From: an uncultured delta proteobacterium
GTDB lineage: Bacteria > Desulfobacterota > Syntrophia > Syntrophales > Smithellaceae
NCBI GenBank assembly: GCA_903907985.1
Contig: CAIVQG010000035.1
Coordinates: 62,001 to 126,000 of the forward strand
Reading direction: 5' to 3'
DNA: 64,000 nt
Notes under the pieces: generated by a model
What the model was told of the DNA's origin: nothing
Database searches by the model: none
Seen by the model: only the letters and a program-made list of their open reading frames with translations
Made by a program: the position numbers and the translations under genes
Part shown: positions 1-64,000 of the stretch, one piece after another
Position numbering within the stretch: the first letter of the stretch is position 1
How the letters are laid out: each line of letters opens with the position of its first letter

Positions 1-138
1 TTCGGCTGTCATTTTTCGATGAGCATCAAGGGAAGGATTTTTAATGTTGGCATTTATCCGCCAAAGCAGAATTATTATCGCTGCAAATAAAACAATATCG
101 AGGGCAATTTGCATGATTATCGGATTGAGAAAGTCCAT
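1..138 (-). CDS. Small membrane-anchored protein, partial (3' end outside window)
   Basis: An ATG at 138 opens a frame that runs off the left edge; 46 codons are visible. The visible N-terminus has one hydrophobic segment (about residues 6-24, rich in I, L, A and V) followed by a basic, polar stretch, so it is probably an N-in anchor with a cytoplasmic C-terminal part. It starts one base after the stop of the 104-residue gene upstream, so the two are very likely co-transcribed at the tail of the flagellar island. The layout (single anchor, tail of a motility operon) resembles DUF2802-type proteins, but too little is visible to assign the family. Confidence 0.6.
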   Translation of the reverse strand, partial: MDFLNPIIMQIALDIVLFAAIIILLWRINANIKNPSLDAHRKMTAE

Positions 139-139
139 T

Positions 140-454
140 TTAAACCTTGATGTTGATGAGTCCGCCCTCGCCTTCCAATTCGCTTCCTTCACTTGCAGCA
201 AGATGTTCGTGATTTTCTTTCGCGTGCTGTTCTTTTCTTTTCCGGCCGCTCTCGCGTTCTTCTTTTTCTTTGATTGCAGCCTTTTCCGACTCTTCCGATT
301 GTATGACTTTTTCTCTTAAAAGACGATCCTGCTCAGATAAATGTAAGGCAAAATACCTCTGTTGCATATCCGGATTTTGCTGTTGGATCTGCTGAATTTT
401 TTCCATCACGCTTGAATGGAGAATTACTTGTTGTGCATCTATTGCCCTGACCAT
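140..454 (-). CDS. Hypothetical charged coiled-coil protein in flagellar cluster
   Basis: This 104-residue soluble protein has no signal peptide or membrane segment. The first 40 residues are Gln-rich (QQIQQQNPDMQQ). Residues about 45-85 are dominated by E, K and R with heptad-like spacing, suggesting a coiled coil. The C-terminus is acidic and Gly-rich. I do not recognise the family. It lies between the kinase-like gene (532-1329) and the partial membrane protein (1-138) on the same strand, so it probably belongs to the end of the fliL2 transcription unit. A role in motility is inferred from position only. Confidence 0.7.
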   Translation of the reverse strand: MVRAIDAQQVILHSSVMEKIQQIQQQNPDMQQRYFALHLSEQDRLLREKVIQSEESEKAAIKEKEERESGRKRKEQHAKENHEHLAASEGSELEGEGGLINIKV

Positions 455-531
455 GAATTCTCACCCCCTGACTATTATTATCATGAAACAGGACCTCTCA
501 TGTATATAAATCGTCAAAATGACGGAATTTC

Positions 532-1329
532 TTAAATTTCCTTTCTTCTGATTTTTTCGTTACGATAGGGAAAACCAATGGAAATAGTGCTAAAGTTCTC
601 CTCACTGAAAAAATTAATTCTTGCTTGATATTTATCAAGGAGAAGCAACGACAGTAAAACTCCCTGATCAACTGCACCAGGAACATTCAAGGAATCAGAG
701 TTCAAGTTTTCCATTAAGGCATCCAAGTCAGGGGCAGGCATAGCTTCACCTGAACTTTTAATAAACACACTGACATATTTATTATCATGATCCGTCTTGA
801 TAGAAAATTCTTTCAAGCGACTGGCTAAAGCCCGAGTCATTGCAAAACGAATGATTCTCCAAAAGGCCAGCGACAAATCCGCCGTGTTACCCTTGAAATC
901 GGGGACGTCTTTATCCCATTGAATATCTTTCTTTATCTCATGTTTAAAATCCAAATAGAAATTGACAAAGCGCATCTCCGCCGCCAGTAATTGAGAAATA
1001 TTGATTCTATCTTCATTTTTCGCGGCCAGTGCATAAAACTTGCCGGCAACATCTTTGAACATATCGAAGAAATAATCCGATTCCTGATTAACTGAGCGAA
1101 TATCAGTCTTGATCCGCTGCAAATCATCCATCATTCCGGCTGCAGCCTCTGGATACTTTTCTTCCATTTTTCTTACATTTTCCTCAATACGCCGCTGCAG
1201 CAGTTTTGATCTGCCCATTATACCGTTTAGAGGATTGGCAAAATTATGAAGAATACCAGGAATAAGTTCTTCAATAAAAGTTGCTGCAAAATCTTTTTCC
1301 AATGCCCGGTAAATTTCGCCTTTATCCAT
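532..1329 (-). CDS. Histidine-kinase-like protein lacking a recognisable ATPase domain
   Basis: A 265-residue soluble protein. Residues 24-45 resemble the H-box of a dimerisation/phosphoacceptor domain (GILHNFANPLNGIMG, His28), followed by a long helical region (about 45-125). The C-terminal half has the secondary-structure feel of a HATPase_c fold, ending with GVLLSLLLLDKYQ where kinases have the G2 box. The Asn of the N-box and the Gly-rich DxGxG motifs are absent. It is therefore probably a degenerate kinase or phosphotransfer protein rather than an active kinase (compare Spo0B-like architecture; inference). It follows fliL2 by 20 bases and probably shares its transcript. Confidence 0.75.
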   Translation of the reverse strand: MDKGEIYRALEKDFAATFIEELIPGILHNFANPLNGIMGRSKLLQRRIEENVRKMEEKYPEAAAGMMDDLQRIKTDIRSVNQESDYFFDMFKDVAGKFYALAAKNEDRINISQLLAAEMRFVNFYLDFKHEIKKDIQWDKDVPDFKGNTADLSLAFWRIIRFAMTRALASRLKEFSIKTDHDNKYVSVFIKSSGEAMPAPDLDALMENLNSDSLNVPGAVDQGVLLSLLLLDKYQARINFFSEENFSTISIGFPYRNEKIRRKEI

Positions 1330-1349
1330 TTACTACATCTCCAAATGTT

Positions 1350-1973
1350 CTACATTATTACATAATTGGTAAAGTATACGTTTTTAACAATACCGGCGCC
1401 TAACATCTTGTTCAATTCCTGCAATATTTCTTGCTTCAACCGCTTGCGCTCTTCAATCGATCTTAAAACGACAGCATTTCTTCCTGTTGCCGTTGAATAA
1501 ATTATGCTCCTGATGTCACTTCTGTTTTCTAATTCAGCAGGCTTACCCGCCTCACTTAAGTCAAAGACAACATCGCACAGCAGAATTTTGCTTTTACCTG
1601 TTTTATCTTTCAGGTCAATGATAAAATCTTTAAAATATACATTATTTACTTTTAGCGGCTCTACTGCAGCCTGGATAACGACTTTCTCCTCTTTTGCAGA
1701 TTTCTTCTTCTCGATCGCCGTAACCTGTGTGCCTGATTTAAGCTTGGTCACATTCGGATCTGTTCGCGTAAGATAAAACCACAATACCCCGGTAATTACA
1801 AGAACAACGATTACAGCCGGCGCAGCGATCAAAAGAAGTTTGTTTAATGCCCATTTTTCTTGTGCAACAGGAAATGACTGCTCTTCAGTCAGAATCTTTA
1901 CATCCGTTATCTCTATATCCGGCAGATCTTCCAGAACATCTAATTTTGCTTTTTCTACCATAATTGATCCCAC
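1350..1973 (-). CDS. FliL-like flagellar basal-body-associated protein, second paralogue
   Basis: A 207-residue protein with a cytoplasmic N-terminus of about 45 residues, one membrane segment (about 48-68), a Lys/Thr-rich linker and a C-terminal domain ending in VKNVYFTNYVIM. That ending matches the FliL family signature (VYFTxFVIQ) seen in the canonical fliL at 11962. FliL surrounds the stator at the motor and helps stator function. This copy is more divergent and has a longer cytoplasmic N-terminus. An internal Met at residue 5 is an alternative start. It lies 94 bases after fliA, separated by an inverted-repeat element, so it may form its own unit with the downstream kinase-like gene. Confidence 0.75.
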   Translation of the reverse strand: MGSIMVEKAKLDVLEDLPDIEITDVKILTEEQSFPVAQEKWALNKLLLIAAPAVIVVLVITGVLWFYLTRTDPNVTKLKSGTQVTAIEKKKSAKEEKVVIQAAVEPLKVNNVYFKDFIIDLKDKTGKSKILLCDVVFDLSEAGKPAELENRSDIRSIIYSTATGRNAVVLRSIEERKRLKQEILQELNKMLGAGIVKNVYFTNYVIM

Positions 1974-1988
1974 AAATTGTTGATGAAC

Positions 1989-2063
1989 AACGGCTTAGGG
2001 GCCGTTACGAAATTACCTGTTCTTTTTCTCTATTTCGTTACGGCTCCTTATGCCGTTTGCTAA
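1989..2063 (+). repeat. Intergenic inverted-repeat element, family A copy 1
   Basis: Between fliA and fliL2. The arms GCCGTTACGAAAT (2001-2013) and ATTTCGTTACGGC (2032-2044) are near-perfect reverse complements (12 of 13), with the tail CTCCTTATG. The same arms and tail recur at 17518-17579 and 30566-30652. The element abuts the stop codon of fliA. Confidence 0.7.
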
Positions 2064-2067
2064 CGGC

Positions 2068-2790
2068 TTACCGGGAAAATTTGACTATGCTTCTTAATCT
2101 TAAAACCGCTTGTGCATGAAGTTGACAAACTCGTGATTCGGTTAAATCCATAACCCGACCGGCTTCCTTCATGGTTAATTCTTCATAATAATAAAGTGAA
2201 AGAACAAGTCTTTCTTTTTCCGGCAGTTCGTCAATTGCGTTCTTTAGCTTATCTTTTATCTCCATGCTTACGAGTAAGTTAAGCGGACTTCCGGCGCTAA
2301 TCTCTTCCATTATATCTTCGCGGCTGTTACGTTCCAGATAATCAGGCGGCAAGTCTTCCGTCGATATCAGAGGAATGCACTTGGCGTCATCCAATAATTT
2401 GAAATAATCCTCCAGAGAAATATCCAGTTGCTGGGCAATTTCGTCTTCACTCGGCGCTCGTCCTAATTGTTTCTTCAGCGCTCCTATTGCACCTTCCAGT
2501 TTGTTGTCTTTGCTGCGAGTCGCCCGGGAAACCCAATCTTTCGCCCTTAATTCATCCAGCACGGCTCCTCTAATCCGAAAACTGGCATACGTTTCGAATT
2601 GGACATTTCTACTTTTATCAAATTTCTCTAACGCCGACATCAAACCCATAATGCCGACATTGACTAAATCTTCTTTATCTGCCAAATCAATAGGTAATTT
2701 CGCAGCCATCCGCCCGACAATATTTTTTACGAGCGGTGCATATTTCATTATCAGTTCTTCGCGTTTTTTTTTATCCACAATTCCGATCAA
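2068..2790 (-). CDS. fliA: RNA polymerase sigma factor FliA (sigma-28)
   Basis: A 240-residue group 3 sigma factor. Region 2 is at about 14-85 (MKYAPLVKNIVGRMA, then DLVNVGIMGLMSALEKFD), followed by a short region 3. Region 4 has a helix-turn-helix near the C-terminus (MKEAGRVMDLTESRVCQLH). The length matches the FliA/WhiG family. It would direct transcription of late flagellar and chemotaxis genes. The start is uncertain: the listed start is a TTG at 2790 that overlaps the end of flhG by 20 bases, and an in-frame GTG lies at 2778; a GGGAAAA stretch upstream could serve either. It is the last gene of the flhB-flhA-flhF-flhG-fliA run. No FlgM anti-sigma gene is visible in the window. Confidence 0.95.
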   Translation of the reverse strand: MIGIVDKKKREELIMKYAPLVKNIVGRMAAKLPIDLADKEDLVNVGIMGLMSALEKFDKSRNVQFETYASFRIRGAVLDELRAKDWVSRATRSKDNKLEGAIGALKKQLGRAPSEDEIAQQLDISLEDYFKLLDDAKCIPLISTEDLPPDYLERNSREDIMEEISAGSPLNLLVSMEIKDKLKNAIDELPEKERLVLSLYYYEELTMKEAGRVMDLTESRVCQLHAQAVLRLRSIVKFSR

Positions 2791-3682
2791 TGATATTTTC
2801 CCAGAAGAATTTTACGCTGCCTTCTTCATCATCCTGTGCAATCTCGCTGCCAATCTTTTCGGCAATTCTGGCCAGGCATCTTGTTGCAGGAGAATTCGGA
2901 TAAATTTCGGCGACAGCCTTTTGTTGCAAAACAGCCTGTTTTACTTTCTCATCTAACAACACATAGCCCAAATATTCAATAGTTAAATTCAAAAATTGAT
3001 CGGTGGCATTACTCAACCGCTTATAAACCTCTTTCGCCTCCGAGGGGTTGCGGACCATGTTGACAATTAAGCGAAAACGTTTTTTAGCGTGGCGTTGATA
3101 AAGCACTTTAATTAAAGCGTAAGCATCCGTCAGTGCTGTCGGTTCCGGAGAGGTAACTACAATTATCTCCTTCGCCGCCATGTTAAAATACATCACATTG
3201 GAAGAAATACCGGCACCAGTGTCTATTAATATATAATCAAGAGAATCATTGAGAGAATTTAATTCATCAATCAGGGTAAGTTTCTGACCACGGGAAAGAT
3301 CGGTCATTTCCGGCATTCCCGATGCAGAAGCAAGAATCTTAATGCCCCCGGGTCCTTCTACCAGTGTTTCCGCGAGAAGTTTTTCACCATTCAATACATG
3401 GGACAGATTGTAGGGGGAATTAATTCCGAGAATAACATCAATATTAGCAAGACCTGCGTCCGCATCCAGTATCATTGTCCTTTTATTTATCATAGAAAGA
3501 AGATAAGCGAGATTGGCCGCAATGTTGGTTTTGCCCACACCACCTTTCCCACTGGTAACGGATATCATCCGTACTCCATGCCGGTAATAACCCTTTTTTA
3601 CACCCGCATTACCCGTTCCGGCCATTGTTGTTTTTTCTTGTTTCCTTAATGTTCTAAGAGCCTCTGCCTGATCCGTTGTCAT
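2771..3682 (-). CDS. flhG: FlhG (YlxH/MinD-like) flagellar number regulator ATPase
   Basis: A MinD/ParA-family ATPase with the deviant Walker A motif SGKGGVGKTN near residue 45 and the switch segment LDADAGLANIDV. FlhG sets flagellar number by stimulating the FlhF GTPase and, in some species, by binding flagellar activators. I chose the ATG at 3682 (303 residues, starting MTTDQAEALRTLRKQ) because AAGGAG sits seven bases upstream. The open frame continues to 3811 but would overlap flhF by 85 bases with no ribosome site. The N-terminal DQAxxLR motif is typical of FlhG and is the segment that activates FlhF. It follows flhF and precedes fliA. Confidence 0.93.
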   Translation of the reverse strand: MTTDQAEALRTLRKQEKTTMAGTGNAGVKKGYYRHGVRMISVTSGKGGVGKTNIAANLAYLLSMINKRTMILDADAGLANIDVILGINSPYNLSHVLNGEKLLAETLVEGPGGIKILASASGMPEMTDLSRGQKLTLIDELNSLNDSLDYILIDTGAGISSNVMYFNMAAKEIIVVTSPEPTALTDAYALIKVLYQRHAKKRFRLIVNMVRNPSEAKEVYKRLSNATDQFLNLTIEYLGYVLLDEKVKQAVLQQKAVAEIYPNSPATRCLARIAEKIGSEIAQDDEEGSVKFFWENIIDRNCG

Positions 3683-3726
3683 ATCACTCCTTAAGTATTT
3701 ACATTTTACAGCTTTTGCTTTCTGGC

Positions 3727-4887
3727 TTAATGAATAACTCTTGTCATCATTAAATTTGCTATTTTTTGCGGTGTAACTTCTTCTATATCCTGGGGAACAT
3801 TTTGTCCACATGTTAAGAAACTTACCGGTTTCCTTGCCTTATTAATTACATCATAAAGAATACCGAAACGCCTTGATTCATCGATCTTGGTTATGATCAA
3901 ATTATCATAATTGAAAGGAGAATATTTAGTAACCATGTCGAGCAAATTATCTTCACTGGCTGTGGTGCTAACCAGCAGATTGGTTTCGATATTCTTGTTT
4001 TGCAGCATGGTATCCATAATGCCTAAATAACCATCGTCAATACAGCTCCGGCCCGGTGTATCGATCAATATGATATCTTTATCTGATAATAATTGCAGTG
4101 ATTTTTGAAATGATTCTTTTGTCGTAGCCACTTCCATCCTGATCCCCATAATCTTGGCATAGGTTCTCAATTGTTCGATGGCGGCAATGCGAAAGGTATC
4201 AATGGTAATCATACCTACACTCATTTTTCTCATTATTGAATAACGGGCAGCAAGTTTTGCCAGAGTAGTTGTCTTACCAACGCCGGTCGCGCCGACATAA
4301 GCTTTAATTCGCTTTTCTTCCTTTGATTTATTTCTCACCGGCAGGGATTTAATCACATGTTTCTCGACAATCTGGAGAGCAATTTCTTCAGTTATCTTAT
4401 CCTGGGAGGATATTTGGGGACCAATTTCTTCCAGGATGCTGCAGGAACTGGCACGCGTAAAGCCGCACGCCAGCAACGAATAATAAATCTTGGAATTAAT
4501 ATCCGGATTGAATTTTCTTTTTCGCGCGCCCAGAATATCAAAGAATTTATCCATTGTTTCTTTCAACTCTTCGAGCTCTGAGCCCAATGATTTCTCTTTC
4601 TGCCCCGAACGGATGATTTCTTTGAGTTCACCTATCTCTTCCCGAATGAATTTATAAATATCATCCCTGTTTTCTGACAAGCTACTGCTTTCCGGCGGCA
4701 TTAGATTGACCAAACCTTTCCCCGGCATCTTCGCATTTTCATCACGCGCCGCCATTACTTCTATTGCGGAGTTACTCGTATTATTTATTTTCTTTGCCGA
4801 AAGAATAATTGCATCCGGCCCCAGATCTTCTTTAATTTTAGTTAGAGCCTCACTGATGCTGGATACTTCATAGCGTTTAACTTGCAT
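3727..4887 (-). CDS. flhF: Flagellar biosynthesis GTPase FlhF
   Basis: A 386-residue SRP-type GTPase. The N-terminal B domain starts with the classic MQVKRYEV and LGPDAIILSAKK. A variable linker covers about 60-110. The N and G domains follow with P-loop GATGVGKTTTLAKLAA (near residue 200), then IDTFRIAAIEQL, DTPGRS and the TKIDE motif. FlhF marks the flagellar site at the membrane and recruits early MS-ring and export components. It starts one base before the end of flhA, so translation is probably coupled. Partner flhG is directly downstream. Confidence 0.95.
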   Translation of the reverse strand: MQVKRYEVSSISEALTKIKEDLGPDAIILSAKKINNTSNSAIEVMAARDENAKMPGKGLVNLMPPESSSLSENRDDIYKFIREEIGELKEIIRSGQKEKSLGSELEELKETMDKFFDILGARKRKFNPDINSKIYYSLLACGFTRASSCSILEEIGPQISSQDKITEEIALQIVEKHVIKSLPVRNKSKEEKRIKAYVGATGVGKTTTLAKLAARYSIMRKMSVGMITIDTFRIAAIEQLRTYAKIMGIRMEVATTKESFQKSLQLLSDKDIILIDTPGRSCIDDGYLGIMDTMLQNKNIETNLLVSTTASEDNLLDMVTKYSPFNYDNLIITKIDESRRFGILYDVINKARKPVSFLTCGQNVPQDIEEVTPQKIANLMMTRVIH

Positions 4888-4888
4888 T

Positions 4889-6877
4889 TTATATTTCTAC
4901 CATCCCCAGAGATTTTACATTAGCTTCCCGTACAATTTCATTGTGTGACAATACTACTATACTGGGATAAAATTTTTCCAATATCTTGCGAAAATGAATT
5001 CTCGTATTCGGTGAACAGAGGATTATCGGTTGTAAGCCACTGGTAGTAAACGTGTTTACCAGACGCTGTAAGCTGGTGACCAGTTTCTTCACAATATTAG
5101 GATCAGGCAACACAAACGATTCATAATCTGTATGCTGGATGGAACGACTGATCTTATCTTCTACATCAGGCGACATAAGCATTACCGTGATGTTTCCATC
5201 TTTATCCTGGTACTGCTTTGTTATGGAACGTCCCAGATTCTGCCTTACATATCCGGTAAGAAGATCGGCATTTTTCGTGATCGTGGCATATTCCCCGATT
5301 GTTTCCACAATGGTCATTAAATCACGAATTGAAATACGCTCGCGCAGCAAACGCTGGAGGACTCGGTGAACTACAGTTACCGGAACAAGTTTGGGAACAA
5401 TTTCTTTTACCATTTTGGGGTATTGCTCCTCCAGGTTATCCAAAAGTGCCTGCACTTCATTACGTCCCAAAATCTCATCGGCATAAGTTCTAATCAACTC
5501 TGTAAGATGAGTCGTCATCACCATGGCCGCATCAACAACAACATAGCCTTTTGATTGAGCTGCATCCTTATCCCGTTCGGCAATCCACATTGCCGGAAGC
5601 CCGAAAGCGGGATCTTTGGCCGGAATACCTTTAATCTTCATGTCCCGCTCATCGGCTGAAATAACCAGATGGTGCCCCATCATTATGTTGCCTCGCGCGA
5701 TTTCTATGCCTTTGAGCAGCACGTTGTATTCATCCGGCTTGAGTTTTAAATTATCACGAATGTGAATTGCCGGAACAATAAAACCCATTTCTGACGCCAG
5801 TTGATGGCGCAGCGCCTTGATACGATGCAGCAGTTCACCACCCTGGGCGGAATCAACCAGGGGAATCAAACCATAGCCTACTTCTAGGCCCAGAGCATCA
5901 AGTGGCGCAATTGCATCTATTGCCTCGGCCGGTGCAGGCGCCGCTTCCTGTTCAATTTTTTCCTGTTCTTTAGCCCTATTGATGCTGTTGACAATACGGA
6001 AAGCAGAAAAGGCAACAATTGCCGATACAATTAAAAAAGACACTTTGGGCATTCCGGGAATCATTGCAAAAATGAAAAGCATTATCGCAGCAGTGGCGAT
6101 TACCCGCGGCTGCATAAATAATTGGTCTTTCACTTCTTCACCCAAGTCGGCCGACGCCGCACTCCTTGTCACCAATATACCGGCTGCGGTAGAAACGATC
6201 AACGCCGGCACTTGCGTCACTAAACCGTCACCAATGGTCAAAAGAGTATAATTTCTGGCGGCATCGGCAACTGCCATTCCCTTTTGGAGCACACCAATAA
6301 TCAATCCACCGATGATATTGACAAAAACGATAATAATGCCCGCAATCGCATCACCCCGCACAAATTTACTGGCGCCGTCCATTGATCCGTAAAAATTAGC
6401 TTCCTGCTCAATTTCAGAGCGGCGGTGGCGTGCTTCATGATCTGTTATCAAACCGGCATTCAAATCAGCATCAATGCTCATTTGCTTTCCCGGCATTGCA
6501 TCCAGAGTAAATCGCGCCGCCACTTCAGCAACACGTGTTGCACCCTTAGTGATAACCACAAAATTGATCAGAACCAGAACCATAAAAACAACCAGTCCGA
6601 CAACATAATTACCACCCACAACAAATGTGCCGAACGATTTGATAACCTGTCCGGCAGCGGCAGTCCCTTCATTGCCATGCAATAAAATCAATCGAGTGGA
6701 TGCCACATTCAGCGATAAACGCAAGAGAGTAACAATTAATAAAACCGAGGGGAATACGGAAAACTGCAGCGGCTTTAATATGTACATGGACATCAGCAAA
6801 ATAATGATTGAAAAAGTAATGCTGAAAGAGAGAGATATATCCAATAAAAACGTTGGAATGGGAATGATCATGACCAT
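4889..6877 (-). CDS. flhA: Flagellar export gate protein FlhA (main frame)
   Basis: 662 residues in the main frame. The N-terminal half has about seven to eight membrane helices including the family motif IPIPTFLLDISLS; the C-terminal half is a cytosolic domain beginning near residue 330 that binds chaperone-substrate complexes. FlhA is the nonameric gate of the flagellar type III export apparatus. The ATG at 6877 has no ribosome site and lacks the first membrane helix start that FlhA proteins have. The missing 28 residues are encoded upstream in another frame (6888-6971). Removing one of the two G residues at 6887-6888 would join them into a 693-residue protein of normal length. This may be a sequencing error or a true mutation. 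Confidence 0.93.
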   Translation of the reverse strand: MVMIIPIPTFLLDISLSFSITFSIIILLMSMYILKPLQFSVFPSVLLIVTLLRLSLNVASTRLILLHGNEGTAAAGQVIKSFGTFVVGGNYVVGLVVFMVLVLINFVVITKGATRVAEVAARFTLDAMPGKQMSIDADLNAGLITDHEARHRRSEIEQEANFYGSMDGASKFVRGDAIAGIIIVFVNIIGGLIIGVLQKGMAVADAARNYTLLTIGDGLVTQVPALIVSTAAGILVTRSAASADLGEEVKDQLFMQPRVIATAAIMLFIFAMIPGMPKVSFLIVSAIVAFSAFRIVNSINRAKEQEKIEQEAAPAPAEAIDAIAPLDALGLEVGYGLIPLVDSAQGGELLHRIKALRHQLASEMGFIVPAIHIRDNLKLKPDEYNVLLKGIEIARGNIMMGHHLVISADERDMKIKGIPAKDPAFGLPAMWIAERDKDAAQSKGYVVVDAAMVMTTHLTELIRTYADEILGRNEVQALLDNLEEQYPKMVKEIVPKLVPVTVVHRVLQRLLRERISIRDLMTIVETIGEYATITKNADLLTGYVRQNLGRSITKQYQDKDGNITVMLMSPDVEDKISRSIQHTDYESFVLPDPNIVKKLVTSLQRLVNTFTTSGLQPIILCSPNTRIHFRKILEKFYPSIVVLSHNEIVREANVKSLGMVEI

Positions 6878-6887
6878 CAGAATCGTC

Positions 6888-6971
6888 CATAACGGCCATG
6901 GCCATCATGGACGAACTTGATTTCACTGCGTCAAGAAAAGCACCGCTGTTAACTGCCTCAGAAGTTGCCAT
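6888..6971 (-). other. flhA: Out-of-frame N-terminal segment of flhA
   Basis: The ATG at 6971, six bases after the flhB stop, starts MATSEAVNSGAFLDAVKSS and continues to about MAMAVM, which is what the N-terminus of an FlhA looks like. The frame then diverges. Dropping one base from the CC pair (plus strand, 6887-6888) gives AVMTILMVMIIPIP, the standard entry into the first FlhA helix. In the main frame a TGA lies just upstream, so the two segments cannot be read together without a shift. Confidence 0.75.
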
Positions 6972-6977
6972 ATTTTT

Positions 6978-8054
6978 CTATCCAAATATCTTAATTTTTT
7001 TCTGGCCGTAAACAAACGCAAGAACTTCCGCCACAGCACGGTAAAGATCTTCCGGTATCCACTGATCTACATCAACCATCTTATACAATACCTGTGCCAG
7101 AGGCTTGTCTTCGACTATCGGAATATCATTTTCCCGGGCAATCTCTTTGATTTTTTCAGCAATTATGTTCGCCCCTTTAGCCAATACTTTTGGCGCCATC
7201 ATATTTTCGTGATCATATTGAATTGCTACCGCCAAATGGGTCGGATTGGTAATAATGACGTCTGCTTTCGGCACGGCAGCCATCATCCGCTTTTGGGCGG
7301 CTTCGCGCTGCAAACGGCGGATGCGGGATTTAATCAAAGGATCACCTTCCGTATTCTTGTATTCGTCTTTAATTTCCTGTTTGGTCATCCGCAGGCTTTT
7401 CTCGTATTCCCAGCGCTGATAAATATAATCAAGGATAGCCAGAATAACGAGTACGATAGTGGTGGCCAGAATTATTTTGAAGCAGATACGTCCAAAATAA
7501 GTCATCATCCCCCAAACGCTTTGATCCATCAAGATAATCATATTGGATATTTCGTCTTTAACAACAACGTAGGCGACTGCGCTAACAATACAAATCTTAA
7601 ATGTATTTTTGATCAGTTCCACAATTGAACGTAGGGAAAATAACCTTTCAATACCTTTAATAGGATCAATCTTGGAAAATTTAGGGGTCACAGATTCCGT
7701 CGAAAACATAACACCGATTTGCAGCATATTTCCCAAAATCGCCGCAACAACGACTGTCAGCATAATGGGAAAAAGTATAGTGAATCCCTTTAAAATATAA
7801 TCAATAAATAAATAGTGCAGGCTATCCGGCGTGATGTTAAACTGACCGGCGGTTCGAAATCCGGAAGTCATTAATTCCATGATGTTCTTGAGAAGTCCTG
7901 CGGCACCAAAGTAAAAATAAATCACGCAGGCCACCAGAATTCCTACGGACACAATTTCCGTAGAACGCGCAACCTGGCCTTTTTCACGTGCATCTTCACG
8001 GCGCCGCGATGTTGCGTCTTCAGTTCGTTCCTGATCCTGATCATTATCCGACAT
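6978..8054 (-). CDS. flhB: Flagellar export switch protein FlhB
   Basis: A 358-residue protein. The N-terminus is typical (DQERTEDATSRRREDAREKGQV). There are four membrane helices (about 33-55, 85-112, 145-170, 185-210) and a cytosolic domain with the autocleavage motif NPTH at residues 270-273. FlhB cleaves itself between N and P and switches export specificity from rod/hook to filament subunits together with FliK. It is the first gene of the flhB-flhA-flhF-flhG-fliA unit. A candidate sigma-54 element lies about 30 bases upstream of the start. Confidence 0.96.
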   Translation of the reverse strand: MSDNDQDQERTEDATSRRREDAREKGQVARSTEIVSVGILVACVIYFYFGAAGLLKNIMELMTSGFRTAGQFNITPDSLHYLFIDYILKGFTILFPIMLTVVVAAILGNMLQIGVMFSTESVTPKFSKIDPIKGIERLFSLRSIVELIKNTFKICIVSAVAYVVVKDEISNMIILMDQSVWGMMTYFGRICFKIILATTIVLVILAILDYIYQRWEYEKSLRMTKQEIKDEYKNTEGDPLIKSRIRRLQREAAQKRMMAAVPKADVIITNPTHLAVAIQYDHENMMAPKVLAKGANIIAEKIKEIARENDIPIVEDKPLAQVLYKMVDVDQWIPEDLYRAVAEVLAFVYGQKKIKIFG

Positions 8055-8084
8055 ACATTACCTGCAGCTTTAGGAGCCGTTCTC

Positions 8085-8100
8085 AGCATTAATTTTACCA
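8085..8100 (-). promoter_or_regulatory. Candidate sigma-54 promoter for flhB operon
   Basis: TGGTAAAATTAATGCT on the minus strand. The GG and GC dinucleotides have the correct 10-base spacing, but the -12 half is ATGCT instead of TTGCW, so it is weaker than the other sites in the window. The predicted start is near 8074, 20 bases from the flhB ATG. Confidence 0.4.
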
Positions 8101-8151
8101 AGCTACTTCTACACGACGGCTTAATGACATAAGCGTCAATATTTTGCTACT

Positions 8152-8931
8152 TCACATCAAGCGCAAAAGTGTTAAGACCTTGCCCTCGAAATCAAGGAAA
8201 TACCCTTGGGTCATCTTGACAAACATCGGCGCGGTTACCCCCAGAAAAATAAGCCCGATTGCTATTTGCAGCGGCATGCCGACGATGAAGATGTTGATTT
8301 GCGGCACTGTGCGGGCAACAATTCCCAGACCGACATTGGTAAAGAGCATTACCGCGATAAGAGGAGCCGCCAGTTTAACTGCGATAACAAACATCTCTTG
8401 AGAAAAGCTGAAAATGGACTGCATTAATGACCCGGAAAAATGAAATGCCAGTGGATTTAAAAGGGAATAACTCTGGATGATTGCCGAAAAGAAAATATGA
8501 TGAGCATCAACGGCTAAAAATATGAGTAGGGCCATAAGATATTGCAGCTCCGTAATGATGGATACTTGCTCGCTGGTCATAGGATCAAGAATATTGGCAA
8601 TAGATAATCCCATTTGAAAACCAATAATGTCGCCGGCCATCTGGATACCGGCAAGTATGAGTCTGGCCGCATAACCTATAATCAGGCCAATCATAACTTC
8701 ACCAGCCATACGGTACATTAAAATCAGTACAGGATAATTTGTCGGTTGCGGAATTTTCGGCAAGACAAGAGGAAATATGATTAAGGTTATCAGAATGCAC
8801 AAAGCGGCTTTAAATCGCGCCGGAACGGATTTATCACTGATTACCGGAATGGTAAAAACCATGGCACTGACTCTCAACAAAACAAGGATGAAAGCCTCTA
8901 AGTGCTCGGCGGATAAGAAAGGTAAACTCAT
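8152..8931 (-). CDS. fliR: Flagellar export apparatus protein FliR
   Basis: A 259-residue membrane protein of normal FliR length with about six hydrophobic helices. Family features include the N-terminal MSLPFLSAEHLEAFILVLLR and the GFQMGLSIANILDPMT stretch (residues about 105-120). FliR forms the export core with FliP and FliQ at the centre of the MS ring. It is the last gene of the fliL-fliM-fliN-fliO-fliP-fliQ-fliR run; a gap of about 97 bases with its own promoter candidate separates it from flhB. Confidence 0.95.
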   Translation of the reverse strand: MSLPFLSAEHLEAFILVLLRVSAMVFTIPVISDKSVPARFKAALCILITLIIFPLVLPKIPQPTNYPVLILMYRMAGEVMIGLIIGYAARLILAGIQMAGDIIGFQMGLSIANILDPMTSEQVSIITELQYLMALLIFLAVDAHHIFFSAIIQSYSLLNPLAFHFSGSLMQSIFSFSQEMFVIAVKLAAPLIAVMLFTNVGLGIVARTVPQINIFIVGMPLQIAIGLIFLGVTAPMFVKMTQGYFLDFEGKVLTLLRLM

Positions 8932-9016
8932 TTTTCACTGTTACCTCTTTTGGTATTTTCATGTAGTACTTTACCATCGACAATCTTTCGATGGCCTCAT
9001 AAAAGGCCATCTATGT

Positions 9017-9286
9017 TCACTTGATATATGCCGGTATATTAGCAAATATATTCTGGGTAAAGGTAATCATCATGCTCATCATCCAGGGCAAAGCAAACAC
9101 CAATACAGCCAAAACAGCCACAATCTTAGGTACAAACACTAGCGTCATTTCCTGAATTTGCGTAACTGCTTGAAATAAGCTGATCAAAACACCTACAACC
9201 AAACCTACTATGAGCATCGGGGCTGCTACCAGAAGCGTTATCTTAATACTTTCAGCCATTAATCCCACAACCATATCTGGGGTCAT
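9017..9286 (-). CDS. fliQ: Flagellar export apparatus protein FliQ
   Basis: An 89-residue protein with two membrane helices (about 15-40 and 50-75). The family pattern is clear: MTPDMVVGLMAESIKITLLV, then ISLFQAVTQIQEMTL. FliQ packs around FliP and FliR in the helical export gate (stoichiometry FliP5-FliQ4-FliR1 in studied species). It lies 18 bases downstream of fliP in the same operon. Confidence 0.95.
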   Translation of the reverse strand: MTPDMVVGLMAESIKITLLVAAPMLIVGLVVGVLISLFQAVTQIQEMTLVFVPKIVAVLAVLVFALPWMMSMMITFTQNIFANIPAYIK

Positions 9287-9304
9287 TTTGTTGCCTTCTT
9301 TATA

Positions 9305-10075
9305 TTAATGGAAACTCTGTACTAATGAACCGACGATTAAATACCAGCCGTCCACAAGCACAAACAACAGCAATTTGAAAGGTAAACTGACCATAATCGG
9401 AGGAAGCATCATCATACCCATGGACAGCAAAACAGATGCCACGACCATATCCAAAACCAAAAAAGGCAGATAAATCATAAAACCGATTTGGAAGGCCGTT
9501 TTCAATTCACTAATTGCAAAGGCCGGAACCAATACTGTTAAAGAAATATCTTCCGGTTTAGTTGGTCTCTTTTCTTTTGCTATTTTAACAAATAGAGCCA
9601 GGTCTTTTTCCCTTACCTGTTTGAGCATAAAGGCTTTTACCGGAACTACGGCTTTATCGAAAGCGATCTGGCCGGAAATCTGTTCTTCATAATATGGCTT
9701 TAGAGCTTCATCGTTGACACGATTAAAAACCGGCGCCATTATGAAAAAAGTGAGGAATAAAGACAAGCCAACGATGATTTGATTCGGCGGCATCGTTTGT
9801 GTTCCCAGAGCATGCCGCAAAAGGGATAAAACGATTATAATTCGCGTAAAAGAAGTGACCATCAAAAGAATAGCCGGGGCCAGAGAAAGAATCGTCAATA
9901 AGATTACAATCTGAATGAGCGTGGAAACTTTTTCCGGTTCCGTTGTGCCGCCGGACATACTCAAATTAATATTGGGTAAAGCAAAAGACTGGGCGGCGTA
10001 AACACTCGACGAAGTTATTATCGCCACAGCTATAAAAAACAATGAAAATAAAATTATGACCTTATCTTTTTTCAT
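9305..10075 (-). CDS. fliP: Flagellar export apparatus protein FliP
   Basis: A 256-residue protein with a cleavable signal peptide (residues 1-28, ending SSSVYAA). Next is the conserved helix pair with LLMVTSFTRIIIVLSLLRHA, a periplasmic segment (MAPVFNRVNDEALKPY) and the C-terminal helices with MMMLPPIMVSLPFK. FliP is the main pore-forming subunit of the flagellar type III export gate. Its start overlaps the fliO stop by four bases (ATGA type), indicating translational coupling. Confidence 0.96.
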   Translation of the reverse strand: MKKDKVIILFSLFFIAVAIITSSSVYAAQSFALPNINLSMSGGTTEPEKVSTLIQIVILLTILSLAPAILLMVTSFTRIIIVLSLLRHALGTQTMPPNQIIVGLSLFLTFFIMAPVFNRVNDEALKPYYEEQISGQIAFDKAVVPVKAFMLKQVREKDLALFVKIAKEKRPTKPEDISLTVLVPAFAISELKTAFQIGFMIYLPFLVLDMVVASVLLSMGMMMLPPIMVSLPFKLLLFVLVDGWYLIVGSLVQSFH

Positions 10076-10470
10076 TTTTCAGTCTTGTCCTTTTTTTTAT
10101 GCGGATAAAGACTGAGCTGTGACATATATTTTGCCAATTTGCTTCCTGGAAAATCCACTATTCTGGAATTAACCTTCTCGGTTTTTATTTTTGCTAAAGC
10201 CAGAGGATCATCAATACAGGCCAGAGTCGTCATTTGCTGATCGGAAATTCCTACAACAAGCAGCTGGCCCAATACTTCGACTAAAGCAATTCTGCTTTTC
10301 GGTCCCAGATATTTGGTGGATATTATATTTATCGGAGATGAACTATCAGACACAGTAACCTTCTGCTGCATAAACATCTTGACAAAATACATGATGCCAA
10401 TGAGCAAACCCAGCACAATCGCCAAGGCAAAAATCATCTTCAAGAATGAAGAAATAAGAGAAATTTCCAT
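10072..10470 (-). CDS. fliO: Flagellar export assembly protein FliO
   Basis: A 132-residue protein with one N-terminal membrane helix (about 8-31), a basic linker, and a small cytoplasmic domain with the FliO pattern KYLGPKSRIALVEVLGQLLVVG. FliO is a chaperone-like factor that helps FliP rings assemble. I prefer the ATG at 10470 (MEISLISSF). An upstream in-frame GTG at 10482 directly follows the fliN stop, and no strong ribosome site distinguishes the two. Confidence 0.9.
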   Translation of the reverse strand: MEISLISSFLKMIFALAIVLGLLIGIMYFVKMFMQQKVTVSDSSSPINIISTKYLGPKSRIALVEVLGQLLVVGISDQQMTTLACIDDPLALAKIKTEKVNSRIVDFPGSKLAKYMSQLSLYPHKKKDKTEK

Positions 10471-10482
10471 TGATAAACACAC

Positions 10483-10938
10483 TCACACTAATTTATTGAC
10501 TCTCTCTGCCGGAGAAACTATGTCCGTTAAACGCACGCCGAATTTTTCATTGACGACAACGACTTCCCCACGGGCAATTAATCTTTGATTAACATAAATA
10601 TCCAGGGGCTCGCCGGCCAGCTTGGTCAGTTCCAGCACGGAACCTTGGCCCAGTTGCAGCAATTCGCTGATCAGCATTTTGCTTCTGCCCAACTCGCAAG
10701 TTAAGGTAAGTGGTATATCTAAAATAAAATCCAGGTCAAAGGTCGTTTTATTATCCGGCTTTTTCTTCTTGAGCTCATCGAAATGGACATTGGTAACTTC
10801 TGTTCTCGTTGGCGGTGGTGATTTGGACTGTTCCATTTCATCCTTCACATCATCCCAACTTATTTTGTCCTCTTCCGGCGCGGCCGCTGGTGATGCCCCT
10901 GTACCTTTCATCAATTCATCAATTTCATTTTGTTCCAT
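10483..10938 (-). CDS. fliN: Flagellar motor switch protein FliN
   Basis: A 151-residue protein. The N-terminal 60 residues are acidic/Pro-rich and disordered; the C-terminal SpoA domain (about 72-148) carries FDLDFILDIPLTLTCELGRSK-type sequence and the ending LTDIVSPAERVNKL. FliN forms the base of the C-ring, binds FliH and helps dock the export ATPase. The spacing from fliM is one base, so the pair is coupled. Confidence 0.96.
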   Translation of the reverse strand: MEQNEIDELMKGTGASPAAAPEEDKISWDDVKDEMEQSKSPPPTRTEVTNVHFDELKKKKPDNKTTFDLDFILDIPLTLTCELGRSKMLISELLQLGQGSVLELTKLAGEPLDIYVNQRLIARGEVVVVNEKFGVRLTDIVSPAERVNKLV

Positions 10939-10939
10939 A

Positions 10940-11926
10940 TCAGCCTTCCTCTTTTCCCGTCACTATACTTGAAATTTGTACAGCCTGGTTTCCCTTATAA
11001 TTACCGGGATATCCATTATATTTCTTAATCCCTTCCACGTAGATATCCAGCGGATCCGAAGCATAATGTTCAAGTTGAATAACATCGCCTTTTTTAAGAT
11101 TAACAATATCTTTACCTAAAACCTGTGCCCTACCAAGTTCAACAAAAATATCAACATAAGACTTAAGAAGTCCGGATTTAAATCTGTTTGCCCAGGCTTT
11201 ATCCACTTCCAGGTGTTCACTCTGGAAACCGGCAGACAGTTTTTCTTTAATAGGCTCGAGCATGGAATAGGGAATGCAGATGGATACAACTCCCGATGTG
11301 TATTCCACTTCAACTTCAAAATTCATCACAACGACAACATCTGTCGGCGGAACGATTTGTGCAAACTGCGGATTAATCTCTGCTCGCTGATATGTTATTT
11401 TCAAATCGATTAATGATTTCCAGCATTTTTCCAAATCGGCCAGCGCACTCAATACTACTTTTTTGATCAAATTATTTTCTATTGCCGTAAATTCGCGGCC
11501 TTCAATTTTAAAAGCTGCTGTTCCCGTACCGCCGAATATTATATCCACCAGAGTAAAAATAATTTTTGATTCCATAATAAAAATAGCATTGCCGCGCATG
11601 GGATCCATACGAAACAAATGCAGGCTTGTCGGAACAGGCAATGTCTTTAAAAATTCCCCGAATTTGATCATGTCAGCAGAAACTGCCGTTACAGAAATAA
11701 CTTTGCGCAGCATGGAAGAAAGAGTCTGACGAAACGCCCGAGCAAATTTCTCATTGGTCATTTCCAGAGTAGGCATACGCCCACGGATAATTCTATCCTG
11801 ACTGGTCAAGTCATAGGACATTATCTCGCCCGGCTCATGGTACTCTTCTGGCTGGGTTTCTATTTCGCCGCCGGAGATACCGCGTAAGAGGGCATCAACT
11901 TCTTCTTGCGAAAGGATATTCGTCAT
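10940..11926 (-). CDS. fliM: Flagellar motor switch protein FliM
   Basis: A 328-residue protein. The N-terminal peptide NILSQEEVDALLRG is the CheY-P and rotor-binding segment seen in nearly all FliM proteins. A middle CheC-like domain (about 45-230) contains MDPMRGNAIFIMES and GGTGTAAFKIEGREFT, and a C-terminal SpoA domain follows (about 245-318). FliM forms the wall of the C-ring and reverses or pauses rotation on CheY-P binding. It sits between fliL and fliN. Confidence 0.97.
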   Translation of the reverse strand: MTNILSQEEVDALLRGISGGEIETQPEEYHEPGEIMSYDLTSQDRIIRGRMPTLEMTNEKFARAFRQTLSSMLRKVISVTAVSADMIKFGEFLKTLPVPTSLHLFRMDPMRGNAIFIMESKIIFTLVDIIFGGTGTAAFKIEGREFTAIENNLIKKVVLSALADLEKCWKSLIDLKITYQRAEINPQFAQIVPPTDVVVVMNFEVEVEYTSGVVSICIPYSMLEPIKEKLSAGFQSEHLEVDKAWANRFKSGLLKSYVDIFVELGRAQVLGKDIVNLKKGDVIQLEHYASDPLDIYVEGIKKYNGYPGNYKGNQAVQISSIVTGKEEG

Positions 11927-11961
11927 GGAACCTCACTGGTGATTATGTTCTATTCTTTATT

Positions 11962-12468
11962 TTACTGAATGACAAACTCGGTAAAATATACTTTCACTAT
12001 TTTTCCTTTTGTTAAAAAACCATTCGCCCGCAACGCAATTTCATCCCTTAGACGCTGCTTCCCGATGGGGTCAATCATCTCTTTAAATGTTTTGGCAGAC
12101 AGCAAATCAAGGATGCTATCTCTGATCTTCGGTTTGAGCAGGTTTAATTCTTCCAGCGCCAGTTGGTCGGATAATTCCAACTGCATAACGACTTTTAGAT
12201 ACCTTTCCCCTTCATTATCGATAAGATTGACAATAAAAGGGTCCATGGGCCAAAAAACAGCAACTACAGGTTTGGCCGCTTCGGCCTGTTTTTTCTCGGC
12301 CGCCGGCGGATGGGATTTAAACAGGAAAAAATACGCCCCGGCCCCGCCGCCTCCCAGAACCAACACCGCTATCACAGCAATGATAATCCACTTTAAACTA
12401 GAGCCTTTTTTCTGTTCCGGTACTGGCTCTTCGCCTTCTGTTTCTTCTTTTTTATCTTTGTCTGCCAT
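11962..12468 (-). CDS. fliL: Flagellar basal-body-associated protein FliL (canonical copy)
   Basis: A 168-residue protein. The N-terminus is acidic and cytoplasmic (MADKDKKEETEGEEPVPEQ). One membrane helix follows at about 25-47 (WIIIAVIAVLVLGGGGAG), then a periplasmic stomatin-like domain ending in the family signature VYFTEFVIQ. I chose the ATG at 12468, with GGAGAG six bases upstream. A longer frame to 12552 exists, but a sigma-54 promoter (12514-12529) lies inside that extension, which rules it out. It heads the fliL-fliR operon. Confidence 0.93.
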   Translation of the reverse strand: MADKDKKEETEGEEPVPEQKKGSSLKWIIIAVIAVLVLGGGGAGAYFFLFKSHPPAAEKKQAEAAKPVVAVFWPMDPFIVNLIDNEGERYLKVVMQLELSDQLALEELNLLKPKIRDSILDLLSAKTFKEMIDPIGKQRLRDEIALRANGFLTKGKIVKVYFTEFVIQ

Positions 12469-12513
12469 TATTCTCTCCATAAGCGGAAATATCACTCTAC
12501 TGATTTGCTTTAA

Positions 12514-12529
12514 AGCAAAGAGCATACCA
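12514..12529 (-). promoter_or_regulatory. Sigma-54 promoter of fliL-fliM-fliN-fliO-fliP-fliQ-fliR
   Basis: TGGTATGCTCTTTGCT on the minus strand: -24 TGG and -12 TTGCT with the exact 10-base GG-to-GC spacing. The predicted start is near 12503, about 35 bases before the fliL ATG at 12468. A GTCAA/TTGAC inverted-repeat cluster lies about 100 bases upstream. Confidence 0.8.
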
Positions 12530-12630
12530 AAGGCCAGGCACTTTTTTGACAATTATTTTATAGATATTACGGATATTTACATTAGATGAGATGGAAAGAT
12601 AGATATTTTTATCCGTGTAGAATCTTTTTA

Positions 12631-12654
12631 TTGACGAAAAGTCAAATAATTGAC
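12631..12654. promoter_or_regulatory. Possible enhancer site for the fliL sigma-54 promoter
   Basis: Two overlapping perfect inverted repeats share a half-site: TTGAC-N5-GTCAA (12631-12645) and GTCAA-N4-TTGAC (12641-12654). They lie 100-125 bases upstream of the -24 element at 12529, a normal distance for binding of an NtrC-type activator. GTCAAATA half-sites recur at 30735-30768 between two other sigma-54 promoters. The function is inferred. Confidence 0.4.
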
Positions 12655-12661
12655 AGGGAGG

Positions 12662-12724
12662 AAAAAAGGCTGAAGCTAAAGGAGGGAGATGGAGAGAGAG
12701 ATCATCCTTTAGTCTTCAGCCTTT
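12662..12724 (-). terminator. Rho-independent terminator after flgE (family C repeat)
   Basis: On the minus strand the arms AAAGGCTGAAGACTAAAGGA (12705-12724) and TCCTTTAGCTTCAGCCTTT (12664-12682) pair over about 18 bases, followed by a run of T. The hairpin lies about 110 bases past the flgE stop. The arms are also a copy of the GGCTGAAG repeat family found around queD. Confidence 0.75.
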
Positions 12725-12832
12725 ATATCGTCTGGATCCCGGATAGCTTCGCCCATCAGGGCTGCGCTTCCGTGATCAATTCCACTGGCGCTTCAAACTT
12801 CGCTTTGCTTGTCTTCAGCGAGTGTCATTGAC

Positions 12833-14989
12833 TTATCTCTTGAGATTCATTAATTCCTGCATAATTGCATCCTGAGTCGTAACAACTCTTGCGTTGGCCT
12901 GGTAGGCCTTCTGGGCCGTAATCATTTTAATGAACTCCGTAGCGATATCGGTATTGGACATTTCCAGTGTATTGGGTGTCAATGAACCCATGCCGGATTC
13001 TCCGGGATAATTCTGCACCGTAGCACCGGAAAGAACTGTTTCACCAAAAAGGTTGTTGCCCATTTTTTTGAGGCCCCACGGGTTGGGAAACTGGGCCAGC
13101 ATTATTTGCGCCAAGTCGGCTGTCTGCCCGTTGGTGAAGAATCCGCTGATTCTCCCGTTCCCGGAAATGGAAAGAGTCTTTAAATTACCGGAAGAATATC
13201 CATCGGCAGTCAAAGCCCGGATAACGGAAGCGGTGGAATATTGGGTAATATTTAAAGCGCCGGTTCCTGTCAAACTCCAGGTCATATCACCACCTGTGCC
13301 TATTGTCGCCCCGCCGTCCAGAGTCACCCCGGAGTAGTTAACCGTAATATCATTGAGAGCCAAAGGCGTATGGGTCAACGTAAATACGGCTGTATCGCCC
13401 GTCACCCAGGTATTGGTAAGTGTCATGGTTACATCATCCGTTCCGGTACCATCAAGGCTGACAGTAATAGGGCCGGTAAGGCTGGAGGAGGTGACCTTGG
13501 CATTAGAATATCCTCCGGTACCTTCTACCGCCCAGGCTGTGGCACCCTGGGTTAGCTTTAATGTGCCTGTCTGGTAAATCATGCCCGGTCGGTCTAGGGC
13601 CAGCGTGGCCGTCTTGGCGGCAGTTGCATTATCCAACGTAAATGTTGCCTTATCGGTATCAGCCCATGTGCCACTCAAACTTAAATGAGCGTCAGTTACA
13701 CCGTCACCGTCGAGATCGACATTTACTGTCGTAGTGTTGGCAGAAACAATAGCGGCGCTGGCATATCCGCCTTTGTCAGCTGCAATAGCAAATTTCCAAC
13801 CAGAAGCAGTCGTCGAATCTTTTGTTAATACCATTGTCCCATCCAAGGAAGCTGTTCCCGGACGATCCAAAGTTGCTGATGCCGTAGCAGCAATATGTGT
13901 TGAACCTGCTGTAACTGCACCCAATACCGGGGTTACGGGCCCTACTGGATTATATGCTGTTGTTATAGAAAATGAAGCAGTGTCCGTCGCTGCCCATGCT
14001 CCGGAGAGATTCAGTGTCATATCAGCAGTTGCATCATTATTGGCATCAACTGTCACAGTGGTCGCAGTGGCTGAAAGAATCTTCATATTCGGATAATTAG
14101 CATGCGTAGTTACTGTCCAGTCAGCCGCGGTTGCTCCCCTTGTTAGAACGATAGAATCAAGCGCAGTAAGCCCAGTACCGCCGCCAACTAAGGAAGTGGT
14201 AGCCGATGGAGCAGTATGTGTAGGCGTAACAGCGCCCACGACATTATGCTCGGCTGTAACTGCGCTTGCAGTTCCCGTATATATTCCCGTGCAAGTGCCA
14301 TCGGAATCAAAAACTATTCCATTAGCGCTGATTGTAGTTGACGGATTCGCATCCAGAGAGCTCTCCACACTCCAGTAACCGGTACCAACGCTTTCAGTTC
14401 GAGTAAACGTAGTATTCAGAGTACGTTTGGCGCCCAGGGAATCATATATTGTCTGCGTGGTGCTATACTCACCACCTGCAACTGTTCCAGAGTTTAAATT
14501 GGCGCCAATGGAAAAGTTGGTCGTAACAGTCGGCTGCGATTTGCTGGCCGTTAAATTAATGTCGCCCAGCGGTCCGGTCGGAGTACCACCTTCAACACTC
14601 CTGCCCTGGACTTTATAACCGTTGGTGTCAACCATTAAACCATCCGCGTCCAAATGAAAAGCACCAGCCCGCGTGTAGAAGGTAGCACCTTCCTGATCGT
14701 TCACCATAAAGAAGCCGTCGCCGTCAATGGCGACATCCGTAGCGTTGCCGGTCGTTTCAAAGGCGCCGGCGCCAAATTGTGTTTGCACTGCCGACACGGC
14801 AACACCGCGTCCCACCTGCAGAGTTCCCGACGCGCCTCCGGAAAGGCTCGAACTCAAAACATCCGAAAAATAAGTTGTACCGGATTTAAAACCAAGTGTA
14901 TTAACATTAGCCAGATTATTGGCGATAACATCCAGTTGTTTAGAAGATGCATTCAAACCTGATATTCCTGCCCATAGTGCGCTGCCCAT
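12833..14989 (-). CDS. flgE: Flagellar hook protein FlgE with three internal tandem repeats
   Basis: A 718-residue hook protein, much longer than the roughly 400 of enterobacteria. The N-terminal rod-like core is canonical (ALWAGISGLNASSKQLDVIA, NNLANVNTLGFKS), as is the C-terminal core (NTLEMSNTDIATEFIKMITAQKAYQANARVV). Between them, three repeats of about 85-105 residues occupy about 250-343, 352-453 and 459-539. Each has an LxGTxxLT start, an Asp/Gly-rich loop (VDANNDATAD, VDLDGDGVTD, VSLDGTGTDD) and a LSGxWAxTDxAxFxL end. The loops resemble calcium-binding turns (inference). The start has GGGAGG upstream. It is last in the fliK-flgD-flgE operon. Confidence 0.95.
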   Translation of the reverse strand: MGSALWAGISGLNASSKQLDVIANNLANVNTLGFKSGTTYFSDVLSSSLSGGASGTLQVGRGVAVSAVQTQFGAGAFETTGNATDVAIDGDGFFMVNDQEGATFYTRAGAFHLDADGLMVDTNGYKVQGRSVEGGTPTGPLGDINLTASKSQPTVTTNFSIGANLNSGTVAGGEYSTTQTIYDSLGAKRTLNTTFTRTESVGTGYWSVESSLDANPSTTISANGIVFDSDGTCTGIYTGTASAVTAEHNVVGAVTPTHTAPSATTSLVGGGTGLTALDSIVLTRGATAADWTVTTHANYPNMKILSATATTVTVDANNDATADMTLNLSGAWAATDTASFSITTAYNPVGPVTPVLGAVTAGSTHIAATASATLDRPGTASLDGTMVLTKDSTTASGWKFAIAADKGGYASAAIVSANTTTVNVDLDGDGVTDAHLSLSGTWADTDKATFTLDNATAAKTATLALDRPGMIYQTGTLKLTQGATAWAVEGTGGYSNAKVTSSSLTGPITVSLDGTGTDDVTMTLTNTWVTGDTAVFTLTHTPLALNDITVNYSGVTLDGGATIGTGGDMTWSLTGTGALNITQYSTASVIRALTADGYSSGNLKTLSISGNGRISGFFTNGQTADLAQIMLAQFPNPWGLKKMGNNLFGETVLSGATVQNYPGESGMGSLTPNTLEMSNTDIATEFIKMITAQKAYQANARVVTTQDAIMQELMNLKR

Positions 14990-15014
14990 ATTTTATTCCT
15001 CCCTTTTACGGAAT

Positions 15015-15677
15015 TTAATTCGTTGCCTGATTGATAGAAACAATATTGGAAAATGCTACTTCCTGACCATTAATCGTCAGATATGCTACGTCATTTTTAA
15101 AGGAAGCGCCGGTCACCTTACCGGAAATTAATGTCTGCGCGGTAACTGCTACTCCGCTGGCATCCTTCGCCGTGATTTCAAAGGTATAGTTACCTGGATC
15201 AACACTGCTTGTATTCCAGGTAATACTATTATTCCCGGCTTTCAGGCTGCCCAGATCAGCGCTGCCGACCTCCACGCCACTGGAGTTATAAATTTTAAGA
15301 GTGCCCGTGGCAATAGCCGAAGGCAGAGTAAAGGGAACATTTGTTGATGAGCCGCTGACATTAATGACATTTCCTTTCGCCACTGCATTGTTGCCGATCA
15401 TGCCGACCATCTGGGCATTACTGAATGATTTTAGGTAAGTTGGAAGAGAACTCATTGTTGTGTTTAAATTGCTCAATTGTTGTAAGGAGGAGAACTGAGC
15501 CAGTTGCGCCGCAAAATCCTTACCATCCATGGGATCCAATGGATTTTGATTTTTTAATTGAGCCAGCAGCATAGTCATAAATGCGTCCTGCCCTAAAGTA
15601 GTGTCCTTTTTTTTTGTCGCGTCACTGCTCGTTGCATTATTAGTAAGACCTGATATTACATTATTTACTGTAGTCAT
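15015..15677 (-). CDS. flgD: Flagellar hook-capping (scaffold) protein FlgD
   Basis: A 220-residue protein. The N-terminal export and cap region contains LGQDAFMTMLLAQLKNQNPL and MDGKDFAAQLAQFSSLQQL, both diagnostic of FlgD. The C-terminal part is a FlgD Ig-like/tudor unit (about 95-215). FlgD caps the growing hook and is required for FlgE polymerisation. The start has the strong site GGGGAGGGG upstream. It is placed between fliK and flgE, the common order. Confidence 0.95.
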   Translation of the reverse strand: MTTVNNVISGLTNNATSSDATKKKDTTLGQDAFMTMLLAQLKNQNPLDPMDGKDFAAQLAQFSSLQQLSNLNTTMSSLPTYLKSFSNAQMVGMIGNNAVAKGNVINVSGSSTNVPFTLPSAIATGTLKIYNSSGVEVGSADLGSLKAGNNSITWNTSSVDPGNYTFEITAKDASGVAVTAQTLISGKVTGASFKNDVAYLTINGQEVAFSNIVSINQATN

Positions 15678-15700
15678 TTTCCCCTCCCCAAATTGTCCTT

Positions 15701-17509
15701 TCAGGCAAATAAACTGATACTATCTGTTGATTCTCTTAAAGTATTTACCGGCCGCTCGGAAACAATCGGCGGAATCTTAACATTTTCCCCGAGATTGTCC
15801 CGACGACTGCTATTGCTGTCCTGCCCTGATCTGCCGTCCTGATAGAAGGCCTGCTGGCTGAAACTTTGCTGATACTCTTCGCGTTTATCCTGCATAAAGA
15901 CATCACAGCGTTCGATCGTCAGCCCCTGAGTTTGCAAACTGCCTTTCAACTTGTCGATATGAGTGTTCAATGCTTGCTGAACATCTTTGTTATCGGCGAC
16001 CAGTACCACTTCTACTTTACCATTGCGAACAGTTACATCCATATCCAGCTTTCCCAAAGAAGGCGGATTCAATGTAATTTTTACTCTGCCACCGTCGTTG
16101 GCGGCCATTTCTTTAATCTCATGTGTTATCTGGCTGATTATTTCCCCGGAAGAGATGGAATTACTTTTTTCCACCTTCGCCGAACCACCAGCGGCTGCAT
16201 TAACCGGATTTAAATTAATATCTTCATTTCTTTTTTCAGTGGCAATAGTTTTTCCCTTTTGCTCGGCCTTGATTTGACCTGCCACCTCTTCCATAATTGC
16301 CTGCATCGTATCTATCTGAGCCTTATTCCCGGCATTCGCATTGGCTGTATTCTGATATTGCACCTGGGCGAAGCGAAGGTTATCTTTACTGATTAAGGAC
16401 TCCTTCGTTTCTTGAATGGATAAACGAGAATTATTGCCCCTGACATGATCTTCTTTTGCTGATTCCGAAGCCTCGATATCTTTGCTGATTTTGTTTTCTT
16501 CTTTTACGGGAGCTGCATTAACGGCAATTTTACTGACAGTGCTGGCGGAAAGTTGAGCCTCCTTGGAAATCACCTTCTCAGGTTGTACCGCTCTTTCATC
16601 ACTCTTGAATACGGGTAGTTTTTCTTTCTGGAAGCCTATGGATTTAATTTCGCTATCAGCAACTTGATCTTTTGATAGTGTTTGTGGTTGCGGATCAATT
16701 ATATGAGTTTTCTCTTCGCCGGATTTCGTCGGGATTACTTTTTTAAAATCCATTCCGGCAACTTTAACAGAAGTAATTGGAGAAGATTCTTCCTTGGACT
16801 GTAATTGAGGATTAATAGTACTGGTATTCTCTGCTCCGGATTTCGTCGGGATTACTTTTTTAAAATCCTTCCCCTCAATTTTAGCAGAAGTAGTTGGGGA
16901 AGATTCTTCTGGGGAAAAAAGTTTATTACTGCTTTTTTCCGCAGTTGTTCCGACGGGAGAATTCAAGATAGCATTTTTATCATTTATTGCTTTTTGTTCA
17001 TTTTCGCTGTTGCCTGTTCTTGCTATAAGTTCAGTATCCGAAAGGCTGGCTTTATTATCGTGCTTTCCATCCGCATTAGTTTTATTATTTCCGGCAGCCA
17101 GATTTTTTTTCAATAAATCAATTTCTTTGATCAGAGCGTCAACGGGAATTTCCAGCTCGCCATCTTGCCCCTGACCTAATTTAGCTAAATCTCCGGATTG
17201 GGCCAGACTGGCTAATGCTTTTTTCAGTTCTTTCAAATCAACATCGCCCTGAAGCAATAACATTGCCTGTTCCATGGTAATTTTGGGCCCTTTGATATTT
17301 AATGCAGCAGCAGATTTATTTTTCTGGAGCATCTGCTGATTCAAATATTGGAGAAACGGAGCCAGGGAATTTAAATTTTCTTCACCCAAAGCAGCTTTGT
17401 TATCCTTTAGCTTACTCTTGCTCCTGGCAGCACCGATCATGTTCAACAGATCGGCAGATCCTTTGCTTTCCGTGTTGACTGAGGATGACGATTGTATTGC
17501 CTGTTCCAT
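15701..17509 (-). CDS. fliK: Flagellar hook-length control protein FliK
   Basis: A 602-residue ruler protein. The long N-terminal and central part is low-complexity, rich in S, K, E and N. It contains a near-exact tandem duplication of about 39 residues (about 201-239 and 240-278, both carrying DFKKVIPTKSG). The C-terminal Flg_hook domain (about 460-545) has the switch pattern VKITLNPPSLGKLDMDVTV and the LQTQGLTIERCDV ending. FliK measures hook length and triggers the FlhB specificity switch. The longer-than-usual ruler is consistent with the enlarged hook subunit encoded downstream. AAAGGA precedes the ATG. Confidence 0.9.
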   Translation of the reverse strand: MEQAIQSSSSVNTESKGSADLLNMIGAARSKSKLKDNKAALGEENLNSLAPFLQYLNQQMLQKNKSAAALNIKGPKITMEQAMLLLQGDVDLKELKKALASLAQSGDLAKLGQGQDGELEIPVDALIKEIDLLKKNLAAGNNKTNADGKHDNKASLSDTELIARTGNSENEQKAINDKNAILNSPVGTTAEKSSNKLFSPEESSPTTSAKIEGKDFKKVIPTKSGAENTSTINPQLQSKEESSPITSVKVAGMDFKKVIPTKSGEEKTHIIDPQPQTLSKDQVADSEIKSIGFQKEKLPVFKSDERAVQPEKVISKEAQLSASTVSKIAVNAAPVKEENKISKDIEASESAKEDHVRGNNSRLSIQETKESLISKDNLRFAQVQYQNTANANAGNKAQIDTMQAIMEEVAGQIKAEQKGKTIATEKRNEDINLNPVNAAAGGSAKVEKSNSISSGEIISQITHEIKEMAANDGGRVKITLNPPSLGKLDMDVTVRNGKVEVVLVADNKDVQQALNTHIDKLKGSLQTQGLTIERCDVFMQDKREEYQQSFSQQAFYQDGRSGQDSNSSRRDNLGENVKIPPIVSERPVNTLRESTDSISLFA

Positions 17510-17517
17510 ATTATTCC

Positions 17518-17579
17518 TTTAGGGACCGTTGCGAAATAACCATTACATTTCTAAACATTTCGTTACGGCTTCTTATGCA
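17518..17579 (+). repeat. Intergenic inverted-repeat element, family A copy 2
   Basis: It contains TTTAGGGACCGTTGCGAAAT, then ATTTCGTTACGGC with CTTATG after it, matching copies at 1989 and 30566. It begins at the fliK ribosome site and fills part of the predicted fliK leader. Confidence 0.65.
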
Positions 17580-17606
17580 GGTTACGATATTAAAATGTTA
17601 CAGTCT

Positions 17607-17640
17607 TGCCATAACCTGAAGGTCACGAGACCCGCAGGTG
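17607..17640 (-). repeat. Family B intergenic repeat, short copy
   Basis: On the minus strand it contains CGTGACCTTCAGGTTATGGC, matching the CGTGACCTTCAGGTTAT core of the fuller copy at 20449-20545. Only the core is preserved. Confidence 0.5.
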
Positions 17641-17683
17641 TGGTTATTGTCGATGAACGGCTTAATCTTTTTATAGACTCTTC

Positions 17684-17699
17684 AGCAAGAGGCATGCCA
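17684..17699 (-). promoter_or_regulatory. Sigma-54 promoter of fliK-flgD-flgE
   Basis: TGGCATGCCTCTTGCT on the minus strand, with correct 10-base spacing between GG and GC and a perfect -12 TTGCT. The predicted start is near 17673, giving a leader of about 160 bases that includes repeat elements. Confidence 0.75.
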
Positions 17700-17819
17700 T
17701 CAGGAATATATGTTTTTTATTCAATGATTATGCTATGTTAAAGACAATGCTGGTTTTTGAAACTCACCGGTAGGAAAATATTTCCCAGGTAATACAGAAA
17801 ATATTTATCGTCGTCTGGC

Positions 17820-17849
17820 AAAAAAGCCCTCATAAACAGAGGGCTTTTG
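17820..17849 (-). terminator. Rho-independent terminator after motE
   Basis: The stem AAAAGCCCTC (17822-17831) pairs perfectly with GAGGGCTTTT (17839-17848) around a 7-base loop, and on the minus strand six T follow. It lies about 95 bases after the motE stop and ends the flgB-motE operon. Confidence 0.85.
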
Positions 17850-17944
17850 ATATGGGCTGAATTTGCTGTACTAAAGGGCACGATAGAATAAGGGATATTG
17901 CCGCCTGCCTTTGTGTCGGCTATCCCTTGTTCGGGGTTATGGAA

Positions 17945-18583
17945 TTATTCGGTTTGCTTGCCACCGCCGGAACGCGTTATTTCTTTTGTAATCTCCACAG
18001 CCTTTTGCGGGCTAATATATCCCCAGATAGCGCCTGCCTTATCTTTTTTCATATTCATAGTAATACCGGCGGCAGTTTTAATATCTAATTTTTCCAGCAT
18101 GGACCCGGCTTTGGCGGCAGGTGTGGCCTCATATACTTTGGCCATTTCCTTGTATTTCTTGACGTCGGAAGTTTGACTGGCCTCGAGTACCGCAGTTAAT
18201 TTTTCTTCTTGGCTCTTCAATAGTGCAATTTTATCCGTTATTTCTTTTCGTAAAGCCAGCAGACGTTGTTCCTCCGTACGCAAAGCATTTTCACGGTTAT
18301 CCAGTTCATTTTTTTTGGCTAAAAGTGCTGCCGCCAAGTCTCTTTCTTTGGACAGACTACCATCTGAGGCTTCACTAGCCGGTGGAACCGGCATAACCGA
18401 GCCAACTACAGAAGTAGACGCTGGTGCAGGCGTTGCTGGTGGTTGCTGTGCCTGAGCCAGACTGGTAAGCAAATTAGCTGAGGGCAGAATATCTGATTTT
18501 TGAATAAAGCCCACGACCGAGGCAACCTTGGTAAGGATCAAAACCAATATCAGTATTTGAACTCCAATAAGTAATTTTTTCAT
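17945..18583 (-). CDS. MotE-like MgtE-N domain motor-associated protein
   Basis: A 212-residue protein. The N-terminal membrane anchor or signal is at residues 4-24. A Pro/Ala-rich linker (about 45-70) and a coiled coil (about 80-140, LAAALLAKKNELDNRENALR) follow. The C-terminal MgtE_N-like domain (about 145-205) contains KVYEATPAAKAGSMLEKLD. Proteins of this build next to fliJ in alpha- and deltaproteobacteria are called MotE or 'flagellar protein' and can act in the periplasm as stator-associated chaperones; that role is by analogy. The start overlaps the fliJ stop by four bases. It is the last gene before the terminator at 17820. Confidence 0.8.
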   Translation of the reverse strand: MKKLLIGVQILILVLILTKVASVVGFIQKSDILPSANLLTSLAQAQQPPATPAPASTSVVGSVMPVPPASEASDGSLSKERDLAAALLAKKNELDNRENALRTEEQRLLALRKEITDKIALLKSQEEKLTAVLEASQTSDVKKYKEMAKVYEATPAAKAGSMLEKLDIKTAAGITMNMKKDKAGAIWGYISPQKAVEITKEITRSGGGKQTE

Positions 18584-19020
18584 TTTTCTCTCCTGCCAAA
18601 CTTTAAGACAGCCATTTCGTCGGAATTTTTTTGTTCAAACGCTCTGGCCGCTATTACATATTCTTCAGCATGCCGTTCTTTAAGCTTCTCCATAATTTTT
18701 CTTTTTTTCACCGCTTCGAGCAATTCATTTCTTTTTGTTTCTAATTGTTCGGAAACATGAGCTATCGTTATACGTTGTTTTTCCTCGTTTTCCCTCACTT
18801 GTTCCACGTAAGAAATATAGCGGGCAATATCGTCAACTGGCAACGGTTTGTTTTGCATTTTTCTCAATTCGTCAATTAAATTTGCCCTTTCAGTAATTAA
18901 GTTTATCAGCCTCAATTCTTCTAATTCGAGTTCGCGCTTTTTTTCCGAAAATTCTCCCAGAATTTTTTCCTCAATATTATTTCTATAATCCAACACTGAC
19001 TGGAGTGAGAAGACAAACAT
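18580..19020 (-). CDS. fliJ: Flagellar export chaperone/coupler FliJ
   Basis: A 146-residue, almost fully helical protein with the FliJ signature FSLQSVLDYRNNIEEK at the N-terminus and long heptad-rich antiparallel coiled coils after it. FliJ sits inside the FliI hexamer like a rotor shaft and links it to FlhA. It follows fliI by ten bases in the canonical fliH-fliI-fliJ order. Confidence 0.92.
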   Translation of the reverse strand: MFVFSLQSVLDYRNNIEEKILGEFSEKKRELELEELRLINLITERANLIDELRKMQNKPLPVDDIARYISYVEQVRENEEKQRITIAHVSEQLETKRNELLEAVKKRKIMEKLKERHAEEYVIAARAFEQKNSDEMAVLKFGRREK

Positions 19021-19030
19021 AGTTTATATT

Positions 19031-20356
19031 CTATACTTTAAGAAGTTCCAGAAGTTGAGTTCCGGCAGATTCAAAATCAACTCTTTCACCGATATTCTGC
19101 CGCAAAAAAGTGTTCACTTTATCAATCATTTTTATGGCGTAATCAATTTCCGGATTCGAACCCTGTACATAAGCGCCGATATTGATCAAATCCTCCGCCT
19201 TTTTATAGGTGGCAACAATATTTAGGAGTTCGTTCGCCTTGTTTTTTTGTTCCTCACTGACAATGTCGATCATAACCCTGCTGATGCTTTGTAAAACATC
19301 AATTGCGGGATAATGATTTTTATGGGCTAAGCTCCGGGAAAGTGAAATGTGGCCGTCAAGTATGGAACGGGCCGCATCAGAAATCGGCTCGTTAAAATCA
19401 TCACCCTCCACTAAAACTGTGTAAAGCCCGGTTATTGAACCGACACCTTCCACAATACCTGAGCGTTCCAGCAATTTCGGCAACAAGCTGAAAACGGACG
19501 GTGTGTAACCTTTTGTCGTAGGCGGTTCACCGACAGACAAACCTACTTCTCTTTGCGCCATGGCAAATCGAGTCAATGAATCCACCATCAGCAGAACATC
19601 ATTTCCCTGATCGCGGAAATATTCGGAAACAGTTGTGGCAACATAGGCAGCCCTCATGCGAACCAAGGGGTGCATATCTGAGGCAGAAACAACGACAACA
19701 GATCGCTTCAGACCTTCTTCTCCCAGATTTTTTTCCAGAAACTCCCTAACCTCCCTGCCCCGCTCACCAATCAAGCCGATTACATTTACATCGGCGTTTG
19801 TGTTAAGGGCAATCATACCCATGAGTACGCTTTTGCCCACACCCGATCCTGAAAAAATACCCATCCTCTGGCCTTTGCCACAGGTAAAAAGTGCGTTGAG
19901 CGCGCGGATGCCTAAATCCATCGGATGGGCAATACGGCCGCGAGCCAGAGGATTAATTGGATCTGCATAAATTGGATATTCATCGGCAAACTCAATCGGG
20001 CCCTTATTATCAATGGGATTTCCCAGCCCATCGATCACTCTCCCCAGAAGACCACGACCTACACCGATACTTGCTTTTCTACCCAAGGAAAGTATTTTAC
20101 AGCCTGGCCCCAACCCCTGAATGCTTTGCAGGGGCATTAAAAGCACCCGATCATTTTTGAAGCCGACTACTTCAGCCTCCAGCGGAATGTCACCATTTAC
20201 CGGCATAATACCGCAGACATCCCCTATGGACGCAGCCGGACCACACCCCGCCACCATCAATCCAACTATTTCCGTCACCTTACCGTTAACGCGAATCGGA
20301 TTAATTCGTTTCAAGAGTTTTTCATATTTGCTCAAATCAATCGCTTCTAAATTCAT
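19031..20356 (-). CDS. fliI: Flagellum-specific export ATPase FliI
   Basis: A 441-residue F1-beta-like ATPase. Walker A is GIFSGSGVGKS (near residue 165), followed by GLIGERGREVREFLE, Walker B LLMVDSLTRFAMAQREVG and the FliI-specific GEPPTTKGYTPSVF. FliI energises loading of flagellar export substrates and is inhibited by FliH. I prefer the ATG at 20356, with AGGG eight bases upstream, over an upstream in-frame GTG at 20371. A repeat-filled gap of about 220 bases separates it from fliH, unusually wide for this pair. Confidence 0.96.
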   Translation of the reverse strand: MNLEAIDLSKYEKLLKRINPIRVNGKVTEIVGLMVAGCGPAASIGDVCGIMPVNGDIPLEAEVVGFKNDRVLLMPLQSIQGLGPGCKILSLGRKASIGVGRGLLGRVIDGLGNPIDNKGPIEFADEYPIYADPINPLARGRIAHPMDLGIRALNALFTCGKGQRMGIFSGSGVGKSVLMGMIALNTNADVNVIGLIGERGREVREFLEKNLGEEGLKRSVVVVSASDMHPLVRMRAAYVATTVSEYFRDQGNDVLLMVDSLTRFAMAQREVGLSVGEPPTTKGYTPSVFSLLPKLLERSGIVEGVGSITGLYTVLVEGDDFNEPISDAARSILDGHISLSRSLAHKNHYPAIDVLQSISRVMIDIVSEEQKNKANELLNIVATYKKAEDLINIGAYVQGSNPEIDYAIKMIDKVNTFLRQNIGERVDFESAGTQLLELLKV

Positions 20357-20448
20357 AATTAACCCTGACACTTTACCAATTATTCCATTTCGCTATCAAA
20401 ATGATACTGCGGCATATATGCAGCTGGTAATACACTCATGTTCTCGGA

Positions 20449-20545
20449 CCACCTCGCGTGACCTTCAGGTTATCGGGTTATACGTTTAGGAAACCGACAC
20501 CGCCACTTGTGACATTTAGGTTATGAGTCGGGGCATGCTTTGCCA
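20449..20545 (+). repeat. Family B intergenic repeat, fuller copy
   Basis: It contains CGCGTGACCTTCAGGTTATC, GTTATACGTTTAGGAA, a CCGAC block, then GGGGCATGCTTTGCCAAC and AAGCGCGAGACGTG. The same ordered blocks occur at 62297-62400. It lies in the fliH-fliI gap and ends about 30 bases before the fliH stop. Confidence 0.6.
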
Positions 20546-20575
20546 ACAAACGAAGCGCGAGACGTGAAAATGGAA

Positions 20576-21250
20576 TTACAGCTTCAACATTGCCGCTCGG
20601 ATCTCTTTTATCTGATTTTCCAGCCTTGCATCAATCTCGCCAAACATCGTTTCCACAATTACACCACCCCTTTTAATGGAAACATCTTCTTCAAAAACAA
20701 CATTACGCACACCATTAACTGATTGCAGAAAATCTTTCTTTGCTTCCATTATATAACGAAAATCCTGCGGATTAATTCTGATCTTCATTCCTTCTGTTTC
20801 GGAAATATTTTTTAAAGCACCCCTGAGGACTCCCAGAATAACTTCTTTGCGCGTTGCCACTTCCTGATTTATTACTTTTTCGGCAACTGCCAGGCTAAGT
20901 TTTACTATCTGCTCTTCAGTTTTGGCGATAATATCTTTCTGAATTAGAGGTATCTGTTGGGTCATGGCGGATAGCGCATCTAAAACCGGTGATATCTCTT
21001 TTTTTTGAAATTCAACGCCTTCGTTGAATCCTTTCCGGTAGCAATCGTCACTGACCTGGCTCAGATGTCGATCCATCTCGGCTTGGAGTTTTTCTTTTTC
21101 TGTTTGCGGGGCTACCGGTAATAAATCTGTATCTTCAGGTAAATAGGCGCCGGGAATTTCTCCATCAGAGAAAACACAAAGCAATGATACAGGGTTGCCG
21201 GAATCGATCACCTCTTCAGCTTTGATGACATTAGCTTTATACAAATCCAT
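20576..21250 (-). CDS. fliH: Flagellar assembly protein FliH
   Basis: 224 residues from the ATG at 21250 (MDLYKANVIKAEEVI), with GGTGAAA upstream and a 14-base overlap with the end of fliG. The frame is open further upstream, but that part lies inside fliG. The middle region (about 70-110) has the YRKGFNEGVEFQKKE segment typical of FliH/HrpE. The C-terminal domain (about 120-220) resembles the peripheral stalk of F-type ATPases and ends in MFGEIDARLENQIKEIRAAM. FliH holds FliI in check and docks it to FliN. Confidence 0.92.
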   Translation of the reverse strand: MDLYKANVIKAEEVIDSGNPVSLLCVFSDGEIPGAYLPEDTDLLPVAPQTEKEKLQAEMDRHLSQVSDDCYRKGFNEGVEFQKKEISPVLDALSAMTQQIPLIQKDIIAKTEEQIVKLSLAVAEKVINQEVATRKEVILGVLRGALKNISETEGMKIRINPQDFRYIMEAKKDFLQSVNGVRNVVFEEDVSIKRGGVIVETMFGEIDARLENQIKEIRAAMLKL

Positions 21251-22229
21251 CTGTTTCACCACCGCGCAGAATGACGATTCTGCCTTCTGCCTCCAGTTTC
21301 TTCGTAACTTCCACAATTTTGCGCTGAGAGTTTTCCACCTCGGAGAGTCTAATCGGCGGCATGAGGGAAATCTCTTCACGCAACATTTCGGCGCCTCGTT
21401 TGGACATATTCTTGAAAATCTTTTCCCGCATGCTTTCATCGACCATTTTGAGTGCCCGGGACAAATCTTCAGAGCTGACATCTTTCATCAACTCTTGCAG
21501 TGACTTGTCGTCCAGCTTCATGACATCATCGAAGTTAAACATGAAATTACGGATTTGAGAGGCTAATTCCGGCTCGGAATCTTCTAATGATGCCATAATG
21601 GCGTTTTCCGTGGAACGATTCATCCGGTTCAAAATATTAGCCATTAATTGTACGCCACCTAATTGCTGATCGCTCGTGCCGCCGACAATCAATTCCTTCT
21701 CCAGTGTTTTCGCAACTTCCTCAATAAATTCTCGAGGAACACTTTTGAGTGTAGCCATACGTTTGGAAATTTCGTACTGAATTTCCGGAGAAAAATGTTC
21801 CAGCACCAGAGCTGCTTTTTCCGGTTTCAAATGAACTAATATCAGTGCTATCGTTTGAGGGTGTTCCGTTCGGGTAAAATCCGCCATCACCTTGGGGTCG
21901 ACATCTTGCAACATTTCTATGATAGGATTATCACCGGCAGAAATGTCCACTTCGCCTAAAATATCTTTTGCATCTTGCTCTCCCAATGCCTTAACCACAA
22001 GGTTCTTCGGAGCACCGTCACGGACTGAAATCATCCCGCCTTGCTCCTTAGCCATAGTGCAGAATTCTTTTGCCACGTCACTCAGTGTTTCGGCAGGAAT
22101 ATTCGTTACACGGCTCATTTGTTTACCTAACTTGCGAATTTCCGCCGGGCGCAGATTTTTCATGATATTTGCCGCCAAATCTTCATCTAATGATAACAGC
22201 AATATTGCCGCTTTCTCTTCGCCGGTCAT
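21237..22229 (-). CDS. fliG: Flagellar motor switch protein FliG
   Basis: 330 residues. The N-terminal domain binds FliF (MTGEEKAAILLLSLDEDLA). The middle domain carries the EHPQTIALILVHLKP motif (near residue 120) that contacts FliM. The C-terminal torque domain holds the charged helix (about 280-310, MFNFDDVMKLDDKSLQELMK just before it), where FliG meets the stator. FliG is the torque-generating rotor ring. It follows fliF by about 35 bases. Confidence 0.97.
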   Translation of the reverse strand: MTGEEKAAILLLSLDEDLAANIMKNLRPAEIRKLGKQMSRVTNIPAETLSDVAKEFCTMAKEQGGMISVRDGAPKNLVVKALGEQDAKDILGEVDISAGDNPIIEMLQDVDPKVMADFTRTEHPQTIALILVHLKPEKAALVLEHFSPEIQYEISKRMATLKSVPREFIEEVAKTLEKELIVGGTSDQQLGGVQLMANILNRMNRSTENAIMASLEDSEPELASQIRNFMFNFDDVMKLDDKSLQELMKDVSSEDLSRALKMVDESMREKIFKNMSKRGAEMLREEISLMPPIRLSEVENSQRKIVEVTKKLEAEGRIVILRGGETDGFV

Positions 22230-22264
22230 CTGGTTTTATCCTTAATAATTAGTGCTGATGTTTT

Positions 22265-23818
22265 TTATTTAATCCAGTTTCTCAATATGTCGGCAAACTG
22301 TTTGGAATCCGCCCTGGCCATTTCTCTGGCAATCTCAGTTGCTGTAAGCGGCTGCCCACTTGATGCTTGCATTTCTGCTGCAACTTGCCTTGCGTATTGT
22401 TCGGCCTGTGTTTCTCCGGAGATACTGAGCGCTACATTCGCGCCGGGCAATTGTCGGACGGGCACTGGCGCGGCTTTCGTGATATTTGTAATTAGCGGCC
22501 GGACGATAAATAACAGGATGAATATAATTACACCGGCAATAGCGATGTAACCAAATATGGGGATGAACGTCTCCACTCTTTCTTTTATCGAGGGGGATTC
22601 TGCTTCTTCAACGTCAGCTTTTCTGAAGGGCATATTTGTTACAACAACTTGATCACCTCTTTGCGCATTGATTCCTGCTGATTTGCGTACTAAATCCTCA
22701 ATTGAGTCGATTTCGTTTTTGGTGCGAGGCTGATAAACTTCTTCTCCCTTTTCATTTTTCTTGTAGGTGCCATCCACCAAAACAGCAATTGAGAGCTTCT
22801 TTGTATCCCCTACGGGCATAACCGTTTTATTAGTTACTTTATTAATCTCATAATTGATAATTTCATCTAATTTTTCCTTTTCGGGATTTTCCGATAACGC
22901 TCCCGTTTTCAAGACGGCGTTTGTTTTATCCGAATTACGCTGGACACTTCTCACCACCGGTGCTTCTGAATCGTATGATTCTTCCGTTTTCTCTGTTACA
23001 CGAAAATCAAGTTCCGCCGTAACTCTGACAACAGCTTTACCTTTACCAACGACATTTTCCAGCATTGATTGGATTCTGCCCGCCAGGTCTTTTTCTGTGT
23101 TTCTTTGAAAGTCGACTTGCGAGCTGGTCAGCTTGGAAAGCTTAGAATCATTCTGGCCGGCAGAAAGTATCGTCCCGCGTGAATCCACAACCATGACATC
23201 ATCGGGGTTCATTCCTTCTATGGAACTGGCAACCAGATGAACAATCCCCTCGATCTGTCCCGGACGAATTGTCTTGCCTGATTTCAAGCGCAGGGTAACA
23301 GAGGCCGTTGGCCTTTTTTGCTGTTCGGAAAAGAGAGAATCCTTGGGCAAGGCAATATGTACACGGCTGGACTGAATTTCATCCAGCCCATTAATCGTGC
23401 GGGCAAGCTCACCCTGCAGGGCGCGCCGGTAATTCAATTGTTGTTCAAATTCCGTTGCACCCAGTGTTTTATTATCAAATATTTCAAAACCGACACCGCT
23501 CCCCTGCGGAAGTCCTGCAGTGGCAAGCTCCAGTCGCAATTCCGATACCTTTTCGGCAGGCACAGAAACAGCATTCCCCGTTGATGAAATTTTATAGGGA
23601 ATTTTCTTTTCATTCAATTTCCCGACAATAGAGCCGGCATCTTCTGCTGACAAATTGGAGAAAAGCACCCGGTATTCAATTTGATTGGTCAAATAGACCA
23701 TAAGTCCGATACTTGCCGCGGCAACCACTGCAACTAAGATCACCGAAATTTTGCGACCTGAGCTTAATGAATCAAAGCCCGCCCATAATTTCGTCAAAAA
23801 TTTTAAAAGTGAATCCAT
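22265..23818 (-). CDS. fliF: Flagellar MS-ring protein FliF
   Basis: 517 residues. The first membrane helix is at about 25-44; two ring-building motifs follow in the periplasmic part (with VHIALPKDSLFSEQQKRPTA), then the second helix (about 425-447, IFGYIAIAGVIIFILLFIVR). The cytoplasmic C-terminal tail ends ADILRNWIK and binds FliG. The internal helix flanking residues RVHIALP and QVVVTNMPF are characteristic of FliF/YscJ. FliF is the base on which the C-ring and export gate assemble. Confidence 0.97.
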   Translation of the reverse strand: MDSLLKFLTKLWAGFDSLSSGRKISVILVAVVAAASIGLMVYLTNQIEYRVLFSNLSAEDAGSIVGKLNEKKIPYKISSTGNAVSVPAEKVSELRLELATAGLPQGSGVGFEIFDNKTLGATEFEQQLNYRRALQGELARTINGLDEIQSSRVHIALPKDSLFSEQQKRPTASVTLRLKSGKTIRPGQIEGIVHLVASSIEGMNPDDVMVVDSRGTILSAGQNDSKLSKLTSSQVDFQRNTEKDLAGRIQSMLENVVGKGKAVVRVTAELDFRVTEKTEESYDSEAPVVRSVQRNSDKTNAVLKTGALSENPEKEKLDEIINYEINKVTNKTVMPVGDTKKLSIAVLVDGTYKKNEKGEEVYQPRTKNEIDSIEDLVRKSAGINAQRGDQVVVTNMPFRKADVEEAESPSIKERVETFIPIFGYIAIAGVIIFILLFIVRPLITNITKAAPVPVRQLPGANVALSISGETQAEQYARQVAAEMQASSGQPLTATEIAREMARADSKQFADILRNWIK

Positions 23819-23847
23819 AAGAAAATCCGATTATTAAAATTAAGCAA

Positions 23848-24150
23848 TTATATTTGCATTCGCATAACTTCCTGATAAGCATCCAGGATTTTATTGCGAA
23901 CCTGCATCATCACCTGGAAAGAAATGCCTGCTTTTTCCAGAGCAATCATCGCTTCATGAATAGAACCTGCATCTTCCAGTTGAACTTTGGCTATTGTTTT
24001 ATCCGCATCATTTTGCAATTTGCTGATGTCCGAAATCGCATCTTTCAGGACTGAGCCGAACGAACTTCCCCCCGCTTGCTTTTCACTATCTGGTTTTTCG
24101 GGAGTAATACTTACCGGATTTAAACTACCGGAAATGTTGACGTTTGTCAT
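23848..24150 (-). CDS. fliE: Flagellar hook-basal body protein FliE
   Basis: 100 residues. The pattern SSFGSVLKDAISDISKLQNDAD and the C-terminal AGISFQVMMQVRNKILDAYQEVMRMQI-type ending (residues about 74-100) are diagnostic. FliE joins the MS ring to the proximal rod and is the first rod substrate. It lies between flgC and fliF in the canonical order. Confidence 0.95.
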   Translation of the reverse strand: MTNVNISGSLNPVSITPEKPDSEKQAGGSSFGSVLKDAISDISKLQNDADKTIAKVQLEDAGSIHEAMIALEKAGISFQVMMQVRNKILDAYQEVMRMQI

Positions 24151-24170
24151 ATCATTTGCTCCATTGTTTA

Positions 24171-24596
24171 TTATTTACCGATATTCATGGCTGTTACCGC
24201 CATATTTTTCGCTGCATCAAAAGCTGTGGCATTTGCTTCATAAGTGCGGTTGGCCGTTATCATCTCCGCCATCTCCAGCATTGCATTTACATTAGGGAAA
24301 GATACAAAGCCATCTTTATCCGCATCAGGATGGGCCGGATCGTACACTCTTTTGATACCTTCCTGGTCTTCTGTTATCCCTTTAACTTTTACTGCCTGCA
24401 CTGCACCTTCGAGAGTCTTATCGAATCCCTGTTTTAAAGGTTCGGCCACAAAAGTAATCATTTTTCTTTTATAAGGGCCTCCCTCGGGAGTACTTGTTGT
24501 GTTGATATTGGCCAGATTACTCGTGATAACGTCCATCTTAGCCCTTTGTGTCGAAAGCCCCGTACCGCAAATCTTGAAAGTTGTAAAAAAATCCAT
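24171..24596 (-). CDS. flgC: Flagellar proximal rod protein FlgC
   Basis: 141 residues. The N-terminus has the rod/hook-family heptad region (GTGLSTQRAKMDVITSNLAN, then IN). The central part contains PYKRKMITF and VYDPAHPDADKDGFVSFPNV, both FlgC signatures. The C-terminus is helical (MAEMITANRTYEANATAFDA). FlgC builds the proximal rod with FlgB and FlgF. It starts one base after flgB ends. Confidence 0.97.
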   Translation of the reverse strand: MDFFTTFKICGTGLSTQRAKMDVITSNLANINTTSTPEGGPYKRKMITFVAEPLKQGFDKTLEGAVQAVKVKGITEDQEGIKRVYDPAHPDADKDGFVSFPNVNAMLEMAEMITANRTYEANATAFDAAKNMAVTAMNIGK

Positions 24597-24597
24597 A

Positions 24598-24978
24598 TTA
24601 TTTAGCCTCGGTTAAAATGTTTTTAATGCCTCTGAATTTTCGCGCCAGCAACTCGGCACTCAAATTATACATCAGTTGATTTTCAGCCAAATTAGTCATT
24701 TCTTTATCTAAATTCGCTTTTTCGTCAGACTTGACCAATTTAAAATCGTTTCTGGTAAATTCATCCTTGGCATTGGGAAAATGTTTCTCGTTTGTTTGGG
24801 ATAAGCGAACTTTCAAGTCTACTGCCCGGCGCAAATTTTCTTTAAATACGTAATCCGCCGTTTTGTAATCAGCAGAGTCCAAGTTACTGATATTAGAAGC
24901 AATCACTTTATTGCGTTCAGAACGATAATCCATCATTGTTGATAATAAATTAAATGTCTTCCCGAATAAAGATTCCAT
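24598..24978 (-). CDS. flgB: Flagellar proximal rod protein FlgB
   Basis: 126 residues from the ATG at 24978 (MESLFGKTFNLLSTMMDYRS), with AGAGAGG seven bases upstream. A longer frame to 25017 would begin inside the sigma-54 promoter and is rejected. FlgB signatures include ERNKVIASNISNLDSADYK and the NLAENQLMYNLSAELL ending. It is the first gene of the flgB-flgC-fliE-fliF-fliG-fliH-fliI-fliJ-motE operon. Confidence 0.96.
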   Translation of the reverse strand: MESLFGKTFNLLSTMMDYRSERNKVIASNISNLDSADYKTADYVFKENLRRAVDLKVRLSQTNEKHFPNAKDEFTRNDFKLVKSDEKANLDKEMTNLAENQLMYNLSAELLARKFRGIKNILTEAK

Positions 24979-25005
24979 TACTAAACCTCTCTGAACAAAA
25001 TTATG

Positions 25006-25021
25006 TGCAAATCGCATACCA
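25006..25021 (-). promoter_or_regulatory. Sigma-54 promoter of the flgB operon
   Basis: TGGTATGCGATTTGCA on the minus strand: -24 TGG and -12 TTGCA with the exact 10-base spacing. The predicted start is near 24995, 17 bases before the flgB ATG. It lies in the short gap after the NtrC-type regulator gene, so the regulator and its likely target operon adjoin. Confidence 0.8.
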
Positions 25022-25031
25022 AAGGACTACT

Positions 25032-26453
25032 TCATCCTTTTTCTTCGGAAGAAAGATCCTTAATCCCATATTCATGAAGTTTATTTCTCATTGTTCTGAC
25101 ACTAATGCCCAATATTTTTGATGCCTTGGTTTTGTTCCAGTTAAACTTGTTTAACGTATCAAAGATCATATTCTTTTCCATATCATAAAGGGTTGAGTCG
25201 TTTTCGCTTTGTCTGTTCTTATCTTGCACTTGGTCTGCTTCTTCCGTCTGCGTATTTTTTTTGACGCTGGCAGCGGCACCGGCATTTTCCAGATATAGAT
25301 GCTCGACACCAATACGGGCATCGTTACACAACAAAACTGCCCGCTCCATTACATTTTCCAATTCCCGCACATTACCCGGCCATGCGTACGCCGTTAATAT
25401 GTTCTTGGCGGCATCGCTGAGAATTGGTTCTTTTTTTTCATTGACCTGACTATACTTTTTAATAAAATGCTCCGCCAATAAATTGACATCTCCATTTCTT
25501 TCCCTCAACGGTGGAACTAAGACCGGAATAACATTTAACCGGTAATAGAGATCACTGCGAAAAGTTTTTTGCGCAATGCGATATTGCAGATCAGCATTGG
25601 TCGTAGCAATTATCCGGATATCAATCGGTATGGGCATTTTCCCGCCCAGTCTGTCCACTTCAGCCTCCTGAACAACCCGTAACAATTTAGCCTGCAACTG
25701 AACATCCATTTCTGATATTTCATCAAGCAGCAGCGTACCCCCATTGGCCAGTTCAAACTTGCCAAGTTTCCTGACGGCCGCCCCTGTAAAGGCTCCTTTT
25801 TCAAAACCGAACATCTCGCTTTCCAAAAGCTGGGCCGGGATTGCCGCACAATTAACTGCCACAAAAGGCATATTACGGCGGTTGCTGTACCGGTAAATGT
25901 AACGGGCAAAAAGTTCCTTTCCCGTGCCGCTTTCCCCCTGAATGAGAATACTTGATTTACTCCTGGCCACATTCTTCAGCATTTCCAAAATTGCCAGAAT
26001 TTTTTTATCTGCCGTAATTATCTCCTTCACGGGATAAATACTGTCGAGATTTTCACTGCCTTCCTGCTCTGCATTTATTTGTGCACTCGCCGCCAATACA
26101 TTTTTTACTGCAAATTCCAGATCATCCAATGAAAATGGCTTCATAATAAACTCTGCGGCACCCTCTTTCATTGCTTCAACGGCGGTGTTCACAGTCCCAT
26201 AAGCCGTAATCAAAATTACCGGTGTTTGAGGTGATATCTTTTTAACTCCTCTTAAAACATCCATGCCGCTCATCATAGGCATGCGCATATCTGTAACGAC
26301 AACAGCAAATTGTCCTTCTTTAAACTTTACTAATGCATCAGCGCCGTTTTCTGCGGTTTCCACCTCATAGCCGCAACTGCTCAAGGATTCATAGAGGGCT
26401 GCACGCATCGATTGATCGTCATCAACAACAAGTAATCTTTCGGCAATAATCAT
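25032..26453 (-). CDS. Sigma-54-dependent flagellar response regulator (FlrC/FleR-like)
   Basis: 473 residues. The receiver domain (about 5-118) has the phosphoacceptor in VVTDMRMP. The AAA+ domain (about 155-385) has Walker [14 protein letters not shown] and the sigma-54 contact loop GAFTGA. The C-terminal Fis-type helix-turn-helix is KTKASKILGISVRTMRNKL (about 440-465). The stop of the upstream kinase overlaps its start by four bases, so the two form a two-component pair. It directly precedes flgB and its sigma-54 promoter, which is the layout of flagellar class regulators FlrBC/FleSR. That function is inferred from domains and position. Confidence 0.93.
   Translation of the reverse strand: MIIAERLLVVDDDQSMRAALYESLSSCGYEVETAENGADALVKFKEGQFAVVVTDMRMPMMSGMDVLRGVKKISPQTPVILITAYGTVNTAVEAMKEGAAEFIMKPFSLDDLEFAVKNVLAASAQINAEQEGSENLDSIYPVKEIITADKKILAILEMLKNVARSKSSILIQGESGTGKELFARYIYRYSNRRNMPFVAVNCAAIPAQLLESEMFGFEKGAFTGAAVRKLGKFELANGGTLLLDEISEMDVQLQAKLLRVVQEAEVDRLGGKMPIPIDIRIIATTNADLQYRIAQKTFRSDLYYRLNVIPVLVPPLRERNGDVNLLAEHFIKKYSQVNEKKEPILSDAAKNILTAYAWPGNVRELENVMERAVLLCNDARIGVEHLYLENAGAAASVKKNTQTEEADQVQDKNRQSENDSTLYDMEKNMIFDTLNKFNWNKTKASKILGISVRTMRNKLHEYGIKDLSSEEKG
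25138..25155. promoter_or_regulatory. Perfect inverted repeat inside the regulator gene, upstream of flgB promoter
   Basis: GTTAAACTTGTTTAAC is a perfect 7+7 inverted repeat with a two-base spacer, about 120 bases upstream of the -24 element at 25021. It is within coding sequence and could be chance, but the distance fits an enhancer site. Confidence 0.25.
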
Positions 26454-27691
26454 TTAACCGGTCTCTCCAATTTTTCATTAACTTCTTTCAGAAGGGGAAA
26501 ACTGACATTCACAATTGCTCCCCCCCGCAGCGAGTTTTCCACATTAATAGAGCCATTATGCTGACTGACAATATTATGCACTATGGCTAGCCCCAAGCCT
26601 GCCCCGTCTTGTTTTGTACTGAAAAACGGATCAAATATTCTGGATAAATTTTCTTCCGGAATCCCCGGCCCGGAATCTTGGAAGATTATTTCAGCGACAG
26701 CTGATTCTGCCGGGATAAATCCCCCGGCCGAAGCTATCGATTTAATTTTAAGGACCCCGCCGTCCGGCATGGCTTGCTGGGCATTTAATATTATATTTAA
26801 AAATACCTGCTTGATCATATCCGCATCACCTTCAATGCAAGCCTGCTCGCCGTCATATTTTACTGATATGTCAATGCCCCCTTGTTGCATGATTTGTTCA
26901 GAAAAATCAAGCACCTCGGCCAAAATATGGTGCAGATTAATTTTCTTCATTTTCGGACTTTGCTTTCGAGTAAACATCAGCAAATTGGATATTTTATTAT
27001 CTACATTTTTTACTGAAGAAATAATGTGAACGACTCGCTCTTTATCTTTTTTCTCCTGCAAATTTTTCAAAAGCAGCGAAGCAAAGAGTTCGATGCTGCC
27101 TAAAGGATTGCGAATTTCATGAGCGATATTTGCTGCCATCTCTCCCATTGCCGCAAACTTTTCCGTTCGCTTGGCCATATCTTCCAGTTTTTCAATTCGT
27201 GTGATATCTCGCAAAACAAAGACGTTACCGATCGTGGCACCACCGGGTGACTTAAACGGTGAGCAAAATATTTCCAATGTCCGGCCATTTATTCTTACTT
27301 TATTTCCCGATTCACCTTTAAAATACTCGGCAAGATTTATTGTTGGCCATTCATTAGCAACCGTATCTTCAAAAAGAATACTGACATGCTGCCCGATAAC
27401 ATTTGCCTGATCAGCACTGACAAACATTTCAGCGCATGAATTCATCGTCTGAATCTTTCCATCAAGATCCGTTACAATTACACCATTAATCAAACTTTCT
27501 AAAATATTTTGCAGATAATTTTTTGTTTGTTCTTTTTCCGCAACTGTCTTGACCAATTCAGTATTCTTTTCTTCAAGCTCTTTATTTAAATTGGCAAAAC
27601 GCTCTTCGAGTCTTGCATAAGCCAGCTGAAGATCAACGGTGGCTTTGTTAAAATTTTCAAATGACTGCTGGAGTAAAGTTATATCTTCCAT
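26450..27691 (-). CDS. PAS-domain sensor histidine kinase (FlrB/FleS-like)
   Basis: 413 residues with no membrane segment. An N-terminal coiled coil covers about 5-60 and a PAS domain about 65-175 (VIVTDLDGKIQTMNSCAEMF). The H-box MAANIAHEIRNPLGSIELF lies near 200, and the HATPase domain has NIILNAQQAMPDGG, DSGPGI and GLGLAIVHNIV. A soluble kinase next to a sigma-54 regulator in a flagellar island is expected for the FlrB/FleS role, which in Vibrio and Campylobacter relatives senses export-gate assembly. The signal here is unknown. It overlaps the regulator gene by four bases. Confidence 0.92.
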   Translation of the reverse strand: MEDITLLQQSFENFNKATVDLQLAYARLEERFANLNKELEEKNTELVKTVAEKEQTKNYLQNILESLINGVIVTDLDGKIQTMNSCAEMFVSADQANVIGQHVSILFEDTVANEWPTINLAEYFKGESGNKVRINGRTLEIFCSPFKSPGGATIGNVFVLRDITRIEKLEDMAKRTEKFAAMGEMAANIAHEIRNPLGSIELFASLLLKNLQEKKDKERVVHIISSVKNVDNKISNLLMFTRKQSPKMKKINLHHILAEVLDFSEQIMQQGGIDISVKYDGEQACIEGDADMIKQVFLNIILNAQQAMPDGGVLKIKSIASAGGFIPAESAVAEIIFQDSGPGIPEENLSRIFDPFFSTKQDGAGLGLAIVHNIVSQHNGSINVENSLRGGAIVNVSFPLLKEVNEKLERPVK

Positions 27692-27707
27692 AGACTTTCT
27701 TTAACCT

Positions 27708-29681
27708 TCAATTTTTCAAGTAATCCGAGTATTTATTCCACCATTGTTGATCACTAACATAGTAATCAACAACTTTTGTCCAAAATCCTTCCGGCCCTGA
27801 TTGGGTTTTGATTTTGGTAAATGTTTTCTGCGCCTCGGCATTGTTATCCATTTTTTGATATGCCTGACCTATATGGAACAGAGACCAGGATTTGATATCC
27901 GGATTGGAAGACTGATTTAAAGCTTTATTATACATTTGCAGACTATTTCTATAATTGTTTGCCTTGAAGTATAAGTCACCAGTCTCTTGATAAAAATCAC
28001 CCAAGATCGCTACTTTTTGCTTGTCTTGATCAAAATATTTATCTGCTATTAAATAATTCTGCAGAGCAAGAGAATCTTCTTTTTTTTCTTTCAAGGACGC
28101 CGCATAGCTCCAATAAGTCTGCCCCGGATCATTTATATTCTGACCGGACTTAACAACAGCAGCAAAATCAACAACAGCCTTGTCATACAACTTTTTCCGG
28201 TAAGCAATTTCCGCCATATCCTGTTTAATTGTGGCAATTAATGGGTTGTTTTTGCTTGATGTTTTCGTCATCAATTCACCAATAATTTTTTCGGCATCAT
28301 TGTATTTATTTCTGGCCATCTCTGCTTCGGCAATACGAAGCATGATTTTGTCAGCAACCTTATCATCTTTGCAGACATTTTTGTAATTTTTCAAAAGAGC
28401 TATGTAATCATCAGAAAGACCAACATTGCTTAAACTGACTGCTATTTTGTCAACAATATCATATTCAGCAGCATGAAGCGGGACAATTCTGTAGGCTTTA
28501 AAATAAATATCGGATACCGCCAAATAATCTTTTTTCCGATAACTGTCTTCAACCAACGTTCCGGCAGCCAATTTTAAGCTCTTTCTCGCTTCGGCCACCA
28601 TATTGCTCTGCGGATACATTTTTAAAAATTCCAAATAAATGTCAGCAGCCTTCCTATCATTCTTTAATTTACGGTAAGCATCTCCCTTTTGTAACAATGC
28701 GCTTTGGGCAATCTCACCTGTCGGATTTTTCTTCAGTAACAGACTATATGCTCCCAGCGGATCTTTATAATAGTTAATGTTCCCTAAAGCTAAAAGCACT
28801 TTGGCGCCAGGTTTATCAATACCCAGAGAAGCCATGGCCATAATGCTTTCTTTGGCTTCTTTACTATCCGGATACTTGTCAATGATCAAGTTATGAACAG
28901 TTAAGGCAGCGGTTACCTGGTCGGCTGCCTGATATGAATTGGCAAGTAGCAGTAATACTTCTTTTAATTTTTCATCATGCGAATACAAATTGGCATAAAA
29001 GGAAAATATTTTAATTGCCTCATCATAGCGGCGCAAAGAATATTTATGTTGCCCCATATCCAGAATAACTTCTTTAGGAATACCTGTAAAATCAGGCCAT
29101 TTTTTTTGTGCATCGCGAAACCATACTTCTGCACTGGCAGATTGTTGCATTTTGTAATAACAGTCCGCCACCAGATAGAAAGCTTGTTTGGCAAAAGGAC
29201 CGCCCCGATATTTCATCAGATATGCTATCAGTTTATCCACGGCCAGGCTATATTTCCCAACCTGATGCAACAGCGCACTGGATTTGAAGGACGCTTCGGG
29301 TATATAAGCAGATTGAGGATATTTACTGATCAAATTTTCATAATTTTTTAAAGCATCCGGATAATTATTCAAATATTCGTAAGCTTTGGCTAACCGGAAA
29401 TAAGTTAAAGCATTATTTCTTTTCTGATCGGGAAAACTCTGGAGCGCATTTTTATAGAATTGAACAGCAAGGAGCAGATGATCTTTACTGCCCTTCTCTC
29501 CAAGAAAAAAGTGGCAATCGGCCATATGGCGCAAAGCCCGTTCTCCCAAATCGCTGGAAGTATCATCACGAGCCACAAATTCTTTAAATGTTAACAGAGC
29601 TTGGTCATAGTCTTTATTTTTCAATTCACCCAGAGCCTTATCATAGAGAATTGAACCGGAATTAGCTTCCTCCTTTTCCAC
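27708..29681 (-). CDS. Tetratricopeptide-repeat protein, probably the 3' part of a SPOR-TPR gene
   Basis: 657 residues built of many TPR-like helical hairpins (for example ALTYFRLAKAYEYLNNYPDAL, NALTY... and AAFYLVADCYYKMQQ-type units) throughout. There is no signal peptide. The nominal GTG start (29681) has no ribosome site. The frame is open further upstream into the end of the SPOR gene, where removing one A from an A9 run (29696-29704) would fuse the two reading frames into one protein of about 902 residues. As a fusion it would be exported and periplasmic. A scaffold role in flagellar assembly or placement is a guess from context. Confidence 0.8.
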   Translation of the reverse strand: MEKEEANSGSILYDKALGELKNKDYDQALLTFKEFVARDDTSSDLGERALRHMADCHFFLGEKGSKDHLLLAVQFYKNALQSFPDQKRNNALTYFRLAKAYEYLNNYPDALKNYENLISKYPQSAYIPEASFKSSALLHQVGKYSLAVDKLIAYLMKYRGGPFAKQAFYLVADCYYKMQQSASAEVWFRDAQKKWPDFTGIPKEVILDMGQHKYSLRRYDEAIKIFSFYANLYSHDEKLKEVLLLLANSYQAADQVTAALTVHNLIIDKYPDSKEAKESIMAMASLGIDKPGAKVLLALGNINYYKDPLGAYSLLLKKNPTGEIAQSALLQKGDAYRKLKNDRKAADIYLEFLKMYPQSNMVAEARKSLKLAAGTLVEDSYRKKDYLAVSDIYFKAYRIVPLHAAEYDIVDKIAVSLSNVGLSDDYIALLKNYKNVCKDDKVADKIMLRIAEAEMARNKYNDAEKIIGELMTKTSSKNNPLIATIKQDMAEIAYRKKLYDKAVVDFAAVVKSGQNINDPGQTYWSYAASLKEKKEDSLALQNYLIADKYFDQDKQKVAILGDFYQETGDLYFKANNYRNSLQMYNKALNQSSNPDIKSWSLFHIGQAYQKMDNNAEAQKTFTKIKTQSGPEGFWTKVVDYYVSDQQWWNKYSDYLKN

Positions 29682-29691
29682 TGGTTCTGGC

Positions 29692-30417
29692 TCAGTTTTT
29701 TTTTGTTTTGCCGGTATTTTTTTCCAACACCCGAGCAGGCGGAACCGGACGTATTTTCTCTACTGTTTTTGCCTTGGCGTCAATGGGCTCTTTTTTGACA
29801 TTTGCCTGCCGGGACTGCATTTCCTGTTTGAGCTGCGCAGAACTGCTTTTCTCCAGATGTTTTTCTGTTACCGGAACTGCTGCCTGCTTGTCTTTTGCCA
29901 TCTGAATATTGGTATTACCGGACTTGTAATAGCCGGCATTAATTGCTTCGCTCTCTGAATTGAACACGACACGGTGATGCTTTTTTACTTTGTTATAAAA
30001 AGGCATTCCGGGTAAATGATATCGTTTAGAATCGCTGTTAGCAATAATGACGGTCGATTTACCTGTGGACGAATCTTCTTTTATAGTATTTTTATCTTTA
30101 TTCTTAGCGGCCTTATCGGCAGATACCGGGAAAATAGAATATTCACTGAGTACCTTCTTTTTCACCATCTCTTCTGCTGCAAGCCTAGCCTTTTGTTTCG
30201 TTTCATATTTGCCGGTATAAACCCGGTACCATTTGCCCTTCTCCTTGATTTCTACCTGCATAATAAATGCAGGATAACCAATTGCAGCCATTTTTTTAAC
30301 ATCTGTAACCGCTTGCTCACTTGTTTTGTAAGAAGCGCAATGAATAGTATACAAATTACCCGCAGCGGCAACGCCGGAGAGATTTGCCAGAAAAACAAAA
30401 AGCGTTACCCAAAACAT
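29692..30417 (-). CDS. Exported SPOR-domain protein, first gene of the flagellar regulator operon
   Basis: 241 residues. The signal peptide (residues 1-19) ends VAAAG. A SPOR (peptidoglycan-binding) domain covers about 20-100 (LYTIHCASYKTSEQAVTDV, WYRVYTGKYETKQKA). A long Lys/Ala-rich, low-complexity tail follows to the stop. SPOR domains bind denuded septal glycan strands. A sigma-54 promoter lies about 105 bases upstream. The stop TGA directly follows an A9 run, and the next gene reads in the +1 frame without its own ribosome site, so this may be the N-terminal part of a larger SPOR-TPR protein. Confidence 0.85.
   Translation of the reverse strand: MFWVTLFVFLANLSGVAAAGNLYTIHCASYKTSEQAVTDVKKMAAIGYPAFIMQVEIKEKGKWYRVYTGKYETKQKARLAAEEMVKKKVLSEYSIFPVSADKAAKNKDKNTIKEDSSTGKSTVIIANSDSKRYHLPGMPFYNKVKKHHRVVFNSESEAINAGYYKSGNTNIQMAKDKQAAVPVTEKHLEKSSSAQLKQEMQSRQANVKKEPIDAKAKTVEKIRPVPPARVLEKNTGKTKKN
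29696..29704 (-). other. A9 homopolymer at the SPOR/TPR frame junction
   Basis: Nine consecutive A on the minus strand, immediately before the SPOR stop. With eight A the frame would read GKTKKTEPEPVEKEEANSG and enter the TPR gene with no stop. Candidate causes are a homopolymer sequencing error, slippage, or phase variation. Confidence 0.6.
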
Positions 30418-30522
30418 AAAATATATGGGGCTGCCATTTTCTGTATTTAATATTAATTTGTCCGTATTTAGTTCTCCTCAGGGGAAAAAATATCTATCCG
30501 CATTCAACATCACATGAATAAC

Positions 30523-30538
30523 AGCAAATTATATACCA
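30523..30538 (-). promoter_or_regulatory. Sigma-54 promoter of SPOR-TPR-kinase-regulator operon
   Basis: TGGTATATAATTTGCT on the minus strand, with exact GG-to-GC spacing and -12 TTGCT. The predicted start is near 30512. It implies that the flagellar kinase/regulator pair is itself under sigma-54 control. Confidence 0.7.
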
Positions 30539-30565
30539 GGAGAAATTCACGGCTCATTTAATTGA

Positions 30566-30652
30566 GTTAGGACCGTTGCGAAATAACCGCCCATGAAGGT
30601 AGCAAGACCTGTTCCATTTCTCTATTTCGTTACGGCTCCTTATGGCGTTAGC
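30566..30652 (+). repeat. Intergenic inverted-repeat element, family A copy 3
   Basis: GTTAGGACCGTTGCGAAATA at the left, TATTTCGTTACGGCTCCTTATG-type sequence (30623-30644) at the right, with a longer centre than in the copies at 1989 and 17518. Confidence 0.65.
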
Positions 30653-30734
30653 TATAATTTTTAATCAGGTTGTTTTTAAACAAAGGCTGATCGATTTATG
30701 TAGCCCTGTTTTATTCTCTTCCAATCCTGATTCT

Positions 30735-30768
30735 GTCAAATAGCCAGCCCAATAGCCAATTATTTGAC
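30735..30768. promoter_or_regulatory. Inverted GTCAAATA half-sites between divergent sigma-54 promoters
   Basis: GTCAAATAG (30735-30743) and its inverted partner ATTATTTGAC (30759-30768). They lie about 80-110 bases upstream of the pilZ promoter and about 200-230 upstream of the SPOR promoter. The half-site matches the one near the fliL promoter (12641-12649). Proposed as binding sites of the flagellar NtrC-type regulator. Confidence 0.4.
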
Positions 30769-30847
30769 GCAATGCTCCAGAATTGGAAATTCATCTGATT
30801 GCTGATCCGCAAAGCATTTTTTCTTAAAGTTCATTTGACCATCAACA

Positions 30848-30863
30848 TGGCATTTGATTTGCA
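30848..30863 (+). promoter_or_regulatory. Sigma-54 promoter of pilZ-motA-motB
   Basis: TGGCATTTGATTTGCA with exact spacing and a perfect -12 TTGCA. The predicted start is near 30874, about 30 bases before the pilZ ATG. Confidence 0.8.
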
Positions 30864-30902
30864 TTAACTAAAGCGAATAATTTATTTTTTTGAGGTTTAA
30901 TT

Positions 30903-31442
30903 ATGGACTGCCAGGATATGCAAAACACAGAGAATCAACGGGAGTATTCCCGGGTTGATGCATTGATCCCCCTCGAATACAAATTAATTGATCCACAGCA
31001 AAGGCAATATCTTCATTCACGGGTTGCCGGAGAAATAATACTGGCTGAATTTAAGTCTTTGCCTGATCCTGACGATCAAGTAATAGCTCAATGGTTAAAA
31101 ACAATTAACACTAAATTGAACTCGATTATTCGCATGTTGACCATGCATCACCAAGGATTTGACCAATTGCCCATGAAAAGAGTCAACATAAGCGGCGGCG
31201 GGATAAGTTTCTCTCCGGATACGCCATATTCGCAGGGCGATATTATCGAATTTAAATTAACGCTGACAATGCAATACCCTTTATCGCTTTATTTATATGG
31301 CGAAGTGGTCGAACCAAGCAAAAACAATCCGGACTACGATACATCCGTCCAGTTCATTGCTATTGATGATTTCATCCGAGACGAGGTAATTCGGTTCGTC
31401 TTTGAAAAGGAGAGGGAAATCCTTCGCGAAAAAAGGAAGTAG
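30903..31442 (+). CDS. PilZ-domain c-di-GMP-binding protein
   Basis: 179 residues. The c-di-GMP motif has both halves: R13-E-Y-S-R17 near the N-terminus and N95-I-S97-G-G-G100 in the C-terminal PilZ barrel (about 88-165). A helical segment covers about 40-85. Lying 14 bases before motA under a sigma-54 promoter, it probably adjusts motor output to cyclic-di-GMP, as YcgR-type brakes do, but it lacks a clear YcgR-N domain and the role is inferred. Confidence 0.88.
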   Translation: MDCQDMQNTENQREYSRVDALIPLEYKLIDPQQRQYLHSRVAGEIILAEFKSLPDPDDQVIAQWLKTINTKLNSIIRMLTMHHQGFDQLPMKRVNISGGGISFSPDTPYSQGDIIEFKLTLTMQYPLSLYLYGEVVEPSKNNPDYDTSVQFIAIDDFIRDEVIRFVFEKEREILREKRK

Positions 31443-31456
31443 CCCCCTAATAATTC

Positions 31457-32320
31457 ATGTTTCCTATTATTGGCATTATCATCGTCGCCGGATGCGTAAT
31501 TGGCGGATACCTGCTGGAACACGGCAATATGTCCGTTCTTCTTCAGCCCGTGGAATTACTGATCATTGGCGGCGCTGCCTTGGGTGGTTTTATTATTGCT
31601 TCTCCAGTACATGTTATTAAGGCAGTAATTTCTTCTTTTATGGGCATATTCACACATAAAACTCGCGAAAAGAAAGAATATATCGACATCCTTATGCTCC
31701 TCAATGGAATATTTTATAAAATACGCCAACAGGGACTTGTCTCCATTGAAAATGATGTAGATACACCAAAGGAGAGTCCATTATTTACAAAATATCCAGA
31801 TATATTGAAAAATCACGCTGCAATTGATCTGATAACCGACACGTTGAGGACTGTTATGACCACCACCATCGCCCCTCATGAATTGGAATCACTGATCGAC
31901 CAGGAACTGGAAGCTTATCATGAAGAATCGATAACACCTGCTCACAGTGTTGCTGTAGTTGCAGATGGGCTGCCGGGTCTGGGAATTGTTGCCGCCGTTT
32001 TGGGTGTTATTTTAACTATGGCTAAGATCAAAGAACCTCCTGAAGTTCTGGGTGCCAGCATCGGCGCCGCTTTGGTGGGAACATTCCTGGGAGTTTTGCT
32101 CTGTTATGGCTTTGTAGGTCCTATGGCCAAGCATATGGAATTTATCGCCATGGAAGATTTGCAGTATATGAATGTAATTAAAGTCGCACTGTTGGCTTTC
32201 ATCGGCGGTGGAGCCGCCCCTAAAGTTGCTGTTGAATTTGGCCGCCGCGTCATACCAGCAAACATGAAACCTTCTTTTATGGAAATGGAAGATGCCTTTC
32301 GTGAAGCAAAGAAAACTTAG
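31457..32320 (+). CDS. motA: Flagellar stator protein MotA
   Basis: 287 residues with four membrane helices (about 1-20, 30-50, 172-192, 203-225). Signatures are LLIGGAALGGFIIA and, in the third and fourth helices, LGIVAAVLGVILTMAKI and IGAALVGTFLGVLLCYG. The cytoplasmic loop between helices 2 and 3 carries the charged residues that meet FliG. MotA and MotB form the proton channel of the motor. It follows the pilZ gene closely and precedes motB. Confidence 0.95.
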   Translation: MFPIIGIIIVAGCVIGGYLLEHGNMSVLLQPVELLIIGGAALGGFIIASPVHVIKAVISSFMGIFTHKTREKKEYIDILMLLNGIFYKIRQQGLVSIENDVDTPKESPLFTKYPDILKNHAAIDLITDTLRTVMTTTIAPHELESLIDQELEAYHEESITPAHSVAVVADGLPGLGIVAAVLGVILTMAKIKEPPEVLGASIGAALVGTFLGVLLCYGFVGPMAKHMEFIAMEDLQYMNVIKVALLAFIGGGAAPKVAVEFGRRVIPANMKPSFMEMEDAFREAKKT

Positions 32321-32378
32321 CGAGCAACTTAATGTATCATTTTAATAATCTAAAAATATTTACATTTGATGGATTTAT

Positions 32379-33200
32379 ATGGATGAACGACCTCAACAGA
32401 TAATAATTAAAAAAGTGAAAAAGAATAAAGGCGGTGGCGCTCACGGGGGCTCCTGGAAGGTAGCCTATGCCGACTTTGTGACGGCCATGATGGCCTTTTT
32501 TCTCATGCTTTGGCTTTTAAGCATGGTTTCTGACGAAAAGAAAGCGTCTCTTTCCGTGTATTTCGAGAAATATAGTATTTTTCAGGAAGGCGGCCGATCG
32601 GCAATTACTACAAAAAACGCAAAATTAACAGATCCCAATTTTATCAACCAGAAGGAAGATACCTCTCAGGCATCTAAAACGGCTGTTAAAGGAAAAAAAA
32701 CGGGCGAGCTTTCCCACAAAGTAAAGCAGGAGATAGATGCCCGAGATGAAGAATTAGTAAAAAAAATAAGAGCCTCTGTTGACGAAAAGATGGCCGGAGT
32801 ACGCGATCAAATATTAGTCGATGTAATTGAAGGAGGTGTCAGAATTCAAATTATTGATACGGAGGGAAGCATGATGTTCCCCTTGGGGTCCTTTCAGCCG
32901 ACACCGAAAGCAAAAGAGATATTGAAGCTTGTTTCGTCAAATCTCAAAGAGATACCCGGACGCATTGTTGTGGAGGGACACACTGATTCCGCACCTTTCA
33001 AGGGAGGTCAAATAACAAACTGGGAGCTTTCCACCTCACGAGCCTCATCTGCCCGTAAGGAGCTAGAAGTAAATGGAGTGGATTCATCAAGAATTGCCCG
33101 GGTAGTCGGCTATGCAGACGCTGAACTGCTGATTCCCCTTGATCCGCGAGATCAGCGCAATAGAAGAATCAGTATAATTATTTTGAACACAAAAAACTAA
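32379..33200 (+). CDS. motB: Flagellar stator protein MotB
   Basis: 273 residues. The N-terminal segment GAHGGSWKVAYADFVTAMM leads into the single membrane helix with the proton-binding Asp (about residue 31). A plug/linker region follows, then an OmpA-like peptidoglycan-binding domain (about 150-270) with VVEGHTDSAPF and NWELSTSRA. It anchors the stator to the cell wall. The plus-strand unit ends here, tail to tail with cheX, with no obvious terminator in the 17-base gap. Confidence 0.95.
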   Translation: MDERPQQIIIKKVKKNKGGGAHGGSWKVAYADFVTAMMAFFLMLWLLSMVSDEKKASLSVYFEKYSIFQEGGRSAITTKNAKLTDPNFINQKEDTSQASKTAVKGKKTGELSHKVKQEIDARDEELVKKIRASVDEKMAGVRDQILVDVIEGGVRIQIIDTEGSMMFPLGSFQPTPKAKEILKLVSSNLKEIPGRIVVEGHTDSAPFKGGQITNWELSTSRASSARKELEVNGVDSSRIARVVGYADAELLIPLDPRDQRNRRISIIILNTKN

Positions 33201-33217
33201 ACAAATACTCAATTAAA

Positions 33218-33679
33218 TTATTCGGCCAGACAAACATCCACGACAAAAGTGCCCTCATCAATATCAAAAGGAATGATTAAACTAGGCCCTCCCATAACAT
33301 GTGTTATTGAATGTCCCTTCCCGGCGACAACTGTCGGAATAGCTGCCTGAATATAAAATCCTTCCGCCTCCAAATTTTTCCTGGCCACACCAGAGATCAT
33401 ATTAGTGATTTCACCAACTGCATCTTTAATATCACTGTTGATGGATTTTATATCCTCCCCCAGCATGTTGGATACTATTTTCAATATTGCTCCTTCGCTG
33501 AAACTTAAAGCAAGAGACCCGGCTGCAGAACCCGTCAAACCGATAATACCGGAAACATCTCCCTTGGCAGCACTATCAACCTTCAGATAAGGTTTCCCTG
33601 CTCGAGGTTCTACAAAAGCCATCGTCTTCAAAACACTTATGGTACCTTCCAAAAACGGATTAATAAATTTTACATTCAT
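33218..33679 (-). CDS. cheX: CheX-family chemotaxis phosphatase
   Basis: 153 residues in the CheC/CheX/FliY fold. The conserved E-x-x-N pair appears in AVGEITNMISGVARKNL (about 85-101), the residues that dephosphorylate CheY-P in CheX. The N-terminal MNVKFINPFLEGTISVL is typical. It is last in the cheB-cheA-cheY-cheX group. No cheZ was seen, so CheX proteins probably reset the signal. Confidence 0.85.
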   Translation of the reverse strand: MNVKFINPFLEGTISVLKTMAFVEPRAGKPYLKVDSAAKGDVSGIIGLTGSAAGSLALSFSEGAILKIVSNMLGEDIKSINSDIKDAVGEITNMISGVARKNLEAEGFYIQAAIPTVVAGKGHSITHVMGGPSLIIPFDIDEGTFVVDVCLAE

Positions 33680-33718
33680 AAAGCACCTATCCCACTGTTC
33701 AACATTAAACCTTCTTTC

Positions 33719-34108
33719 TTATTTATCCAGACCTTCCACTAATTTTTTAATTTTCTCATTTAGTACTTCCGCCGTAAAAGGTTTAACAATATAATTATTT
33801 ACTCCGGCCTTCACTGCTGCCACCACATTGTCCTGCAACGCTTCAGCCGTTACCATGAGAAATGGTGTTTTTGCCAATTCAGCATCAGCCCGAACTGCTT
33901 TAAGTAATTCCAAGCCGGACATATTCGGCATATTCCAATCGGAAACAACGACATCAATCTTCTGCGACTTCAGTGTTTTAAAAGCCATCGCACCATCTTC
34001 AGCTTCCACAATATCATCGTATCCGCCTTGCTTGAGCAAGTTGCGGACCACCTTTCTCATTGTGGCAAAATCATCAACAACTAAGATTTTGACGCTTCTA
34101 TCTGCCAT
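33719..34108 (-). CDS. cheY: Chemotaxis response regulator CheY
   Basis: 129-residue single receiver domain. Acidic pair in ILVVDDFATMRKVVRNLLKQ, phosphoacceptor Asp in VVVSDWNMPNMSG, Thr/Ser in FLMVTAE and Lys in NNYIVKPF. The DWNMP stretch is characteristic of motor-binding CheY. It sits 45 bases after cheA, and its phosphorylated form would bind FliM. Confidence 0.93.
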   Translation of the reverse strand: MADRSVKILVVDDFATMRKVVRNLLKQGGYDDIVEAEDGAMAFKTLKSQKIDVVVSDWNMPNMSGLELLKAVRADAELAKTPFLMVTAEALQDNVVAAVKAGVNNYIVKPFTAEVLNEKIKKLVEGLDK

Positions 34109-34153
34109 AATTATACCTCACTTTATTTTTCCTCTGAGAAATGAAATTTCAGA

Positions 34154-37392
<3,239 letters not shown>

Positions 37393-37453
37393 CTACCTCT
37401 GTAAAAGTTAATTAATTTTATACCATTTTTATCTGCCCAACAAAACCATTATA

Positions 37454-37482
37454 ATTATCAGGCGATATCTCCAAAACATTTA
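37454..37482 (-). promoter_or_regulatory. Sigma-28-like promoter upstream of cheB
   Basis: On the minus strand TAAA (37479-37482), a 15-base spacer, then GCCTGATAAT (37454-37463). The FliA consensus is TAAA-N15-GCCGATAA; here one extra T splits the -10. The predicted start is near 37447. Confidence 0.4.
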
Positions 37483-37499
37483 CCGGGAATGCCTTGAAT

Positions 37500-37952
37500 T
37501 CAAGAAATACTCATTTTAACTCCCAGCAGGCTTTCATTTGATTCAAAAGACAAGTTCCAGACTGTCTCGCTTGCAGCTATTTCTTGCGTTGCAAACACTC
37601 CGGATTCATTTTTAAATACGGGAATGGAGAGATCAAACACTTTCGATGAGTCATATTTTTGCAAAAAATTCCCCCCGATCATGTTAACGGCTTCTTTTGC
37701 ACAATCTTCAATTAGTTTCAGGTTTACTCCAACCTCATCAACGCCCAGCATGTTTTGCACCATGGCTGAGGCTAAATCGCGTGTAAAAAATACATCGATA
37801 TCGCCTTTTATCGGTCCGATAAAATTAATCGATGCAATCATCTCGTATTTGACATCTTCATCCAAAGGCTCCAGAAAGACGAAGAACATTTTTTCAAATA
37901 CTTCAAAAATCGCATTCATCAGTAGTTCTTGTATCTTCTTTGTATTCTCCAT
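37500..37952 (-). CDS. Second CheX/CheC-like protein
   Basis: 150 residues. It has the fold pattern of CheC/CheX with one conserved E-x-x-N (CAKEAVNMIGGNFLQKY, about 85-101). It is more divergent from CheX than the gene at 33218. Its start overlaps the end of the upstream cheY-like gene by 50 bases, an unusually long overlap, but the AGGAG eight to nine bases before the ATG supports it. It probably dephosphorylates the partner receiver encoded just upstream. Confidence 0.75.
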   Translation of the reverse strand: MENTKKIQELLMNAIFEVFEKMFFVFLEPLDEDVKYEMIASINFIGPIKGDIDVFFTRDLASAMVQNMLGVDEVGVNLKLIEDCAKEAVNMIGGNFLQKYDSSKVFDLSIPVFKNESGVFATQEIAASETVWNLSFESNESLLGVKMSIS

Positions 37953-38334
37953 TTTCGGAAACTCCTATGACTTGATGAAGGACTTTTCTGATATCTTCCG
38001 GCAAAAAAGGCTTTTTGATAAAACCTTTTGCCCCTCGTTTAAAGGCTTCCTGCATACGCTCGGAACTTCCTTCAGTTGTTATCATGATTACCGGAATTTC
38101 TTTTAAGGTTTCGTTTTTCTTCAATTGGTCCAGAAGTTCCAATCCATTCATTTCCGGCATGTTGATATCGGAGATTATGACGTCAACCCAATTTTCAGCA
38201 AGGACTTCCAAGGCTTCTCTCCCATTCCCGGCCTGCAAACATTGATCCATTTGAAACCCGGAAATAGTTACAATTTTTTTAATAACGGCCCTCATGGCGT
38301 TGGAATCATCTACAATTAACACATTGAATGACAT
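37903..38334 (-). CDS. CheY-like response regulator
   Basis: 143-residue single receiver domain. Acidic pair in LIVDDSNAMRAVIKKIV, phosphoacceptor in VIISDINMPEMNGLELL, Thr in VIMITTEGS and Lys in GFIKKPF. A charged C-terminal tail of about 18 residues (EYKEDTRTTDECDF) is read from the overlap with the next gene. It lies between the HDOD gene and the second CheX-like gene; the pair likely forms a receiver/phosphatase module. Confidence 0.88.
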   Translation of the reverse strand: MSFNVLIVDDSNAMRAVIKKIVTISGFQMDQCLQAGNGREALEVLAENWVDVIISDINMPEMNGLELLDQLKKNETLKEIPVIMITTEGSSERMQEAFKRGAKGFIKKPFLPEDIRKVLHQVIGVSENGEYKEDTRTTDECDF

Positions 38335-38374
38335 AACGTCACCTTCCCTTTTTTAAGTTCGTCTACGTTATTTA

Positions 38375-39226
38375 TCATATAATACTGATGATTTCTTTGG
38401 CATGGTTCAAGTCGTCCGATAGCAAGACCATACTCATTTCCAAATCCTTCATTCTTAAATTGAATTTTTTTAATACCTGGCTGACCGCACGGTAGGAAAG
38501 CCCGTCCACGCCGCCACCGAAGCCCAACATCAAGCAAGCTTGATCAGCAATGTAAACCATCCAGGGCATCATCTTTTCTTCTTTTTCCAACAAATCCGGC
38601 CGGTGATGGAAAGATATCGCCTCGATAATTTCTGTCGGAAATTTCCAGTATGCTGCAATTTTGCCACCTAACTCTGCATGATTGATTCCTATTACACTTT
38701 CTTCAGCTTCTAAAAAAGATACATTTTGAGTTGACACCAGTGCGGATATCTTAACCAGAGAGTCACGAACAAATTCACCCATAATTATTTTTCCCACATC
38801 ATGCAGAAGAGCAGCTGTATAAAGAGTGGTATCTTCGTGCCCAGTTACTTTTTTGGAAATAATCTGCGACATCAGAGCTACGGCCACAGAATGTTCCCAT
38901 AAATCTGTCACCTTATCAAAGTAGCCGGGAGCACCCTTTTTATAATATTTAGAAACTCCCGCTGTCTGAATTGCTCTCAATAAGTTTTGTTGACCAAGGT
39001 AAACGACGGCATCGTTGATGTTGCTTATTTTATGCCGGGGCCCGAAATAAGCAGAATTGGCCATTTTTAAAATATTTGCAGTTATGGACGGATCAAATTT
39101 AATTACACCTGCTACTTCATTGACAGAATAATCCGGCTTCGTCAGTAACTGAGCCACCTTGTTGCCAGTTGCCGGAAATGCAGGAATTGTATTTATTGAT
39201 TTTAATATGCGATCAAGTGTTTTCAT
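38375..39226 (-). CDS. HDOD-domain protein
   Basis: 283 residues, mainly one HDOD domain (about 10-200) with IPAFPATGNKVAQLL, ITANILKMANSAYFGP and ALLHDVGKIIMGEF. HDOD is a degenerate HD fold used in signalling; such genes are common in deltaproteobacterial chemotaxis clusters. The HD pair is present in LHDVGK. The start overlaps the cheD stop by four bases. The exact role is unknown. Confidence 0.88.
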   Translation of the reverse strand: MKTLDRILKSINTIPAFPATGNKVAQLLTKPDYSVNEVAGVIKFDPSITANILKMANSAYFGPRHKISNINDAVVYLGQQNLLRAIQTAGVSKYYKKGAPGYFDKVTDLWEHSVAVALMSQIISKKVTGHEDTTLYTAALLHDVGKIIMGEFVRDSLVKISALVSTQNVSFLEAEESVIGINHAELGGKIAAYWKFPTEIIEAISFHHRPDLLEKEEKMMPWMVYIADQACLMLGFGGGVDGLSYRAVSQVLKKFNLRMKDLEMSMVLLSDDLNHAKEIISII

Positions 39227-39705
39227 AATTCTTTCATTTCACCCCCGGAAGTGCGCACAAAAACTTTACCAGTGGATATTTCTAAACGAACGGTACGATT
39301 ATAATTCAGGCCGATATCTTCCTTGTCGATCATGACGTTATTCTTCCAAAATATTTTCCGCATGGCCATAATATTTTTTTGCCCGATACGGAAAAAATTG
39401 GTGTCATCCAATATACTGGCTCCACCGGCTGCTTTAACAACCATTCTCTTTTTATCTGCACCCAACTTATAACACGATTTAAATAACAGCGGGATACCTG
39501 TATCGGCGAACATCTCCGGATTTTCTCTGGCCTTATTTTGATCCAGACTGGATTCAGGCAACATGTAATGTAACATGCCGCCGACTTTGGCAATTGGATC
39601 AAAAACAACTATCCCTATACAGGAACCTAAGGCATAAGTTATAATTACATCGCCTGCATTATTACTAACTTTAATATCCGATATTCCTACAATTAAATCG
39701 CTCAT
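39223..39705 (-). CDS. cheD: Chemoreceptor glutamine deamidase CheD
   Basis: 160 residues with the CheD active site: Thr in ITYALGSCIGI, the catalytic Cys in GSCIG (about residue 29) and His in GGMLHYMLPES (about residue 46). CheD deamidates receptor glutamines and, in many species, is regulated by CheC. It follows cheR by four bases, the usual order. Confidence 0.94.
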   Translation of the reverse strand: MSDLIVGISDIKVSNNAGDVIITYALGSCIGIVVFDPIAKVGGMLHYMLPESSLDQNKARENPEMFADTGIPLLFKSCYKLGADKKRMVVKAAGGASILDDTNFFRIGQKNIMAMRKIFWKNNVMIDKEDIGLNYNRTVRLEISTGKVFVRTSGGEMKEL

Positions 39706-39709
39706 ATAA

Positions 39710-40537
39710 TCACTTTTGATAAACGCTCGGCTCTATGTATTTAAAAGGGTGTTTCAAACTAGTTAAGCTTTCCGAATGTCCGACAAAAAAATAGCCGTCA
39801 TTTTTCAAACTACCATAATATTTATTAACCAATTTGGTTTGAGTAATTTTATCAAAATAAATCATTACATTGCGACAAAAGATTACATCATAATTAGAGT
39901 CTGACGGAAATTCATCCATCAAGTTAAACCTCTTAAAAGTAATTATATCTTTGATATTTTTTTTAATCCGGTAGTAACCTTCAGAACGGCCATTTCCTAT
40001 TTGGAAATATTTTCCCAAGACAGCGGAACTGATCTTTTTTACTCTTTCTTCAGGATAAATTGCCGCTTCAGCTACTCGCAATACTTTTGTGGAAATATCA
40101 GTAGCAAGAATTCTGGCATCTAATGGCCTCATTCCGGCTACTTCCTTTATGGTTATGGCAATCGTGTAGGGCTCTTCTCCCGTAGAACAGCCCGCAGACC
40201 AAATATTAATTTTGGGAATAGCACCGCCGGAACCTGCTCTTTCCAGTATCGATGACACGATAGACCGTAATCGGACAAAATGACTTTCTTCGCGAAAAAA
40301 AGATGTTAAATTGGTAGAAATAGAATCAATCATTGCGATCAATTCGTCTTTACCATCTTTCGTTGTCACATAGCGGCAATAATCACTGAAAGATTTATAG
40401 TTACCCTCCCGCAAGCGGGCACCCAGACGGGCTTTTACTAATTCTCTTTTGCCTTCGTGAAGATTTATTCCACATTGCTCGTAAATAAGCTTACTAATTT
40501 TTTCAAATTCGCTATCTTTAAGTTCAAATTGCATCAT
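39710..40537 (-). CDS. cheR: Chemoreceptor methyltransferase CheR
   Basis: 275 residues from the ATG at 40537 (MMQFELKDSEFEKISKLI). The frame extends to a TTG at 40585 without support. The N-terminal helical domain (about 5-80, GINLHEGKRELVKARLGARL) is followed by the SAM-binding domain with the NIWSAGCSTGEEPYTIAI motif and FCRNVMIYFD. CheR methylates receptors. It is the first gene of the cheR-cheD-HDOD-cheY-cheX-like run; I found no clear sigma-54 or sigma-28 site upstream. Confidence 0.95.
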   Translation of the reverse strand: MMQFELKDSEFEKISKLIYEQCGINLHEGKRELVKARLGARLREGNYKSFSDYCRYVTTKDGKDELIAMIDSISTNLTSFFREESHFVRLRSIVSSILERAGSGGAIPKINIWSAGCSTGEEPYTIAITIKEVAGMRPLDARILATDISTKVLRVAEAAIYPEERVKKISSAVLGKYFQIGNGRSEGYYRIKKNIKDIITFKRFNLMDEFPSDSNYDVIFCRNVMIYFDKITQTKLVNKYYGSLKNDGYFFVGHSESLTSLKHPFKYIEPSVYQK

Positions 40538-41099
40538 AACACTGTCATTCGTCAGATTTAAATTTTTAAAAAATTCTCGCAACAAGTCATTAAATTTTTC
40601 ATGTTACTTTTAAGCTGTATATCCATCTTTGTAAAGAAAATAAAGATTTTTTGCTAATTTTATGTTTAAAAGAATAAAGTTGTTTTTGGATAATTTTCAA
40701 TTCTTTTCTTAACATTTTTTGATATTACCATAACAACAGGCAATTCGAAAGAACATAAGATTCATTTGATTAGTAGCCTTTCTTTTCCCGCCAAAGGGGT
40801 AAAAATTAAAATACAAACATACTTAACTGAAAGATAATGTATTTTAGCAGATTAAAATGATTCCCCTGCCCCTTTCTCTGAATCCGCAAGAGGGTGCATT
40901 CTTCTGTTATTACTAATATTTCTATAAATACCAAATAATTATTGCAGGTTAATTGACGCCACATAAATCTTATGATTGTTTTTTGACGCTTCTTTAATTG
41001 TTTACTATTGTTTTTTTGATATTTTTATCTTAGGATGAGCATCAGTCTTATCCACTGCGGCAATTCCGCAATAACAGCTATTGAACTATTGGAAATTAA
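40538..41099. other. 562-base AT-rich divergent intergenic region
   Basis: Between cheR (minus) and the regulator at 41100 (plus). It is strongly AT-rich. I see a possible sigma-70 promoter (40983-41011) and a short inverted repeat GCGGCAATTCCGC (41057-41069), and otherwise nothing I can name. Confidence 0.5.
40983..41011 (+). promoter_or_regulatory. Candidate sigma-70 promoter of the regulator at 41100
   Basis: TTGACG (40983-40988), 17-base spacer, TATTGT (41006-41011). The -10 matches four of six. Confidence 0.35.
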
Positions 41100-42491
41100 A
41101 TGAAACATGGTAAAATTCTTATCGCTGATGACAATGAGTTCAACAGAGATAACCTCGCTCAATTACTTAAAGAAGACGGGCATGAAGTTAAAACTGTCTG
41201 TGACGGTAGGGAAGGAATTGAAGCATTCCTGGAAGATAAATTTGATCTGGTAATTACTGACCTACAAATGCCCAACGTTGACGGATTGGAATTCCTTAAA
41301 TACATTAAGAACACCAATAGCGATAACATTGTCATTATGATTACAGGCTACGGCACAATAAATTCAGCCGTGGAATCAATGAAACTGGGCGCTTTCGATT
41401 ATATTACCAAACCTATCAAAGAAGATATTGTTAAATTATCAGTTAATCGAGCCCTGTCTTTTGCCAAATTACATGAAGAAAACATTTCTCTTAAAGAACA
41501 TCTCCAGGAGAGACAAAAGTTTGACAAAATTATTGGTTACAGCGATTGCATGAAAAAAGTTTTTGCGACCATCGACAAGGTTTCCGCTTCCGACAGCACC
41601 ATCCTTATTGACGGTGAAAGTGGTACGGGTAAAGAATTGGTCGCCCGGGCTATTCATTTTAAAAGTGACAGAAATAATCAACCCTTGATTGCCGTCAACT
41701 GTGGCGCCATACCGGAAGACTTGCTGGAAAGCGAACTTTTCGGTCATGAAAAAGGGGCTTTCACCGGGGCAATTCGCAATAGAATGGGACGGTTTGAGCT
41801 TGCGCAGGGGGGAACAATATTTCTCGATGAAATTGGTGATATGAGTCCGGCCCTGCAAGTTAAAGTTCTGAGAGTAATTCAGGAAAAGCAATTTGAACGG
41901 ATTGGCGGCATAAAAACAATTAACGCTGATGTCCGTATTATAACCGCAACGAATCAAAATCTGGAGAAGGCCGTTGCGGAAAAACGATTCCGCGAAGATC
42001 TTTTTTATCGTATTAATGTTATCCCCATTCATTTACCGGCACTACGTGAACGTGGCTCGGATATCCTGATTCTGGCCAATCATTTCCTGGCGAATTTTAA
42101 TATATTAAAAAAGAAAAACGTGAAGCGTATTGCACCCGATGTAGTTAAGTATTTAAAACAATATCTATGGCCGGGTAATGTCCGCGAGCTGCAAAACTTA
42201 ATTGAGATGATTGTCGTTATGAAAGAAGAAGGCGAAATTTGCGTCGAAGATTTACCCTTAAAATTTCGCAATATCAATAAAACAATTGAGAGTAGTGCCA
42301 GTATCCACATAACTGACGAAGGCATTAATTTTAATGATCGCGTCAGCCAACTGGAAAGAGAGCTTCTACTGAAAGCTTTAAAAATTAGTGGCGGCGTGAA
42401 AAACAGAGCAGCCAAACTCCTTAATCTTAACCGCACCACATTAGTAGAAAAATTAAAAAGATTGAATATCGTTGACGGATGGATTGATTAA
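41100..42491 (+). CDS. Second sigma-54-dependent response regulator (NtrC family)
   Basis: 463 residues. Receiver (about 4-118, [33 protein letters not shown]), AAA+ domain (about 140-375) with [13 protein letters not shown] and GAFTGA, and a C-terminal Fis-type helix-turn-helix ([20 protein letters not shown]). No partner kinase is adjacent, so it may be an orphan. Its place at the edge of the chemotaxis cluster suggests a motility or surface role, but targets such as pilA (56800) cannot be excluded. Confidence 0.9.
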
Positions 42492-42818
42492 GTATCCGAG
42501 TATGGGCTGAGCTGAACAACGACAGCAGATGCAATGAAATAACTTCGTGCTGAATCCTTCTTCACATGTAGTTCACCTTAATTTAAGTTTCATTAGATCA
42601 TTATAATCACTTTTTCAATGATGCCGACGTAAACCGGCGACAGATTAATCGTTTGCCGGAAACCCATTGTGCACACGATGAAGAAGACAACGGCGCAGCC
42701 AACAAAATCATCCCCAGAAAGCTAATTGGTGTCATTCTCTAAGTAGTAATCCGTCAGGCATTACCGTCCAAAACGCAGAAAAGGGACTAGCCTCATCAGC
42801 TAATCCCTTTTAATTATT
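42492..42818. other. 327-base intergenic region before initiator tRNA
   Basis: It contains the tRNA terminator (42779-42811). A minus-strand frame of 42 codons (42607-42735) starts like a signal peptide (MTPISFLGMILLAA) but has no ribosome site or other support. Nothing else is recognised. Confidence 0.4.
42779..42811 (-). terminator. Terminator downstream of initiator tRNA
   Basis: The hairpin AAAAGGGATTAGC / GCTAGTCCCTTTT (minus strand, one mismatch) ends in four T. It starts eight bases after the tRNA CCA. Confidence 0.7.
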
Positions 42819-42895
<77 letters not shown>

Positions 42896-42995
42896 ATATT
42901 GCAGTATTCGAAAACTCCGGTTTTAGACCATTATCTCCAATATTTGTCAAGGAGTTATTTGGACAAACACCCGCATCATCTGAAAGTGCACCATG

Positions 42996-43841
42996 TCATT
43001 CAGTTATATATCCCATAAGACGGTATATAAGCTTTGCGGCCATAAAATCCGGGGCAACAATACCGGAAATGGGGGCCAGTTCCACCACATCAAAGCCACG
43101 AACTGTGCATGACCGGGAAACTGTTTTCAGTAAGCGTAGAACATTGCTCCAGTAAAGCCCCCCTGGTTCCGGAGTTCCTGTTGCCGGCATGATGGATGGA
43201 TCAAAGACATCCAGATCAATGCTGATAAAAACATCGCCTTTTAAATCCCGGCAAATTGTCTCGCACCAGTCTTTGTTTTCTAAAACGAACTCCGATGAAT
43301 AGGATTTGACTTTACTCTTAGGCAAAAAATCGGCTTCTTCTTTACTCATGCTCCGGATGCCTACCTGAACAAGCGGACATGTCTCGGAAATTCTTCTTGC
43401 TACCGAGGCATGGTTGAATGGGCTTCCCTGATAGCTTTCGCGCAGATCCGCATGAGCATCAAGTTGCAGTACTATCAATTCCGGATATTTTTCTTTGAGG
43501 GCTTCAACAGCACCGAAACTGATGCTATGTTCACCGCCCAGCATAACCGGTATCTTATCCATTTTCACGATTCGGGAAATTTTCTTACGCACGGCACCGA
43601 CCATATGTTTGGGCCCGCGCGCATCAATGGACAGAGGCAGTGTTGTATGAATGCCTGCTGTAAAAGTTTCTTTTTTCAATTCTTCGTCATAGAGCTCCAT
43701 ATTTGTGGAAGCTTCAATAATTGCCAACGGTCCCCGGCGGCTTCCCGGTTGATACGTTGAAGTTAGATCATAAGGAACGGGGACAACAACAAACAATGCA
43801 TCCCGCATTGAACATTCCGGATAAATTCCACCAAAATTCAT
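42996..43841 (-). CDS. speB: Agmatinase / ureohydrolase family protein
   Basis: 281 residues of the arginase/agmatinase fold. The metal-binding motifs are present: GGEHSIS (about 103-109), LDAHADLR (about 127-134) and SIDLDVFDPSIMPATGTPEPGG. This matches SpeB-type enzymes that hydrolyse agmatine to putrescine and urea. GGGG precedes the ATG. The gene stands alone between the tRNA and a divergent PAS gene; no speA is visible. Substrate assignment beyond the family is by similarity. Confidence 0.88.
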   Translation of the reverse strand: MNFGGIYPECSMRDALFVVVPVPYDLTSTYQPGSRRGPLAIIEASTNMELYDEELKKETFTAGIHTTLPLSIDARGPKHMVGAVRKKISRIVKMDKIPVMLGGEHSISFGAVEALKEKYPELIVLQLDAHADLRESYQGSPFNHASVARRISETCPLVQVGIRSMSKEEADFLPKSKVKSYSSEFVLENKDWCETICRDLKGDVFISIDLDVFDPSIMPATGTPEPGGLYWSNVLRLLKTVSRSCTVRGFDVVELAPISGIVAPDFMAAKLIYRLMGYITE

Positions 43842-44154
43842 AATTAAATCCCCAAACCCATTTACCAGCTATTATTTTAATAGTCCCGATATCAAAACAA
43901 TTCACTCAACCGGTTTGCCATCATCTTGAAATAATTAGGCTTTGTATTTCAAAAGATTACTCTTCCCGAAAGACCGAATTCTCTAACATATCAAATGCAA
44001 TAAGTCTATTTTTTTATGAATTTTGCATCATTCTCCGATAAAAATCAAAACATTACACCTCTTAACAGAACAAGTATTTTATTGACATAAAAGTTTCTTC
44101 TCCTTATAGTCATCAAACATAAAAGCAAATTTCTATTTAATCCATTTTCCCAAT
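43842..44154. other. 313-base divergent region between speB and PAS gene
   Basis: It holds a strong sigma-70 promoter for the PAS gene (44082-44110). I see no gene and no second clear promoter. Confidence 0.5.
44082..44110 (+). promoter_or_regulatory. Sigma-70 promoter of the PAS-domain gene
   Basis: TTGACA (44082-44087), 17-base spacer, TATAGT (44105-44110). The predicted start is near 44117, about 40 bases before the ATG. Confidence 0.7.
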
Positions 44155-45147
44155 ATGGTGCACTATATGAATAGTCAAGATCACCATGTAAATGGACCAC
44201 CTGAAGACATAAATGTTCTGAAGGCGAGAATCCGGGAACTTGAACAGAGGGTAGCCGAAGGCGAGGCTATTCGGGAATCTCTAGCCATCAGCGAAGTCAA
44301 ATTCAAGACAATCATCGATAATCTGAAAGACATCATTTTTACTCATGACGTAAATGGGACTGTAATCTATGTTACCTCCAGCGTCGAACAATATGGTTAC
44401 AGCGCAGATGATATTCTGGGCCAAAATATGTTGGATTTTGTTCACCCCGACGACTGGCAGATGGTTTCAGAGATTCATAACCATTTTATCAATTTCGGCG
44501 GTGAAATGGCTTTTGTCGTAAAGCTGTTAACCCGATCCGGCCAGGTCCGATTGATAGAAGACCATGCCAAAGCCGTACTGAACCGCGAAGGAAAGGTGAC
44601 ACATGTCGTCGGCATCCTGCGGGACATTACAGACAAGGTGGCAACGAAAGAAGCGCTGGAGAACATGAATGCGCAACTGGAAAAGCGTGTCTCAGAGCGT
44701 ACCATGGAGCTTTCCAAGGTATATGAAGACTTAAAAATCGAGATGAAGAAGCGTAAAAGGGCTGAAGATGCCAAGGGGAAATCGGAACATCTGCTCTCCG
44801 CAGTTATCGACTTTCTTCCCGACCCGACCTTTGTCATCGACGCGAACGGTATGGTTATTGTTTGGAATCATGCCATGGAGGAACTCACGGGTGTTGAGAC
44901 TTCATCCATATTGGAAAAAGGAGATTACGAATATTCCCTGCCTTTTTACGGGATAAAAAGACCAGTCCTTATTGATTTTGCCCTATGTCCGACAAAACGG
45001 CAAGACGACAAATACCTGGGGATCACGAAAAAAGGGGACACGTTTATTGCCGAAGCCTTCGCGCCGCTTCTGAAAAGCAAACCTACTTATCTCTGGGGAA
45101 TTGCCAAACCTTATTACGGTTCTAAGGGCAAAGTAGATAGGGATTAA
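44155..45147 (+). CDS. PAS-domain sensor protein without output domain
   Basis: 330 residues. An N-terminal coiled coil (about 20-50) leads into a first PAS/PAC unit (about 50-165, FKTIIDNLKDIIFTHDVNG, then VVGILRDITDKV). A second coiled coil (about 170-215) joins a second, divergent PAS (about 220-320). The protein ends without kinase, cyclase or DNA-binding domain. It could be a truncated sensor or a stand-alone ligand-binding protein. An alternative ATG is at 44167; neither has a strong ribosome site. Its codon and GC use look somewhat higher in GC than the flagellar genes. Confidence 0.8.
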   Translation: MVHYMNSQDHHVNGPPEDINVLKARIRELEQRVAEGEAIRESLAISEVKFKTIIDNLKDIIFTHDVNGTVIYVTSSVEQYGYSADDILGQNMLDFVHPDDWQMVSEIHNHFINFGGEMAFVVKLLTRSGQVRLIEDHAKAVLNREGKVTHVVGILRDITDKVATKEALENMNAQLEKRVSERTMELSKVYEDLKIEMKKRKRAEDAKGKSEHLLSAVIDFLPDPTFVIDANGMVIVWNHAMEELTGVETSSILEKGDYEYSLPFYGIKRPVLIDFALCPTKRQDDKYLGITKKGDTFIAEAFAPLLKSKPTYLWGIAKPYYGSKGKVDRD

Positions 45148-45215
45148 GTGACAGATTAAGGCACTATAGCCGTGTCCGGGAACTGATGTGAAATTTATTT
45201 CTTGTCCAGTCCTGC

Positions 45216-45992
45216 CTACCGGGACCGGTAATATCCCAGAATAAAATTCTTGTTTTCGTAATAGAGAAATGAATAGTGATTGATCCAATCTCCTAAGGCA
45301 ACAAATGTTTTTCTTTTTCCGGCAACGGTATAATGGCGCAAAACCGGTATGTGACAGTGGCCAACGATAACGGCATCATAATCTTCCTGAAATTTATCCA
45401 CAGCAAAAGACAGCATTTTTTCGACCAGCACATCGCCATCTTCGATTGTCATTTGCTTACTGGCCACGGAGCTTGCGTTTGCCAATGCCCAACGAATACG
45501 GGCCGGGACAAAGCGCTGGAAATGATAAAAGACTCGACTGCGCAGAAATTTTCTAAACAAGAGATATTTAAAATTATTTTTATCAGTTGTATCGCCATGA
45601 GCGATTAAAGCTCTTAAACTATCTATTTTAACATCGGCCCATTCCTCAAAGACTTCCATCCCTAAAACATTGTGAAAATATTCCTTCATGAAAAAATCGT
45701 GGTTACCTTCGCTCAGATGGATATGAATACCTGATTTTTGCAATTCAATTAATTTATTGATGATCAAAATAAATTCCGGGTATATTTTATCTTTGTTACA
45801 AAACCAGAAATCAAACAAATCACCGACAATGAAAAGATCCGTAACAGCGGTTGCTTTCCCCTCCGCTTCTGCGGAATCAATAAGCGACTTGACCTTCCCG
45901 TCTCTTATGTCATTGAAGAAATTCAGTAACTGACCATATCGCTCGTCAGTGGCGCTCTTTAAATGAGTATCAGAAATGAAGATTGCTTTCAT
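45216..45992 (-). CDS. lpxH: UDP-2,3-diacylglucosamine pyrophosphatase-like metallophosphoesterase (LpxH)
   Basis: 258 residues. The metal-binding motifs of calcineurin-like phosphoesterases are in order: ISDTHLK, VGDLFDFWF, EGNHDFF, IAHGDTTD and VGHCHIP. The DFWF and YLLFRKFLRS context is typical of LpxH, which cleaves UDP-2,3-diacylglucosamine to lipid X in lipid A synthesis. Neighbouring kdsD (47038) is also an LPS gene, though on the other strand. Confidence 0.85.
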   Translation of the reverse strand: MKAIFISDTHLKSATDERYGQLLNFFNDIRDGKVKSLIDSAEAEGKATAVTDLFIVGDLFDFWFCNKDKIYPEFILIINKLIELQKSGIHIHLSEGNHDFFMKEYFHNVLGMEVFEEWADVKIDSLRALIAHGDTTDKNNFKYLLFRKFLRSRVFYHFQRFVPARIRWALANASSVASKQMTIEDGDVLVEKMLSFAVDKFQEDYDAVIVGHCHIPVLRHYTVAGKRKTFVALGDWINHYSFLYYENKNFILGYYRSR

Positions 45993-46068
45993 AATTTCGA
46001 CTCGAAAGATTATTTTAATTATTCTTTATCAGATAAATACAATTAAGGTCAACACCCACATAGACTAA

Positions 46069-46096
46069 TTGACAAGAATAGTATCTTTCCTGTAAT
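46069..46096 (+). promoter_or_regulatory. Candidate sigma-70 promoter of the crotonase gene
   Basis: TTGACA (46069-46074), 16-base spacer, TGTAAT (46091-46096). The ATG at 46150 is preceded by the very strong site GGAGGAGG. Confidence 0.55.
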
Positions 46097-46149
46097 AAAC
46101 CTGCATAACTAATATCTATTGAAAATTTCTTCTCTGGAGGAGGCTAACG

Positions 46150-46953
46150 ATGAATGGCAATTACCCTTTTTTTCAGCTCGAAAAATTCCCGGAAAATAAA
46201 ACAGCAATACTCTATTTCAACCGCCCGGAAAAACTAAATGCTATGAGCTGGCCTTTCTGGCGTGATTTACCTGCTGTTATTAAAGAAATCGAAGAAGATA
46301 AAGATATTGTGGCTGTAGTTATTGCCGGCAAAGGAAAGTCTTTCAGTGTCGGTCTTGATGTAATAGAACTAGTTGTTCATCATTCCGAAACCATTGCCGC
46401 CGCTACCGCAGAGGCCAGGGAAAAGCTTCTGGAGATGATTTTAGCAATGCAGCAGGGATTACGCGCCATCGCCAATGGAGAAAAAGTTTACATTGCCGCT
46501 ATTCACAGACATTGCATCGGCGCAGGGTTGGATATTGCAGTTGCCTGCGACTTGCGGCTGTCCACAACTGACGCTATCTTCTCCTTGCGGGAAACAAAAA
46601 TCGCTATTGTCGCCGATATGGGTTCTCTAAACCGGCTCCCTTTAATAATCGGACATGGCAACACACGTCTTTTGGCGTATACAGGCCGGGATATTGGCGC
46701 CTCGCAGGCCCTGAATATGGGTTTGCTCAATGAAATATATGAAAATCAAGATACCTTAATGACCGCGGCGATAAATCTCGCCAATGAAATTGCGGCAAAT
46801 CCGGCAGCAACGGTTCGAGGAACAAAAAAGATTCTTAATTTTATGGAAAGCCACGGCCCGGAGGAAGGCTTGAATTATGTTGCCACCTGGAATGCCGCTT
46901 TTCTGGATATCAAGGGAATTGAAAAAGCAATGGCGGCAGCCATGAAGAAATAA
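46150..46953 (+). CDS. Enoyl-CoA hydratase/isomerase (crotonase) family protein
   Basis: 267 residues. The oxyanion-hole segments are GKSFSVGLDVIEL (about 58-75) and HCIGAGLDIAVACDLRL (about 118-135). The position of the usual catalytic Glu region reads IVADMGSLNRLP, close to the DxGTLQRLP of delta3,5-delta2,4-dienoyl-CoA isomerases, so an isomerase is more likely than a plain hydratase. It may serve fatty- or cyclic-acid oxidation along with the CoA ligase and dehydratase cluster at 48666-53715, but that is not shown. Confidence 0.85.
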   Translation: MNGNYPFFQLEKFPENKTAILYFNRPEKLNAMSWPFWRDLPAVIKEIEEDKDIVAVVIAGKGKSFSVGLDVIELVVHHSETIAAATAEAREKLLEMILAMQQGLRAIANGEKVYIAAIHRHCIGAGLDIAVACDLRLSTTDAIFSLRETKIAIVADMGSLNRLPLIIGHGNTRLLAYTGRDIGASQALNMGLLNEIYENQDTLMTAAINLANEIAANPAATVRGTKKILNFMESHGPEEGLNYVATWNAAFLDIKGIEKAMAAAMKK

Positions 46954-47037
46954 TAATTGATTGTTGTCATATCCGGCTTTTTTTGCTAGCTTGCAGCCGG
47001 ATTTTCGCATACCCAAATAAGATTTAAAGGGGAAATA

Positions 47038-48033
47038 ATGACAAGAAAACTCGAATCAATTAAACGAGCCAAAGAAGTATTACAAATTGAAGCTCAAAGT
47101 ATTCTTCGCTTAATTGACAGGATTGATAAAAACTTTTCTCGTGCTGTGGATTTAATTTATAAATCCAAAGGACGTGTAATTATTACCGGAATCGGCAAGT
47201 CCGGTTTAATTGGCCACAAGATTGTCGCCACCCTGACCAGCACAGGAACACAGGCAATCTTTCTTCATCCGGTGGAAGGCATTCACGGTGACTTGGGTAT
47301 CGTCACGAAGGAAGATATTCTCCTGGCCATCTCCAACAGCGGCGAAACCCGTGAACTTATGCCTGTTATCAGTTCCGTCCGCCACATCGGCGCTCCTGTT
47401 ATTGCCTTTACCGGCAAGATGTCGTCAAGTCTGGCCAAAATAAGCGATATCACTATTGATGTCTCCGTCGAAAAAGAAGCCTGCCCCTTTGGCCTCGCCC
47501 CGACATCCAGTTCTACGGCAGCTCTGGCTATGGGTGATGCCCTGGCCATTGCCCTGATCGACAAAAGGAAATTCCGGGAAAAAGATTTTTATAAATTTCA
47601 TCCCGGAGGAAGCCTGGGCACAAGATTGAAAGCGACAGTCCACGATGTCATGATTGTAGGCCGTCAGATTCCGCAAGTGCTGGCGGGGACAGATGCCCGC
47701 AAAGCAATTCAAGAGATAGATCACAAAAATGTAGGTTTTGTATTAGTCACCGATAAAAAAAACAAACTGCTCGGAATTTTAACTGATGGCGATGTTCGTC
47801 GTCTGATCAGCAAAGGAATACCTTTTGAAGGCAAAACAATTGACGATTTAATGACACGCAAGCCCAAAACAATTGATGAAACCGCTTCCCTGGCTGAAAC
47901 TATTGAACATATGCAAAAAGATGAGATCACCGCCTTAGCTGTCATCAACAAGAAAAAAGAACTCAAGGGTTATCTGCACATGCATGACATTTTGGGCAGA
48001 GGTGGATCAATAAACATATCTTTGACTTATTAA
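47038..48033 (+). CDS. kdsD: Arabinose-5-phosphate isomerase KdsD (KpsF/GutQ family)
   Basis: 331 residues. An N-terminal SIS sugar-isomerase domain (about 35-170) has VIITGIGKSGLIGHKI, FLHPVEGIHGDLG and SNSGETRELMP. Two CBS domains follow (about 205-325). It converts ribulose 5-phosphate to arabinose 5-phosphate, the first step to KDO for lipopolysaccharide. AGGGG lies before the ATG. The next gene follows by 24 bases. Confidence 0.95.
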   Translation: MTRKLESIKRAKEVLQIEAQSILRLIDRIDKNFSRAVDLIYKSKGRVIITGIGKSGLIGHKIVATLTSTGTQAIFLHPVEGIHGDLGIVTKEDILLAISNSGETRELMPVISSVRHIGAPVIAFTGKMSSSLAKISDITIDVSVEKEACPFGLAPTSSSTAALAMGDALAIALIDKRKFREKDFYKFHPGGSLGTRLKATVHDVMIVGRQIPQVLAGTDARKAIQEIDHKNVGFVLVTDKKNKLLGILTDGDVRRLISKGIPFEGKTIDDLMTRKPKTIDETASLAETIEHMQKDEITALAVINKKKELKGYLHMHDILGRGGSINISLTY

Positions 48034-48057
48034 AAATGGAAAGTTGACATATAATAT

Positions 48058-48582
48058 ATGGCGCTCTATGAATTTGACGGCAAAAGACCATCGGTTCCGA
48101 CTGATTCTTTTGTTCACCCTGCTGCAGTGTTAATTGGCGATGTGCGGCTCGGCCATGAATGTCTGATTGCCCCCGGTGTCTCTATACGGGCGGAATTCGG
48201 CCCGGCGGAAATTGGCAATCGTTCCAATATCCAGGACAATTCCACGATTCATGTCAATCCGGACATGCGCGTAATCATCGAAGATAATGTTGTCATTGCC
48301 CATGGTGTAATTCTGCATGATGTCCACATCAAAGCAAGATGTGTAATCGGCATGGGTGCGATTCTGATGTTTAATGTTGTCTGTGCAGAAGATGTTATTG
48401 TGGCGGCAGGATCACTAGTACCTAAAGGCCTGCAAATTCCGGCCGGCAAGATTGTGTCCGGCAATCCGGCGGAAATCATTCGTGATGTATCCGAAAAACA
48501 AAAGTTGATGGCCCGGGAAGGGGTAGATGCCTACTGTGATCTTTGCCGCAAGTATCTAGCCACAATGAAATTGGTCGGTTAA
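48058..48582 (+). CDS. Gamma-carbonic anhydrase-like hexapeptide-repeat protein
   Basis: 174 residues of left-handed beta-helix. Hexapeptide repeats run from about 20 to 130 (LIGDVRLGHECLIAPGVSIR, IGNRSNIQDNSTIHV). The metal-ligand histidines of the gamma-CA/PaaY group appear in VIAHGVILHDVHI. The family includes gamma-carbonic anhydrases and CaiE/PaaY-type acyl-CoA thioesterases, and I cannot choose between them. It is likely co-transcribed with kdsD and ends convergent to the activase gene. Confidence 0.85.
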   Translation: MALYEFDGKRPSVPTDSFVHPAAVLIGDVRLGHECLIAPGVSIRAEFGPAEIGNRSNIQDNSTIHVNPDMRVIIEDNVVIAHGVILHDVHIKARCVIGMGAILMFNVVCAEDVIVAAGSLVPKGLQIPAGKIVSGNPAEIIRDVSEKQKLMAREGVDAYCDLCRKYLATMKLVG

Positions 48583-48595
48583 TAATAATTCGCCT

Positions 48596-48626
48596 GGCAG
48601 TCACCAAGTTGCAGGAGGTAACTGCC
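48596..48626. terminator. Weak convergent hairpin
   Basis: GGCAGT (48596-48601) pairs with ACTGCC (48621-48626), extended by ACC/GGT after one mismatch. It lies between two convergent genes but lacks a T run. Confidence 0.3.
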
Positions 48627-48665
48627 GCCTCTGTCATCCCGTATTTATCTTTGTCGTCATTAATT

Positions 48666-49433
48666 CTATAACTTATTTGCCAGAACGGCAGCCCCGATAG
48701 CGCCGGTAAGCTGGGCGTATTTGGATACGTCGGGTTTAAATCCCAGAGCTTTTTCCAGGGCTCCAAGCAAGCCGACGTTTTTGGCCACACCACCCGTGAC
48801 CATTAGCGGCGTCGTCAAACCTGTGCGCGCGGCCAACGCAACAATGCGCGATCCGATAGATTCATGAATTCCCGCAATAATATTTTCTCTGGCAACTCCC
48901 TTGGAAATAAGCGAAATGACTTCGGACTCAGCAAAGACGGTACACAAACTGCTGATCTGGGCGGGATTCTGAGCGTCAAGTGATAAGGCGCCAAAATCAT
49001 CCAGATTTATTTCCAGCGCCCGCGCCATTACTTCCAGAAAGCGCCCTGTTCCCGCTGCACATTTGTCGTTCATGACAAAGTTTTTCACCTTGCCCTTTTC
49101 ATCCAGAAGAATCGCTTTGCTGTCCTGGCCGCCGATATCGATAATAAAGCGGATCTTCTCATTGAGAAAATACGCTCCGGCAGCATGGCAGGTGATTTCG
49201 GTGATGGCCTTATCGGCAAAATCAACACTGCTGCGGCCATAGCCGGTAGAGACAACTTTGATGCCGGAAGTATCATTCATGCCGGCGGCTAAGAGAAGCT
49301 CGGAAAACACTTTCTTGCCGGCGGTGGCGGAATTATAGCCGGTAAAAATCAGGTTGGTGCTGATCAGGCGACCATCCTGCAATAAAGCGGCTTTAGCTGT
49401 AATCGAACCAATATCAATACCTACCGTGTACAT
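48666..49433 (-). CDS. Acyl-CoA dehydratase activase (HgdC/BadF family ATPase)
   Basis: 255 residues of the ASKHA fold. The phosphate-binding loop is GIDIGSITAKAALL. The two [4Fe-4S]-ligand cysteines of the homodimer are in KCAAGTGRFLEV (about residue 126) and SSLCTVFAESE (about residue 165). VVSTGYGRSSVDFA and DIGGQDSKAI are also family motifs. It transfers one low-potential electron, driven by ATP, to the dehydratase encoded just upstream. The start overlaps that gene by 13 bases. A single activase argues for a dehydratase rather than a class I benzoyl-CoA reductase, which has two ATPase subunits. Confidence 0.93.
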   Translation of the reverse strand: MYTVGIDIGSITAKAALLQDGRLISTNLIFTGYNSATAGKKVFSELLLAAGMNDTSGIKVVSTGYGRSSVDFADKAITEITCHAAGAYFLNEKIRFIIDIGGQDSKAILLDEKGKVKNFVMNDKCAAGTGRFLEVMARALEINLDDFGALSLDAQNPAQISSLCTVFAESEVISLISKGVARENIIAGIHESIGSRIVALAARTGLTTPLMVTGGVAKNVGLLGALEKALGFKPDVSKYAQLTGAIGAAVLANKL

Positions 49434-50665
49434 GATTTCCTTTCTTTAACTACTTCCATAAAAGCGTCGATACGTGTTTCAATCTGGCTTTCGGAGAAGA
49501 ATCTTTCATCAACCATATCCGCTTCGATCATCAGGGAAGGCAGACCGCGCTTTTCGCGGACAATGCGCTGAATGTCGAGTTGCCCGAATGAATAGGGCTT
49601 GCAGCTTCGGTTGGAATGCATGACCAGCCCGTCAGCGCTGTATTTATCGATCATCGAGACAACATCACGCGCCATTTCATCGACGCCGATGTTCAAATAA
49701 ATCCTGGTGTAGGCTTCCGCCATGGATTCGATGAAATTATTTTCGTCGATATATTTTAAAGTTCCGCACCAGGCCGATGTGTAGGTATCGGCAACCAGAC
49801 AGGTATCAGCGGCGGCAAATTTATCCGAAAGCCATTTAGTGCGATACCATACCGGCAGGTTATCCCAGAGCAAACGGTACTTTTCGTTTTCGACCGCCCC
49901 GATATTATCGGCAATGCGCTCTCTCATTTCCGCCAGCAAGCCTTCGTAATAATCGACGGCCTGCTTTGTTCCCCGCAGAGTGACGATCAGCGCCAGATGG
50001 AAAAAGGCATCAAAGGCGGAAAGCGGGGCCGGTTTGTTCATAGCCGTATCCAACACCGCCTGCCATAGTCTCTGGCCTTCGACAGAAAGCCTGCCAACTT
50101 CTTTCATCCGGTCGTGGTCCATTTTCTTTTTGCAAGCATTTTCCAGAAAAACAATATATTCTTCAATTTGCCTGTGGACATATTTGCGGGCTTCCGGCAA
50201 AAATTGCGTATGACAAAAAGGCGTATCCAGAATAAACAACGGCACATTAAAATATCTGGCCTGGACTTCATACCATTTCAACACCGTGCCGCAGATATTA
50301 TTGCAACAAACCAGCATATCGGGCTTGGGCAGGCCGCCAATGGGGCCGCCGTTGACCGTAGCACAGGAAATATCACTGCGGGCGTAGGAACAAAGATCGC
50401 TGGAATAACCCATGACTTCGGCCTTCTGACAAAGATCAATACCCATCTTGCTGGCGCCAATCATCGCTCCGTGATTCTCCGGATAAATTGGAATGACATC
50501 CATCGCGATTAAAGGCTCCACCGGGCCGCCGCTCGTAATCCAGGCAACTTTTTTGCCGTTTTGCTCCGCCATCTTGGCATCGATATAATAGTTCGTCATG
50601 ATGTCTTTCATCTTTTTGACGGACTTGATTTTTCTCTTTTCTTTTGCGGGGTCTTTTTCAGCCAT
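49421..50665 (-). CDS. 2-hydroxyacyl-CoA dehydratase family subunit A (HgdA/FldB-like)
   Basis: 414 residues. Family segments include WITSGGPVEPLIAMDVIPIY (about 40-60), GYSSDLCSYARSDI with an iron-sulphur ligand Cys, LVCCNNICGTVLKWYEV and the late MHSNRSCKPYSFGQLDI with another ligand. It pairs with the subunit at 50846 to carry a [4Fe-4S] centre each. The start has AAGGAGATAATA upstream. The substrate (2-hydroxyglutaryl-, phenyllactyl-, or another 2-hydroxyacyl-CoA, or a benzoyl-CoA-reductase-like substrate) cannot be told from sequence alone. Confidence 0.9.
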   Translation of the reverse strand: MAEKDPAKEKRKIKSVKKMKDIMTNYYIDAKMAEQNGKKVAWITSGGPVEPLIAMDVIPIYPENHGAMIGASKMGIDLCQKAEVMGYSSDLCSYARSDISCATVNGGPIGGLPKPDMLVCCNNICGTVLKWYEVQARYFNVPLFILDTPFCHTQFLPEARKYVHRQIEEYIVFLENACKKKMDHDRMKEVGRLSVEGQRLWQAVLDTAMNKPAPLSAFDAFFHLALIVTLRGTKQAVDYYEGLLAEMRERIADNIGAVENEKYRLLWDNLPVWYRTKWLSDKFAAADTCLVADTYTSAWCGTLKYIDENNFIESMAEAYTRIYLNIGVDEMARDVVSMIDKYSADGLVMHSNRSCKPYSFGQLDIQRIVREKRGLPSLMIEADMVDERFFSESQIETRIDAFMEVVKERKSCTR

Positions 50666-50720
50666 TATTATCTCCTTAAAGATGACAAATTATTTAACAA
50701 CAATAAAACTATTAACTTTT

Positions 50721-50848
50721 AGGCAACCTTGTGAAACGGTTGCAGGCAAGGCGCACAAAGCCCGAGGAGTGAGTCGTACATTTAACGTACGTCGCAACGA
50801 CGAGGGCTGCAGGACAACGCAGCATCCGGCCGTTTTACGAGGTTGTCA
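50721..50848. repeat. Long imperfect palindrome between dehydratase subunit genes
   Basis: The outer arms AGGCAACCTTGTGAAACGG and CCGTTTTACGAGGTTGTC are near reverse complements. The inner part holds a second palindrome around GTACATTTAACGTACGTC, flanked by CCCGAGG and CGAGGGC. The right arm overlaps the last codons of the subunit gene at 50846. It looks like an intergenic repeat of the BIME/MITE type and could fold in the mRNA between the two subunits. Confidence 0.65.
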
Positions 50849-51970
50849 CGATAACGTTTCCAGAAAGGCCTCTATGCGTGTCTGGAGTTGTCCCTGCGCC
50901 TGCGGCTGATCCTCTACTTCCAGAAGCAGACTGGGGATGGAGACCGCAGCCAGCGACTCTTTCAAATAAGGATAATCGAAAGCGTGCGGATCGCAGAATT
51001 TCAGCAGCATAAAAATGACTCCGGCGGCTTTGCCGTCTTGTGCGATTTTGATTAGATTTTCCGCCCGGGCATTTTTATCCAGATGCTTGGCCGGACAAAC
51101 CGGCCGCTGCCAATATCGTTCGGCGATCGCGGCAATGGGATTGCCTGCGGTTTTTATTGAGCCCTCAAAATATCGGGAGCCCGTACAGAGATCATCACCG
51201 ACAACCACCCCGCCCGCATTTTCGATTACGGAATAAATATCCGGCTGGCTGCAGATGCCCCCCGAAATAATTAATCGTCTCTTCCCGGTGGATTTTATCG
51301 TGCTGCCTTTCGTCTCCAGTTCGGCAATTACATTGAGCAGAATTCTTAAATAGTCATTTCTATCCATAATCATCGCCGCCCGAACCAGCGCAGATAGATC
51401 CTTGCCACTGATGACTTCCGGATTTTTATTTTTCAATTCGTAAACTTTTTTCAAGCCGCCGCGGATTTCATTGTAAAGGGCAATAGATTTTTTAATGTCG
51501 TCATCGGTAATCGTGACTTGCAGCGCCTTTTCCAGATCATTACGGAAGCGGTTTTGCACATCGACCATATAATCCCGGGAGCTTTTAGTGTCCAGTTTCA
51601 CCGGTAAAACGACATCCAGATGGAATCCGTAAGAAATGTTAAGCCGCCAGATATCCGAGAGGCGCTGCACCGTATCGCAGGTATGGGGGAATATCATGCC
51701 ATCGAGAAAATTTAAATCCCCGGAGAGTGCGTCTTCCAGAACGCCGCGCACCAGCGAACAGCAATATGCCTGCAAATGGCCGTCAGCCAGAAAGATATTC
51801 TTGTTGGAACCGAACAGCCGCAACGGATGCGCACCGGCAGCCTGGATAATTTCTTCCGGTGCGTATGTGCACATATAGCCGATAATTTTTTTGCCGCTTT
51901 GTTCTTTGAGCTTCCTCGCGTAGCTAATCGGGTCGCCCACAATCGCAGAAAGTTCCTTTATTGCTTGCAT
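50846..51970 (-). CDS. 2-hydroxyacyl-CoA dehydratase family subunit B (HgdB/FldC-like)
   Basis: 374 residues. Family segments: GKKIIGYMCTYAPEEIIQAA (about 25-45), YCCSLVRGVLEDAL, GMIFPHTCDTVQRL with an iron-sulphur ligand Cys, SGGICSQPDIYSVIENAGG, GDDLCTGSRYFEG and LKFCDPHAFDYPY. This is the typical second subunit of the heterodimeric dehydratase. It follows the ligase by 23 bases (AAGGAG upstream of the ATG). The gap to the other subunit (180 bases) is filled by a long palindrome. Confidence 0.9.
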   Translation of the reverse strand: MQAIKELSAIVGDPISYARKLKEQSGKKIIGYMCTYAPEEIIQAAGAHPLRLFGSNKNIFLADGHLQAYCCSLVRGVLEDALSGDLNFLDGMIFPHTCDTVQRLSDIWRLNISYGFHLDVVLPVKLDTKSSRDYMVDVQNRFRNDLEKALQVTITDDDIKKSIALYNEIRGGLKKVYELKNKNPEVISGKDLSALVRAAMIMDRNDYLRILLNVIAELETKGSTIKSTGKRRLIISGGICSQPDIYSVIENAGGVVVGDDLCTGSRYFEGSIKTAGNPIAAIAERYWQRPVCPAKHLDKNARAENLIKIAQDGKAAGVIFMLLKFCDPHAFDYPYLKESLAAVSIPSLLLEVEDQPQAQGQLQTRIEAFLETLS

Positions 51971-51993
51971 TAATTATATCTCCTTAACCATAA

Positions 51994-53715
51994 TCATTTT
52001 TCTCCGGCATATTTACCGGCGGCCTTCAGCTTGGCAATTTCTTCTTTTTCCAATGCATTGAAGGCGACTTTACCGACCAGTGTTTTAGGCAGTTCGGAGC
52101 GAAACTCTATGGACCGGGGACAACTCCACTTAATCAACTGATCACGACAATAGTTAATTAATTCCTTCTCCATTTCCGGGCTCGCCTCCGCCGTATTCTT
52201 CAGGACGACAAATGCTTTCACCACCTGTACCTGGGCTTCATCGGGCACACCGACTACGCAGGCATCACGGACCTGTGGATGCTTGTAAAGAATTTCTTCC
52301 ACCTGCGCGGGATAGACATTCATGCCGGATGATTTGATCATCCGCTTTTGCCGGAGTTTGAAGTAAAAGAATCCGTCTTCGTCCATCGTACCGATATCTC
52401 CGGTGTGCAACCAGATTCTGCCGTCAGCATGCTGCTTCAAAGTATCGGCTGTTTCCTGCGGCGAATCGAGATAACCCATCATCACTGCGGGACCGGCAAC
52501 ACATATTTCGCCTTCTTCACCGATTGCTGCTTCATCGGTTGTATCGAGCCGGACAATCTTCGCCAGCATATCCGGAAAAGGCACACCGATACTGCCTTCC
52601 CGATAGCAGCCCAGCGGCATCGCCATAATGGCCGTAACAGCCTCGGTTAATCCGTATCCTTCCAGAAGCTGGACATTGCCACCCTGCTTTTTAACCATTT
52701 CTTCAAACCGCTCTTTGACCGGCCGGGGCAAAGAATCGGCGCCGGAGAAGGTGGCCCGCAGGCAACTGAGATCCGCCTTGTGCATCTTCGGATTGCTGCT
52801 CAGGGCGTCAAACAGAGTTGGCACACCAATGACAAACGAAGGTTTCTGTGAATGGATAATATCGGCAACTGTCTCCGGTGTAAACATCGGCACCAGAATA
52901 CTTTTGCCGCCTCCCATAAAGCAGGCATTGATGCAAACGCCCAGACCGAAGCCATGAAAGATCGGTAAAATGGCCAGTATGGATGTAGCATCGTCGAGCT
53001 TTCCCCATTCCGACACCTGTTTGCCCTCAGAGATAAAATTCATATTGGAAAGCATGATGCCCTTGGGAATTCCAGTCGTCCCGCCGCTGTATAAAATAAC
53101 CGCCAGGTCATCGGTATTCATTTGCGCCTTGGGCGTTAGGGCATACCTGCCTTTCATGAGAGCAGCCCACCACCTGACCATCGGGTCCTCGGGCACCTTG
53201 GGAATCAGGCGGCCTTTGGTTAAATTAAAGCCGATTCGCTTGAAGACATGCAAATAATCGGGAATCCGCGCCAGAATAATGGTTTCAAGCGGTGTAGTAT
53301 TTTGAACTTCTTTGAATTTGGAGTAGAAGGCATCGATCGTCAGGGCAAAACGGCTTTTCGCCACATTGAGATAAAATTCAATTTCTTTGGCCGTGGATAA
53401 GGGATGAATCATGCTGGAGACAGCGCCGAGTTTATTGGCAGCGTAAAAACATATTATCCCCTGCGGCGATGTGGGCATCGAGATGGTAATTCTTTCACCT
53501 TTTCTCAGTCCCAGCGCTGCCAGAGCATCGGCGCACTGGTCAATCTCGGTCATAAATTGGCGGTAGGTTGATGTATAGCCGAGAAAATCATAGGCAATCG
53601 CAGCAGGTTTTTCCTGCGCCGTTTGCTCGAGGGCTTCATACATGGTGACACGGGGATAATTAATTGTATGAGGCACGTTGCCATAATGCTTCAACCACGG
53701 CTTCAGCTCGTACAT
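51994..53715 (-). CDS. AMP-forming acyl-CoA ligase/synthetase
   Basis: 573 residues of the ANL superfamily. The AMP-binding signature is YSGGTTGIPKG (about residues 213-223), then LEGYGLTEAVTAIM (the GYGxTE motif), HTGDIGTMDEDG and the C-terminal catalytic Lys in LPKTLVGKVAF (about residue 552). It activates a carboxylic acid to its CoA ester. It is first in an operon with two dehydratase subunits and the activase, so it probably makes the substrate or a precursor for that enzyme; chain length and substrate are not evident. AAGGAGG lies before the ATG. Confidence 0.9.
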   Translation of the reverse strand: MYELKPWLKHYGNVPHTINYPRVTMYEALEQTAQEKPAAIAYDFLGYTSTYRQFMTEIDQCADALAALGLRKGERITISMPTSPQGIICFYAANKLGAVSSMIHPLSTAKEIEFYLNVAKSRFALTIDAFYSKFKEVQNTTPLETIILARIPDYLHVFKRIGFNLTKGRLIPKVPEDPMVRWWAALMKGRYALTPKAQMNTDDLAVILYSGGTTGIPKGIMLSNMNFISEGKQVSEWGKLDDATSILAILPIFHGFGLGVCINACFMGGGKSILVPMFTPETVADIIHSQKPSFVIGVPTLFDALSSNPKMHKADLSCLRATFSGADSLPRPVKERFEEMVKKQGGNVQLLEGYGLTEAVTAIMAMPLGCYREGSIGVPFPDMLAKIVRLDTTDEAAIGEEGEICVAGPAVMMGYLDSPQETADTLKQHADGRIWLHTGDIGTMDEDGFFYFKLRQKRMIKSSGMNVYPAQVEEILYKHPQVRDACVVGVPDEAQVQVVKAFVVLKNTAEASPEMEKELINYCRDQLIKWSCPRSIEFRSELPKTLVGKVAFNALEKEEIAKLKAAGKYAGEK

Positions 53716-53911
53716 GCCATGACCTCCTTATGCCAATTTTCATTAAAGCTCTATATTTGCCGGCGGATCTTGTCGGCCGCATGGCGGATCATCGTTTTTC
53801 AATGTACACTTAATATATGCCTGCTAACAGAAAAATGCGGAATTGCGCCGAAACTATAATACAACCTGTTCTTCTTTTAAAGGATTATTTATCAGAAAAC
53901 CTTTCCTGCAT

Positions 53912-53944
53912 AAAAAAAGGGCTACGGCGTAAGCCGTAACCCTT
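53912..53944 (-). terminator. Terminator downstream of tRNA-Val
   Basis: On the minus strand AAGGGTTACGGC pairs with GCCGTAGCCCT (one mismatch) around TTAC, followed by seven T. It lies 9 bases beyond the tRNA CCA. Confidence 0.8.
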
Positions 53945-53952
53945 AATTATCA

Positions 53953-54027
53953 TGGTAGGCGGTGCTGGGATTGAACCAGCGACTTCTACCGTGTGAAGGT
54001 AGCACTCTCCCGCTGAGTTAACCGCCC
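53953..54027 (-). tRNA. tRNA-Val (CAC)
   Basis: A 75-base tRNA with encoded CCA. The acceptor pairs GGGCGGT with ACCGCCT, so 1:72 is a G:U wobble. The anticodon loop is TTCACAC (anticodon CAC, valine GUG), with stem CTACC/GGTAG and T arm GCTGG-TTCAATC-CCAGC. It stands alone, with a terminator directly after it. Confidence 0.9.
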
Positions 54028-54145
54028 AAGTGCCGTTTGCTATAGCCTAAAGTTTCCTCTATTTCAAGGGAAATATATTTTCCTGTTCCCGCCAAGTTTA
54101 CTATTTTCTCCCGCAGCGAAAAACGCATCTCTAATTTAACTTAAC

Positions 54146-54943
54146 CTATTGTACTAAATCCTGATACAACTCCACCCGGCGATCGTCAAACAAATCATTG
54201 TACTTATTCAAACGTTTGTTGCGGGCCAGTTGAACGTTAATTTCTGCTACGCCGACTTCATCATTTTCTTCATCTGCCCGATATAATATTCGCGCATCGG
54301 GCGAAGTGATCTGGCTTTTACCTGTATAGCGCCATTTCCTGCCGTCGCGTTGCTCAACTCCTGTGCGATTAGCTGTAATCACATAAATTCTGTTTTCCAG
54401 GCAGCGAGTAATCATGGCATCCTGGCAATAGGGAAGAACAAGATTGGCGGGATGGCAAATTATGTCCGCACCTTTCAGGGCCAGAATTCTCGCAGATTCG
54501 GGAAAATACCAGTCAAAGCAAATCATCATCCCGATTTTACTAGAACCGATATCATAAACGGCAAACCCTTGATCTCCCGGTTGAAACCAAAGCTTCTCTT
54601 CGTTAAAGAGGTGAATCTTCCGGTAAGTAGCAATATGCCCGGAAGGCGAAATTAAAACTGCAGAGTTATATAATTTTCCGGCGGATACTTCGGCAATACC
54701 GGCAACGATATGGATTTTCTTCTTCCGGGCCAGGGAAATAAGTGCGAGACTGGTTTTACCCGAGGGAATCTCTTCGGCCAGGCTGGAGGCTTCCTGGGCG
54801 GAAATAAAAAGATAACCGGTATTGAAAAACTCCGGCAAAACTATCAGGTCGGCATCGGCCTTTTCCATTAGGGATAAAGCTTTTTCAATATTAACATCAA
54901 CCTTACCAAATTCCGGTGCAAACTGAACAAATCCTGCTTTCAT
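54146..54943 (-). CDS. Carbon-nitrogen hydrolase (nitrilase-family amidase)
   Basis: 265 residues from the ATG at 54943 (MKAGFVQFAPEFGKVDVN), with AGGAAAAGAG upstream. The nitrilase triad is visible: Glu in VLPEFFNTGYLF, Lys in YRKIHLFNEEKLWF and Cys in MMICFDWYFPESARI. Members hydrolyse omega-amides, N-carbamoyl compounds or nitriles. The substrate is not clear. The gene precedes tRNA-Val and follows a TetR gene on the same strand. Confidence 0.88.
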   Translation of the reverse strand: MKAGFVQFAPEFGKVDVNIEKALSLMEKADADLIVLPEFFNTGYLFISAQEASSLAEEIPSGKTSLALISLARKKKIHIVAGIAEVSAGKLYNSAVLISPSGHIATYRKIHLFNEEKLWFQPGDQGFAVYDIGSSKIGMMICFDWYFPESARILALKGADIICHPANLVLPYCQDAMITRCLENRIYVITANRTGVEQRDGRKWRYTGKSQITSPDARILYRADEENDEVGVAEINVQLARNKRLNKYNDLFDDRRVELYQDLVQ

Positions 54944-55018
54944 ATAATATCTCTTTTCCTGCAAGTATAACACTGCGACGGCAAATAGCTTCTTCCTGCG
55001 GGAGAAGCTTAATCGGAA

Positions 55019-55651
55019 CTAACTATGTTTCAAACCATTTTCATATATTTTTAATGCTGACTTGATTGTGGAATGGATTTTTACTCTTCTTCTGTTTTCT
55101 GCACCGGAAAAAATATGAAGAGCTATAATACCGTTGAGCATACCCCAAAGGGCAAACTGGTTATATTTAATATCAACAGTGGACGGATATTCTTTAGAAT
55201 CAATGCCAAACTGCGATATCGAACCTATTACATCAATAGTTTTTCTCATGGCGGCAACAATATTTTTATATTGTTCTTTGGAAAGATTCATTTGATCGGG
55301 ATACAGCATGAACGTCATAAGTATTCGGAATAGCTCCGGAGCATCGAGAAAAAAATCTGTATAGAAGCAGGAAAATTCAAATAATGACTCAGTGGCGGTT
55401 TTCTTTTTATTAAATAAAGCCAGGGCTTGCTGATGAAATATATCAAGATCATTGAGCAATAATTGCGCATAAATTTCTTCTTTGCTGCTGAAATATAGAT
55501 ATATTGAACCTTTTCCCAGCTCGGAGAATTTGGCGATTTCATCGACGGTAACATCTTTGAACCCTTTGGCAAAAAAAAGCTCACGCGCCGCTTTGAGGAT
55601 AAGCATCCTGCGGTTATCTTTCTCTTTTTCTCTACGCTCGGGAAGCCCCAT
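55019..55651 (-). CDS. TetR-family transcriptional regulator
   Basis: 210 residues from the ATG at 55651 (MGLPERREKEKDNRR), with AAGGAG eight bases upstream; the open frame upstream of it covers the promoter and is not used. The N-terminal helix-turn-helix is at about 15-60 (ARELFFAKGFKDVTVDEIAK, GKGSIYLYFSSKEEIYAQ). The ligand-binding domain is helical. TetR regulators of this type (FadR-like in Bacillus, AcrR-like) often sense acyl-CoA or hydrophobic ligands; the ligand here is unknown. Repeats in its leader suggest autoregulation. Confidence 0.88.
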   Translation of the reverse strand: MGLPERREKEKDNRRMLILKAARELFFAKGFKDVTVDEIAKFSELGKGSIYLYFSSKEEIYAQLLLNDLDIFHQQALALFNKKKTATESLFEFSCFYTDFFLDAPELFRILMTFMLYPDQMNLSKEQYKNIVAAMRKTIDVIGSISQFGIDSKEYPSTVDIKYNQFALWGMLNGIIALHIFSGAENRRRVKIHSTIKSALKIYENGLKHS

Positions 55652-55694
55652 AATACGCTCCTTATTTGTTGGTAATAGTTTTTTGGAACTCCTG

Positions 55695-55728
55695 CTGACC
55701 ACAGGTCGGCATGTGACCGCAGGTTCAG
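55695..55728. promoter_or_regulatory. Possible TetR operator in the regulator leader
   Basis: The direct repeats GACCACAGGT (55697-55706) and GACCGCAGGT (55715-55724) are spaced 18 bases apart and framed by CTGA and TCAG. They lie just downstream of the -10 box, a typical autoregulatory position. Confidence 0.4.
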
Positions 55729-55732
55729 CGGA

Positions 55733-55761
55733 TTTGTAAATCAATTATTTTTCGCTGTCAA
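55733..55761 (-). promoter_or_regulatory. Sigma-70 promoter of the TetR gene
   Basis: On the minus strand TTGACA (55756-55761), 17-base spacer, TACAAA (55733-55738). Confidence 0.5.
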
Positions 55762-55843
55762 GAGAAATAGGGATTGAAATGTTATGCGGAAGATTCTGAC
55801 AACTTAAAACTATTGTCATGTCAACGATACTCTGTCATTTCTG

Positions 55844-56287
55844 TCATTTCTTCATTGACGAGAAACTCGTCAGGAATCGCGAAACTCCAAAAGCTATAAA
55901 CACAGCCCCCAGAACCAGCATAAAAAAAGCCAATACCAGCGATGGACTCCGCCCATATAAAGGAATGCTGCGCTGGGGATTGGACTTATCATACCTTATT
56001 TCTAAAGTATCACCAACTTTCAAGGCATCCCACTGCTGCTTGGATATGCCGCTAGTGGCGCCGATTTTACTGCCATTAGAAGGCAAGAACCAATATTCCA
56101 GATAAAAATTGCCACCCCCGTCCCCTGCCGTTTGAAAATGCTTTTTCATTACATGACCTACGGCTTGCCCGCTATACTCCTGCACACGGTTATGGTCTAA
56201 ATAGGCTCCCCAAGTGCCGGCCAGAAAGAAACATCCTACGCCAACGCTGATAAATCCCAGAATAATACCGGAAAAGGAAACCTTCAA
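55844..56287 (-). CDS. DUF3592-type membrane protein
   Basis: About 147 residues from a TTG at 56287, chosen because GGAGG lies seven bases upstream; the frame is open to 56320. Two membrane helices (about 5-25 and 118-140) enclose a soluble domain with YWFLPSNGSKIGATSG and VGDTLEIRYDKSNPQRSIP, the DUF3592 pattern (VxYxPxNPxxs). The function of this family is unknown. It is flanked by the pilA terminator and the TetR promoter region, so it is probably transcribed on its own. Confidence 0.75.
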   Translation of the reverse strand: MKVSFSGIILGFISVGVGCFFLAGTWGAYLDHNRVQEYSGQAVGHVMKKHFQTAGDGGGNFYLEYWFLPSNGSKIGATSGISKQQWDALKVGDTLEIRYDKSNPQRSIPLYGRSPSLVLAFFMLVLGAVFIAFGVSRFLTSFSSMKK

Positions 56288-56322
56288 ACTCAATACCTCC
56301 GACTTTGTTTCAATCCACAAGG

Positions 56323-56354
56323 AAAGGGGTAAGGAATGTATCCCTTACCCCTTT
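56323..56354 (-). terminator. Hairpin terminator after pilA
   Basis: A perfect 12-base stem, AAAGGGGTAAGG / CCTTACCCCTTT, with an 8-base loop, about 50 bases after the pilA stop. The T run is short, but the stem is very stable. Confidence 0.65.
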
Positions 56355-56404
56355 CTTGAACTCACAGATACTGATAATTCTGTTCTGCTATGCAGGTCTG
56401 CTGA

Positions 56405-56800
56405 TTAGATGGTTGGTACAACCGTCATTGTTCCGGTCTGGTTTATCGTGGCTATGTTAGCGCCAAGCCCCCAAGCAGTGTCCCCGGTCGCCGTAACTGT
56501 ATAAGCACCGCAGTCGGTAAAAGCAACAGTGGGAGTAACACCGGGAGACTGTGCGTAACCAGACGAATTAAGATTGGCTACTGTCATGGCCGCAGGAAGG
56601 GGTGTTGCACTGCACCAGGAAGACGCAGCAGTAAACATGTTCTTAGCATCGGCGGTCAGGGTCGCCAGATAACCTTTCTTTTTATAGGCAGTAAACTGCG
56701 GGACGGCGATGGCGGCCAGAATTCCGATGATGGCGATAACGATCATAAGTTCGATCAATGTGAAACCTTTTTGTCCTTTTTTGCGAAAAATCTTTAACAT
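56405..56800 (-). CDS. pilA: Type IV pilin PilA
   Basis: 131 residues. The leader [12 protein letters not shown] is cut before Phe (G12/F13). The mature N-terminal helix [20 protein letters not shown] has Glu5. [12 protein letters not shown] follows, then a globular domain of about 70 residues with two Cys (SSWC and TDCGAY) that can form the C-terminal disulphide loop. The mature length of about 119 is between short Geobacter e-pilins (about 60) and classic pilins (about 150). A consensus sigma-54 promoter lies about 150 bases upstream, as for PilR-controlled pilA genes. No other pil genes are in the window. Confidence 0.95.
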
Positions 56801-56948
56801 AATCTTCCTCCTTTTATAATTGCTTTGATATTTTTTGTTTTTTTACATTATTCCATAGTTTTTGTCCAATATTTTATTTACCCCTATCACCTCCTCTAGA
56901 TTAATAAATACATTGGTTTATGATCTGATAATTTCTCTTTGCTAGATC

Positions 56949-56964
56949 AGCAATTCACGTGCCA
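56949..56964 (-). promoter_or_regulatory. Sigma-54 promoter of pilA
   Basis: TGGCACGTGAATTGCT on the minus strand, a perfect match to TGGCAC-N5-TTGCW. The predicted start is near 56938, giving a leader of about 138 bases. Confidence 0.85.
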
Positions 56965-57118
56965 AACAAAACGGATATGTCCTGACATTGGAATAAGCCC
57001 GAATTAGCTTGAGGAAAATTATCAATTAATTTTTTTTTATAATAATTTGTCCACAAAAATAGTTTTTGAAGTTCAGAAAACAGGTGATTTTCACCAGGCG
57101 ATTGTCAATTTCCTCTTT

Positions 57119-57229
57119 ATTAGGCTGAAGACTGAGGACTGAGGGTTGAGGACTGAAGGTTAAGGTTAAAATGAAGGCGCCAAGCGCGCCATTCTTATAG
57201 CCTAATAGCCTTCAGCCTTCAGCCTCCAA
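57119..57229. repeat. Family C inverted repeat upstream of queD
   Basis: The left arm TTAGGCTGAAGACTGAGGAC and its continuation is complementary to the right arm TAATAGCCTTCAGCCTTCAG. The unit GGCTGAAG is reiterated. Compare 57657-57777 and 12662-12724. Confidence 0.7.
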
Positions 57230-57293
57230 TTTATCTATTCCCCACGACAACAAAGTGTGCTAGAAAATATCAGATACATTTCCGGAGAAAAGA

Positions 57294-57665
57294 ATGTACG
57301 AAGTTACGATAATAAAATCATTTTCCGCGGCGCACATGTTGGCCGCCATCGGCGGAAAATGTGAAGAATTGCACGGCCATAATTTTAGCGTGGAAGTAAC
57401 GGTAGCGGCGCCAGACTTAAACCCTTCGGGAATTCTTATTGATTTCCGTGATGTAAAAAAATGGCTCCAGGAAATACTCGACCACTTAGATCATAAGCAT
57501 TTAAATGAATTAGCTTTTTTTAATAAGACCAATCCTTCTTCCGAAAATATTGCCCACTATATTTACCGGGAAATGAAATTAAAAGCAGGGCGGACAGAAG
57601 TTAAGGTATCACGTGTTAAAGTCTGGGAATCGGAAAACGCGGCGGTAACTTACATAGGGGATTAG
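57294..57665 (+). CDS. queD: 6-carboxy-5,6,7,8-tetrahydropterin synthase QueD
   Basis: 123 residues of normal length. The zinc ligands His14, His27 and His29 are in SAAHML and LHGHNF, the catalytic Cys23 in GGKCEELHG, and the C-terminal Glu in VKVWESENAAV. QueD turns dihydroneopterin triphosphate into 6-carboxytetrahydropterin, the first committed step to queuosine. folE2 just downstream would supply its substrate. The stop codon TAG lies within the left arm of a family C repeat, and another copy lies 65 bases before the gene. Confidence 0.95.
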   Translation: MYEVTIIKSFSAAHMLAAIGGKCEELHGHNFSVEVTVAAPDLNPSGILIDFRDVKKWLQEILDHLDHKHLNELAFFNKTNPSSENIAHYIYREMKLKAGRTEVKVSRVKVWESENAAVTYIGD

Positions 57666-57777
57666 GCTGAAGGCTGAAGGTTAAAGAGAAAGGACAAAGA
57701 CTTAAGATTGAAGATTAATATTAGGAATACAGCATTAATATACTATTATCCCCTAACAGTCTTCAGCCTTCAGTCTA
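57657..57777. repeat. Family C inverted repeat downstream of queD
   Basis: It begins ATTAGGCTGAAGGCTGAAGG, overlapping the queD stop, and ends CAGTCTTCAGCCTTCAGTCT. It separates queD from folE2 within the likely operon. Confidence 0.7.
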
Positions 57778-57790
57778 AACACCTATTGTT

Positions 57791-58558
57791 ATGATCGACA
57801 TACAAAATCAAAAAGATTTCCGCAATATTGACATCAAAAAGGTTGGCGTTAAAAATATCAAGTATCCGATTATTGTTCTTGATCGCGCCCGGGGAACACA
57901 ACCGGTCAATGCGACAATAAATATGTATGTGAATCTGCCGCATCATTTCAAGGGCACACATATGAGCCGTTTTGTGGAAGTGCTCAACGACTTTAAAGGT
58001 CAAATCAGCATTAAAACTTTTCAAACAATACTGGAAAAAACACGCCAGAAATTGCATGCACAATCTGCACACATGGAAATCGAATTTCCCTATTTTCTGG
58101 AAAAGATGGCTCCCGTTTCTCATGCTAAAAGTTTTATGGAATATCGCTGCTTTTTTGCCGGAGAAAACAATGCCGACCGAACAGATTTTTTAGTTGGGGT
58201 TATCGTTCCGGTTACCACAGTCTGCCCGTGTTCCCGTGAGATCAGCAAATTCGGCGCTCATAACCAGCGCAGCCTCGTTACGGTAAAAGTGCGTTTTAAA
58301 AAATTCTTCTGGATTGAAGACATTATAAAAATGGTTGAGGAATCGGCCAGTGGCGAGGTATATTCTCTCCTGAAACGTGTTGATGAAAAATTTGTTACGG
58401 AAAAGGCTTACGAAAACCCGAAATTTGTCGAAGATGTCGTCCGGAGTGTGGCGGTAAAACTAAACGCTGATAACAATTTTATCTGGTACAGCGTGGAAGC
58501 GGAAAATTTTGAAAGCATCCACAATCACAGTGCCTACGCCTATGTAGAGAAAGGATGA
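57791..58558 (+). CDS. folE2: GTP cyclohydrolase FolE2 (type IB, MptA family)
   Basis: 255 residues. The FolE2 signatures are present: [20 protein letters not shown] (about 45-65), the metal/catalytic Cys segment [12 protein letters not shown] (about 140-150), and [17 protein letters not shown] near the end. The enzyme makes 7,8-dihydroneopterin triphosphate from GTP and can use metals other than zinc. It feeds both folate and, through QueD next door, queuosine. It is followed by nadE after four bases. Confidence 0.94.
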
Positions 58559-58562
58559 ACTC

Positions 58563-60632
58563 ATGCCCGCTAGAAAATCGAGCCGGTTCTTTAATTTATA
58601 TAACCAGGGTTTTATCCGCACGGCTGTTTGTATTCCGGAAGTCAAGGTTGCCGATACTTTTTTCAATACACAGAAAACTATTGAGTTGGCCCGCAAGGCT
58701 GCTTCCCAGAAAGCAATTCTTGCAATTTTTCCCGAACTGGGCCTCTCTGCTTACTCCAATGAGGATCTTTTTCATCAGGATGCTCTTTTGCAAAGCGTCC
58801 AAGAAGCACTGATAACAATAAAAAAAGCTTCCGAAAAAATAAATCTGATTATGGCAGTGGGCGCGCCTCTGCAAATTGATTGCCGGCTTTTCAATTGCGC
58901 CGTTGTTTTTTACCGGGGTCAGATCCTGGGCGTTGCCGTCAAATCATACTTACCCAATTACCGTGAATTTTACGAAGGAAGGCAATTTACGCAAGCCTCG
59001 GCGGCTCTTTCCGGTAAAATAGAATTAGCCTCGCAAAAAGACATTCCTTTTGGCGCCGATATAATTTTTAAAGTTGCCAATTTAAATAATTTCAGCTTTT
59101 TTCTGGAAATTTGCGAGGACGTCTGGGTTCCCATACCACCGTCGAGCTTCGCCTCCATGGCCGGAGCTACCGTTATCGGCAATCTATCCGCATCCAATAT
59201 AACCATTGGCAAATCCGAATACCGTCATCAGTTGGCGGCCAACCAATCGGCGCGCTGTGTTGCCGCCTATCTGTATGCCGCTGCCGGTACCGGCGAATCC
59301 ACAACTGATCTGGCCTGGGACGGCCATGCCATGATTTATGAAAACGGCAATCTGCTTAGCGAATCGGCCCGCTTTTCCCGACAGGCGCAAATAATTTACA
59401 GCGATATAGATTTGGACCGGCTCACGCAAGACCGGATGCGCTTGAACTCTTTTTCCCAAAATGCCACTACTCACAAAGACAAGCTTGTCTCGTTCCGCAA
59501 AGTTGAATTTAAAGTAGAGGTTCCGGAAGGCCGGCTTCTTCTGGATAGAGAATATCCCCGCTTTCCTTACATCCCCGCCGATCCTTCCAAGCGTGATCTG
59601 CGCTGTTATGAAGCCTATAACATCCAGGTACATGGCCTGGCCAAACGACTCCAGGCATCCGGAATTAAAAATATTGTTATCGGAGTTTCCGGGGGACTCG
59701 ATTCCACACATGCTCTCATTGTTGCCGCCAAAACTATGGACCTGTTGGGTTTACCGCCTTCTAATGTTAAGGCTTACACCCTCCCCGGTTTTGCTACCAC
59801 CGCGAAAACATACAGCAACTCTCTGAAATTGATGAATGCTTTAAATGTCGAAGCAAATGAAATTGATATCAAACCCGCAAGTATGCAAATGTTTAAAGAC
59901 ATCAAGCACCCCTTTGCCCACGGCAAAAAAATTTACGACACTACTTTCGAAAACATTCAGGCCGGACAACGGACATCTCATCTCTTCCGCCTGGCCAATA
60001 TGAGAGAGGCACTGGTATTAGGTACCGGAGATTTAAGCGAATTGGCTCTGGGCTGGTGCACTTATGGTATCGGCGATCATATGTCCCATTATAATGTCAA
60101 TACCAGTGTTCCCAAAACACTCATCCAGCATTTGATCCGCTGGGTCGCCCAGACGCAACAATTTTCGCCGGAAGTCTCTAAAATTCTCCTCGATGTATTG
60201 GATACGGAAATTTCGCCGGAACTTGTGCCCGGAAAATCAGACACTACCCCTTGCCAAAAAACCGAACATTTTATCGGACCGTATGAATTGCAGGATTTTA
60301 ATAATTTTTATATAACGCGTTTCGGATATTTACCGACCAAAGTTGCCTTTCTGGAATACTGCACCTGGAAAGATGAGGCCCGGGGAGTCTGGCCGGATAT
60401 TCCCGCCGACAAAAGGAATTCCTATACTTTAAAAGAAATAAAAAAATGGCTTTATGTTTATTTATATCGGTTTTTTAAGACATCCCAATACAAACGTTCC
60501 TGCGTGCCCAATGGACCCAAGGTCGGTTCCGGCGGATCGCTTTCTCCTCGCGGTGACTATCGCGCCCCCAGCGACAGCGAACCGGATGTCTGGCTGAAAA
60601 ACTGGGAAAACATTCCGGAAAGCGACCATTAA
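58563..60632 (+). CDS. nadE: Glutamine-dependent NAD+ synthetase NadE
   Basis: 689 residues. The N-terminal nitrilase-type glutaminase domain (about 15-290) has its triad in FPELGLSAY (Glu), [15 protein letters not shown] (Lys) and [11 protein letters not shown] (Cys). The C-terminal synthetase domain has the PP-loop [12 protein letters not shown] (near residue 375) and [17 protein letters not shown]. It makes NAD+ from deamido-NAD+ using glutamine. The length matches the long two-domain class. It ends on the base before the next ATG. Confidence 0.96.
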
Positions 60633-60830
60633 ATGCGCGAGACATATAAAGATTTCGATGCAACTGAATTATTCTGTTCTCGATGCAAAAGAGCAGTACC
60701 GGTAAAAAAAAGATTGATTTTGATTCTTCCGGAAGGGGAAAAATACAATTATAAGTGTGTGTACTGCGGCGCTTCTATCGGCGATAAAATGGTCACTCAA
60801 CAAAGAAATATTAAAGTAACTCTGCGCTGA
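60633..60830 (+). CDS. Small zinc-ribbon protein
   Basis: 65 residues with two CxxC knuckles: FCSRCKRAVPVKKRL and KCVYCGASIGDK. This is a single zinc ribbon with no other domain. It directly abuts the nadE stop, so it is coupled to it. Similar small proteins occur in deltaproteobacterial genomes and are called cytoplasmic or hypothetical; the function is unknown. Confidence 0.8.
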   Translation: MRETYKDFDATELFCSRCKRAVPVKKRLILILPEGEKYNYKCVYCGASIGDKMVTQQRNIKVTLR

Positions 60831-60835
60831 AAGAT

Positions 60836-61300
60836 TTAGCTGAGTTTTCCTTTTTGCAAAGCTTTTTTTAACTTTTCGGCCAAAATACCAGTACCGGCTT
60901 CAACTTGTTTTTCCTCATAGACAACGCTGAATTCACGGCCGGAACCGTCATTCCCCAGATACTCCGCCAATACACCGCGGCTGTGAACATCTTCATGACA
61001 ATAGACACAAAGATTTTCCCAATTGCTGCCGTCGGCGGGATTGTTGTAATGATTGCTGTCTTTGTGATGCACGGTTAAAAGTTTTCTCTTCGCTTCAGCA
61101 AACTCACGGCCACAACGGGCACAAACCGGGCCGTGAATAGCCAAAGATCTTTCCCGGTAATCTTCACCGGCCGGGGGCTTTTGGGCGGCCTTCATCTCCC
61201 GCACTAAGTCTTCGGCTGATTTGTTTACTTCTCCGGCAGCAATTGGTTTTTTGTCCGTCTTGACTTTACCCCATTTGCTGCTGAATGTTACTTTAGACAT
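60836..61300 (-). CDS. HNH-endonuclease-fold protein (YajD-like)
   Basis: 154 residues. After a basic 50-residue N-terminus, an HNH domain (about 55-115) has CARCGREFAEAKRKLLTVHH, KDSNHYNNPADGSNWENL and CVYCHEDVH, with the four Cys that hold a structural zinc and the HH/N/H active-site residues. It resembles E. coli YajD-type HNH proteins, whose role is unclear. It is convergent with the zinc-ribbon gene, six bases apart. No nearby restriction or phage genes explain it. Confidence 0.85.
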   Translation of the reverse strand: MSKVTFSSKWGKVKTDKKPIAAGEVNKSAEDLVREMKAAQKPPAGEDYRERSLAIHGPVCARCGREFAEAKRKLLTVHHKDSNHYNNPADGSNWENLCVYCHEDVHSRGVLAEYLGNDGSGREFSVVYEEKQVEAGTGILAEKLKKALQKGKLS

Positions 61301-61317
61301 AATTAATTATCCCTTTT

Positions 61318-61707
61318 TTAGCGTTTGGCCAATAATACGTCCAGAAAAGCGCGAATTCCTTTGGCAATAGCAGCGATATTTTTAACGGTCTGAATAATCG
61401 GTAACTTCATGGCCACTGGAGCGATGCTTTGAATATTATCAACAATACTCTTCATCACCAATTGAAAACGGTCTATCGTCCCGGTTATATTTTGCACTTC
61501 CTGATCAATAGCAGATGTTGAACTGTTTATATTTCTCGTAATGTCTTCCAGATTTTTCAAAATCACGGGCAAACTCTGATTTAATGTTTCCAGTGTTACC
61601 GCGACATCTTTTGCGGTACGCCATAGCTGCATAAGAACCGGAATACAAAAAATCACTAATACAAGGATGGCAAGGCCAAAGATTATTAAACATATTTCCA
61701 GATACAT
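61318..61707 (-). CDS. DUF948-domain membrane-anchored protein
   Basis: 129 residues. One N-terminal membrane helix (about 4-26, ICLIIFGLAILVLVIFCI) precedes a helical, coiled-coil-prone domain (about 35-100) typical of DUF948. A second weak hydrophobic stretch is near the C-terminus. This family usually travels with YtxH proteins, as here (next gene upstream). Its role is unknown, possibly an envelope-stress or cell-envelope scaffold. Confidence 0.82.
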   Translation of the reverse strand: MYLEICLIIFGLAILVLVIFCIPVLMQLWRTAKDVAVTLETLNQSLPVILKNLEDITRNINSSTSAIDQEVQNITGTIDRFQLVMKSIVDNIQSIAPVAMKLPIIQTVKNIAAIAKGIRAFLDVLLAKR

Positions 61708-61770
61708 GGATTTCTCCTTCTTTGTAAAACCCCGGAAGAAAGGGAAGCTCGCACAAAAAATATTTTTTAG

Positions 61771-62154
61771 TTAAGCTGGTTTCCCTGTTTTCTCTTCGCG
61801 ATAAGCCTCAACTCCGGCATCAATTGCCTTTTTCAGTCTATTTTTATTCTCGGCGACAGTTTCGGCGCTGTGATGGGCAAATTCACTGACCTTATTTTCC
61901 ACTTCATCCACTTTTTCCTTCGCCGATAATTCTAATTCGTGCAAACGTTTTGTTGCCGATTCGTAAGCCAGCTTGCTTTTTTCTACGGCTTGTTCATACT
62001 CTTCTTTTGCCTTGTTAAGAAGTTCTTCTGTTTTGCGGGCAATATCTTCCCTTGTTTCCTTGCCGCTCTTGGGCGCATATAAAATCCCCAAAGCTGCGCC
62101 GATTAATCCACCAACAATTAAACCTTTCAGTAAATCGCCACTGCTTTCTGACAT
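61771..62154 (-). CDS. YtxH-domain (general stress-like) protein
   Basis: 127 residues. The N-terminal YtxH segment is clear: LLKGLIVGGLIGAALGILYA, then PKSGKETREDI, with one short membrane or amphipathic helix (about 8-27). A long, charged coiled coil follows (about 35-115, LLNKAKEEYEQAVEKSKLAY). In Bacillus YtxH is a general stress protein. It is paired with the DUF948 gene 63 bases downstream. GGAGG lies before the ATG. Confidence 0.88.
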   Translation of the reverse strand: MSESSGDLLKGLIVGGLIGAALGILYAPKSGKETREDIARKTEELLNKAKEEYEQAVEKSKLAYESATKRLHELELSAKEKVDEVENKVSEFAHHSAETVAENKNRLKKAIDAGVEAYREEKTGKPA

Positions 62155-62296
62155 ATACCACCTCCGTAATTATTTAGTGCTTGTATTCTTATCTTACATC
62201 CTATCACTTTTTATAAAGAAATACATACTAAAACATACAGATGAAAGCCTCTGATCCCATTTTAAAATTAAAGATGAAACCGCGGCCGCCGGGAGG

Positions 62297-62400
62297 ACGC
62301 GTGACCTCAAGTGACCATCAGGTTATACGTTGAGGAAGCCGACAACCCCGGGCTGCGCCGGGGCAGGCTCTGCCAATTAAAGATAAAGCGCGATGGAAAA
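62297..62400 (+). repeat. Family B intergenic repeat, third copy
   Basis: The ordered blocks GACGCGTGACC, CATCAGGTTATACGTTGAGG, AAGCCGAC, GGGGCAGGCTCTGCCAA and AAGCGCGATGG match the copy at 20449-20545. The centre holds an extra perfect hairpin, CCCCGG-GCTG-CGCCGGGG. Confidence 0.55.
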
Positions 62401-62413
62401 TTGGAATAACCAC

Positions 62414-62448
62414 AAAAAAAACCGGGCAGCCCAAAGGGTTGCCCGGTT
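62414..62448 (-). terminator. Rho-independent terminator after the lipoprotein gene
   Basis: On the minus strand AACCGGGCA pairs with TGCCCGGTT, with inner CCC/GGG pairs, and eight T follow. Confidence 0.9.
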
Positions 62449-62475
62449 ATTGTCCTGCGAAAATCTAATAAGCAA

Positions 62476-62697
62476 TTATTTTGCCGGAGCAGGTGCCGGT
62501 GCAGCCGTTGCAGCAGGTGCTGCGGGTGCTGCCGTTGCTGCAGGCATTGCTGTTGCAGCAGGTGCCGGTGTAGCAGCGGGTGCTTCAACTTTCGGAGCCT
62601 CTGCTGGTTTTTGCTCTTCTTTTTTACAGCCTACAACTGCAAGAGACAGAGAAGCAAAGAAAAGCACGCTAACAAAAATGGCAAATATTTTTTTCAT
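62476..62697 (-). CDS. Small Ala/Pro-rich lipoprotein
   Basis: 73 residues from the ATG at 62697 (MKKIFAIFVSVLFFASLSLA), with GGAGG about 13 bases upstream; an upstream GTG at 62718 would put that site inside the gene. The lipobox is AVVGC (Cys23), followed by KKEEQKP and a tail of Ala-Pro repeats with no fold. It is a probable outer-membrane or periplasm-facing lipoprotein with a flexible spacer. It lies divergent to the hydantoinase-like gene. The Ala/Pro tail is encoded by near-repetitive GCW/GCR triplets and could vary in length. Confidence 0.8.
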   Translation of the reverse strand: MKKIFAIFVSVLFFASLSLAVVGCKKEEQKPAEAPKVEAPAATPAPAATAMPAATAAPAAPAATAAPAPAPAK

Positions 62698-62767
62698 TAA
62701 AGCATATCCTCCTTTCACAGATTTTCATAATTTCGGGGTATTTTATTGCCCCAACTTTTGATCGCAG

Positions 62768-62795
62768 ACATTACGCTTTTTTTTTGCCTTGTCAA
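62768..62795 (-). promoter_or_regulatory. Sigma-70 promoter of the lipoprotein gene
   Basis: On the minus strand TTGACA (62790-62795), 16-base spacer, TAATGT (62768-62773). Confidence 0.55.
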
Positions 62796-62817
62796 GATAA
62801 ATTTAACAATATATAAG
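62789..62817 (+). promoter_or_regulatory. Sigma-70 promoter of the hydantoinase-like gene
   Basis: TTGTCA (62789-62794), 17-base spacer, TATAAG (62812-62817). Its -35 box occupies the same bases as the -35 of the divergent lipoprotein promoter, so the two should compete. Confidence 0.5.
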
Positions 62818-62847
62818 ACAACAATAATAATAACAAAAGGCTGCAAA

Positions 62848-64000
62848 ATGATCCTGGGCATTGATGTAGGCGGAACTCATACTGATGCGGTTTTAATAGA
62901 AAATTTCCAGTTAAAAAAGAAGGTCAAAGTTCAGACCGATAATGCCAATATTATGTCTTCACTTTTAGCCGCCGTGCAAGAAATCGCCTTAGACGGATAC
63001 ATTAATAATATCAAGAGGATAGTGCTAAGCACGACCATTTCCACCAATGCCATCGTCTCGGGCAAAACAGATCGGGTGGGAATGGTTTTGCAAAATGGCC
63101 CCGGATTATCACCACAGGAATTAAATTCAGGCAAAGACTTCTTTTTCGTCAGCGGCTATATCAATCACCGTGGACTATCCATGCAAACCGTGAATGAGGG
63201 AGAAATAAAAGATATCGGGGAATATCTCCGGCAGGAGAATATTCAGGCAATCGGAGTTGCAGGCAAGTTTTCGTGCCGCAATCCCCAACAGGAGCTAAGC
63301 ATTGCGGAAATACTTCAAGATGAGCAAAGAAATATATCTTTAGGGCATCGTTTATCCGGAGCACTCAACTTTCCCCGCCGTGTCGCCACCACATATCTTA
63401 ATGCTGCCGTTCATAACATTTACAAGGGATTTGTCCGGCAGGTGCAGCAATTTATACGGGAAACTCAAATGAATGTCCCTGTTTATATTCTGAAAGCAGA
63501 TGGCGGTACAATTTTAATTGATGAGTCTCTTTTGTATTCGGCACAGACCATTCATTCCGGACCGGCCGCCAGTATTATGGGTGTATTGGCAACCGCCGAC
63601 ATTAAGGAAGATGCCGTGGCTCTGGATATCGGCGGGACAACAACCGATATTTCTGTTTTCGCTGCCGGCATCCCTCTCCTGGAAGCATCCGGCGTAACAA
63701 TCGGCGGCCGAAAAACATTGATTCGCGGCCTATATACAAAATCCATCGGTATCGGTGGCGACAGTGCAGTACGGATAAAAAATGGAATAATTACCGTCGG
63801 CCCCGACAGAGAAGGTCCGGCAGCATCCCTGGACGGAGCATTGCCGACTCCCACCGACGCTATGATTGTACTGGACATGACAACACTTGGTGATAAGCAA
63901 AAAGCCATTGCTGCCATTTCCAGTTTAGCAACTCAATTGCACATTGATACTGTCTCGGCGGCACAAAGCATTCTGGATAAAACTGTTGCTATCATTGCTG
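62848..64000 (+). CDS. Hydantoinase/oxoprolinase A family protein, partial (3' end outside window)
   Basis: The ATG at 62848 (AAAGG upstream) opens a frame still running at 64000 (384 codons visible). The N-terminal Hydant_A_N region starts MILGIDVGGTHTDAVL and the ASKHA ATPase motifs are VLSTTISTNAIVSGKTD and VALDIGGTTTDISVF. These enzymes hydrolyse hydantoins, 5-oxoproline or N-methylhydantoin with ATP, or carboxylate ketones in related families (acetone/acetophenone carboxylase). The visible part cannot separate these. Its small size so far and single-gene context fit the methanogen/deltaproteobacterial hydantoinase-like group. Confidence 0.88.
   Translation, partial: MILGIDVGGTHTDAVLIENFQLKKKVKVQTDNANIMSSLLAAVQEIALDGYINNIKRIVLSTTISTNAIVSGKTDRVGMVLQNGPGLSPQELNSGKDFFFVSGYINHRGLSMQTVNEGEIKDIGEYLRQENIQAIGVAGKFSCRNPQQELSIAEILQDEQRNISLGHRLSGALNFPRRVATTYLNAAVHNIYKGFVRQVQQFIRETQMNVPVYILKADGGTILIDESLLYSAQTIHSGPAASIMGVLATADIKEDAVALDIGGTTTDISVFAAGIPLLEASGVTIGGRKTLIRGLYTKSIGIGGDSAVRIKNGIITVGPDREGPAASLDGALPTPTDAMIVLDMTTLGDKQKAIAAISSLATQLHIDTVSAAQSILDKTVAIIA

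Follow-up and report, generated by a model that had tools for sequence, protein, structure and literature searches.

A putative BCR/HAD-family radical CoA-enzyme operon combining a HadB-like alpha subunit with a six-cysteine beta subunit in an uncultured delta proteobacterium

Analysis of a 64,000-nucleotide stretch of DNA from an uncultured delta proteobacterium (hereafter, the window) revealed four tightly ordered minus-strand genes. They probably constitute a radical CoA-enzyme operon, in which CoA would be attached to an acid before an ATP-primed iron-sulphur radical enzyme acts. Judged from sequence, the set appears to be a mosaic of a HadB-like alpha subunit, a six-cysteine beta subunit of the BzdN/DCCP type and one activase, and its clade to be a separate branch of the known BCR/HAD enzyme family. 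Starting from the observed gene content, orthology, conserved ligand residues and predicted fold, we consider it about an even chance (probability approx. 0.5) that the set encodes a radical enzyme that resembles 2-hydroxyacyl-CoA dehydratases and whose electron store, a predicted [8Fe-9S] cluster, would be unusually large.

Gene content and boundaries of the set

The original prediction placed a ligase, two iron-sulphur subunits and one activase at 48666-53715, and all four genes were found there:

51994-53715, minus strand: AMP-forming acyl-CoA ligase (573 aa), first gene of the set
50846-51970, minus strand: beta subunit, HGD-D (PF06050; 374 aa)
49421-50665, minus strand: alpha subunit, HGD-D (PF06050; 414 aa)
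48666-49433, minus strand: ATP-dependent activase of the BadF/HgdC/HadI type (255 aa)
53853-53881, minus strand: promoter-like site (9/12 consensus match), upstream of the ligase
53917-53944, minus strand: terminator-like stem-loop (12-pair stem, then a T run), between the tRNA-Val gene and the ligase
53953-54027: tRNA-Val gene, between the set and the upstream nitrilase and TetR genes

The ligase and beta genes are separated by 23 bp, the beta and alpha genes by 180 bp, and the alpha and activase genes overlap by 13 bp. The terminator-like stem is a consensus match only (6 such sites in the region versus a shuffled mean of 8.2), and the promoter-like site carries little weight, since 16 such sites occur in the region versus a shuffled mean of 11.0. 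The nitrilase and TetR genes were considered as members of the operon and ruled out because of the intervening tRNA gene and terminator-like stem. In the first gene calls of the related loci, the sole nitrilase match was the window's own; a 35% match, approx. 5.5 kb from alpha in locus L198, was found later.

All four domain assignments score far beyond chance: (i) the ligase matches PF00501 (261 bits) and PF13193 (82 bits), (ii) beta and (iii) alpha match PF06050 (294 and 264 bits, respectively), and (iv) the activase matches PF01869 (212 bits) and TIGR00241 (275 bits, above the cut-off). In the PDB, the activase is matched by HadI and HgdC (224 bits each) and MbdQ (222 bits); its C125 and C164 are conserved in 50/50 sequences. 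Two HGD-D subunits with a BadF-type ATPase place the set in the BCR/HAD radical enzyme family, with the single ATP-driven activase that had been predicted. Within this family, dehydratases, which recycle one electron, and class I benzoyl-CoA reductases, which spend ATP on each electron, are built on a common scaffold; we know of no settled account of what determines the one outcome or the other.

The alpha and beta subunits and their phylogenetic position

Trees of both subunits included the chains of HadBC, BzdNO, MbdNO and DCCP together with homologues from Desulfobacterota; homologues from Fusobacterium and Proteus were used in residue comparisons only, outside the trees. Each subunit of the window falls in a supported clade, apart from every reference family tested (100/99 and 100/100 in the alpha and beta trees, respectively). 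The HadBC-like rows form a clade of their own (100/100 and 100/98), with which the window subunits group in neither tree, and DCCP lies far from the window clade in both. The deeper order of the alpha tree is weak, as is its support for kinship to HadB. The two subunits scored 92 and 206 bits against NF040772 (cut-off 350), and the HadB and HadC equivalog models gave 303 of 750 and 225 of 700 bits, far below their cut-offs. The subunit phylogeny gave no grouping with a reference family and no decision on the substrate, in line with the original prediction, which named none.

The solved structure nearest to alpha, both by sequence (35% identity) and by fold, is HadB of (R)-2-hydroxyisocaproyl-CoA dehydratase (HadBC with the single activase HadI; PDB 3o3m, 4eht). 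Residues C92, C125 and C355, the S45-G46-G47-P48 segment and E63 of alpha are identical in 87/87 sequences, window included. The three cysteines align with those of HadB and represent a single-cluster set, suited to an open-site [4Fe-4S] cluster; alpha is predicted to be the catalytic subunit, carrying [4Fe-4S]-OH2. By the predicted cluster, the residue alignment places Ser45 and Glu63, equivalents of Ser37 and Glu55 of HadB, which we take to be its acting residues. For BzdO, the available text of PMC11971306 describes Ser44 and Glu65. Alpha also has the active-site loop W-x-x-S-x-x-P, with the PE pair that follows it, which is common to HadB and its homologues (L113 has Ala for Ser). Gly46-Gly47 occupy the positions of HadB Val38-Phe39 and may create a wider pocket than in HadB.

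Family kinship and the presence of a CoA ligase would also fit an ATP-dependent class I aryl-CoA (benzoyl-CoA-type) reductase for aromatic acids, which we consider unlikely. In 87/87 sequences, Val128 and Gly47 of alpha stand where BzdO of the BZD-type class I benzoyl-CoA reductase BzdNO (PDB 8s02) has His131 and Trp46; His131 is described as catalytic, beside the cluster water, in the available text of PMC11971306. In our alignment MbdO lacks this histidine too, so Val128 argues only against the BZD subtype. MbdO is part of 3-methylbenzoyl-CoA reductase (MbdONPQ; PDB 9g87, 9gai), which shares the family and overall fold of the window set but has two activase-type subunits. Two activases would be expected of an aryl-CoA reductase (two different ones in the BZD type), and two were present in six of the seven four-gene sets found (L115, L118-L122; the seventh, L117, ends at a contig edge). 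The window set has one, as in dehydratases and DCCP, and its clade is separate from these reductase-like sets, which are also present in the same family as the window (e.g. G001, L115). The tetrahydronaphthoyl-CoA reductase of N47 and NaphS2 is likewise ascribed to four genes in the accessible part of PMC12016498.

Cysteines 34, 71, 98, 262, 292 and 326 of beta align with cysteines of BzdN and DCCP. The first five are invariant in 67/67 sequences (window included), and Cys326 is present in 65, with two gaps. According to the available text of PMC11971306, the BzdN double cubane has six cysteine ligands, assigned here as those common to BzdN and DCCP; beta is predicted to carry such an [8Fe-9S] cluster. 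An AF2 model of beta (pLDDT 89.7) matched BzdN with the best E-value in the PDB, followed by HadC and DCCP, the TM-scores of BzdN and HadC being tied. The six-cysteine beta was found in 32/32 rows of the window clade (some genomes entered twice) and 11/11 sister rows, and in 0/7 dehydratase-type betas (HadC, the only characterised one, four HadC-like, one from Fusobacterium and one from Proteus), each of which misses two or more of the six. The pattern is CCCCCC in the window clade versus PCCACC in HadC (26-27% identical to beta by structural alignment) and its homologues, Cys34 and Cys262 standing where HadC has Pro and Ala. The Fusobacterium homologue (L178), presumably of the 2-hydroxyglutaryl-CoA dehydratase type, resembles the window set in having alpha, beta and one activase, but its beta lacks all six cysteines, and a match to the window ligase was absent from the 11 kb searched. 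Since two cysteines of the BzdN/DCCP set carried by beta are missing from HadC, a mosaic is favoured over an unassigned dehydratase; the radical dehydration or ketyl reduction originally proposed named the right family, but not this mixed build.

The same beta, which differs from these seven dehydratase-type betas and resembles BzdN of a reductase, speaks against a dehydratase and for its main rival, a net reductase. Beta would then store at least two electrons in its double cubane, as proposed for BzdN in the available text of PMC11971306, and alpha would spend them on the thioester, perhaps by reductive removal of the 2-hydroxyl group or reduction of a conjugated non-benzoyl system. We regard both the net reductase and these reactions as tentative and rather doubtful. 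The six-cysteine state looks ancestral in the sequences compared, so its presence need not mean reduction: in the beta tree, nine of the rows that lack the set cluster together (HadC type, MbdN, L111, L112, L125), whereas L114 and L119, the latter differing by one residue, are placed elsewhere. Moreover, MbdN, part of a reductase, lacks three of the six cysteines, alpha is like HadB, and net reduction would cost ATP.

Distribution of the set and its ligase

The gene order was followed in the best 80 named loci of 229 found (a few genomes contribute 2-3 loci). In 72/80 loci, beta (at least 40% identity) precedes alpha on its strand by no more than 500 bp; an activase (45%) lies within 3.5 kb downstream in 52/80. 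A window-type ligase (60%) occurs anywhere in the locus in 22/80, in 18 of these on the same strand and within 1.6 kb. Many of the 80 end at contig edges; 41 loci extend at least 4.5 kb before alpha and 3.5 kb beyond it, and these contain beta in 38 cases, the activase in 32, the ligase anywhere in 17 and nearby on the same strand in 14. Related loci have no activase or one, once split into two frames.

The ligase is a frequent partner of the set, not a constant one. G001, of the same genus, encodes alpha (92% identical), beta and activase, and no ligase of this kind reached E 1e-200 there; the ligase, predicted as part of the set, is thus present in the window but not defining. The AMP-ligases found next to other sets in this clade belong to different types (cluster c16; one ACS-like). 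The four best NCBIfam models for the window ligase are long-chain-fatty-acid--CoA ligases (375-409 bits), all below their cut-offs, so its substrate is unassigned. Reading the substrate from the ligase was rejected, the NCBIfam and PDB matches being broad (fatty acid, 4-coumarate and luciferase types).

In genus g5, an 84-88% identical ligase sits outside the operon and, in 3/5 genomes (G007, G018, G032), adjoins a cluster that we take to be of the aryl-polyene-like type, with an ammonia-lyase homologue (searched in L183 only). This could favour an aryl-CoA reductase, but it touches displaced ligase copies only and is weak evidence on an aromatic substrate.

Absence of the ligase from many related loci would fit a DCCP-like small-molecule reductase or other role, in which the ligase would be a chance neighbour; DCCP (PDB 6eno, 7yyl) shares the six-cysteine set and has one activase partner, DCCP-R. 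We consider such a role very improbable. DCCP forms homodimers in which each subunit has a double cubane (available text of PMC11971306), whereas the window set has two distinct subunits, of which beta alone keeps the six cysteines and alpha has only the single-cluster set. In addition to its distance in the trees, a DCCP-like protein (L126) is encoded elsewhere in G000. Ligase and alpha also co-occur across 59 genomes (both in 27, alpha only in 10, ligase only in 3, neither in 19; one-sided Fisher p 9.6e-6, kinship ignored and presence scored by hand).

The relatives belong to Desulfobacterota, Spirochaetota and SAR324, and include many uncultured Desulfobacterota and two named Desulfosarcina strains. 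Ligase, beta, alpha and activase are all present in Desulfosarcina alkanivorans PL12 (L048), and beta, alpha and activase in D. widdelii PP31 (L070). Searching a viral collection with the ligase yielded two stretches matching a pattern, neither of which encodes a relative; a plasmid search yielded 16 records, every one below 60% identity, of which three were used for comparison. Some beta loci are orphans, with no clear pathway around them.

Proposed reaction and neighbouring genes

In the dehydratase-like reading, for which we infer cluster types, substrate class and direction, the ligase would convert a 2-hydroxy acid into its CoA thioester. The activase would hydrolyse ATP and deliver an electron of low potential to the alpha-beta dimer, a step that is established for the BCR/HAD family. 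Beta would store the electron in its predicted double cubane and pass it to the predicted [4Fe-4S]-OH2 cluster of alpha, near Ser45 and Glu63. By analogy with the HAD mechanism, the thioester would form a ketyl radical and lose its 2-hydroxyl group, giving a 2-enoyl-CoA that would enter beta-oxidation, with the electron recycled. In contrast to class I reductases, dehydratases keep reusing one electron through many turnovers (available text of PMC11971306), and such recycling would suit the energetics of a syntroph.

The clade pairs a dehydratase-type catalytic subunit with a reductase-type electron store and one activase, and could reveal what separates the two chemistries; given this mixed build, the electrons and ATP used per turnover would tell the two ideas apart. 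The set may instead represent a distinct type of ATP-driven reductase of CoA thioesters, used by syntrophs and sulfate reducers, in which such an alpha, a double-cubane store and one activase would carry out net multi-electron reduction; we regard this as possible but rather doubtful. These strict anaerobes are held to reduce rings by ATP-independent class II enzymes. No bcrABCD homologues are reported in Desulfococcus multivorans in the accessible part of PMC5109826. Among the matches listed from open-licence literature (titles and abstract starts), no paper was recognisably on this clade, which, given that scope, is no proof of absence. Its genes are likely annotated simply as dehydratases, in which case the real reaction would alter the reading of carbon flow in these organisms.

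The dehydratase-like reading is supported by the HadB-like alpha, the single activase and the 2-hydroxyacid-type genes, chiefly LarA, beside some relatives. Of the aromatic, amino-acid and hydroxy-acid roles originally suggested, such neighbours tilt the balance from the aromatic towards the hydroxy-acid one. In six genomes, a LarA-type nickel racemase gene lies divergently, 235-317 bp from beta; motifs for D72, R75, H108, H174, K184 and H200 are present in the five sequences examined (residue roles from the available text of PMC7583248). Against this reading, five of the six belong to one family (f52), two other genomes of which have an H+-pyrophosphatase in the LarA slot, no LarA was found in the window's own genome, and only 21/59 relatives encode one. 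The f34 sister sets also differ: their neighbours encode aldehyde:ferredoxin oxidoreductase, alanine dehydrogenase and amino-acid permeases, and neither an activase nor a ligase of the kinds described here was seen within 18 kb.

Acetoacetate decarboxylase (L015), an M20-type peptidase (cluster c5, 10 loci) and FeoB- and MoaE-like neighbours (all but the first named by eye) were considered as clues and judged lineage-specific and uninformative. As originally noted, the window has no hydroxyacid dehydrogenase next to the set. Its operon follows the genes metallo, kpsF and hex, and the same slot in G018 and G024 is occupied by LarA and a D-2-hydroxyacid dehydrogenase; in G018, a VOC-type protein and a CoA ligase come next. 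Elsewhere, 3-hydroxyacyl-CoA dehydrogenase and thiolase genes (the latter by eye) lie upstream of beta in L042, crotonase-like (by eye), CCG and GlcD-like genes follow the activase in L084, and G011 has a second LarA type and a glycerate-kinase-like gene upstream of the ligase.

Gene order and distribution of the ligase operon

The original prediction described a set composed of a CoA ligase, two iron-sulphur subunits and one activase; all four genes are present and their domains are clear. The gene calls in the window and the adjoining tRNA gene are:

51994-53715, minus strand: ligase (AMP-forming acyl-CoA ligase)
50846-51970, minus strand: beta (HGD-D iron-sulphur subunit)
49421-50665, minus strand: alpha (HGD-D iron-sulphur subunit)
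48666-49433, minus strand: activase (BadF/HgdC-type ATPase)
53953-54027: tRNA-Val (CAC), adjoining the ligase operon upstream and followed by a terminator-like stem

The tRNA-Val gene and the stem lie between the operon and a nitrilase gene, and the operon may have arrived beside this tRNA. The downstream border is a hexapeptide-repeat gene, convergent with the operon.

The relatives sampled comprised the 80 best named loci out of 229 found, a few genomes supplying more than one, together with 59 genomes from the order and 297 from the phylum; gene calls in their loci are simple and codon-based, some being incomplete. In 72 of these 80 loci beta immediately precedes alpha, in 52 the activase comes after alpha, and in 22 this ligase occurs at some place in the locus. 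An SDR gene (cluster c4) follows alpha in 13 loci of several families, mostly ahead of the activase. The ligase is absent from G001, a genome of the same genus as the window, which counts against a fixed role for it. Its co-occurrence with alpha in the 59 genomes (both in 27, alpha only in 10, ligase only in 3, neither in 19; p = 9.6e-6, uncorrected for kinship, with presence scored by hand and partial matches counted) counts for a link between them.

Several deviating arrangements were also observed. Four loci (L034, L039, L041, L064) carry alpha and activase without beta, and a DJ-1/PfpI-family gene takes the place ahead of alpha (family search made in L041); a beta (47-51%) was found elsewhere in the three searchable genomes of this group. 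On one contig of a Syntrophaceae MAG (L052, 9360-10132; also L103), the activase is split over two frames and apparently broken. Ligase orthologues (85-88%) in L181, L183, L187, L201 and L202 adjoin a cluster of ammonia-lyase, thioesterase, RND exporter and (by eye) ketosynthase-like genes that is aryl-polyene-like. In Proteus mirabilis (L180, 162-6339; record titled plasmid, 4.08 Mb), a HadBC-like pair (47-49%) and activase adjoin a distant AMP-ligase, so a ligase beside a HadBC-type set is not peculiar to the window clade. Plasmid pAZKH of Azoarcus sp. KH32C (L179, 4759-10694) contains consecutive genes for beta (pattern PCCYCC), alpha, activase, a CaiB-type CoA-transferase and an acyl-CoA dehydrogenase.

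Cysteine set and phylogeny of the subunits

Passages of PMC11971306 describe an [8Fe-9S] double cubane in BzdN (benzoyl-CoA reductase), bound by six cysteines, and a [4Fe-5S] cluster in the second HAD subunit; BzdO and HadB have one [4Fe-4S]-OH2 cluster each, on three cysteines. These passages give no residue numbers, and the ligand positions were assigned as cysteines common to BzdN and the double-cubane protein (DCCP). In alignments with the solved chains, each of the six positions is a Cys in the window beta (34, 71, 98, 262, 292 and 326); the fifth lies one residue away in the pairwise alignment with DCCP and falls in a gap in that with the Fusobacterium and Proteus homologues. HadC has no equivalents of C34 and C262, and MbdN (3-methylbenzoyl-CoA reductase) misses three of the six. 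Across 67 betas (the window's among them; identity of 45% or more, lengths of 350-489 residues), five of these cysteines never vary, and 65 sequences have Cys326, the other two showing a gap there.

Trees were built from 66 alpha and 65 beta rows, excluding rows below 330 residues after trimming; 18 named loci were picked, yielding 14 alpha and 13 beta rows, and the window (also as L128) and some genomes are present twice. The window clade forms a single group in both (support 100/99 alpha, 100/100 beta). The alpha tree unites it at 100/99 with sisters from families f34 and f40, which are themselves more than one clade; its deep branching is weakly supported (89/32, 87/66), and long branches were flagged by the program. 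HadBC-like sets of the same order (47-52% identity to C. difficile HadBC) group separately, as do seven sets labelled four-gene/BZD-like for their two activases and similarity to BzdN, with the BzdN and BzdO references falling outside. The beta tree places the window group beside a cluster made up of HadC-type rows, MbdN and three unassigned rows (98/91).

The complete six-cysteine set occurs in 32/32 rows of the window clade, 11/11 sisters, 6/7 four-gene rows and 0/5 HadC-type rows. Among unassigned rows it is present in L124, L126 and L157 and incomplete in L111, L112, L114 and L125; it is also incomplete in the Fusobacterium (0/6), Proteus (4/6) and Azoarcus plasmid (4/6) betas. All 'dehydratase-type' betas except HadC are so named by similarity, the reference chains of the trees being those of HadBC, BzdNO, MbdNO and DCCP. 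The double-cubane set favours storage of two electrons in beta, and thus reduction; but judging from the beta tree it appears to be an ancestral state, and having it therefore does not settle the question. We regard a non-aromatic reductase as rather unlikely.

L111, L112 and L125 represent another HGD-D pair of the family, apart from HadBC and the window clade, with beta pattern PCC(A/S)CC.

Ser45, Glu63, C92, C125 and C355 of alpha are identical in 87/87 sequences, and Ser45/Glu63 correspond to Ser37/Glu55 of HadB and Ser44/Glu65 of BzdO. His131 of BzdO is replaced by Val, and Val38-Phe39 of HadB by Gly46-Gly47. Relative to the window, alpha is conserved at 73-93% and its partner beta at only 46-85%, in alignments that cover mostly the same loci. 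AlphaFold models (mean pLDDT 77.6 for alpha, 37-sequence alignment; 89.7 for beta, 41-sequence alignment) matched HadB best for alpha, whose residues 64-110 near the active site are poorly predicted; for beta the top PDB match by E-value was BzdN, with HadC tying in TM-score and DCCP close. Alpha scored 303 bits with the HadB equivalog model (cut-off 750); beta scored 225 with HadC (cut-off 700), 206 with the double-cubane model and 197 with BzdN. An aryl-CoA reductase appears improbable, and a DCCP-like role would be very surprising. A DCCP-like protein with the six-cysteine set (L126) is encoded on another contig (C40) of the window's own genome.

Neighbouring genes and the predicted reaction

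The HadB-like alpha, the single activase and the hydroxyacid-type neighbours favour redox-neutral 2-hydroxyacyl-CoA dehydration, and we predict a 2-hydroxyacyl-CoA dehydratase-like enzyme with a probability of about one half. In six genomes, a divergent LarA-type (nickel-racemase) gene lies 235-317 bp from beta (L071 and, all of family f52, L053, L078, L079, L087 and L175). The one LarA scored reached 190 bits with the malate-racemase model, under the cut-off of 500. Motifs for D72, R75, H108, H174 and K184 were found in 5/5 called sequences and that for H200 in 4/5, the fifth (L053) by eye. An H+-pyrophosphatase occupies the LarA slot in L171 and L172 (f52).

Genome G011 carries a different LarA and a glycerate-kinase-like gene upstream of the ligase, its beta being cut by the contig end. 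In G018 and G024, the genes here labelled metallo, kpsF and hex, which border the operon in the window, lead instead to LarA (76% identity with the f52 type) and a D-2-hydroxyacid dehydrogenase, with alpha and beta at another genomic place. Other neighbours are crotonase-like (by eye), CCG and GlcD-like genes after the activase (L084), a 3-hydroxyacyl-CoA dehydrogenase and a thiolase (the latter by eye) before beta (L042), and, ahead of the ligase, a fused aldehyde and alcohol dehydrogenase (L052).

Three observations weigh against the hydroxyacid reading: a search of the window's own genome for LarA found none; neighbours of other sets are varied (transporters, amidase and so on); and the f34 sister alpha-beta sets (L158, L159, L161) adjoin aldehyde:ferredoxin oxidoreductase, alanine dehydrogenase, amino-acid permease, MoxR-type and VWA genes.
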